In this document: piece by piece, positions 1 to 32,563 of the stretch
Numbering within the stretch: position 1 is the stretch's first letter
Layout of the letters: each line of letters opens with the position of its first letter
NCBI GenBank assembly: GCA_022824765.1
Contig: JAJDZG010000150.1
Location: 1-32,563, forward strand
Direction of reading: 5' to 3'
Source of the DNA: Dehalococcoidia bacterium
Lineage (GTDB): Bacteria; Chloroflexota; Dehalococcoidia; Bin125
DNA: 32,563 nucleotides
Position numbers and translations under genes: made by a program
The notes under the pieces: generated by a model
What the model saw: only the letters and a program-made list of their open reading frames with translations
What the model was told of the DNA's origin: nothing
Databases searched by the model: none

Positions 1-66
1 CATCCCAGCAGCCCCCACCGCCATCCCAGCCTCCACCGCCATCCCAGCCCCCACCGTCCTTCCAGC
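1..66. repeat. Imperfect 18-bp tandem repeat
   Basis: About 3.5 copies of a unit close to CATCCCAGCCCCCACCGC are seen (units starting near 1, 22, 40 and 58; the first is 21 bp long). In plus frame 3 the unit reads Pro-Pro-Pro-Pro-Ser-Gln, so the repeat most likely encodes a proline-rich linker of a protein entering from the left edge. It has no spacers and is not a CRISPR. Confidence 0.6.
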
Positions 67-149
67 TTGTCTGGAATCCCCCCCGACAACCCACCCGACC
101 AGCTAACGCCCACCTCGCCCTGATCCGCGACGCGAGCCAGAAACCGTGA
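3..149 (+). CDS. C-terminal end of a proline-rich protein (5' partial)
   Basis: Plus frame 3 is open from the window edge to a TGA at 147-149. It begins with PPPPSQ repeats and ends in a non-repetitive tail of about 27 residues finishing DASQKP. A repeated Pro/Ser/Gln stretch near a C-terminus is typical of a disordered tail. The frame ends 7 bp before the convergent SDR gene, which fits two genes meeting tail to tail. Frame 1 is also open to 123 and reads His/Pro/Ser-rich, so the frame choice rests on the more protein-like PPPPSQ pattern. No domain is visible and the function is unknown. Confidence 0.35.
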   Translation, partial: SQQPPPPSQPPPPSQPPPSFQLVWNPPRQPTRPANAHLALIRDASQKP

Positions 150-156
150 ACAGACC

Positions 157-957
157 CTAGCGATCAGGACCCCGCACCGTCACTCCGCCGTCAACCGGCA
201 AGACCACCCCCGTCACGTACTTCGCCTCGTCGCTGGCCAGAAATACCGCCGCCCACGCGATGTCCCACGGCTCGCCCTCCTGTTGCAGCAAGCTCGCGTT
301 CTTGCGGCGCTCCCGCAGCTCGTCCGACATCCCAGCCGCGTAGACCATCGGTGTATAGACCGGACCTGGCATGATGCAGTTGGCGCGGATGCCGTCGCGG
401 CCGTGATCGACCGCAAGCGCCTGCGTCAGTGTCGCCACGGCCGCCTTGCTCACGCTGTACGCCGTCAGACCGCGCGGACGCAGCGCCGCAATCGACGACA
501 CGTTCGTGATCGCGCCGCCCCCGCTCTCACGCATCGCCGGCACCGCGTGCTTGCACATAAGCATCATCGACGTCACATTCACCCGCTGCACGTGCTCCCA
601 CTCCGCCAGCGAGACGTCCTCCACCGTCCCCCGACCGCCGATCCCCACGTTGTTGTGCAGGATGTCGAGCCTGCCCCTGCGCGAGACCGCCTCGGCCACG
701 ATCCGCGAGCAATCTTCCGTCGACGTCACATCAGCGACCGCGACCGCCGCATCGTTGCCCTCGGCCCGAATCATCGCCAGCGTTGCCTCGACCGCCGACT
801 CATCACGGTCGACCAGCAACAGGTCCGCGCCCTCACGTGCGAACAGGATCGCCGTCGCTCGACCATTCCCAATCCCGTCAGCCCGAGATCCCGCGCCTGT
901 CACGATTGCAGACTTGCCCGAAAGTCGTCCGGTCTGTCCTGAGCTTGGTCCTGGCAT
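157..957 (-). CDS. Short-chain dehydrogenase/reductase (SDR), FabG-like
   Basis: A 266-residue classical SDR, presumably an NAD(P)-dependent cytosolic oxidoreductase. Visible features are the cofactor-binding glycine motif TGAGSRADGIG (residues 20-30), the acidic DRDE after strand 2 (suggesting NAD preference), NNVG in place of NNAG, the VSS catalytic serine region, the YSVSK catalytic Tyr/Lys pair and the MPGPVYTPM loop. The length is normal for the family. It lies 10 bp downstream of the MFS gene on the same strand, so the two are probably cotranscribed. The substrate cannot be read from the sequence; the nearby enoyl-CoA hydratase-like gene is divergent, so a shared lipid pathway is only a guess. 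Confidence 0.9.
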   Translation of the reverse strand: MPGPSSGQTGRLSGKSAIVTGAGSRADGIGNGRATAILFAREGADLLLVDRDESAVEATLAMIRAEGNDAAVAVADVTSTEDCSRIVAEAVSRRGRLDILHNNVGIGGRGTVEDVSLAEWEHVQRVNVTSMMLMCKHAVPAMRESGGGAITNVSSIAALRPRGLTAYSVSKAAVATLTQALAVDHGRDGIRANCIMPGPVYTPMVYAAGMSDELRERRKNASLLQQEGEPWDIAWAAVFLASDEAKYVTGVVLPVDGGVTVRGPDR

Positions 958-967
958 GGTGATCCTC

Positions 968-2308
968 TCAATCAGTGGTCAGAGTGCTGGTGGGCGCCGG
1001 CTGCGGTGGACGCTGCGGCTTCCAGAGCGCTTCCCGACGCCAGCCGGGAATTAGCGCCGACGGCAACGGCGTGCCCCGTTCCTCCCGGTCGGCCCGGACC
1101 CACAGGATCATGATGATCAGCAGCAGCGGTCCGAAGAACGCGGCCAGGCCCAGGAACACCGTGGGCAGCGAGTACGCGTCGACGATGCTGCCGAAGACCG
1201 GCAGGAAGGGCAGCATGATCAGCGCCCAACCCATGTGGTTGAGCGACAGCGCCGTCGCCCGCAACCGAGACGGTATGCGGCGGTTCAGGTAGCCCTCCAT
1301 CAGCGGCATCTGCGCCCCCCGCGCCAGTCCGAGAATCACGAAGAACGCAATCGCCCCCAGATGGTCGATCAGCGAGATCGCCCCGTACACCAGCACCACC
1401 CAGAACGGCAGCGACGCCAGCGTCCGCACGATCCCGAACCGCGTCGCCAGCCAGAACGCCAGCGCCGCCGCAAACACCGTCGCAATCCGCGCCGGCGCTT
1501 GCAACGCCGTGAACGCCCAGCCCACCTCCAGACCTTGTTCCTTCAGGAACGGCTGCAGCAGATAAAACTCCGGCACCATCGACGCGATCAGCAGCGCCGA
1601 AAAGATCAGCGAATACCGAATCGTCGGCGTGCGACCCGCCAGACGCAGCGTCTCCCGCAACAACTGCATGTACGACGGACCGACCGATCGTTGATCGTCC
1701 TCGTGACGCGGCGGCTCGCGGAAGAACAGCGACACGACCAGCGCGAGGCCAGTCGCGGTCGTCCCCGCCAGCAGCGCGTAACGCGCACCGATCTCTCCCG
1801 CGATCGCCCCGCCCGTGATCGTCGCGATCACCAGCGCCAACGACCGCACCGCAAACGCCCGTCCCGCCTGACGCTCAAACTCCCGCTCACGACCCAGCGA
1901 TTGCAGGGTGTCGTGCAGGAACGCGCTGTCCGTGCCCGTCAGACAGACCATCGCCAGACCCCACAGCGACCAGGCGACCGCAGCCATCCAGAACGAATCC
2001 GTGAACGCGAACCACGACGTGAACGCCATGAAAATGATCAGCGACGCGCGAATCGTCCGCACACGGCCAAAGCGATCGGCCAGCGCCCCAGCGAGCGGCT
2101 GCCCGAACGACGTGATCACATAGAACGCCGGTCCAATCGCGCCAAGCTGCGACCACGACAGCCCGACCTCGTCAGTCGCGTAGATGATCCAGACCGGCAT
2201 CCAGAAATGCAGATCGTGGAGAAAGTAGAAGACCGGATACAGCCGCAGGTTGCGCTGCCAACGGCGGCGGACATCGGTCGCAGTTTGCTGGGAATCGGTC
2301 AGGCTCAC
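968..2308 (-). CDS. MFS transporter
   Basis: A 446-residue Major Facilitator Superfamily permease with about 12 hydrophobic segments, acting in the cytoplasmic membrane. The loop between the second and third segments carries an MFS motif A form (PLAGALADRFGRVRT), and a charged cytoplasmic loop (SLGREREFERQAGR) follows helix 4. The start is GTG at 2306-2308, and a TAGCCT hexamer lies only 6 nt upstream, so the mRNA may be leaderless. The gene is the first of a two-gene unit with the SDR. The family covers sugar, drug and metabolite exporters, and nothing here identifies the substrate. Confidence 0.9.
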   Translation of the reverse strand: MSLTDSQQTATDVRRRWQRNLRLYPVFYFLHDLHFWMPVWIIYATDEVGLSWSQLGAIGPAFYVITSFGQPLAGALADRFGRVRTIRASLIIFMAFTSWFAFTDSFWMAAVAWSLWGLAMVCLTGTDSAFLHDTLQSLGREREFERQAGRAFAVRSLALVIATITGGAIAGEIGARYALLAGTTATGLALVVSLFFREPPRHEDDQRSVGPSYMQLLRETLRLAGRTPTIRYSLIFSALLIASMVPEFYLLQPFLKEQGLEVGWAFTALQAPARIATVFAAALAFWLATRFGIVRTLASLPFWVVLVYGAISLIDHLGAIAFFVILGLARGAQMPLMEGYLNRRIPSRLRATALSLNHMGWALIMLPFLPVFGSIVDAYSLPTVFLGLAAFFGPLLLIIMILWVRADREERGTPLPSALIPGWRREALWKPQRPPQPAPTSTLTTD

Positions 2309-2314
2309 GGACGC

Positions 2315-2320
2315 AGGCTA
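2315..2320 (-). promoter_or_regulatory. -10-like TAGCCT before the MFS gene
   Basis: On the minus strand TAGCCT ends 6 nt before the GTG start of the MFS gene. This is the spacing expected of a -10 element for a leaderless transcript. The same type of hexamer recurs before tRNA genes and others in this window. No convincing -35 is seen. Confidence 0.35.
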
Positions 2321-2373
2321 GCGCCATATAGACTCAGCCCAACAGCGCACAGAACGACGATTGGACCCAGCAG

Positions 2374-3156
2374 ATGACCGAACAGCAAGTCCTCACCGAA
2401 ACGATCGGCCGCGTCGGCGTGATCCGACTGAACCGTCCCGAGAAGCTCAACGCCTGGACCGGCATCATGGCCAACCAGATGACGCGCCAAATCCGCGCCT
2501 GGAACGACGACGACAACATCGGTGCCATCGTGATCGCCGGCGAAGGACGCGCCTTCTGCGCCGGCGCCGACCTGCAAGGGTTCAACCAACGGCTCGCCGA
2601 TGATCCCGACGCCTCCGCCGCTAACGAGCGCGAAGCCAACTGGACGCAGCTGATCCGCGAATCCAAGCCGGTCATCGTCGCAATCCACGGCTACGCCGTC
2701 GGCGTCGGTCTCACCCTCGCGCTGCCCGCCGACGTCCGCTACGCCGCCGAGGGCGCGCGGCTCTCGATCCGATTCGTCAAGGTCGGCCTCGTCCCCGAGC
2801 TAGGCTCGACTCGTCTGCTGGCCCAGCTGGTCGGGCTCGGCCACGCGACCGACATCTGCCTCTCCGGCCGCATGGTGCCGGCCGACGAGGCCTACCGCAT
2901 CGGTCTCGTCTCCGCCGTCGTGCCCCAGGACGACCTCTTCGCCACCGCGCTCGCCAAGGCCGAGGAACTCGCAAACAATCCAACCGCCGTCGTCCGCAAA
3001 ATCAAGACACTGCTCAACGACAACGTGACCGAGCCCGACCTCACGCGAGTCATGGAGCGCGAAGGCGCCCGCGATCGTGAGTCGCGGCGTCTGCCCTCCC
3101 ATACCGAGGCGGTCACAGCATTCCTCGAAAAGCGCGAGCCCGTCTTCAATCAGTAG
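2374..3156 (+). CDS. Enoyl-CoA hydratase/isomerase (crotonase) family protein
   Basis: A 260-residue crotonase-fold protein. The acyl-CoA binding and oxyanion-hole segments are clear: GRAFCAGADL (59-68) and GYAVGVGLTLALPADVRYA (106-124). Aligned by eye to rat hydratase, the catalytic Glu144 position is Phe134 and the Glu164 position is Asp160; Glu142 (PELGST) lies close by. It may therefore be an isomerase, a hydrolase or another crotonase activity rather than a straight hydratase. It starts at ATG 2374 with no good Shine-Dalgarno, 65 bp from the divergent MFS start, and converges on the HAD gene with a 20-bp gap. Confidence 0.88.
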   Translation: MTEQQVLTETIGRVGVIRLNRPEKLNAWTGIMANQMTRQIRAWNDDDNIGAIVIAGEGRAFCAGADLQGFNQRLADDPDASAANEREANWTQLIRESKPVIVAIHGYAVGVGLTLALPADVRYAAEGARLSIRFVKVGLVPELGSTRLLAQLVGLGHATDICLSGRMVPADEAYRIGLVSAVVPQDDLFATALAKAEELANNPTAVVRKIKTLLNDNVTEPDLTRVMEREGARDRESRRLPSHTEAVTAFLEKREPVFNQ

Positions 3157-3176
3157 TCACTCACCGACGCTGAGCG

Positions 3177-3839
3177 TCACTCATCAAGCAAGTGGGCGCG
3201 CACCTCCTCGAGGTCGCGCGCCACATGCGTCGCGCCCTGCGCCGTCAGGAACTCCGCGTCCCGAACGCCCACGATCCCAATCACCCCGGCGAACCCCGCG
3301 TTCCTGCCCGCGCCCATATCCGACTCAGTGTCGCCGACCATCGCCGCCGACTCCGCCGCACCGCCCAGACGCTCGAGGGCCAGGCAGAGCGGCGCCGCGT
3401 CCGGCTTAGGCCGCGCCGCCGTGTTGGAGCCCAGGATGGTCTGGAAGCGATCCGCCCAATCCAGCAGCTCGACCGTCTTGCGCCCCGCATCCTCCCGCTT
3501 GTTGGTCACAATCGCCAGCGGCACGTCCGCCTCTCGCAACGCATCCAGCAGCGCCTGCGCGCCCGGCAGCGGAGTCGTACGCGGCATGTATTCCCGCTCG
3601 TAACGGCGCAGATAATCCATGTAAATCGGCTCTGCCGCCTCGGCGCTCAGCCCCAGCATGTGATCGAGCATGATCGGCAGCGGCGGACCGATGTACTGCA
3701 ACAGCTGCGGCTCGTCCACCCCGTACCCGTGCGCGTTGATCGTCTCCAGCATGCAGCCGATCACCAGCGACTCCGTGTCCGCCAGCGTGCCGTCCAGGTC
3801 GAACACCACCGACCCATAGCGAGCCTCTGATGCACTCAT
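3177..3839 (-). CDS. HAD-family phosphatase, phosphoglycolate phosphatase-like
   Basis: A 220-residue haloacid dehalogenase-type phosphohydrolase of the Gph/PGP subgroup. Motif I FDLDGTLADT carries the nucleophile Asp14 and acid/base Asp16, motif II is IVTNK, motif III has the Lys in ARPKPD, and motif IV is VGDTESDM. A helical cap lies between motifs I and II (about residues 22-85). Such enzymes remove phosphate from phosphoglycolate or other small phosphomonoesters in the cytosol; the true substrate is unknown. It stands alone, convergent with the crotonase gene. Confidence 0.88.
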   Translation of the reverse strand: MSASEARYGSVVFDLDGTLADTESLVIGCMLETINAHGYGVDEPQLLQYIGPPLPIMLDHMLGLSAEAAEPIYMDYLRRYEREYMPRTTPLPGAQALLDALREADVPLAIVTNKREDAGRKTVELLDWADRFQTILGSNTAARPKPDAAPLCLALERLGGAAESAAMVGDTESDMGAGRNAGFAGVIGIVGVRDAEFLTAQGATHVARDLEEVRAHLLDE

Positions 3840-3943
3840 GGCAGGCGGATGCGCCAGTCGTCCGAACCCGGCCGGTCACGCTCGCAGACCGCGAGTCTGC
3901 CGCTCACGAAGACGCTCACACTGAGCGCCGGGCCAGGAATCGT

Positions 3944-4072
3944 TCAATCCTTCGCCGACGGCCGTTCGGCCGCGGCAGCCGTGTTGCGAATCTCCTCAAG
4001 CAGCGCGTCGGCATCAACGGCGAGCAGCTCGGCGGCGTCAGAAATGCTGAATGTCTCGATCGGTGTCACCAT
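3944..4072 (-). CDS. Small hypothetical protein, 42 aa
   Basis: A 42-residue acidic, helical protein containing SISDAAELLAVDADALLEEIR, which resembles a small helix-turn-helix (an 'SxxEAAxLLxV' pattern) but is too short to assign. The ATG at 4070-4072 is preferred over an upstream start at 4138 because TACGCT/TACCCT hexamers lie 7-17 nt before it, which would place the transcription start almost at the ATG. A weak hairpin (GCAGAC/GTCTGC) lies at about 3884-3901, beyond its stop. It is divergent from the CNNM gene. No known family was recognised. Confidence 0.45.
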   Translation of the reverse strand: MVTPIETFSISDAAELLAVDADALLEEIRNTAAAAERPSAKD

Positions 4073-4083
4073 GTCTTCAGGGT

Positions 4084-4089
4084 AGCGTA
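4084..4089 (-). promoter_or_regulatory. -10-like TACGCT before the small hypothetical gene
   Basis: TACGCT on the minus strand lies 11 nt upstream of the ATG at 4072. A second candidate, TACCCT, overlaps it at 4079-4084. Either would give a very short or absent 5' UTR. No clear -35 was found. Confidence 0.3.
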
Positions 4090-4156
4090 GGTGCCAACCC
4101 GGGCGCGTCGACGGCGTTGCACCCGGCACGGACGACACAGAAGCTGGGAGACCGTC

Positions 4157-5407
4157 GTGTTTGAGTACTTCGTCCTCTTGCTGGGGCTGCTGACGCTGTC
4201 AGCCTTCTTCTCCAGCTCCGAAACCGCGTATCTGTCCATCGAGGGCGTGCGCATGGAGCACGAACGCCAGCGCCGACTGCCCGGCGCCGACCGCGCCGCC
4301 GCCCTGCTCAGCGAGCCCCGACGACTGCTCGCCTCCATCCTGGTCGGCAACAACCTGGTCAACACCGGAGCCGCCACCGTCGGCGGCGTGATCGCCCAGG
4401 AACTCGTCGGCGGCAGCGAGGGCCTCAGCATCATCGTCGCCACCGTCGCCGTCACCGTGCTGCTCGTCATCTTCGGCGAGATCGGCCCCAAGTCCGTCGC
4501 CCTCCACCACAACCTCACCATGGCTCGCTACTACTCGCTGCCCCTCATCTGGTGGAGCCGACTGATCGCCCCAGCCGTCGCCGCACTCGATTGGACCTCC
4601 CGCATCTGGCTGCGCATCGTCGGCGGCCAGGAAGAAGCCCACTCCGCTCTCTCGCTCGGCGAGCTGCGCACCGCGATCGTCCAGGCCCGCGACGAAGGCG
4701 AAATCGCCGTCGGCGACACCTCGGTCTTGCTCGGCGCGCTCCGCCTCGGCGAGACCCAAGTCCGCCGCGTGATGACCGCTCGCACCGCCATCAGCTCAGT
4801 CGACGCCAACGCAACCCTCGAAGAGGCCGGCCGCGCCTTCGCCCTCGCCGGATTCCTCCGCTTGCCCGTTCGCTTCGGCTCCGCCGACGACTACATCGGC
4901 TACCTGCACGGCTCCGACGTCCTGGCCGAGCTGGGACAAGGCAACCGCGACGGCGTCGTCCGTGACGTCATGCGCGAGGCGCCGCTCGAGTCCGAACGCG
5001 CCTCGGTCCAGCGCGTGCTGACCGAAATGCAGACCACCGGCCAGCACCTGATGCTCTTGATCGACGAGTTCGGAGCGACCACCGGCCTGGTCACCCTCGA
5101 GGACATCCTCGAGCTCGTCGTCGGCAACATCCGCTCCGAAACGCGCGCCGGCTCCGAGCCCGTCCCCGTCCGCATCGCCGGAGAACAATTCGTCGAAGGC
5201 CGCCGCGGCCTCACCGACCTCGGCGCGGAGCTGGAGATCGACTTCTCGCCAGAAGAAGCGGAAACCGTCGCAGGCATGCTCCTCCTGCGCTTCCGACGCT
5301 TCCCTCGCGCCGAGGAGTCGCTCGACCTCTACGGCTTCCGCTGGACCATCGTCGACGCGGACGAACGCCGCATCCGCCTCGTCCGCTTCAGCCGCCTCAA
5401 GGGCTGA
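4157..5407 (+). CDS. CNNM/CorC (hemolysin C)-type transporter with CBS domains
   Basis: A 416-residue membrane protein of the DUF21/CNNM family, proposed in general to export Mg2+ or other divalent cations. Domains in order: a DUF21 transmembrane domain (about 1-150) with the typical SSSETAYLS start, LVGNNLVN and FGEIGPKSVA; a CBS pair (about 165-310; ALRLGETQVRRVMTAR, then DEFGATTGLVTLEDILELVVGNI); and a CorC/HlyC-associated domain (about 325-412). The GTG at 4157 is chosen because GGGAG lies 6 nt upstream. A longer frame back to 4091 adds only an Arg-rich stretch. It precedes the tRNA-Leu/Gln pair by 32 bp. Confidence 0.88.
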   Translation: MFEYFVLLLGLLTLSAFFSSSETAYLSIEGVRMEHERQRRLPGADRAAALLSEPRRLLASILVGNNLVNTGAATVGGVIAQELVGGSEGLSIIVATVAVTVLLVIFGEIGPKSVALHHNLTMARYYSLPLIWWSRLIAPAVAALDWTSRIWLRIVGGQEEAHSALSLGELRTAIVQARDEGEIAVGDTSVLLGALRLGETQVRRVMTARTAISSVDANATLEEAGRAFALAGFLRLPVRFGSADDYIGYLHGSDVLAELGQGNRDGVVRDVMREAPLESERASVQRVLTEMQTTGQHLMLLIDEFGATTGLVTLEDILELVVGNIRSETRAGSEPVPVRIAGEQFVEGRRGLTDLGAELEIDFSPEEAETVAGMLLLRFRRFPRAEESLDLYGFRWTIVDADERRIRLVRFSRLKG

Positions 5408-5413
5408 GATGCC

Positions 5414-5429
5414 GATAAGCTGATAAGCT
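5414..5429 (+). promoter_or_regulatory. Tandem GATAAGCT repeat; -10 of the tRNA-Leu/Gln unit
   Basis: An exact head-to-tail duplication of GATAAGCT contains two TAAGCT hexamers. The second (5424-5429) ends 10 nt before tRNA-Leu, the distance expected of a -10 element serving a tRNA with a very short leader. The same TANGCT form precedes tRNA-Asn and tRNA-Gly here. Confidence 0.5.
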
Positions 5430-5439
5430 GGTAACGCGT

Positions 5440-5525
5440 GCCGAGGTGGCGGAATGGTAGACGCGATGGTCTCAAACACCATTGGGCGCAAGCCCGTGCC
5501 GGTTCGAGTCCGGCCCTCGGTACCA
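5440..5525 (+). tRNA. tRNA-Leu (anticodon CAA)
   Basis: A class II tRNA: acceptor GCCGAGG pairs with CCTCGGT (G1-U72 wobble), the anticodon stem ATGGT/ACCAT encloses loop CTCAAAC with anticodon CAA at 5473-5475, there is a long variable arm (GGGC GCAA GCCC), the T-arm is GCCGG/CCGGC, and the CCA end is encoded. It reads UUG codons. Confidence 0.97.
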
Positions 5526-5542
5526 AGCCACCGAAAGAACAA

Positions 5543-5616
5543 TGCCGAGTAGTGTAACGGTAGCACTAGGGACTTTGGATCCCTCAGTTCAGGTTCGAAT
5601 CCTGGCTCGGCAGCCA
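5543..5616 (+). tRNA. tRNA-Gln (anticodon TTG)
   Basis: Acceptor TGCCGAG pairs with CTCGGCA. The anticodon stem AGGGA/TCCCT encloses loop CTTTGGA with anticodon TTG at 5575-5577. The T-arm is CAGG TTCGAAT CCTG and the CCA is encoded. It lies 17 bp after tRNA-Leu and is probably processed from the same transcript. Confidence 0.97.
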
Positions 5617-5634
5617 CCCACTGTGGCCCGCCTC

Positions 5635-5664
5635 TTGACATCAACACCCGACCGCGTGTAAAGT
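5635..5664 (+). promoter_or_regulatory. Sigma-70-type promoter for the candidate small RNA
   Basis: A perfect -35 TTGACA (5635-5640), an 18-bp spacer and -10 TAAAGT (5659-5664) predict a start near 5671. No plus-strand gene follows until rpmJ at 8331; immediately downstream are only the folded element and the antisense DUF3800 gene. The promoter therefore appears dedicated to a short non-coding transcript. Confidence 0.6.
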
Positions 5665-5670
5665 GAAGCC

Positions 5671-5745
5671 AAAGGTTCCTCCCCGATGAAAGAGCCCATG
5701 GGGCTCTCTCCGCTTGCGGAGTAGTCGGGGAGGTCATTTGTTCTC
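5671..5745 (+). ncRNA. Candidate structured small RNA (three-way junction)
   Basis: The predicted transcript folds almost completely. An outer 9-bp stem CCTCCCCGA/TCGGGGAGG (5678-5686 with 5725-5733) encloses two hairpins: AGAGCCC-ATG-GGGCTCT (5691-5707) and CTCCGC-TT-GCGGAG (5708-5721). A T-rich run (TCATTTGTTCT, 5734-5744) follows, as in an intrinsic terminator. A 12-codon frame starting at ATG 5686 and ending in TAG at 5724 fills the enclosed region; this may be chance. The element lies between tRNA-Gln and the 3' end of the convergent DUF3800 gene. It does not resemble SRP RNA, 6S, tmRNA, RNase P or a T-box that I can recognise. It could instead be a bidirectional terminator. Confidence 0.5.
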
Positions 5746-5754
5746 CGCGCAACG

Positions 5755-6426
5755 TCAGTAGTAGCGGGTCAAGCCGGTTTGGAAGATATCGAACTCGCTC
5801 TTGATCGCAGGCTTGATTGAGCTATAGTGCTCCAAGTCTGCTCGCTCCCACTTCCGATAGATCGCCCAGCAGAAGTAATCGGCCATCTGCAGTCCATAAT
5901 GCGCCTTCGATGCATGATGGATAATGCGATAGCGCATATGAGGAGGTACAGTGTTGTGTAGAGCCTGTTGAATCGCTTTGGTCACGGCTTTGCGCTGCTT
6001 CTGGACGGGAATAGTGTCGGTAACTACGATCAACTCACTTGTCCAGGGATGCTGTTCTCTGTTCATGACATCTCTCAGCAGGTAACCTAGCATACTTGGA
6101 TAGAAAGTCGCCGGCGGCTGAAGCGTCGGTGTAGTCTTGGCTTTTTCGACGATCAGAGCGTCAATCCGTAGCTGGCCGAGTGCTGGCAACAGGCGCTCGA
6201 ACACTCCTTGGCGGACTGGCCGGCTATCTTCGGCACAATGAAACGACTCAAGATCGGGCAACTGAGGTGTTTCGATGCAATCGTGCTTGAAGCCGTCGAG
6301 TTCAGTGTAGCCTGGAAACGGACGTGTCATACTGACGCAAGTGAGCACGAAAAAGCTAGTACCTTTAGGACTAAAGTCAAAGTTACCAGACTCATCGAGG
6401 AACACGTAGGTCGGACCTGGCTGCAA
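5755..6426 (-). CDS. DUF3800 family protein
   Basis: A 223-residue protein of the DUF3800 family, which has a predicted RNase H-like fold and is often found in mobile or defence-associated contexts; its biochemical role is not established. Family hallmarks are the N-terminal YVFLDESGNFDF with its acidic pair, the central ELIVVTDT strand, and QMADYFCWAIYRKWE near the C-terminus with a further acidic residue. The TTG start at 6426 is supported by GGAAGGGA about 8 nt upstream. By eye its codon use is distinctly less C-ending than all neighbours (many CTT, TTT, CAT and ATA-type codons), suggesting recent acquisition. It sits between tRNA genes, a common insertion site. Confidence 0.8.
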   Translation of the reverse strand: MQPGPTYVFLDESGNFDFSPKGTSFFVLTCVSMTRPFPGYTELDGFKHDCIETPQLPDLESFHCAEDSRPVRQGVFERLLPALGQLRIDALIVEKAKTTPTLQPPATFYPSMLGYLLRDVMNREQHPWTSELIVVTDTIPVQKQRKAVTKAIQQALHNTVPPHMRYRIIHHASKAHYGLQMADYFCWAIYRKWERADLEHYSSIKPAIKSEFDIFQTGLTRYY

Positions 6427-6505
6427 GTTTAGGTCCCTTCCTATGCGTGGCCTGGGCGTTCATTCTGCCGGTTCAGAGGAGCGCGCAACCTCGTGTTTTC
6501 TCGGA

Positions 6506-6581
6506 GGCCGCCCCAGGCAGAACATGAGCTGACAGCCTAATGGCTAACAGCCGCGCGTTCGAGCAATCGAGCGACCGAGCT
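6506..6581 (-). pseudogene. Decayed full-length tRNA-Asn copy
   Basis: This 76-nt stretch aligns without gaps to the intact tRNA-Asn at 6813-6888 (76 nt) in the same orientation, with 53 of 76 positions identical by hand count. The anticodon loop CTGTTAG still holds GTT. The acceptor, D, anticodon and T stems each contain mismatches, so it should not fold as a working tRNA. The central anticodon region is best preserved and the T-arm is poorest. It marks an old tandem duplication of the tRNA gene. Confidence 0.75.
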
Positions 6582-6595
6582 CGGGTTTCGCTAGG

Positions 6596-6790
6596 TTACC
6601 TGGTCAACCGACTCGATGGCGTGACATGTTCGCGGGCTGGCCGTGGGATTGGGTCGTCGACCCGCTGGGCGGCTTCGAGCCAGAAGCTCATGGCGACCTG
6701 CGCGTCTCCGTGCGCCATGCTGCCGGGTAGGTCGGCGATGTAGAGGTCGCCCTCGTCGCTCCAGTAGATGGTGATGGTGTACCTGTGCAC
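6596..6790 (-). pseudogene. HicB-like antitoxin remnant
   Basis: The 64-residue frame begins MHRYTITIYWSDEGDLYIADLPG and continues with MAHGD, FWLEAAQRVDDPIPRP, the sequence of HicB-type partial RNase H-fold antitoxins. About ten residues expected between MAHGDAQ and AMSFWLE (the usual EEALxN helix) are missing. The ELPGC segment is shortened and the C-terminus runs into unrelated sequence. No hicA toxin gene is present on either side: tRNA-Asn lies immediately upstream and the tRNA pseudogene downstream. It is best read as an internally deleted relic, though a short expressed protein cannot be excluded. Confidence 0.65.
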
Positions 6791-6812
6791 TGGGTTGATG
6801 GTCAGTCAAAAA

Positions 6813-6888
6813 TGGCTGCCCGGGCAGGACTTGAACCCGCAACCTAGCGGTTAACAGCCGCCCGCTCTACCAATTGAGCTACCGGGCA
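6813..6888 (-). tRNA. tRNA-Asn (anticodon GTT)
   Basis: Read on the minus strand: acceptor TGCCCGG pairs with CCGGGCA, the D-arm is GCTC/GAGC, the anticodon stem GGCGG/CCGCT (one wobble) encloses loop CTGTTAA with anticodon GTT, the T-arm is GCGGG TTCAAGT CCTGC, the discriminator is G, and CCA is encoded. Confidence 0.97.
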
Positions 6889-6899
6889 TCACCTCAACA

Positions 6900-6905
6900 A
6901 GCCTA
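6900..6905 (-). promoter_or_regulatory. -10-like TAGGCT before tRNA-Asn
   Basis: TAGGCT on the minus strand ends 11 nt before the tRNA-Asn 5' end and overlaps the TAG stop of the RNase D gene (6903-6905). It matches the TANGCT form found upstream of the other tRNA genes here. Confidence 0.45.
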
Positions 6906-8177
6906 GCGAGATTCCTTCGCTCGGTCATCCCCCTCTGACCACCGCGACGCAGACACCCGTTCCTCCACCTCCAGCGGAACCCTCGAGTGCGGCAGATTGA
7001 TCCGAAGCGTCAGCTCGCCGTCCAGCGCACGCACCAGCGCATCCCCAATCACCTCCCCGCGCCAGCCCGAGAGCAGCGCCGGCTGCCGGCTCTCCTCCCG
7101 ACCGTTGTGATGCCACGCAATCACCGACCGCAACTGCGCGCTCCCGCCCACCACCTCCGAGCTGATCCCGTGCTCCGCGCAGGCCGCAGCCAGCACCGAC
7201 TCCAGGAACAGCACCACCGCCCGCTGAGGCTTCGGCGTGCTCCGCGCCTTGGAAAGCTCCGTCAGCGCCTCCTCTGGCAACTGCAACGCCTGCCCGATGC
7301 ACTCCAGCGCCGACTCGTAATCCGACGCCTTCAGCTTGCCCGCGCCCCGTACGCTCGACAGCTCCGCCGTCGTTGTCGGACAGGACGCCGCGATGGCGAC
7401 CAGCAATCGGTCCTCCGCGACCCGCTGGCGCGGGACATTGCGGCGTTCCGCCAGCGCGTCTCGCCAGCCCGACAGCTCCCGCAGCACCCCCCGCGCGCGC
7501 CTGCTCAGCTTGTTCACCCCCGATATCCGCCGCCAGCGGTCACCGTCGCGCTCCTGCATGCGGACCAGCCGCTGCGAAGTCTCCTCCCGCAGCCACGCCA
7601 AATGCTGGCCCTGATCCTGCCCTTCCCACCGACCCAGGAAGCGATCGTGCAGCTGGAACAGCCAACGGACATCGTCAGCGGCGTAACGCTGCTGCGCCGC
7701 GGTCAACGGCCGGCGCATCCAGTTCGTCCGTGACTGCGATGGGCCCAGCGGCGTGCCAAACTCCGACTCCACCAGCTGCCCGTACGCGATCGGAAAGTGG
7801 TGCCCGCTGAATGCCGCCGCCAGCTGGACATCGAACAGGTTGCCCGGCGGCTGCCCGCTGCGTTGCAGGCAGAACTGCGACTCGTGCTCGTGCGCGTGGA
7901 CGATCGTGCACACCGACGGATCGGCCATCGCCTCCCAGATCGGCTCGTCCGTCGGACCGTCAGGATCGCCGACCAGCGGGTCGATCAGATAACAGCCGTC
8001 CCGCGTGGCCACCTGCAGCAACGCAAGCGCCGGACGGTAGCTGTTCTCGGAGATGAACTCGGTGTCCAACGCCATCTCGCCGTCCCGCCGAATCTGGTCG
8101 GCGAGCCTCGCCACCTCGGCATGACGTGTCAACATAACGACGGACGACGGAGCGTGCGAGACGGTCTCGTTGGGCAT
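6903..8177 (-). CDS. rnd: Ribonuclease D (DEDDy exonuclease with HRDC-type C-terminus)
   Basis: A 424-residue 3'-5' exoribonuclease of the RNase D family, which trims tRNA and other stable RNA 3' ends. Exo I is LDTEF (Asp38/Glu40). Exo II is VHAHEHESQF, where the usual Asp appears replaced by Glu. Exo III is YAADDVRWL (Tyr/Asp) preceded by the typical SRTNWMRRPLTAAQQ. Residues from about 205 to 370 match the helical HRDC-like region. The start at 8177 has a GGGAGG/GGAG Shine-Dalgarno and a TATGAT -10 further upstream. Its stop overlaps the tRNA-Asn -10, so the two are closely linked on the same strand. Confidence 0.9.
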   Translation of the reverse strand: MPNETVSHAPSSVVMLTRHAEVARLADQIRRDGEMALDTEFISENSYRPALALLQVATRDGCYLIDPLVGDPDGPTDEPIWEAMADPSVCTIVHAHEHESQFCLQRSGQPPGNLFDVQLAAAFSGHHFPIAYGQLVESEFGTPLGPSQSRTNWMRRPLTAAQQRYAADDVRWLFQLHDRFLGRWEGQDQGQHLAWLREETSQRLVRMQERDGDRWRRISGVNKLSRRARGVLRELSGWRDALAERRNVPRQRVAEDRLLVAIAASCPTTTAELSSVRGAGKLKASDYESALECIGQALQLPEEALTELSKARSTPKPQRAVVLFLESVLAAACAEHGISSEVVGGSAQLRSVIAWHHNGREESRQPALLSGWRGEVIGDALVRALDGELTLRINLPHSRVPLEVEERVSASRWSEGDDRAKESR

Positions 8178-8211
8178 ACAGAGCAGGAGCCTCCCAGCCT
8201 CACTCGATCAG

Positions 8212-8238
8212 ATCATAGCCGCAGCTGACCCCTGTCAA
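8212..8238 (-). promoter_or_regulatory. Promoter of the RNase D gene
   Basis: On the minus strand TTGACA (8233-8238) and TATGAT (8212-8217) are separated by 15 bp, shorter than the usual 17 but with near-consensus hexamers. The predicted leader is about 28 nt. Confidence 0.5.
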
Positions 8239-8298
8239 ATCCAACCACCTTCCGACTCGCAGGCCTCAGTCCCCCCAGCGTCACCACGCGAGTCGTGG

Positions 8299-8304
8299 TA
8301 CGCT
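8299..8304 (+). promoter_or_regulatory. -10-like TACGCT before rpmJ
   Basis: TACGCT lies 26 nt upstream of the rpmJ ATG, giving a predicted leader of about 20 nt that includes the GGTGGAG ribosome-binding site. No obvious -35 is present. Confidence 0.35.
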
Positions 8305-8330
8305 GCCTCCAGAACGAATGGTGGAGCCGC

Positions 8331-8447
8331 ATGAAGGTTCGAGCATCAGTCAAGAAGCGCAGCCGCGACGACCAAATCGTCCGTCGCAAAGGCCGCGTCT
8401 ACATCATCAACAAGAAGAACCCTCGCAACAAGCAACGGCAGGGGTAG
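8331..8447 (+). CDS. rpmJ: Ribosomal protein bL36, cysteine-free form
   Basis: A 38-residue ORF starts [20 protein letters not shown] and ends RNKQRQG, unmistakably bL36 of the large ribosomal subunit. The zinc-binding Cys/His set of the C+ form is absent: the CxxC segment reads RSRDDQ and the second half reads INKKNPR. This is therefore the zinc-independent C- type. GTGGAG lies 4 nt before the ATG. The gene is unlinked to the secY/infA/rpsM cluster where rpmJ usually sits, so a second copy there is possible. The next frame, a broken phosphotransferase, begins just after its stop. Confidence 0.95.
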
Positions 8448-8461
8448 ACCGGCCACTCGCC

Positions 8462-9434
8462 CTGAGCGACGAAACGAGCCCGGCGGCCCAGCGACAGACG
8501 AATCTCGCACACGCCCAGACCGCGCTCGACGCGTGCGGTGTCGGCGGACGCGCCGTGTCCGCGCAACCCTTGCCCGGCCAATCCCACATCAGCTGGAAGG
8601 TCGAACGAGACCGCCGACCGCCGGTCGTCCTGCGCATGACCCCCCAAGCAGGGCATCCTGCCGCCCTACGACGTCAACCGCGAAGCCGACCTCATGGATC
8701 GGCTCAGGACAGCCGGACTCCACCTGCCCCAAGTGCTCGGCCGCACCGACGAGTTGCCTCCCACAACGCAAACGGCCGGCGGCTGCCTGGTCCTCGAATG
8801 GATCGACGGCACCCCGCTCAGCAACGCTCCCATCGACGCCCAGTCCGCCGCCGTCTATTGCCAGACCCTCCAGCAGATTCACTCGCTCGACGCCACGACC
8901 GTCCCGCGGCTACCGCTCGAGCCGCCTCCGCCAACTGGCCCAGCCATCCGAGAACGTGAAGAGATCCGCCAACGCCTCCAGTCCTTCAATCTCCTCGACC
9001 TCCCCCACATCCGACGCCTGCGCGACGCGCTCGACGACCGCGCTCCATCCACCCCTGCCCCTCGACTCGTGCACGGCGACGTCAACTTCGGCAACTTCAT
9101 CCTCCAACCCGACCGCCAAGCAGTCGTGCTCGACTGGGAACAGGCCCACCTCGGCGATCCACTATCCGACTGGGGACGCTTGGCCGCCGAGGATCTGCTC
9201 GGCAACCTCGAACTAACCACAGACGCCCGAACGACGATCGCGACCGCCGTCGCCGACTACGCTCGCAGCGCCGACGACCTCCACTACTGGACGCTGCATC
9301 AGCTCTACAAGCACGCCTCAGCGACCGGAGCCCTCGCAGTCCTGCGCGGCTGGGACAAGGAACAAATCGCCGCCATCTACGACGAGCCAACCCGCGCCCT
9401 GCTCTCAGCGGAACCTCCCACCATCTGGGCCTAG
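8462..9434 (+). pseudogene. Frameshifted aminoglycoside phosphotransferase-like gene
   Basis: Homologous along its length to the intact kinase-fold gene at 9887. The N-lobe (ALDACGVGGRAVSAQPLPGQ, SWKVERDRRPPVVLRMTP) lies in one frame. After a run of six C at about 8640-8645 the continuation (KQGILPPYDVNREADLMDRL and onward) lies in another. Removing one C restores a single frame. The second part keeps the catalytic HGDVNFGNF and the metal-binding LDWEQAHLGDPLSDWG. No ATG, GTG or TTG start is available between the rpmJ stop and the conserved region (CTG 8462 is the best candidate; an ATG at 8318 would overlap rpmJ). It could be a real pseudogene or a homopolymer sequencing error. Confidence 0.75.
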
Positions 9435-9456
9435 ACTCTGCACATGGACTCTGCAC

Positions 9457-9882
9457 ATGCCTGACGACATCCGCTATCTCGTCCCCCTGTCTGAGATTGA
9501 AGCCCGCTATGGGACGACATCTCTGTTTGGCGAGCGATTCACCGCGATCGAGCGCGGACGCACCGTGCTCGAGATGCCGATCACGCGCGACACCGCCGGC
9601 GGTGCCCGCGGCGGCGTGCACGGCGGCATCCTCGCCTCGCTCGCCGACATCGGCGTCGTCGCCGCCGTGCTCACCACCTGCCGCGTCGGCGAGCAGATGC
9701 AAGGCACCGCCGAACTCAACATCTCCTACCTGCGACCCGCCGTCGGCAGCAGCATCCGCGTTGAGTCCACCGTGATCAAGAAGGGTCGGGCCCTCGCCGT
9801 CGGCGACGTCGACTTGCTCAGCGATCAGAACAAGCTGATCGCCAAGGCCCGCGTGACCTACTCCATCGCCCAGACCGGGTGA
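9457..9882 (+). CDS. PaaI-like hotdog-fold thioesterase
   Basis: A 141-residue single hotdog-domain protein of the PaaI/YbgC-type acyl-CoA thioesterase group. The characteristic GGVHGGILASLADIG helix motif (about residues 51-65) and the TAELNISYLRPA strand (about 87-98) are clear. Members hydrolyse acyl- or aryl-CoA thioesters in the cytosol. It starts at ATG 9457, 22 bp after the broken kinase gene, and ends 4 bp before the next kinase-fold gene, so the three form one transcription unit. The pairing suggests a shared role in CoA-ester or acyl metabolism, which is inference. Confidence 0.85.
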   Translation: MPDDIRYLVPLSEIEARYGTTSLFGERFTAIERGRTVLEMPITRDTAGGARGGVHGGILASLADIGVVAAVLTTCRVGEQMQGTAELNISYLRPAVGSSIRVESTVIKKGRALAVGDVDLLSDQNKLIAKARVTYSIAQTG

Positions 9883-9886
9883 GCCG

Positions 9887-10822
9887 ATGGACCCGCAGCT
9901 CACCCCGCAGCTAGCGACCGAAGCGCTGGACGCCGCCGGCGTCAACGGACGCGCGCAGTCCGTCGCGCGACTGGACGGCGGCGTCTCCAACTTGACCTGG
10001 CGCGTCGACCGCCAGAGCGCCGATCCCGTCGTGCTCAGACTCCAACGCGAACGCGGCATCTTCCAGCCCTACGACATCCTGCGCGAGGCCCGCGTGATTG
10101 CCTGTCTGGAGGCCTCGCCGATTCCAGTCCCCACCGTGCTGGGCACGGCCGACGCCGAGTCGCCCCTGGGTGCGCCGTTCGCCGTCCTCTCCTGGCTCGA
10201 CTTTCCGCACATGGGACAGACCGCGATGACCACCAGCGTGATCGACCACTACCGCTCAATGGTGATATCAATCCACTCGCTCGACTGGCAGGCGTTGGGC
10301 TTGGACTTCCTCGATCCGCCCGCAGCCGGCCCCGAAGCCGCGCAACGCGACCTCGATGCCATCCATGCGCGAGCAGTGGACTTCTCCTGCGCCCACGATC
10401 CCCAGATCGCCGCCCTCGCCGCCGCCCTGCACGCGAACCTGCCAGACTCCCCAGAGCCCATGCTCTGCCACGGCGACATCAACGTCTTCAACTACCTGGT
10501 CGGACCGCACGACCAGATCGCCGGAGTGGTCGACTGGGAGCAGGCCCATCTGGGCGACCCGCTCTCTGATTGGGGACTGATCACCGCGCTCGGATCGCTG
10601 AGAGGGATCGACGCGCCGCCCGAGGCCCAGCCGCTCGCGGCGCCAGCGCTGCAGCAGTCAGGCCGCAGCCCCAGCGATCTGCGCTACTGGATGCTGCACC
10701 AGACCTACAAGCTGGCCGTCATCCATCGCATCTGGTCCCAAATCGGCGACCAGCCACCCTGGTACACCTGGCCAGACATAGAACGAGTCTCAAATCGCGC
10801 ACGCTCCTACCTAGCCAACTAA
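9887..10822 (+). CDS. Phosphotransferase, APH/ACAD10-like kinase fold
   Basis: A 311-residue protein of the APH (aminoglycoside phosphotransferase) superfamily. It has the N-lobe LDGGVSNLTWRV and VVLRLQR (with Arg where many kinases have the ATP-binding Lys), the catalytic loop MLCHGDINVFNYLV and the DFG-equivalent VVDWEQAHLGDPLSDWG. The 'GGxSN' and 'DWExAxxGDPxxD' style is that of the branch found with acyl-CoA dehydrogenases (ACAD10/11-like), not of known antibiotic-resistance enzymes, so drug modification is unlikely. It starts at ATG 9887, 4 bp after the thioesterase stop. It is a paralogue of the broken gene upstream. Confidence 0.85.
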   Translation: MDPQLTPQLATEALDAAGVNGRAQSVARLDGGVSNLTWRVDRQSADPVVLRLQRERGIFQPYDILREARVIACLEASPIPVPTVLGTADAESPLGAPFAVLSWLDFPHMGQTAMTTSVIDHYRSMVISIHSLDWQALGLDFLDPPAAGPEAAQRDLDAIHARAVDFSCAHDPQIAALAAALHANLPDSPEPMLCHGDINVFNYLVGPHDQIAGVVDWEQAHLGDPLSDWGLITALGSLRGIDAPPEAQPLAAPALQQSGRSPSDLRYWMLHQTYKLAVIHRIWSQIGDQPPWYTWPDIERVSNRARSYLAN

Positions 10823-10945
10823 CCTGCCCAGCCGCCGCCGACGCGGCACCTCTCCAACCTCCAGCTGCTCTGCGGAAACTGCAACCGCATCAAGGGTGAT
10901 CGCGGGATGGAGTATCTGAGATCCAAACTGCAGTTCACCGCCTGA
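10823..10945 (+). pseudogene. HNH endonuclease C-terminal remnant
   Basis: The frame from 10847 to the TGA at 10943 reads HLSNLQLLCGNCNRIKGDRG followed by a short helix. This is the second half of an HNH nuclease: the 'NLQLLC..CN..KG' signature with two zinc-knuckle or metal-site Cys and the catalytic Asn. The first half (the His of 'DHI.P', and the first CxxC) is missing. There is no start codon, and the frame is continuous with the preceding gene's TAA. A deletion therefore left about 33 recognisable codons. It is evidence of a lost mobile or restriction-type gene here. Confidence 0.65.
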
Positions 10946-10981
10946 CGCGCACCAGTCCAGGACCGCAAATCGCGCCCGACC

Positions 10982-12334
10982 CTACCCCTTCAGCAATGCG
11001 TCAGTCAGCGTGACGTCGTAGTTGCCATCGATGAAGGGCTGCGCCGCCAGCACTCGCTGCAGAAACGGCACGTTGTGCTTCAGACCTTCGATCCGCGTGC
11101 CCGCGAGCGCCATCCGCAGACGCTCCACCGCCTGCGCCCGATCCTCCCCGTGCACGATCAGCTTCGCCATCAGCGGATCGTAAAAGTGCGACACCTCGTC
11201 GCCCGACGCCACGCCCGCATCCAGCCGCAGCCACGGCTCGTCCGGCGTCTCCAGCACATCGATCGATCCTGGACTCGGCAGTAGCGTCTCCGGATCCTCC
11301 GCATAGATGCGCGTCTCGATCGCGTGACCCCTGATCGGCGGCGGATCGCCATAGCCAGGCAGCTCCCTCAGCGGCTCCCCCGCCGCGATCCGCAGCTGCC
11401 ACTCCACCAGATCGAGGCCCGTCACCATCTCCGTCACCGGATGCTCCACCTGCAGGCGCGTGTTCATCTCCAGGAAAAAAATCTCGCCCGACGCGTCCAG
11501 CAGACACTCGACCGTGCCCGCGTTCCGATAGTTGAGCCCCGCCACCGCCTCGCGGACCTGGCCGTACAGCCGATCTCGGACATCGGCGCTGAAGTGCGGC
11601 GCCGGCGCCGGCGCCTCCTCAATCACTTTCTGATGCCGCCGCTGCACGCTGCACTCCCGATCGCCAAGAATCGCCGCGTTGCCCTGACCGTCGCCGAACA
11701 CCTGCAGCTCGATGTGGTGCGGCTCCACCAGCAACCGCTCGAGATACACCTCGTCCGATCCAAAAGCCCGTGACGCAGACGACCGCGCCCGACGCAGCGA
11801 ACGGCTGAACTGGTTCGGACGCTGCACGGTCGCCATCCCGATCCCGCCGCCCCCGTACGACGCCTTGATCAGCAGCGGATACCCCACCGCCTCGGCCACC
11901 CCTTCCGCGTCCTCGTCCGAGACCGTCGCCGCCGATCCGGGAATCACCGGCATGCCCAGCTCCCGCATCGTCGCCCGGGCCTGATTCTTGTTGCCCATCA
12001 GCTCCATGTGGCCCGCGTCGGGACCGATGAACGTGATCCCCCGCTCTGCGCAAGCCTGCGCGAATCGACCGTTCTCCGACAGCAGGCCGTAGCCCGGATG
12101 CACCGCGTCGCAGCCCGCCTGCACGGCCGCATCAAGCACCGCGTCGACGTTGATGTACGACTCCGCCACCGGCGCCGCGCCGATGTGCGTCGCACCGTCC
12201 GCCTCCCGGACGTGCAAGGCATCCGCGTCCGCCACCGAATAGACCGCGTGCGACTCGATCCCCAGTCGTCGGCAGGTTCGCGAGACGCGGGCCGCAATCT
12301 CGCCTCGATTCGCGATCAGAACGCGCTGAAACAT
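10982..12334 (-). CDS. accC: Biotin carboxylase subunit
   Basis: A 450-residue biotin carboxylase (ATP-grasp), which carboxylates biotin on the carrier protein using ATP and bicarbonate. Domains: N-terminal biotin-carboxylase domain (MFQRVLIANRGEIAARV), ATP-grasp with the glycine loop KASYGGGGIGM, the GDRECSVQRRHQKVIEEAPA segment, the metal and biotin site EMNTRLQVEHPVTEM, then the C-terminal domain (GHAIETRIYAEDP). The glycine loop has Ile where acetyl-CoA carboxylases usually have Arg or Lys. It lies 19 bp downstream of the carrier gene on the same strand. No carboxyltransferase genes are nearby, so acetyl-CoA or propionyl-CoA carboxylase cannot be decided. Confidence 0.93.
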   Translation of the reverse strand: MFQRVLIANRGEIAARVSRTCRRLGIESHAVYSVADADALHVREADGATHIGAAPVAESYINVDAVLDAAVQAGCDAVHPGYGLLSENGRFAQACAERGITFIGPDAGHMELMGNKNQARATMRELGMPVIPGSAATVSDEDAEGVAEAVGYPLLIKASYGGGGIGMATVQRPNQFSRSLRRARSSASRAFGSDEVYLERLLVEPHHIELQVFGDGQGNAAILGDRECSVQRRHQKVIEEAPAPAPHFSADVRDRLYGQVREAVAGLNYRNAGTVECLLDASGEIFFLEMNTRLQVEHPVTEMVTGLDLVEWQLRIAAGEPLRELPGYGDPPPIRGHAIETRIYAEDPETLLPSPGSIDVLETPDEPWLRLDAGVASGDEVSHFYDPLMAKLIVHGEDRAQAVERLRMALAGTRIEGLKHNVPFLQRVLAAQPFIDGNYDVTLTDALLKG

Positions 12335-12353
12335 GACAGGCGCGACGTTCCAG

Positions 12354-12569
12354 CTACTCGCTCAGCGTCACGAGCACATCGCCTTCCTGCACCTGATCGC
12401 CCTGCGCCACGTGCAGCTCACTGACCGTGCCCGCATCAGGTGCCTCGACCGGAATCTCCATCTTCATCGACTCCAGGATCACGAGCTCATCTCCCTCCTC
12501 CACCGCATCGCCGACAGCGGCAATCAGCTCGAAGATGGTGCCCGCCATGGGCGACTTGACCTCAGCCAT
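12354..12569 (-). CDS. Biotin carboxyl carrier protein (biotinyl domain only)
   Basis: A 71-residue protein consisting solely of a biotin/lipoyl attachment domain, with ILESMKMEIP presenting Lys36 for biotinylation. The hallmark glycines of the two half-motifs are present (MAGTI, GDAVEEGDEL; DAGTVSELHVAQGDQVQEGD). It lacks the long N-terminal Pro/Ala region of classical AccB. The start at 12569 is fixed by a strong GAGGAGGAG ribosome-binding site about 7 nt upstream. It is the first gene of a two-gene unit with biotin carboxylase, the expected partner. Confidence 0.93.
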   Translation of the reverse strand: MAEVKSPMAGTIFELIAAVGDAVEEGDELVILESMKMEIPVEAPDAGTVSELHVAQGDQVQEGDVLVTLSE

Positions 12570-12637
12570 TCGAAACTCCTCCTCAACGGCGCGCGAGCCT
12601 GACTGCTGCATTGCTGATGCATTCCCACAGTTGACGT

Positions 12638-12667
12638 ACAGTATTGCAGTATCCCCCCAGATGTCAG
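12638..12667 (-). promoter_or_regulatory. Candidate promoter of the carrier/biotin carboxylase unit
   Basis: On the minus strand CTGACA (12662-12667) and TACTGT (12638-12643) are 18 bp apart. This overlaps an alternative ATG (12661) of the divergent gene, which supports the later ATG at 12691 for that gene. A direct repeat CAGTAT/CAGTAT is embedded at 12639-12652. Confidence 0.35.
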
Positions 12668-12690
12668 CACCAGCAGCGCAAGGACCGCAG

Positions 12691-12894
12691 ATGAGACGCG
12701 AACTGGTCGACCAACTCGTCTGTCCGGTCACCAAAGACCAGCTGCGACTCGAAGTCGTCCGCGAGGACGACAACGGCGACGTGATCGAAGGCGCCCTGGT
12801 CTCCGACAAGATCAGCTTCCGCTACCCCATTGAAGACGGCATCCCCAATCTGCTCCCGCCCGACATGCAGCGCCGACCCGACGAGTCGGTCTGA
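12691..12894 (+). CDS. UPF0434/Trm112-like small protein lacking zinc ligands
   Basis: A 67-residue protein: MRRELVDQLVCPVTKDQLRL, then GALVSDKISFRYPIEDGIPN and LLPPD. The 'LxCPV...L' start and 'YPIxDGIPxLLP' end are diagnostic of the UPF0434/YcaR-Trm112 family, whose eukaryotic member activates methyltransferases. Of the four zinc-site cysteines only Cys11 of CPVT remains, and SDK replaces the second pair, as in some proteobacterial relatives. ATG 12691 is chosen over 12661 because AAGGA lies 7 nt upstream. It is divergent from the biotin carrier gene and precedes the pyr operon leader. Confidence 0.8.
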   Translation: MRRELVDQLVCPVTKDQLRLEVVREDDNGDVIEGALVSDKISFRYPIEDGIPNLLPPDMQRRPDESV

Positions 12895-12965
12895 CTCCTC
12901 CACACCCTCCACCGCCGACCACTCCGCAGGTATCGAACATGACAGAAGGATCGTCGTCGGCGCGC

Positions 12966-12971
12966 TAGGCT
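12966..12971 (+). promoter_or_regulatory. -10-like TAGGCT of the pyr operon
   Basis: TAGGCT sits about 25 nt upstream of the PyrR-binding loop and would give a leader of about 175 nt before pyrR. A possible -35 (ATGACA, 12939-12944) is 21 bp away, which is too far to be convincing. Confidence 0.35.
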
Positions 12972-12995
12972 CAGGCAAACGCCGTTGGACTTTAA

Positions 12996-13017
12996 TCCGG
13001 TCCCGTGAGGCCGGGAA
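12996..13017 (+). promoter_or_regulatory. PyrR-binding RNA loop in the pyr leader
   Basis: The leader contains TCCCGTGAGGCC (13001-13012), matching the PyrR binding-loop core UCCNGNGAGGY, flanked by self-complementary CCGG arms that form a hairpin (12997-13000 with 13011-13014). In other bacteria PyrR bound to UMP holds this loop to favour downstream termination or block translation. Its place upstream of a pyrR gene makes autoregulation by pyrimidine level very likely. Confidence 0.8.
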
Positions 13018-13107
13018 GGTCAACCGAATGCCTCGACGCCATCCGCACCCGCACACGATCCTGGCGTACGCCGCGCAACCCTCTTCGCAAGCGTGGTCTC
13101 ACCTCTT

Positions 13108-13138
13108 GAACCAGCGTTCTGCGCTGGTTCTTTCGTCT
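13108..13138 (+). terminator. Attenuator terminator of the pyr operon
   Basis: A perfect 9-bp hairpin GAACCAGCG-TTCTG-CGCTGGTTC (13108-13130) is followed by TTTCGTCT, 15 nt before the pyrR start codon. Position and shape fit a PyrR-controlled transcription attenuator. I could not identify the competing antiterminator with confidence, and the U-tract is imperfect, so translational control remains possible. Confidence 0.7.
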
Positions 13139-13152
13139 ACCGAGACCGTCCG

Positions 13153-13701
13153 ATGATCCAGTCCATGGACGGCCCCGCCATCGACCGCGCCATCGCCCGC
13201 ATCGCCCACGAAATCGTCGAGCGCCACCCTGACCCCGAGCCGCTCGTGCTCGTCGGCATGCGCACCCGCGGCGTCCCCCTCGCAGAACGCCTCGCCCGCC
13301 GCGTCGAGAGCATCGACAACCGACGCGTCCCCGTCGGCGCAATCGATATCTCGCTCTACCGCGACGACCTCGCCCAGCGCCCGCAGACCCGAATGCAGCC
13401 CTCTCGAATCCCGGTCGACATCGACGGCGCGGTGATCGTCCTGGTCGACGATGTCCTCTACACCGGCCGCTCAATCCGCGCCGCGCTCGACGCCCTCATC
13501 CACTACGGACGACCAGCCTCAATCGAGCTCGCCGTGTTGATCGACCGTGGACACCGTGAGCTCCCGATCCGCGCCGATTACGTCGGCAAAAACGTCCCCA
13601 CCCGCCGCAGCGACGACGTCCGCGTCTGCCTGGTCGAAATCGACGAGGTCGCCGCCGACCACGTCTCGGTCTTTGCCGAGGAGCTGGCCAATGGTCGCTA
13701 G
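13153..13701 (+). CDS. pyrR: PyrR bifunctional regulator / uracil phosphoribosyltransferase
   Basis: A 182-residue PyrR. It binds pyr mRNA in response to UMP and, in several species, converts uracil and PRPP to UMP. The PRPP-binding motif [19 protein letters not shown] is intact, and the N-terminus ([16 protein letters not shown]) and [14 protein letters not shown] are typical. ATG 13153 is chosen because an upstream in-frame GTG at 13093 would translate through the attenuator hairpin. A second ATG at 13165 is a minor alternative. The downstream pyrB overlaps it by 11 nt, implying coupled translation. Confidence 0.93.
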
Positions 13702-14722
13702 ACCTCCCACCGAATCCGTCGTCCACGCGGCCTCCTCGCTGCTCACACCCTTCGCCGAGCCCGCCGCCGGTTGGACCCGACGCCACCTACTCGACGTCGA
13801 CACCTTCTCCCGCAGCGAAATCGCCCAGGTCCTCGACACCGCCGGCGCGATGGCCGAAGTGCTCTCCCGCAAAGTCGCGCGAACGCCGGCCCTCAACGGC
13901 GTGACCATCTTCAACCTCTTCTACGAAGCATCGACCCGGACGCGGTCCTCCTTCGAGCTCGCCGGCAAGATCCTCGGCGCTGACGTGATCAACGTCTCAG
14001 GCTCCGGCTCCTCCATCGAAAAGGGCGAGTCGCTCATTGAAACCCTCAACACCATCGCCGCCGTCGGCGCCGACGCCGTCGTCATGCGCCATCAGGCCTC
14101 CGGCGCGCCCTGGCTGGCCGCCCGCACGATCCCCGGCCACATCATCAACGCCGGCGACGGTCAGCACGCGCATCCCACCCAAGCCCTGCTCGACGCCTTT
14201 GTGCTCCGCGAGGAATTCGGCGACCTGACCGGCCGACGCATCGTCATCGTCGGCGACATCCTGCACTCCCGCGTCGCCCGATCCAACATCTGGTCCCTCA
14301 CGACCTTGGGCGCGCAGGTGACGCTGGTCGCGCCCCGCCCGCTCCTGCCCGCCGCGCTCGCGCCCGGCGCCTCCCAACGAGAACATCCACTGGGCTTGCC
14401 CAACGTGCGCGTCTGCGCAAACCTCGACGACGCCATCGTCGGCGCCGACGCCGTCATGGCGCTCCGCATCCAGAACGAGCGTCTGCGCGGCAAGCTGCTG
14501 CCGTCCACAGCGGAGTACGCCCGCCGCTTCCAAATCACAACCGATCGCATGGCCCACGCCGAACCTCACGCCATCGTGATGCATCCCGGTCCCATGAACG
14601 AAGGCATCGAAATCGCCGTCGACGTCGCCCACAGCCCACAGAGTCGTATCGAGGCCCAGGTCTCCGCCGGACTCGCCGTACGCATGGCCATCCTCTTCCT
14701 CCTGATTCGAGGCAGCGCATGA
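13691..14722 (+). CDS. pyrB: Aspartate carbamoyltransferase catalytic subunit
   Basis: A 343-residue ATCase, joining carbamoyl phosphate and aspartate in the first committed step of pyrimidine synthesis. Motifs are [16 protein letters not shown] (carbamoyl-phosphate site), [42 protein letters not shown] and [11 protein letters not shown] (aspartate side; Glu where Arg is common). ATG 13691 lies inside the end of pyrR; the longer frame upstream is only pyrR read in another frame. It has an N-terminal extension of about 30 residues before the usual LLDVDTFS start. No pyrI is present; in related operons ATCase pairs with dihydroorotase, the next gene here. Confidence 0.94.
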
Positions 14723-16047
14723 CCGCCGAACGACAGCTGATCGTGCGCGGCGGACGCCTGATCGACCCCGCATCGCGCACCGACGCCCTGCTCGACCTGC
14801 GTGTCGTCGACGGCCGCATCGCCGAAGTGGGCGCCGCACTCTCCAACCCGACGGCTGAAGTGATCGACGCGACAGGACTCGTGGTCGCGCCCGGATTCGT
14901 CGATCTCCACGTCCACCTGCGAGAGCCGGGACAGGAACACAAGGAGACCATCGCGTCCGGCGCCCGTGCCGCCGCCCGCGGCGGCTTCACCACCATCTGC
15001 GCGATGCCCAACACCCTGCCAGCCATGGACACCGCAGCCACAATCGACGCCGTCCTCCAGCGCGCACGGAACGCCGACTGCCGCATTCTGCCCATCGGCG
15101 CAGTCACGGTCGGACGCCGCGGCCAGGAACTGACCGAACTCGCCGCGCTCCGCGACGCCGGTGCCGTCGCCGTCTCCGACGACGGCGACGCCGTCGCCGA
15201 CAACGCCATCGCCCGTCGAGCCTACGAGTACCTCGCCGATCTCGACCTACCCCTCGCCCAACACTGCGAAGATCCCGCTCTCTCCCAATCCGGTGTCATG
15301 CACGAGGGCGCGGTCTCAGCGCGGCTCGGTCTGCGCGGACAACCAGCCGCAGCCGAACTCGCCATCGTCCAGCGAGACATCGCACTCGCCGAAGCGGCCA
15401 ACGCCCAATTCCACGGCTGCCACATCTCCACCGAAGCGGCCCTCACCGCCATCGACGACGCCCGCGCCCGCGGTCTACGCGTCACCGCCGAGGTCACCCC
15501 GCATCATCTCTTCCTCTCCCACGACGCCGTTGCCGGCCACAGCGCCGAACTGCTCTACGACACCAACGCCAAGGTCAATCCGCCCCTCCGCACCGACGCC
15601 GACATCGAGGCCTGCATCGCAGCGCTCGCCGCCGGTGTCGTCCAGGCAGTGGCGACCGATCACGCCCCCCACGCCGCCGTTGACAAGTGCTGCGAGTTCG
15701 ATCGCGCTGCCTTCGGCATCTCCGGATTGGAATCCGCCTGGCCGGTCGTCAACACGCTGGTCTCCCGCGGCCGACTCTCCCTCGCCGACGCCATCGAACG
15801 AATGACCATCGGCCCCGTGCGCGCATGGAACCTCGACACCGGCGATCTGCTCGGGCTCGGCTCGCTCGGCGTCGGCGCACCGGCAGACATCACACTGCTC
15901 GCCACCGATACGCCGGTCACCGTTGACCCCGAACATTGGGAGTCCGCAGGAAAAAACACACCGCTGGCCGGTCATCTGTTGACAGGCGCCGTCGCAGCGA
16001 CGATCTCACAAGGACGCATCGTTTGGGATGGACGGGAGTCGGCATGA
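14719..16047 (+). CDS. pyrC: Dihydroorotase
   Basis: A 442-residue class I dihydroorotase, an amidohydrolase that closes carbamoyl-aspartate to dihydroorotate. Metal ligands and substrate residues are visible: VDLHVHLREPGQEHKET (HxH plus Arg), AVSDDGDAV (Asp), LAQHCED (His), GCHIST (His), and AVATDHAPH (catalytic Asp and His). The NAKVNPPLR segment is typical. Start and preceding stop overlap as ATGA. Tight coupling with pyrB agrees with the ATCase-DHOase complexes known from this class. Confidence 0.95.
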   Translation: MTAERQLIVRGGRLIDPASRTDALLDLRVVDGRIAEVGAALSNPTAEVIDATGLVVAPGFVDLHVHLREPGQEHKETIASGARAAARGGFTTICAMPNTLPAMDTAATIDAVLQRARNADCRILPIGAVTVGRRGQELTELAALRDAGAVAVSDDGDAVADNAIARRAYEYLADLDLPLAQHCEDPALSQSGVMHEGAVSARLGLRGQPAAAELAIVQRDIALAEAANAQFHGCHISTEAALTAIDDARARGLRVTAEVTPHHLFLSHDAVAGHSAELLYDTNAKVNPPLRTDADIEACIAALAAGVVQAVATDHAPHAAVDKCCEFDRAAFGISGLESAWPVVNTLVSRGRLSLADAIERMTIGPVRAWNLDTGDLLGLGSLGVGAPADITLLATDTPVTVDPEHWESAGKNTPLAGHLLTGAVAATISQGRIVWDGRESA

Positions 16048-17216
16048 ACCGCACCAGCGGCAGGGATGACTGGCCCGAACACCACGAGGCAGCACTGGTG
16101 CTCGCCGATGGCGCGGTCTTCCGCGGCACCGGCATCGGCGCCGCCGCCGACACCTGGGGCGAAGTCGTCTTCAACACCTCCATGACCGGCTACCAGGAAA
16201 TGCTCACCGACCCCTCCTACGCCGGTCAGATTCTCGTCCTCACCTATCCCTTGATCGGCAACTACGGCATCGACCCGCCCATCGACGAGTCCCGACAGGT
16301 CCAGGTGCGCGGTCTCGTCGTTCGCGCCGAGTGCGACACGCCCTCCCATCCCCGCGGCGGCATGAGACTGCACGACTACCTCGCCGCCGCCGACATCCCC
16401 GGCATCGCCGGCGTCGACACCCGAGCCATCACCCGGCGCATCCGACACGACGGCGTCATGCTCGGCGTCATCGTCCCCATCCAGGACGTCGAAGCCGCCC
16501 AACAGCGGCTCGCAGAGCTGCCCGCCTACGACTCGCAGGACTTCATCAGCGTCGGCGTCGAACAGCCCTACCGCTGGAGCGATGGCCGACCCCAGCCGAT
16601 CGCCAACCCGTCGCCCGAGCCCGGCCCGCACATCGTGGTGCTCGACGAGGGCCTCAAGTACAACATCCTCCGACACCTGCACACGCGCGGCTGTCAAGTC
16701 ACCGCAATGCCGCCGAGTTCCAGCGCTGACGACATCCTCGCCGTCAAGCCCCACGGAGTGCTGCTCTCGCCAGGGCCCGGCGATCCCCAGCTCCGCGACC
16801 TCCAGGTCGCCGCCGCCAAGGCCCTGATCGGCAAACTGCCCGTCATGGGCATCTGCATGGGACACCAGGTTCTTGGACGCGCCTTCGGCGCCGACACCTT
16901 CAAACTCAAGTTCGGACACCGCGGCGGCAACCATCCGGTGCTCGAAACCGCCACCGGACGCGTCGCAATCACCGCCCAAAATCACGGCTACGCCGTCGAC
17001 CCAGACGCCCTCGCCGCCGACGTCGACGTCACCCACATCAATCTGCACGATTCGACCGTAGAGGGCCTCGCACACCGCGCCGAACCGGTCTTCTCCATTC
17101 AGTACCACGCCGAAGCATCACCAGGGCCGCTGGACAACGGCCACCTCTTCGACCGCTTCCTGAATCTGATCGCCGATACCTCGCCTCACGGCTCGGCCAG
17201 AGGGAGAGTCCGATGA
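16044..17216 (+). CDS. carA: Carbamoyl-phosphate synthase small (glutaminase) subunit
   Basis: A 390-residue glutamine amidotransferase subunit that hydrolyses glutamine and channels ammonia to CarB. The N-terminal domain has FNTSMTGYQEMLTDPSYAGQ, and the class I glutaminase domain has LLSPGPGDP, the nucleophile in MGICMGHQVLGRAFG, and the His/Glu pair in IQYHAEASPGP (Ala where Pro is standard). The start overlaps the pyrC stop as ATGA; a longer upstream frame lies within pyrC and is rejected. Function depends on carB, separated from it by one GNAT gene. Confidence 0.95.
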   Translation: MNRTSGRDDWPEHHEAALVLADGAVFRGTGIGAAADTWGEVVFNTSMTGYQEMLTDPSYAGQILVLTYPLIGNYGIDPPIDESRQVQVRGLVVRAECDTPSHPRGGMRLHDYLAAADIPGIAGVDTRAITRRIRHDGVMLGVIVPIQDVEAAQQRLAELPAYDSQDFISVGVEQPYRWSDGRPQPIANPSPEPGPHIVVLDEGLKYNILRHLHTRGCQVTAMPPSSSADDILAVKPHGVLLSPGPGDPQLRDLQVAAAKALIGKLPVMGICMGHQVLGRAFGADTFKLKFGHRGGNHPVLETATGRVAITAQNHGYAVDPDALAADVDVTHINLHDSTVEGLAHRAEPVFSIQYHAEASPGPLDNGHLFDRFLNLIADTSPHGSARGRVR

Positions 17217-17689
17217 CCCACCACAAGCCCGCGCCCGAATCCGACGTGCTCTACCGTCTCGCCACCGCCGACGACGCACACGAGATCGCCGCGGTCATCC
17301 GCGACGTCGTCGAAGGCCCAAATCCAGTCGTCTTCGACCGACCCTGGGACAGCGACGAAGTGCTCATGTGGCGTCGACGGCTCGGCAACAGCGGCGCAAT
17401 CTACGTCGCCATCGAGGGCGGCGCATTGATCGGATTCGGCTCGCTCGACTACGACACCCGCGTGCCCGACACCGCCACCCTCGGCGTCTGGCTGCGCTCC
17501 GAGTGGCGGCGCCGTGGCATCGGACGCGTCCTGGCCGAGCACCTGCTCGCCCACGCCCGCGAGCAGCGCTTCAGCCGCATCGTCGGATCCCTGCCCGACA
17601 ACAACGAAGCCGCCCTCGCCTTCCTCAGCTCCATCGGTGCGCTCGCCCCGCTGATCAACCCCGACTCCCGATTCGAACTGCCGCTCTAG
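17213..17689 (+). CDS. GNAT-family N-acetyltransferase
   Basis: A 158-residue GNAT protein, transferring an acyl group from acyl-CoA to an amine. The acetyl-CoA binding motif RRRGIGRVLAEHLLAHA follows the ATLGVWLRSEW strand, and the C-terminal NNEAALAFLSSIGA is the usual GNAT helix 4 region. It is coupled to carA by an ATGA overlap and lies 43 bp before carB, so it is transcribed inside the pyrimidine operon. The substrate is unknown. A role in modifying a pathway enzyme or ribosomal protein would be speculation. Confidence 0.85.
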   Translation: MTHHKPAPESDVLYRLATADDAHEIAAVIRDVVEGPNPVVFDRPWDSDEVLMWRRRLGNSGAIYVAIEGGALIGFGSLDYDTRVPDTATLGVWLRSEWRRRGIGRVLAEHLLAHAREQRFSRIVGSLPDNNEAALAFLSSIGALAPLINPDSRFELPL

Positions 17690-17732
17690 CGGCAATCCGT
17701 TGATGACGATGTGCCCTGAAGTGGAGGCATGA

Positions 17733-20700
17733 GTGACCGATCAACAGCCCGAATCCGTCCTGATCATCGGCAGCGGACCGATCGTCATCGGCCAGGCCGC
17801 CGAATTCGACTACGCAGGCACTCAGGCCTGCAAGGCCATGACCGAAGAAGGCGTCCGATCCATCCTCGTCAACTCCAACCCCGCCACCATCATGACCGAC
17901 GAAGGCGTCGCCGATCAGGTCTACATCGAGCCGCTCACCGTCCCCGTCCTGCGTCGCATCATCGAACGCGAACGACCCGAAGGCTTGCTCCCCACCCTCG
18001 GCGGACAGGTCGGCCTCAATCTCGCGGTCGATCTGCACGAGGCCGGCATTCTCGACCAGTTCGGCGTCCGACTAATGGGCACCCCCATTGACTCAATCCG
18101 CCGCGCCGAGGACCGCGCCCTCTTCCGCGATGCCATGCGCGAAATCGGTGAGCCGACCCCGCCCTCGGCCGTCGTCCACTCGCTCGACGAGGCCCGCCAG
18201 GCGCTCGAAGCCATCGGCCTACCCGTTGCCATCCGACCCGCCTACACCTTGGGCGGAACCGGCGGCGGATTCGTCCGCACCATCGACGAGTTCGAACGCG
18301 TCGTCCAGACCGGCCTCGACGCCTCCCCCATCACTCAGATCCTGATTGAGCGCTCCCTGCTCGGCTGGAAAGAGGTCGAGTACGAAGTGATGCGCGACGC
18401 CGCCGACACCTGCATCACCATCTGCAACATGGAAAACCTCGACCCCATGGGCGTCCACACCGGCGACTCAATCGTCGTCGCGCCCTCCCAGACCCTGTCC
18501 GACAACGACTATCACATGCTCCGCTCAGCGTCGCTCAACATCATCCGTTCCCTCGGCATCGAGGGCGGATGCAACGTCCAGCTCGCCCTCGCCCCCCGTC
18601 AGGACGTGACCAGCTGGCCCGCCGAATCGATGCCGCCCGCCGGCGGCGTCCCCGATCCACACGACGCCGACCTCCCCTACTACGTCATCGAAGTCAATCC
18701 ACGCGTCAGCCGATCCTCCGCCCTCGCCTCCAAGGCGACCGGCTATCCCATCGCCCGCGTCGCCGCCAAGATCGCCGCCGGCAAGCGGCTCGACGAAATC
18801 CCCAACCAGGTCACCGGACGAACCCAGGCCGCCTTCGAGCCCGCCCTCGACTACTGCGTCGTCAAGATTCCCCGCTGGCCCTTCGACAAGTTCGAGGCCG
18901 GTGACCGCGTGCTCGGAACGCAGATGAAGGCCACCGGCGAGGTCATGGCCATCGACCGCACCTTCGAAGCCGCCCTGCAAAAGGCCATTCGCTCCCTCGA
19001 AGTCGGCGGCAAGTCCATGCTCTGGGAGGACACCGACGCCGAGTCCGACGCCACCCTCGCCGCCGAAACCCCCACCGATGTCCGACTCTGGCACCTCTTC
19101 TCCGCCGTTCGCTCCGGCACCCCGCTGCATGAAATCGCCCAGCGCACCGGCGTCGACCCCTGGTTCCTCGACCGCATCGAGACCATGATCAGCATGGAGC
19201 GACGCCTCCTCGCCGAACCGCTCACGCCCGCGCTGATGCGTGCCGCCAAGCGCTTGGGATTCGCCGACGAACAGATCGCCAACCTCGCCGGCTCCGTCGA
19301 CGAACGCGTGCGCGAACAGCGGCTCGCCTGGGGCATCAAACCCGTCTACAAAATGGTCGACACCTGCGCCGCCGAGTTCGACGCCGTCACGCCCTACTTC
19401 TACTCCACCTACGAGGAAGAGAACGAAGCCGAGCCCGAGGCCGGCAACCGCGCCCTGGTCGTCGGATCTGGGCCCATTCGGATCGGACAGGGCATCGAAT
19501 TCGATTACGCCTCGGTCAAGGCCGCCCAAGCCTTGCGCGCCGCCGGATGGGGCGCCGTCATGGCCAACTCCAACCCCGAGACCGTCTCCACCGACTTCGA
19601 CACCTCCGACCGCCTCTACTTTGAACCGCTCGACGAAGAAGCGGTCCGCGACATCCTCCAGAACGAAGACGGATCCCTGAACGGCGATCACAACGGCGGT
19701 GAAGTCGCCTCAATCCTCCAGTTCGGCGGACAGACCGCCATCAACCTCGCCGGTCCGCTGACCACCGCCGCCCGACCAATCCTCGGATCATCCGCCGACG
19801 TCATCGATCTAGCCGAGGACCGCCGACGCTTCGAGCGCTTCCTCGCCGACCTCGGCATCCCACAGCCGCCCGGAACAGCCGTGCAGAGCGTCGACGAAGC
19901 CGTGCTCGCCGCCGACGCAATCGGCTATCCCGTGCTCGTCCGCCCCTCCTACGTGCTCGGCGGACGTGCCATGGAAATCGTGCAGGCCGTCGGCGATCTG
20001 GCCCGATACGTGACTCAAGCCCAGGCCGCAGCGCCCGGACGCCCAATCCTGATCGACAAGTATCTCGCCGGCGTTGAGGTCGAGGTCGACGCCATCTGCG
20101 GCGGACCAGGCGACCAAGCCGTCCTGATCCCCGGCATCATGGAGCACATCGAACGCGCCGGCGTCCACTCCGGCGACTCCATGGCCGTCTATCCCGCCCC
20201 AAACCTGCTGCCCGGCGAGATCGAAAAGCTGATCCAGTACACCCGCGAGATTGGACTCGGGCTCGGTGTCGCCGGACTCATGAACATCCAGTACGTGATC
20301 ATGCGCGAAACCGAGGGCCGCGACGGCGACGTCTACGTCTTGGAAGTCAACCCTCGCGCCAGCCGAACCGTGCCCTTCCTCAGCAAAGTCACCGGCGTCC
20401 CAATGGTCGAGCTCGCCGTCCGCGCAATGCTCGGCGAGTCCCTCGCAGAACAGGGCTATCCCTCAGGACTCTGGCCATCGACGCCGCTCGTGGCCGTCAA
20501 GGCGCCAGTCTTCTCGATGTCCAAACTGTCCGGCGTCGACACCCATCTCGGGCCCGAAATGAAGTCCACCGGCGAGGTCATGGGCGTCGACGTCGACTAC
20601 GACCGCGCCCTGAACAAAGCCTTGCTGGCCGCCGGCATGGCAGTCCCGCCCAGCGGACGAGCCCTGCTCAGCATCGCCGACCAGGACAAGCCCGCCGCCA

Positions 20701-21059
20701 TGTCTCTCATTCGCGAGCTGGGCGAGGCCGGCTACGGACTCTACGCCACCATCGGCACCGCCAACCTGATCCGCGGCCTCGGCTTCGACGTCGAGGAAGC
20801 CCCAAAGCGCGAAGTCGGCGGCGACCCCGACGTGATCGACCTCATTCGCTCCGGTCAGATCGACATGGTCATCAACACCCCGGAACAGATCAGCAGCAAC
20901 ATCCGCGACGGCTTCCACATCCGCCGTGCCGCCGCCGAACAGCGCATCCCCTGCTTCACCTCCATTGATACCGCCCACCACGCCGTCGCAGCAATGCTCG
21001 AAGGCGGTGCCGACTACAACATCGCCCCCCTGCCCGACTACAAGGCCGGTCTGGTCTAG
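17733..21059 (+). CDS. carB: Carbamoyl-phosphate synthase large subunit
   Basis: An 1108-residue CarB that makes carbamoyl phosphate from bicarbonate, ammonia and two ATP. It has two homologous ATP-grasp halves (carboxyphosphate, about 1-400, GSGPIVIGQAAEFDYAG; carbamoyl phosphate, about 560-940, GSGPIRIGQGIEFDYAS), an oligomerisation region between them and a C-terminal MGS-like allosteric domain (about 950-1108). Metal-site motifs EVNPRVSRSSALASKATG and EVNPRASRTVPFLSKVTG are intact. An insertion of about 20 residues, Pro/Asp-rich, precedes the first of these. The start is GTG 17733 with GGAG 6 nt upstream. Confidence 0.96.
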   Translation: MTDQQPESVLIIGSGPIVIGQAAEFDYAGTQACKAMTEEGVRSILVNSNPATIMTDEGVADQVYIEPLTVPVLRRIIERERPEGLLPTLGGQVGLNLAVDLHEAGILDQFGVRLMGTPIDSIRRAEDRALFRDAMREIGEPTPPSAVVHSLDEARQALEAIGLPVAIRPAYTLGGTGGGFVRTIDEFERVVQTGLDASPITQILIERSLLGWKEVEYEVMRDAADTCITICNMENLDPMGVHTGDSIVVAPSQTLSDNDYHMLRSASLNIIRSLGIEGGCNVQLALAPRQDVTSWPAESMPPAGGVPDPHDADLPYYVIEVNPRVSRSSALASKATGYPIARVAAKIAAGKRLDEIPNQVTGRTQAAFEPALDYCVVKIPRWPFDKFEAGDRVLGTQMKATGEVMAIDRTFEAALQKAIRSLEVGGKSMLWEDTDAESDATLAAETPTDVRLWHLFSAVRSGTPLHEIAQRTGVDPWFLDRIETMISMERRLLAEPLTPALMRAAKRLGFADEQIANLAGSVDERVREQRLAWGIKPVYKMVDTCAAEFDAVTPYFYSTYEEENEAEPEAGNRALVVGSGPIRIGQGIEFDYASVKAAQALRAAGWGAVMANSNPETVSTDFDTSDRLYFEPLDEEAVRDILQNEDGSLNGDHNGGEVASILQFGGQTAINLAGPLTTAARPILGSSADVIDLAEDRRRFERFLADLGIPQPPGTAVQSVDEAVLAADAIGYPVLVRPSYVLGGRAMEIVQAVGDLARYVTQAQAAAPGRPILIDKYLAGVEVEVDAICGGPGDQAVLIPGIMEHIERAGVHSGDSMAVYPAPNLLPGEIEKLIQYTREIGLGLGVAGLMNIQYVIMRETEGRDGDVYVLEVNPRASRTVPFLSKVTGVPMVELAVRAMLGESLAEQGYPSGLWPSTPLVAVKAPVFSMSKLSGVDTHLGPEMKSTGEVMGVDVDYDRALNKALLAAGMAVPPSGRALLSIADQDKPAAMSLIRELGEAGYGLYATIGTANLIRGLGFDVEEAPKREVGGDPDVIDLIRSGQIDMVINTPEQISSNIRDGFHIRRAAAEQRIPCFTSIDTAHHAVAAMLEGGADYNIAPLPDYKAGLV

Positions 21060-21063
21060 CAAC

Positions 21064-21870
21064 ATGCGACGCGCCCGAGCCGAACTGGTCGAGACTGAAG
21101 AAATCTACCCAGGCACATTCGTGACCTGGTACGACGCGCCCGCCCTCGCCCAGCACGCAGCGCCCGGACAGTTCGTCATGGTCGACCCGGGCGCTGAGCA
21201 CGGCTCCCTCGATCCGCTCCTGCCCCGCGCCTTCTCCTACTACCGCTTCCGCTACCCCAACACGACCACTTCCGATCGACAGTTCGCACTCCTCTACAGC
21301 GTCATCGGACGCGTCACCGAGCGAATGGCCTCGATGCGACCCGGCGACGGCGTCGACATGCTCGGACCGCTGGGCAAGGGCTTCGACGTGCGCCGCTCCG
21401 CCTCGAACCTGCTGCTCGTCGGCGGCGGCGTCGGCATCGCGCCCCTGGTCGCCCTCGCCGACGCCCAGGCAGAGCACGGCGGCCGCGCGCCCTCAATCGT
21501 GCTCTGCTTCGGCGCCCGCTCCGCCGACGGCGTCTATCCCGCCGAGCTGCTCCCGCCCCAGGTCGAGTACCAGGTCGCCACCGAAGACGGTTCGATGGGT
21601 CGACAAGGCTTCGTCACCGACCTCTTCGCCGATTATCTCAGCTGGGCCGACCAGTCCTTCGCCTGCGGACCCGTCCCCATGTTCCGAGCCATGTCCCCCA
21701 TCGTCCGTCGCGACGGCATGAACCGCCCCGTCCAAATCCTCATGGAGACAGAAATGGCATGCGGTACAGGACTCTGCTACGGCTGCGCCGTCTTCACCAA
21801 ACGAGGCGTCAAGCTCTGCTGCAAAGACGGCCCCCGCTTCGACCTCCTCGACGTCTACCCCGGCGGCTGA
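21064..21870 (+). CDS. pyrK: Dihydroorotate dehydrogenase electron-transfer subunit (PyrK-like)
   Basis: A 268-residue ferredoxin-reductase-type protein. It has a FAD-binding RAFSYYRF segment, an NAD-binding region with LLLVGGGVGIAPLVALA, and a C-terminal 2Fe-2S motif CGTGLCYGC followed by a distal Cys pair (KLCCKDGP). This layout is that of PyrK, which passes electrons from the class 1B dihydroorotate dehydrogenase to NAD+. ATG 21064 is 4 bp after the carB stop; the longer frame upstream lies within carB. The PyrD catalytic subunit is not adjacent, so it must be elsewhere or this protein serves another partner. Confidence 0.88.
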   Translation: MRRARAELVETEEIYPGTFVTWYDAPALAQHAAPGQFVMVDPGAEHGSLDPLLPRAFSYYRFRYPNTTTSDRQFALLYSVIGRVTERMASMRPGDGVDMLGPLGKGFDVRRSASNLLLVGGGVGIAPLVALADAQAEHGGRAPSIVLCFGARSADGVYPAELLPPQVEYQVATEDGSMGRQGFVTDLFADYLSWADQSFACGPVPMFRAMSPIVRRDGMNRPVQILMETEMACGTGLCYGCAVFTKRGVKLCCKDGPRFDLLDVYPGG

Positions 21871-21890
21871 CCCAAGCCTCGACGCCAGAG

Positions 21891-22010
21891 ATTCCCTACG
21901 CTGGCATCCGTGGTAACCGGCTGGGCATCAACAAGGAGGCCGCGCTCGCTCAAGCCGACCGCCGTGCTACGGAGATTGATGCCCACGAGTTGCAGGAAGC
22001 TGACGAGTGA
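21891..22010 (+). pseudogene. Possible Fic-family N-terminal remnant
   Basis: A start-less frame of 39 codons reads IPYAGIRGNRLGINKEAALA, then QADRRATEIDAHELQEADE and TGA. It recalls the N-terminus of Fic/DOC proteins ('Y.GT..lrNKLGI.d...L..aE'), where that segment precedes the Fic core. Nothing of the core (HPFxxGNGR) follows. Its TGA overlaps an alternative GTG start of the lactonase gene. The assignment rests on a short match and is tentative. Confidence 0.3.
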
Positions 22011-22021
22011 ACGGAGCCGTA

Positions 22022-22867
22022 ATGACGCGTGAAGCCCGATTGATTCTGGACGGCCTGATCTTCCCCGAAGGCCCGCGATGGTTTGAGGGGCGCTTGTGGT
22101 TCTCCGACATGCACGCTCATGAGGTCGTCGCCGTCACGCCCGATGGCGAGCGCGAGACCATTGTCGAGGTACCCAACCAACCATCAGGCTTGGGCTTCCT
22201 GCCCGATGGACGACTCCTGATCGTCTCCATGCTCGACCGCAAGCTGCTGCGCCTCGACCCCGACGGCCTCTGGGACGTCGCTGACCTCTCGACCCTCGCC
22301 CCCTTCCACTGCAACGACATGGTCACCGACGCCGACGGCAACTCATACATCGGCAACTTCGGCTTCGACCTCATCGCCGGCGACGCGCCCAAGTCCACCA
22401 ACATGCTGCTCGTCACGCCCGACGGCAACGCCTCCGTCGTCGCAGACGGTCTGCAATTTCCCAACGGCACCGTCATCACCCCAGACGGCAAGACGCTGAT
22501 CGTCGCCGAGAGCTGGGGCCAGCGGCTCACCGCCTTCGACATCGAGTCCGACGCCACGCTCTCCAACCAGCGCGTCTGGGCCGATCTCGGATTCCCACCC
22601 GACGGCATCTGCCTCGATGCCGAAGGCGCCATCTGGGTCGCCGTGCCGACCAACCCCGGCGCGCTCGTCCGCGTCGACTCAGGCGGCGACATCCTCGAAC
22701 GAATCCCCGTCTCCGACATGGGCGTCTTCGCCTGCATGCTCGGCGGCCCGGACCGCAAGACCCTCTTTTCCCTCGAAGCTCCCACATCGAATCCCCAGCC
22801 CGGCGACCCGCGACTCGGTCGCATTCGAGCCTTCGACGTCGAGGTCGGCGGCGCAGGGTTGCCCTAG
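22022..22867 (+). CDS. SMP-30/gluconolactonase/LRE-family protein
   Basis: A 281-residue six-bladed beta-propeller of the SMP-30 family, typically a metal-dependent sugar lactonase. The expected ligands appear in order: Glu in IFPEGPRW, Asn in HCNDMVTD, Asn in QFPNGTVI, and Asp in PDGICLDAEG. ATG 22022 is preferred, with GGAG 5 nt upstream; GTG 22007 is possible and would overlap the preceding remnant. It ends in a TAGTG overlap with the folate gene. The substrate is unknown. Confidence 0.9.
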   Translation: MTREARLILDGLIFPEGPRWFEGRLWFSDMHAHEVVAVTPDGERETIVEVPNQPSGLGFLPDGRLLIVSMLDRKLLRLDPDGLWDVADLSTLAPFHCNDMVTDADGNSYIGNFGFDLIAGDAPKSTNMLLVTPDGNASVVADGLQFPNGTVITPDGKTLIVAESWGQRLTAFDIESDATLSNQRVWADLGFPPDGICLDAEGAIWVAVPTNPGALVRVDSGGDILERIPVSDMGVFACMLGGPDRKTLFSLEAPTSNPQPGDPRLGRIRAFDVEVGGAGLP

Positions 22868-23442
22868 TGGCCGACGCGACCGGCAAGGCTGCGCTGCGCC
22901 GGCGTCTGCGTCAGATGCTCGCCTCCCTGCCCGACGAACTGGTCGACGGTTGGTCCTCCGCGGCCGTCTCCCGATTGACCGAGCTACAACTCTGGCGAGA
23001 CGCCGCGTCCATCCACACCTACGTCGGATCGCTGCCCGGCGAGGTGCGCACCTCAGGCCTCATCCTACGAGCGTTGGACGATCGCAAGTCCGTCGTCTGC
23101 CCCCGCATTCGACCCCACGGACAACTCGATCACCACGACGTGACCTCGCTCTCGCAGTTGTCCGTGGGAGCATTCGGCGTGCGACAACCCGATCCGCAGT
23201 TGGCGCCTCCGGCAGACACTGCCGCGACAGACCTGATCATCGTGCCCGGCGTTGGCTTCTCTCTCGACGGCTCGCGGCTCGGGCTCGGCGGTGGATACTA
23301 CGACCGCCTCTTGACCTCCCACGACGCACCTCGAGTCGCCCTGGCATTCGAGTGCCAGATCGCAAACGCCCTGCCCCAAGCCGCGCATGACCAGCGCGTC
23401 AATCTGATCGTGACCGAGCTCCGAGTGATCCAATGCCCCTGA
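22867..23442 (+). CDS. 5-formyltetrahydrofolate cyclo-ligase
   Basis: A 191-residue enzyme of the 5-FCL (MTHFS) family, converting 5-formyl-THF to methenyl-THF with ATP. The N-terminal basic segment KAALRRRLRQ, the central VVCPRIRP and the signature VPGVGFSLDGSRLGLGGGYYDRLL are all present. Its GTG start shares one base with the preceding TAG stop (TAGTG), so translation is probably coupled. The length is normal. It links the unit to one-carbon metabolism, though neighbours do not share the pathway. Confidence 0.92.
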   Translation: MADATGKAALRRRLRQMLASLPDELVDGWSSAAVSRLTELQLWRDAASIHTYVGSLPGEVRTSGLILRALDDRKSVVCPRIRPHGQLDHHDVTSLSQLSVGAFGVRQPDPQLAPPADTAATDLIIVPGVGFSLDGSRLGLGGGYYDRLLTSHDAPRVALAFECQIANALPQAAHDQRVNLIVTELRVIQCP

Positions 23443-23891
23443 TCGCGCATCTGCCCCGACGCCAGGCTGCCGTGTTTCACGCCGTCACGACGCGCCCTCA
23501 GCTGATCGCCGCCTTCGCCGATATCTACCCTGCCGTTTGGCAGGCGCTGCAAGATCAAGGACCGCCCGAACTCGGCGCAGTCGTCGCCGTCTACCACCAA
23601 ATCGGCGACCCAGAGCTGGTCCTCTCCGCCGGCGTCGAAGTGCCCCACGATTTCACGCCCCGCGATCCATTGGCCAGCATCCAGCTGGGCGGCGCCGACG
23701 CCGGCAAGATTGACCACTTCGGCCCCTACGTCTTCCACGACTTCCGAGCAACGCAAGCCCAGCTCGAGGCCAAACTCGCCGCGGCAGGACGCACCCCCAC
23801 CGGCCAGATCATCGAGCGCTACTTGACCGTGCCCGAAGACGAACCAGACCAATCCAAGTGGCACACGGAAATCTGGCTGCCGTTGGCCTAG
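23433..23891 (+). CDS. GyrI-like small-molecule-binding protein (copy 1)
   Basis: A 152-residue stand-alone GyrI-like/AraC effector-binding (SOUL-like) domain. It shows the paired beta-alpha repeats typical of the fold and ends with ERYLTVPEDEPDQSKWHTE, the common 'E.Y...P...P..w.TEi..P' signature. It overlaps the end of the folate gene by 10 nt. Members bind hydrophobic cations or other ligands, and some are hydrolases; the exact role is unknown. A paralogue follows directly. Confidence 0.83.
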   Translation: MPLIAHLPRRQAAVFHAVTTRPQLIAAFADIYPAVWQALQDQGPPELGAVVAVYHQIGDPELVLSAGVEVPHDFTPRDPLASIQLGGADAGKIDHFGPYVFHDFRATQAQLEAKLAAAGRTPTGQIIERYLTVPEDEPDQSKWHTEIWLPLA

Positions 23892-23927
23892 CATCCATCG
23901 AGCCCACGCTCGGAGAGGAAAGAGACG

Positions 23928-24398
23928 ATGCCAGAAAACACGCCAGAGATCGTTCAGCTGCCGGTGCGGCGAATGGCGGTGATCCATACCTCCGCCTCGA
24001 CCGCACAGCTACCCGCCGAGTTCGCCCGCATCTTCCCCGCCGTCCATGCCGCCCTGCTCGAGCAGGGCGTGGAACAGTCGGACATGGGCCATGTGATCGC
24101 CGTCTATCACACCATGGACGCCAATCAGATGGAACTGTCCGGCGGCATCGAAATCGCGGATGGCGTCGCGGTCGCACCACCCCTCGAGTTGCTCGAACTG
24201 CCAGCCTGCGAAGCCGTCAAAGCCGACCACATCGGACCCTACGACCAGCTCGCCACGACCCATGAGGCAGTCTGGGCCTACCTGCAAGAGATCGGCCGCG
24301 CGCCCGCCGGCGGACCCACCGAGCGCTACATCACCGACCCCGAGGCAGAGCCAGACGCATCCAAGTGGCACACGGAAATTCTGCTGCCGCTGCAGTAG
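23928..24398 (+). CDS. GyrI-like small-molecule-binding protein (copy 2)
   Basis: A 156-residue paralogue of the preceding protein, sharing the ERYITDPEAEPDASKWHTEI ending and a similar central AVYHTMD region. A GAGAGGAAAGAGA ribosome-binding site precedes ATG 23928. The 36-bp gap suggests cotranscription. The tandem arrangement implies duplication and divergence, with the ligand-facing middle parts differing most (LELLELPACEAVKADHIGPY here against IQLGGADAGKIDHFGPY). Confidence 0.83.
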   Translation: MPENTPEIVQLPVRRMAVIHTSASTAQLPAEFARIFPAVHAALLEQGVEQSDMGHVIAVYHTMDANQMELSGGIEIADGVAVAPPLELLELPACEAVKADHIGPYDQLATTHEAVWAYLQEIGRAPAGGPTERYITDPEAEPDASKWHTEILLPLQ

Positions 24399-24461
24399 GC
24401 CTCCGACCCATCCAGACGTCGTCCATTCAACGTCCGCCCAGCGTCCGTGCAGCCTGCAGCG

Positions 24462-24536
24462 TGGAGCGGGGGACGGGATTCGAACCCGCGGCCACCTGCT
24501 TGGAAGGCAGGAGCTCTACCCCTGAGCTACCCCCGC
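24462..24536 (-). tRNA. tRNA-Gly (anticodon TCC)
   Basis: On the minus strand acceptor GCGGGGG pairs with CCCCCGC, the D-arm is GCTC/GAGC, the anticodon stem CCTGC/GCAGG encloses loop CTTCCAA with anticodon TCC, the T-arm is GCGGG TTCGAAT CCCGT, and TCCA is encoded at the end. Confidence 0.97.
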
Positions 24537-24549
24537 CCGCTCCGCTTGC

Positions 24550-24555
24550 AGCTTA
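24550..24555 (-). promoter_or_regulatory. -10-like TAAGCT before tRNA-Gly
   Basis: TAAGCT on the minus strand lies 13 nt upstream of the tRNA-Gly 5' end and overlaps the TAA stop of the sigma factor gene (24553-24555). It repeats the arrangement of tRNA-Asn, whose -10 overlaps the RNase D stop. Confidence 0.45.
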
Positions 24556-26241
24556 GCGCTCGTTGGCGTCCTTCAACGTCGCGTCCCGACGCAACTCACG
24601 CATCGCCTTCGCCTGCAGCTGCCGGATCCGCTCCCGCGTGAGGCCGAACTGGTCACCCACCTCCTGCAACGTGCGGGTCACACCGCCGTCGTTCAGGCCG
24701 TAGCGGCTGCGCATCACCTGTTCCTCGCGAGGTTCCAGCCGCGCCAGCGCGTCGTACACCAGTTGACGATTCTCGTCCGACAGCACCTCCTGCTCCGGCG
24801 TCAGCGCGTCTGGATCAGTGATGAACTGCTCCAGACTCGACTCGTCGTCCTCGTTCGAGACGCTCTTGTCCAGCGACGCCGGCGTCAGCGCAAAGCGCCG
24901 CAACTGCCTGACACGCGACTCCTCAATCTCAAGCTCCAGAGCGATCGCCGCGTCCGACACCTCGACGATGCCCTGCTGTTCCAGACGCCGCTCCGCCAGC
25001 TTGAACTTGTTGATCATCTCGGCCGTGTGCACCGGGATGCGGATCAACTGGCCGTACTCCGACACGCCGCGCGTCACCGCCTGTCGAATCCACCACGTCG
25101 CATAGGTCGAGAACTTGTTCCCCTGTCGGTAATCAAACTTCTCGACCGCACGCATCAGACCCACGTTGCCTTCCTGGATCAGATCCAGCATGTGCAGGCC
25201 GCGGTTCTGGTACTTCTTGACCACCGACACGACGAGCCGCAAGTTGGAGTTGTACAGCGTCGTCTCAGCGTCGTAGCCGTCCCACTTGGCAGCGATCAGC
25301 CGACGCTCGATCCGACGCACGAGCTTCGCGTCCGCGCCGATCAGTCCCGCCCCATCCGCCGGGACGCCGTCAACCAGCGGATCCTGTCCCAACGCCTCGG
25401 CCGACAGCCGGTAGAGCCGACGGTCAACCAGCCCAGTCAGGATCGACAGCCCAATCACCAAATCGCGGACACGCTCGCCATCCGCTTCCCAGCCCGCGGC
25501 AATCTGATCAATCAGATGTGCGTCCGCCTGGCCGTCCGCGGCCTCGCCATCGACAGCATCTCGGAAGCGCGGCTCCCGTATCACCTCGCTCAGATCGAGG
25601 TGGTGCCGATACTGATAGTGCGCCGCCATCTCGACGAGCGGCCGCAGCGTGTGCAGCTGCTCGAGCAGCTTGACCCAGACCAGCGTCGGGCTCGGCTCCA
25701 AACCGCGCAGGCCGCCCTGGCCGCCCTGGCCACTCTGCTCCCGCAGCAGCCGTTCGACCTCGTCGATCCAGCGGGCCTGCTCGATCTGCACCCCAAGCCG
25801 CTGCTCGTCCTCCCGATCGAGCAGCTCCCAGCGGCTGATGTCCTGGAAGTAGCGGCGCACGGCGTCAGCATCGTCCGATCCCTCGTCGCTCCGCTTGGAC
25901 TTGCGACGCTTGCGCGCCGGCTTGCCCGTCGACGCGCAACGCTCCGGTAGCTCAGCCGCGAGCTCATCCGGAACCTCGTCCAGCCAGTTCCAGCGAACGC
26001 CCTGCGCGCCGCTGCGCACCACCGGTCGCGTGGTCAGCTTCATCCGCTTGCGCCAGAGCGCGGCGATGTCCTTGGCCGGCGCCCGCACCTCCGACACGTC
26101 GAAGTCGGGCAGCATGGCAGTCCAGACATCCGCCTCCGACGCCAACAGCGCGTTCAGGTCGGCGCACTGCTGCGACGCCCCGCCCTGCACCCGGTCGCCC
26201 GGCTCGCAGACCATTCGATCCGTTCGCTTCGTGGTGTCCAT
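24553..26241 (-). CDS. RNA polymerase sigma factor, principal (sigma-70 group 1/2) type
   Basis: A 562-residue sigma factor. Region 1.2 is AVRRYFQDISRWELLDREDE (about 126-146), followed by a non-conserved segment of about 170 residues. Region 2 is NLRLVVSVVKKYQNRGLHML through FSTYATWWIRQAVTR (about 330-395). Region 3 follows, and region 4 is LEPREEQVMRSRYGLNDGG with the HTH LTRERIRQLQAKAMREL. After region 2.4 the usual IADQART is replaced by VSEYGQL before IRIPVH, at the contact zone for extended -10 DNA. The N-terminal 120 residues do not resemble region 1.1. ATG 26241 has GAGAGGGGG upstream. It may be the housekeeping sigma or a close paralogue. Confidence 0.9.
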   Translation of the reverse strand: MDTTKRTDRMVCEPGDRVQGGASQQCADLNALLASEADVWTAMLPDFDVSEVRAPAKDIAALWRKRMKLTTRPVVRSGAQGVRWNWLDEVPDELAAELPERCASTGKPARKRRKSKRSDEGSDDADAVRRYFQDISRWELLDREDEQRLGVQIEQARWIDEVERLLREQSGQGGQGGLRGLEPSPTLVWVKLLEQLHTLRPLVEMAAHYQYRHHLDLSEVIREPRFRDAVDGEAADGQADAHLIDQIAAGWEADGERVRDLVIGLSILTGLVDRRLYRLSAEALGQDPLVDGVPADGAGLIGADAKLVRRIERRLIAAKWDGYDAETTLYNSNLRLVVSVVKKYQNRGLHMLDLIQEGNVGLMRAVEKFDYRQGNKFSTYATWWIRQAVTRGVSEYGQLIRIPVHTAEMINKFKLAERRLEQQGIVEVSDAAIALELEIEESRVRQLRRFALTPASLDKSVSNEDDESSLEQFITDPDALTPEQEVLSDENRQLVYDALARLEPREEQVMRSRYGLNDGGVTRTLQEVGDQFGLTRERIRQLQAKAMRELRRDATLKDANER

Positions 26242-26340
26242 GCATGCCCCCTCTCTGAAGGGCCGATCCGCTCGACGAAACGCTCGCCAACGGTCGGTTC
26301 ACAGACAATACGAATCTGGAAGGCATCTTGTTCCCGCCGT

Positions 26341-26358
26341 CCAATGCATCTGCATCGG
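26341..26358. promoter_or_regulatory. 18-bp inverted repeat upstream of the sigma gene
   Basis: CCAATGCATCTGCATCGG has arms CCAATGCA/TGCATCGG that pair at 7 of 8 positions around a 2-bp centre. It lies about 100 bp upstream of the sigma start in the 206-bp gap (26242-26447), which otherwise holds no gene. It could be an operator, but no regulator is identified and no convincing promoter hexamers were found nearby. Confidence 0.3.
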
Positions 26359-26447
26359 TCGACACGGGAAATGTGATCACCGCGCAGCACCCCAGGATTT
26401 CTGTTCCCTTGGCACAGCCTGAGCGACTAGCTGGTTACAGAAGGCAA

Positions 26448-27047
26448 CTAATCGGCAAGCACCGCCACGCCCGATCTTGTCGCATCTGGCTCGTGACGGA
26501 CGTCGTTCGCGTCCAGCGAACGCGTCCATGCGGCAAACTCCAGCATGATCCCGTCGGGGTCGTAGAAATACACCGATCGCACGAACACGCCCTCATGATT
26601 CTCCCGCGCGATGCCGCGCGGCGAATCGTCGTGGTTGAGGATCGGCGTGCAGCGGACCCCAGCCGCGATCAGCCGCTCCCGCATCTCCTCAATCTCATCA
26701 GCGTCGACGTTGAACGCCACGTGGTTCATCGACGCCACCGCCGTGGTCAGCTCCGCGCTGGGGTCGAAGAACGTCTGCGGATCGGGAGAGGCAATGCCAG
26801 GCACCGCGTCCGGCGCGTCGGGGAAGTTGAAGAACGCGAGACAGTCACCGTTGCCAATGTCAAAGAAGAAATGCTGTCCGCCGCCGTTCGGCAACTCAAT
26901 GGTCTTGACCAGCGGGAAGCCCATCACACCCTCGTAGAAATCAACCGTGCGCTGCATATCCCGGCAAACCAGCGCGAGGTGGTTGATCCCCGATACATTG
27001 AAGCGACCAACCTTGCTGCGGCTCTGCTCGTCGAAACTGGTGGCCAT
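26448..27047 (-). CDS. VOC-superfamily (glyoxalase/dioxygenase-like) protein
   Basis: A 199-residue vicinal-oxygen-chelate protein with two beta-alpha-beta-beta-beta modules. Metal-ligand positions are seen in GINHLALVCRDM (His), MNHVAFNVDADE (His) and IMLEFAAW (Glu). Such folds serve as glyoxalase I, dioxygenase or epimerase, and the reaction cannot be chosen here. ATG 27047 is favoured over the upstream GTG 27062 because AAGGAG lies 6 nt before it. A TAAACT hexamer about 60 nt upstream (minus, 27109-27114) may be its -10. It is divergent from aceB. Confidence 0.85.
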   Translation of the reverse strand: MATSFDEQSRSKVGRFNVSGINHLALVCRDMQRTVDFYEGVMGFPLVKTIELPNGGGQHFFFDIGNGDCLAFFNFPDAPDAVPGIASPDPQTFFDPSAELTTAVASMNHVAFNVDADEIEEMRERLIAAGVRCTPILNHDDSPRGIARENHEGVFVRSVYFYDPDGIMLEFAAWTRSLDANDVRHEPDATRSGVAVLAD

Positions 27048-27247
27048 CTCAATCTCCTTCACGCGCTCTCGCGCGGCTCAGCGCTCCGTGACGGCTGCGC
27101 TGTGCCTCAGTTTACTGGGTCTGCCAGCCGACGACCGCCGCTCCAACCGCAGCCACAACCAGCCCGATCGCCCCTCTCTCGGGCTCAGCATCTATCGACT
27201 CAGTTGGTATTGATATTGAAGTTTCCTATCGTATCGCCCGCTGACTA

Positions 27248-27275
27248 TTGACGCACCCACGACCATTTCTACATT
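27248..27275 (+). promoter_or_regulatory. Promoter of the aceB-aceA operon
   Basis: TTGACG (27248-27253), a 16-bp spacer and TACATT (27270-27275) sit in an unusually AT-rich stretch (about 27200-27285) of this GC-rich window. The predicted leader is about 65 nt. A TATTGATATTGA direct repeat at about 27208-27220 could be a regulator site. The rest of the 27063-27347 gap shows no gene. Confidence 0.55.
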
Positions 27276-27347
27276 AATCAAACGTTCACACAGGCGACGC
27301 GTCCTGCCCAGACGGACGCGGACACCGCGCGGAGACCGAGTAATCCG

Positions 27348-28943
27348 ATGACCCAGTCCACCGAACTCACCATGCCCGACGGCGTCCAAGTCGTTGGCGC
27401 GCTCCACGACCGCTTCGACGAGATCCTCACGACCGACGCACTCGCCTTCGTCGCCAACCTGCACCGCACCTTCAACGCGCGTCGTCAGGCACTGATCGAG
27501 CGCCGCGCCGAGCGTCAGGTTGAATTCGACGGCGGCGCCCTGCCCGACTTCCTCTCCGACACCGAAGAGATCCGCTTTGGCTCCTGGCAGGTCGCCCCAA
27601 CCCCCGAAGACCTGCAGCAGCGCTGGGCCGAAATCACCGGCCCCGTCGACCGCAAAATGATGATCGGCGCCCTCAACTCCGGCGCAGACGCCTTCATGGC
27701 CGACTTCGAAGACTCCCTCGCTCCCACCTGGGACAATGTCGTCAACGGCCAAATCAACTGCCGCGACGCCGTCCGCCGTGAAATCACCTTCGAGAACCCA
27801 GACGGCACCGTCCGCCAGCTGAACGACCAGATCGCAACACTGCTCATCCGTCCCCGCGGCTGGCACCTCGACGACAAGCACGTGCTCGTCGACGGTGAAC
27901 CCATCTCGGCATCCCTCTTCGACTTCGGCTTGTACATGTTCCACAACGCCGCCGAGCGCATCGCGCGCGGCACCGGACCCTACTTCTACCTGCCCAAACT
28001 CGAGTCCCACCTCGAGGCCCGCCTCTGGAACGACGCCTTCATCCAGGCCCAGGACGAGCTCGGCCTCCCACAGGGCAGCATCCGCGCGACCGTCCTCATC
28101 GAAACCCTGCCCGCAGCCTTCGAGATGGAAGAAATCCTCTACGAACTGCGCGACCACTCCGCCGGACTCAATGCCGGCCGCTGGGACTACATCTTCTCCG
28201 CCGTCAAGCGCTTCAAGTCGCAGCCGACCTTCACCCTGCCCGACCGCGCCCAGGTCACCATGACCACACCCTTCATGCGCGCCTACACCGAACTCCTCGT
28301 CCGCACCTGCCACAAGCGCGGCGCACACGCCATGGGCGGCATGGCCGCATTCATCCCCTCCCGCCGCGACCCTGAAATCAACGAAATCGCCCTCGCCGGC
28401 GTCCGCGCCGACAAACAGCGCGAGTCCACCGACGGCTTCGACGGCACCTGGGTCGCCCACCCTGACCTCGTCAACGTCGCCCGCGACATCTTCGAAACCA
28501 ACCTCGGCGGCGCACGCAACCAGCGCGAGCGGATGCGCGAGGACGTCACGGTCAGCGCCGCTGAGCTCGTCTCGCTCGACGAGTCCGGCGGCTCGGTCTC
28601 CGAAACCGGCCTCCGCGCCAACATCTCCGTTGCCCTGCAGTACATCAACAGCTGGCTCAACGGCGTCGGCGCCGCCGCCATCAACAACCTCATGGAAGAC
28701 GCCGCCACCGCCGAAATCTCGCGCGGACAGCTTTGGCAGTGGATTCAGCACTCAGCCCCACTCGACGACGGCCGCACCATCACCTCTGACCTCTATGAGT
28801 CTCTGCGCGACGACGAACTCGCCGCCCTGGGCGGCGCGTCCGAGTCCCGCTTCGGCGACGCGGTCGAAATCCTCGACCAACTCGTCCTCAACGAGGAATT
28901 CACCGAATTCCTCACCCTGCCCGCCTACGAATATCTCGACTAG
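27348..28943 (+). CDS. aceB: Malate synthase A
   Basis: A 531-residue type A malate synthase, condensing glyoxylate with acetyl-CoA to malate. Recognisable segments are [28 protein letters not shown] (the Arg that stabilises the enolate), [20 protein letters not shown] (metal Glu), [13 protein letters not shown] (metal Asp), [13 protein letters not shown], and [18 protein letters not shown] with the catalytic-base Asp. The length and C-terminal plug domain match the A isoform, not the about 720-residue G isoform. It is the first gene of the glyoxylate shunt pair. Confidence 0.95.
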
Positions 28944-28964
28944 GCGACCCAAACACGGGCACCT

Positions 28965-28980
28965 CGGCTGGGGACAGCCG
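28965..28980 (+). promoter_or_regulatory. Intercistronic hairpin between aceB and aceA
   Basis: CGGCTG-GGGA-CAGCCG forms a 6-bp stem with a GNRA-type GGGA tetraloop in the 92-nt aceB-aceA gap. With no T-run it is not a terminator. It may protect or segment the mRNA to set the relative levels of the two enzymes. Confidence 0.45.
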
Positions 28981-29035
28981 TCAACTCGTGCTCCGACGCC
29001 ACCGATCGGACACGCGAAGCCACGGAGGAATCCTG

Positions 29036-30358
29036 ATGACGACGAACGGCACCAACGGAACCGGCAACTCTCCGACCAGCGCCGCCGCCGCACTCGAACG
29101 CGAGTGGGCGACCAACCCCCGCTGGCACGGCGTCCAGCGTAACTACACCGCCGCTGACGTCCTCAAGCTGCGCCCCTCCCTGCTGCCCGAGTCCGCCATC
29201 GCCCGCAACGGCGCCGAGCGGCTCTGGACCCAGATGCAGCACAATGACTTCGTCCGTACCTTCGGCGCCGTCACCGGCGCACAAGCCGTCCAAATGGCCA
29301 AGGCCGGACTCGAAGCCATCTACGTCTCCGGCTGGCAGGTCGCCGCCGACGCCAACACCTCCGGTCACACCTACCCCGACCAGTCCCTCTACCCAGTCAA
29401 CAGCGTGCCCTCGCTCGTCAAGCGACTCAACAACGCCCTCATGCGCGCCGACCAGATCGACCGACTCGAAAGCCGCGAGGCCGTCGACTACTACCTGCCC
29501 ATCGTCGCCGACGCCGAGGCCGGCTTCGGCGGTCCCATCCACGCCTTCGAGCTCATGCGCAACATGATCGAGGCCGGCGCCGGCGGCGTCCACTACGAAG
29601 ACCAACTCGCCGCCGAGAAAAAGTGCGGACACATGGGCGGCAAGGTGCTCGTGCCCACCGCACAGCACGTCCGCACCCTCCAGGCCGCCCGACTCGCCGC
29701 CGACGTCATGGACGTGCCCACAATCCTCATGGCCCGAACCGACGCCCTCTCCGCCACCCTCATGACCACCGACATCGACGAACGCGACCGCGAATTCACC
29801 ACCGGCGAACGTACCGCCGAAGGCTACTTCGGCGTCACCGGCGGCATCGACTCCGCCATCGCCCGCGGCCTCGCCTTCGCACCCCACGCCGACCTCATCT
29901 GGTGCGAAACCTCCGTGCCCGACATCGGCGAAGCCCGCGACTTCGCCCAGGCCCTCAAAGCCGAATTCCCACACAAGATGCTCGCCTACAACTGCTCCCC
30001 ATCCTTCAACTGGAAGCGTCACCTCGACGACGCCACCATCGCCAACTTCCAGGAGCAGCTCGCCGACATGGGCTACAAGTTCCAGTTCATCACCCTCGCC
30101 GGCTGGCACGGCATCAACTACCACACCTTCAACCTCGCCTCCGGTTACCGCGACCGCGGCATGGCCGCCTACGTCGAGCTGCAGGAAAGCGAGTTCGAGG
30201 CCGAGGCCAACGGCTACACCGCCACCAAGCACCAGCGCGAAGCCGGCACCAGCTACTTCGACGAAGTCCTCCTCACCGTCACCGGCGGAGACGCCGCCAC
30301 AACAGCCCTCAGCGGCTCCACCGAATCCGCCCAATTCGAAGAAGCCACCGTCCACTAA
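29036..30358 (+). CDS. aceA: Isocitrate lyase
   Basis: A 440-residue isocitrate lyase, splitting isocitrate to glyoxylate and succinate. It shows [10 protein letters not shown], the active-site loop [15 protein letters not shown] with catalytic Cys, [18 protein letters not shown], and [18 protein letters not shown] 29036 follows a GGAGGA ribosome-binding site; an upstream GTG frame (28988) has no such support. With aceB it gives a complete glyoxylate bypass, implying growth on acetate, fatty acids or other C2-yielding substrates, consistent with the crotonase-like gene in the window. Confidence 0.96.
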
Positions 30359-30387
30359 CCCCCCACCAACCCCCAGAGTTCCAAGCA

Positions 30388-30409
30388 AAGCCCCGCCCCA
30401 GCGGGGCTT
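30388..30409 (+). terminator. Hairpin terminator after aceA
   Basis: AAGCCCCGC-CCCA-GCGGGGCTT is a perfect 9-bp hairpin 30 nt after the aceA stop. It is followed by CGCCGTCT rather than a U-run, so termination may be partial or the hairpin may act as a 3' end stabiliser. Confidence 0.6.
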
Positions 30410-30445
30410 CGCCGTCTAGCGTCCTGGAGGAAGGATGCGCCGCTA

Positions 30446-30712
30446 ATGCCCGAGCAGCAGGACCACGTCCACATCGATACGCCGATAGACGACATGGATG
30501 AGATCCCCTTCGACCCAGCCATGAAGGCGCCTCGAAACCTGCGGATCGAGCTCAAATTCGACGGTGGCGAGATCGACCGCCTCAAAGCCGGCACGCCGCG
30601 ACCCGTCCAGCTCCACCACTGGATGAAAGAAGCCATCCTCGAAAAGGCCGACCGCGAGGCGTCGCTCAACCCGGACGAGTCCGCCGACAGCGCCCTCGGG
30701 GCCGCCGACTGA
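30446..30712 (+). CDS. Small protein, possible ribbon-helix-helix type
   Basis: An 88-residue acidic protein. The segment LRIELKFDGGEIDRLKAGTP plus a following helix (HHWMKEAILEKADRE) has the strand-helix-helix rhythm of CopG/Arc-like DNA-binding proteins or antitoxins, but no family is certain. A strong GGAGGAAGG lies before a three-codon frame (ATG 30435, Met-Arg-Arg-stop) whose TAA overlaps this ATG as TAATG, so translation probably proceeds by reinitiation. No toxin-like partner is adjacent. Confidence 0.65.
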   Translation: MPEQQDHVHIDTPIDDMDEIPFDPAMKAPRNLRIELKFDGGEIDRLKAGTPRPVQLHHWMKEAILEKADREASLNPDESADSALGAAD

Positions 30713-30746
30713 GAACATTCTGTCAACTGATCGCAGCACGCTGAGC

Positions 30747-30752
30747 TAGCCT
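30747..30752 (+). promoter_or_regulatory. -10-like TAGCCT before the metallopeptidase gene
   Basis: TAGCCT lies 32 nt upstream of ATG 30785 in the 72-nt gap after the small gene. It is the same hexamer found before the MFS gene. The -35 region is not convincing. Confidence 0.35.
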
Positions 30753-30784
30753 ATCCGCGCCTGACCGAGCGGATCGGACCACCT

Positions 30785-32563
30785 ATGCTGCCCACTCAGT
30801 TCCTGATTGACCACCTCTCAAAGCGCATGGCCGCGCTCCTCGTAGTCGGCGCGCTACTCGCAGCCCTCGCGACCCTCAACACCATCACCCAAGCAGCCGA
30901 CACACCCCCAGAGAAACGCACCGAAACCCTCCACCCCGGCGACAACCACATCGGCTGGGTCGCTCAACCAATCACCGTCAACGACCTCTTCAAGCAAATC
31001 CCCCAGGCCAGTCTGATCTACACCTGGGACGCCATCTCACGGAGTTTCCTCTCCGCCAAGGCAGACGACCCGGACGACGGCCGCACCCTCGAAACCATCG
31101 AGCCCGGCATGGCCGTCAACATTCGCATCGACGGACGGCGCACCGTCAAATGGGAAAGACCACTCACGCCCGCCAAAGGCAGCCTCACCCTCTACTCAGG
31201 CGTCAACTGGGTCACCTGGCTCGGACGCCAAGACTGGCCGCTCGACCAGGTCGCCCGAGGCATCGGCACATCGCTCGTCAGCATCACAGTCAACGGCCAA
31301 ACTTGGCCCACACCGCTCGACAACAGCATCAACAACCTCCCAACACTCAGCAGAGGAGACCCCCTAGAAGTAACAGTCAACCGAGACCTCAAATGGCTCC
31401 AACCAACAGGCATCATGCCCAACATCCTCTTCCTCGGCGACATCGCCGAGTCGCTGCAGGAGGAGATCGCCGCCGATGTACGACGAGTGCGAGACTTCTT
31501 CACTGAGACGTTTGCGATCGAGACGGACTTCTCGGAGTCGACCGTGATGATCTACAAGGACTTTGACGCAGCCGTTGAACACGAGAGAGCAGGCAAGCAG
31601 CCATCTTTTGGTTATAACCCGGAGCACCTACTGGGCAACCTGCGACAAGGCAGGACAGCGCAAGCCCGCCACTGGGGATACTGGATGTCGGCTTGCGGCT
31701 GGATGTCGCCGATGCCAGAGCCGTGCGTCGGACAAACGACCGAGACATTGGTTCACGAGTGGTTTCACGTCTTCCAGAGTCAATTATCCGGTGCTCTAGA
31801 ACCGTGGGCGATACCTGTCTGGATGAATGAAGGCGCCGCAACATGGGCTGAATGGCAAGTTCCGAGCGAGCTGCTCAGCGCTGGTACGAGTGAAGATGCA
31901 CGTCAGTGGAGGCTCCAGAGAGTGGCGCAACATACTGCGCCGCTCGAGAGCGCAGGCTATTTCTACACCGGCTGGAATTACGATCTGGGCTCATTCGCTG
32001 TCGACCAACTGGCCGACCTCGCCGGCATGGACGCGGCGCTCGAATTTAACCGGCAACTGTATCCACAGATTGTTGGCAGTGGACGCCAATGGCAGCAGAG
32101 AAGTAGCTTTGACGAGTCGTTCGAGGCCGCGTTTGGCCTGAGCACCGCCACGTTCTATCGGCGCTACGCGGAATGGCGCGACACGCTGCCTGCGCCCACC
32201 CAGCGCGTTAACTATGACCCAAGAGACATCGAAATCTCCGGGACGCTCCATCACAGCGACGGAACACCGGCGACGGGGTTTATCGCCTTAGCTGAAGAGT
32301 ACGAAGGTGAGATTTCCGTCGGCATCGAGCGTGCCACGGTGCTGGACGAGCACGGAGCATTCACGCTCTATCTCGCGCCGAACACTATCCAGCGGTTCTG
32401 GTTTAGGCGAGACGGTTGCATACTGGAGCTGTCCGGTGACGGCCCAGCGGTGCGTCGACTGCAGCCTGGCGAACATCGTGACATCGACATGCGCAACATC
32501 CCTGATCTGGACTTGACTTTGCCAGCAGGTGTATGCGAGAACGAAATCCGAATCGATATCACC
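30785..32563 (+). CDS. Secreted gluzincin-type metallopeptidase (3' partial)
   Basis: A frame from ATG 30785 stays open to the window edge (593 codons, no stop). Residues about 14-38 form a signal peptide or anchor (MAALLVVGALLAALATL, then TQA-AD). Two related beta-rich units follow (LHPGDNHIGWV at about 49 and YSGVNWVTWLGR at about 138), of a kind I associate with secreted Chloroflexota proteins. Then comes a peptidase domain with HEWFH at 324-328 and NEG with Glu349 as probable third zinc ligand, 20 residues after the second His. Cys pairs (SACG/PEPC; later DGC/GVC) suggest disulfides outside the cell. Codon use changes at about 31440, near residue 218, where the peptidase half begins. Confidence 0.8.
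   Translation, partial: MLPTQFLIDHLSKRMAALLVVGALLAALATLNTITQAADTPPEKRTETLHPGDNHIGWVAQPITVNDLFKQIPQASLIYTWDAISRSFLSAKADDPDDGRTLETIEPGMAVNIRIDGRRTVKWERPLTPAKGSLTLYSGVNWVTWLGRQDWPLDQVARGIGTSLVSITVNGQTWPTPLDNSINNLPTLSRGDPLEVTVNRDLKWLQPTGIMPNILFLGDIAESLQEEIAADVRRVRDFFTETFAIETDFSESTVMIYKDFDAAVEHERAGKQPSFGYNPEHLLGNLRQGRTAQARHWGYWMSACGWMSPMPEPCVGQTTETLVHEWFHVFQSQLSGALEPWAIPVWMNEGAATWAEWQVPSELLSAGTSEDARQWRLQRVAQHTAPLESAGYFYTGWNYDLGSFAVDQLADLAGMDAALEFNRQLYPQIVGSGRQWQQRSSFDESFEAAFGLSTATFYRRYAEWRDTLPAPTQRVNYDPRDIEISGTLHHSDGTPATGFIALAEEYEGEISVGIERATVLDEHGAFTLYLAPNTIQRFWFRRDGCILELSGDGPAVRRLQPGEHRDIDMRNIPDLDLTLPAGVCENEIRIDIT

Follow-up and report, generated by a model that had tools for sequence, protein, structure and literature searches.

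Does the densely base-paired stretch that faces the 3' end of a DUF3800 gene encode a small RNA and, if so, what is its relation to the gene? The question arises from the window, i.e. the whole stretch of 32,563 nucleotides of DNA analysed here, in which a structured element at 5669..5742 on the plus strand lies tail to tail with a DUF3800 gene at 5755..6426 on the minus strand, the start codon of which is uncertain.

The window contains a candidate small RNA with a three-way junction and a promoter-like site

The element at 5669..5742 was delimited by its fold and by its match to R1, a covariance model of related sequences (64.2 bits, E 2.1e-18 in 487 kb). A conserved AAAGGTT at 5671..5677, seen in alignments A1 and A2, precedes the closing stem P1, the 5' arm of which (5678..5687) pairs with the 3' arm at 5724..5733 on the evidence of both fold and covariation. 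P1 encloses the hairpin P2 at 5691..5707 (AGAGCCC-ATG-GGGCTCT; 5691-5697 pair with 5701-5707 in the fold and the alignments) and the hairpin P3 at 5708..5721 (CTCCG-CTTG-CGGAG; 5708-5712 pair with 5717-5721 in the fold), which is variable among relatives. The conserved junction TAG (5722..5724), the G of which opens the 3' arm of P1, occupies invariant columns in the 24 sequences of A2. A conserved TCA and a weak T-rich stretch follow at 5734..5745; all of these parts are on the plus strand.

An earlier note on this DNA had described a 9-bp closing stem around two hairpins, followed by a T-rich run. The three-way junction and both hairpins stand, but folding of 5671-5760 gives a closing stem of 10 bp, the last pair of which is U-G. 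The T-run is weak in the window (TCATTTGTTCT), but a long T-run is present at the same place in many relatives. No terminator-like site was called in positions 4200-8200 of the window.

The fold of 5671-5760 had a z-score of -2.51, with 2 of 200 shuffles equally stable, and the reverse strand folded at least equally well (z = -4.09). Thus, the fold alone leaves the strand unfixed, and the strand is instead fixed by the promoter and the model; R1 gave at most 18 bits on the reverse strand of the RNAs and up to 90 bits on the forward strand. Because the fold energy is modest and not better than that of the reverse strand, comparative evidence was required.

A sigma-70-like promoter, TTGACA-18-TAAAGT, is predicted at 5635..5664 on the plus strand (TTGACA 5635-5640, an 18-nt spacer, and TAAAGT 5659-5664), as the earlier note had proposed, and is the best of three promoter-like sites in 4200-8200, compared with a mean of 0.6 in shuffles. 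Similar sites recur in relatives. From 78 R1 matches, 56 were chosen, mainly first copies of the AAAGG type, and the 52 with 260 nt upstream were scored. In the 46 nt ending at AAAGG, 19 of the 52 relatives have a sigma-70-like site that matches at 9 or more of 12 positions, compared with 6 of 208 control windows further upstream. By hand count, 36 of the 52 RNAs have AAAGG 5-8 nt downstream of the -10-like element of the best site. These recurring sites argue for an independent plus-strand transcript in the window. We conclude that the small RNA is probably made from its own promoter as a separate transcript, and that its 5' end likely lies near 5671, as judged from the promoter position.

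The RNA covaries and is linked to DUF3800 genes in several phyla

A search of public genomes with the DUF3800 protein gave 85 loci, of which the best 80 were analysed. In most of these loci, the opposite strand behind the gene carries a common pattern, i.e. AAAGGTTCC or a close variant, the closing stem, GAYAAGAGCCC or a close variant and GGGCTCT, and then the second hairpin, TAG, the closing stem, GGTCA and often a T-run. R1 was built from alignment A2, which contains 24 chosen sequences with a 6-bp P2 and excludes the window.

In A2, 98.5% of the cells are paired, and pairing falls to 52-54% when the partner is shifted by one column. Double changes occur at 11 of the 19 pairs, with 63 double-change cells compared with 18.4 in shuffles; all three counted pairs of P3 covary, and four of the six counted pairs of P2 are without any variation. 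For P1, an alignment of 48 sequences including the window is 98.8% paired and has 90 double-change cells compared with 24.1 in shuffles. Covariation in A2 and in P1 of the 48 sequences rules out a chance hairpin.

At E<=0.001, R1 detected the RNA tail to tail within 350 nt of the DUF3800 gene in 66 of the 80 loci, with a median gap of 9 nt; 23 of the 24 A2 sequences belong to these 66 loci, and the other 43 loci are independent of the model. The gap is negative in several relatives (down to -7), in which the RNA match runs a few nucleotides into the gene. The RNA is placed differently in four loci, i.e. ~990 nt behind the gene (L058), behind the gene on the same strand (L070), or in front of the gene (L087, L099). 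No R1 match at this threshold was found in 10 of the 80 loci (L108 and L109 have no 3' flank, and that of L110 is only 117 nt). Among the unmatched loci, L046 has a similar fold by eye and L082 has a sub-threshold match at the right place, and R1 gave none in five Bacillota loci (L076, L077, L080, L081, L106). Counting the 78 loci of the clade that have any 3' flank, 12 are without a tail-to-tail R1 match. By record title, the RNA-bearing loci belong to Chloroflexota, Alphaproteobacteria, Nitrospira, Acidobacteria, Planctomycetota, Actinobacteria and Patescibacteria; the RNA subtype thereby ties one fold to one clade of proteins of predicted RNase HII-like fold across several phyla.

The search of related genomes with a covariance model, which had been suggested as a check, thus returned strong compensatory changes together with linkage to DUF3800. 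With the recurring promoter-like sites, these results support the proposal of a structured RNA that partners DUF3800. In total, we conclude that the element is, with high probability, a conserved RNA partner of DUF3800.

Several loci show additional features. The stretch behind the DUF3800 gene is similar across the five Bacillota loci and is possibly another RNA type. Eight loci (L071, L075, L079, L082, L086, L088, L092, L104), six of which are titled Dehalococcoidia, represent a subtype without AAAGGTTCC/GGTCA and often with an enlarged second hairpin, which keeps GA before P2 as well as TAG and reaches at most 31 bits with R1. A second RNA copy is present within the same locus in L040, L075, L086, L101 and L038; the copies in L040 (3894-3968 and 4038-4112) are ~70 nt apart and very similar. 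When 14 whole genomes and 3 further records were searched, R1 gave 16 matches in 15 of the 17, all at known loci, with no extra solitary copies. Finally, the RNA stretch and its flanks in one genome of the window's genus (G004) are identical to record VXQT01000011.1.

The DUF3800 protein has a predicted RNase HII-like fold

The product of the gene at 5755..6426 passes the gathering score of PF12686 (45.4 bits compared with 21; E 1.8e-11), in agreement with the DUF3800 neighbour described in the earlier note. RNase HII has an active site of four acidic residues. The AlphaFold2 model of the DUF3800 protein is confident (pLDDT 94.9), and its closest solved fold is RNase HII 1eke (E 3.8e-6, TM 0.53), followed by human RNase H2.

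We aligned the protein from the window with those of 67 of the 80 loci (alignment A4), leaving out eight with stops or X residues (L042, L059, L078, L087, L093, L095, L104, L106) and five that are partial (L097, L107-L110). D14, E15, G17, F21, F65 and H66 are invariant in the 68 proteins, and D70, K98, Q183 and D186 are nearly so. In comparison with the residues of RNase HII, the DE and QxxD motifs are conserved and the acidic D140 is present in only 35 of the 68 proteins; therefore, catalysis by DUF3800 is not certain. A literature search for DUF3800 in retron type VII, of which it is presumably part, found nothing, but a PADLOC model named DUF3800_VII gives a match. For another DUF3800 protein, PMC10910872 reports an RNase H fold with catalytic rearrangement from an AlphaFold analysis. 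We conclude from the model that the DUF3800 protein is a probable RNA-cutting enzyme with a predicted RNase HII-like fold.

The RNA looks like a distant relative of DUF3800-IX

In Rfam, the window RNA matched no family at E<=10, apart from a chance-level match to sR53 (12.3 bits), in line with the earlier statement that it matches no standard housekeeping RNA. At the gathering score, no family was found for the window RNA, and the 60 of the 80 DUF3800 loci that were scanned gave tRNA only. The DUF3800 motifs reportedly originate from Weinberg et al. 2017. DUF3800-I and DUF3800-IX are listed in the Rfam 15 paper (PMC11701678).

For DUF3800-IX (RF02968), the gathering score of which is 36.8 bits, the window gave no match at E<=10. 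In a permissive scan, sub-threshold matches were obtained in 3 of 11 relatives (28.4, 26.4 and 24.8 bits; E 0.08 to 0.78), the best thus falling short of the gathering score; L069, searched alone, gave a full-length alignment (1-67) with an E of 0.00018. In 10 further DUF3800 loci there was no match to RF02968 at E<=1. In the other direction, R1 detected 4 of 10 true DUF3800-IX RNAs weakly (E<=0.02).

The L069 alignment and the folds of ten true members reveal a common topology, i.e. a three-way junction in which a long closing stem encloses two hairpins, with GA preceding P2 and UAG preceding the 3' arm. DUF3800-IX is also linked to a DUF3800 gene, tail to tail in part of the true members. 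Thus, RF02968 had 11 matches in 8 of 400 Chloroflexota genomes, 5 of which are tail to tail with DUF3800 (two in G174 and one each in G158, G349 and G037), and by comparison of coordinates the remaining 6 are not beside a listed PF12686 match. Unlike DUF3800-IX, the window RNA has a different P2 (AGAGCC/GGCUCU) and the AAAGGUUCC...GGUCA frame. The mutual weak matches together with the common fold and layout suggest that the two are distant sister types, and the window RNA therefore looks like a distant relative of DUF3800-IX and a new subtype, not a wholly new kind. Titles and abstract openings of 10 of the 11 papers found to mention DUF3800, with few subscription papers covered, contained no description of the window RNA, and for the function of DUF3800-linked RNAs none was found in the searchable literature, Rfam giving names only.

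The pair lies in a variable interval between tRNA genes

The RNA and the DUF3800 gene are flanked by tRNA-Leu, tRNA-Gln and tRNA-Asn, with tRNA-Gln(ttg) at 5543..5616 on the plus strand forming the left edge and tRNA-Asn(gtt) at 6813..6888 on the minus strand forming the right edge of a variable interval. The content of the interval behind tRNA-Gln (5617-6812) differs among genomes of the genus. Of 15 genomes in the window's genus, 14 have the tRNA-Leu/tRNA-Gln pair, and in three (G000, G004, G007) it is followed by the RNA and DUF3800. R1 found no RNA at the other 11 of these loci, and those inspected carry other genes. One genome (G009, locus L123) has a different DUF3800 gene without the RNA at the tRNA-Gln spot. 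In a genome of another genus (G017, locus L005), the RNA begins ~12 nt after tRNA-Gln without DUF3800 and is followed by genes that resemble AbiJ_NTD4 and, by eye, HicB and HicA.

Bacteria, plasmids and phages carry the RNA with or without DUF3800

The occurrence of the RNA without DUF3800, in bacteria as well as in phages, is new. R1 gave 16 matches in 400 Chloroflexota genomes, 74 of which have a PF12686 gene of some kind; hence, most DUF3800 genes of the broad family are without this RNA. Eight of the 16 matches are beside DUF3800 (seven by coordinates and that in G169 by tblastn), and eight are solitary (G163, G252, G296, G365, G317, G332, G427 and a weak one in G105). Five of the genomes with a solitary RNA (G252, G296, G365, G317, G332) have PF12686 matches on other contigs, and a PF12686 search gave none in G163 or G427.

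In g109, another genus of the phylum, the RNA is present in 9 of 13 genomes, and only 4 of those 9 have DUF3800 of this clade. Where DUF3800 is present, the RNA lies 859-861 bp from a fixed motif in the downstream gene for an iron-containing alcohol dehydrogenase; where it is absent, this distance is 177 or 358-361 bp. The cores of the solitary RNAs are 92.5-100% identical and their 150-bp flanks 49-95%; among the three genomes that have the 358-361 bp spacing, identity is 92.5-97% in the RNA and 73-82% in the downstream flank. We take the greater similarity of the RNA cores to reflect selection that acts on the RNA even where its usual partner is missing. Recombination is also at work, as some flank pairs are nearly identical on a single side. 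In L135, a gene for a 454-aa protein (1591-2955) lies tail to tail with a solitary RNA at the usual place of DUF3800, and the protein has no match in Pfam, PADLOC or NCBIfam.

Copies are also found in named cultured phages and plasmids. In the integrase-encoding Gordonia phage Kenna, the DUF3800 gene adjoins the immunity repressor and faces the RNA (75.8 bits) tail to tail; Gordonia phage Lutum also has a copy, and plasmids of Phaeobacter piscinae (P14) and Ruegeria sp. TM1040 carry the pair. The complete genome of Mycobacterium phage Nebkiss has a solitary RNA (67.9 bits) that is 92% identical to the Kenna RNA and lies 73 bp before tRNA-Asn. No DUF3800 was found in Nebkiss by tblastn with two DUF3800 proteins (E<=1e-5), and Gaia, a relative of Nebkiss, gave no megablast match over the RNA stretch. 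Of five loci searched, two, in a Tenderia plasmid and in viral contig L146, have a DUF3800 gene but no R1 match; the proteins of L146 and L046 are the same, and a similar fold is visible by eye in L146.

Pattern scans yielded 25 viral contigs with the RNA, all at R1 E<=0.001, with L154 (28 bits) and L182 (27 bits, cut by the contig end) as weak members. The set was chosen by exact patterns and its records are not all independent; the RNA and the sequence upstream of it are the same in L173 and L176, and L178 is probably Kenna. Five of the 25 records encode DUF3800, each tail to tail, and the other 20 RNAs are solitary, a ratio that is not a natural frequency because of the exact-pattern selection and the possibly fragmentary virus records. 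ARAGORN called a tRNA within 150 nt of the solitary viral RNA in L180, L183 and L185 and within 450 nt in L175, and none in the surrounding stretch of the other 16. In L151 (11114-11199) and L152 (5291-5376), the RNA lies in frame within a longer reading frame, which encodes HNH plus MT-A70 in L151 and, in L152, 363 aa that match no Pfam family. Around the RNA the two contigs closely resemble each other, and elsewhere the frames differ.

The RNA might restrain the DUF3800 nuclease

The split between paired and solitary copies leads to a specific claim, namely that the RNA controls the nuclease and that phages exploit this control. The RNA of ~75 nt, the genetic partner of the convergent DUF3800 gene, would bind the DUF3800 protein and hold the nuclease inactive, as an RNA antitoxin does; the two would form a defence or addiction module, and in phages that carry only the RNA it would serve as a decoy to disarm the nuclease. 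Judged from sequence, the odds that the RNA restrains the DUF3800 nuclease in an antitoxin-like manner are slightly below even. That phages keep the solitary copies as decoys is a more tentative suggestion. Equally tentative is the wider picture of a widespread defence module in which a DUF3800 nuclease with an RNase HII fold would be checked by a trans-acting three-way-junction RNA, transcribed from a convergent promoter of its own, and countered by phages with the lone RNA, sometimes beside tRNA genes.

Restraint is the most economical reading because the gene is seldom without the RNA in the clade, the RNA is often without the gene, a phage immunity region holds the pair and other phages hold solitary copies. 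This asymmetry, with a tail-to-tail RNA absent for 12 of 78 genes and DUF3800 absent for 20 of 25 viral RNAs, for 8 of 16 Chloroflexota matches, one of them weak, and in 5 of 9 RNA-bearing g109 genomes, is as expected of a toxin and its antitoxin. However, the layout, with each convergent gene under its own promoter, differs from that of type III toxin-antitoxin operons, the gene is without an R1 match in the five Bacillota loci, the Tenderia plasmid and L146, and most genomes with a PF12686 gene are without this RNA. Moreover, the solitary RNAs could act independently or serve other DUF3800 proteins, given the PF12686 matches elsewhere in five genomes, and the incomplete conservation of D140 makes catalysis uncertain.

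Each step of the mechanism has a precedent that shows it to be possible. The RNA RCd22 neutralises AbiF through binding (PMC12373285), and phage phiTE escapes ToxIN by means of pseudo-ToxI RNA mimics (PMC3475682). If the RNA restrains the nuclease, the system would resemble type III toxin-antitoxin systems such as ToxIN, for which phiTE carries the mimics (PMC3475682). Unlike ToxIN, it has its own promoter-like site, a convergent layout and an RNase HII-like protein, and in place of a tandem array before the toxin gene there is a second RNA copy in only five loci; the RNA repeats that precede the toxin gene and are transcribed with it in type III systems are not found here. AbiF/RCd22 (RF03085) is similar in that a prophage-borne defence protein is neutralised by an adjoining conserved motif RNA (PMC12373285), and differs in that RCd22 is another RNA, with two motifs in the abiF 5' leader, and AbiF belongs to the Abi_2, HEPN family.

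Alternatively, the RNA could be a working cofactor that positions or activates the DUF3800 nuclease in a ribonucleoprotein, in which case phage copies would titrate the protein or be remnants. We consider this unlikely. The same linkage and conservation would be expected, and some CRISPR type V and VI effectors reportedly have DUF3800 proteins as neighbours (PMC10910872 and PMC12669027), but it is harder to see why phages, and genomes that lack this DUF3800, would keep an activating RNA by itself, and no variable stretch able to act as a guide was seen. The OMEGA RNA of IscB and TnpB is a structured RNA encoded next to a nuclease of RNase H-like fold. The RNA described here likewise lies beside a gene for a protein with a predicted RNase HII-like fold; unlike OMEGA RNA, it shows no guide region: in 36 of 52 relatives 5-8 nt separate the -10-like element from the conserved RNA, and no variable stretch is kept in place after the closing stem. 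A guide-bearing system was rejected because no variable guide-like stretch was seen and the tandem copies in L040 are nearly alike.

Rather doubtful is an independent regulatory or tRNA-pathway RNA of host and phage, with DUF3800 as its commonest mobile neighbour or processing enzyme. Such an RNA would account for the solitary copies that adjoin tRNA genes in a few phages or lie ~12 nt after tRNA-Gln in G017, and for those next to other genes, e.g. the AbiJ_NTD4 gene and the 454-aa gene in L135. However, the tail-to-tail pairing is kept in 66 of 80 loci from several phyla at a median of 9 nt, which is unlike chance neighbours.

The plainer option of the earlier note, a bidirectional transcription terminator between convergent genes, fits the strong hairpin on both strands, the convergent layout and the T-runs behind the stem in many relatives. 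It now appears very unlikely, since it leaves unexplained the invariant unpaired letters, the promoter-like sites upstream, and the solitary copies that lie next to phage tRNA genes or within phage reading frames; moreover, no terminator-like site was called in 4200-8200. The other option raised there, an antisense regulator that base pairs with the DUF3800 messenger RNA, is highly improbable: convergent transcripts could overlap at their 3' ends, as do gene and RNA match by a few nucleotides in several relatives, but in the window the DUF3800 stop codon (5755) lies beyond the end of the RNA match (5742), so that the RNA as drawn is not antisense to the coding sequence, and the RNA is conserved as a fold and also occurs without the gene. 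Finally, a transposon screen in which a DUF3800 gene was among the apparently essential accessory genes (PMC7811196) suggested that the RNA might be the toxic part and DUF3800 its remover, a reading that is disfavoured because the RNA without DUF3800 is common.
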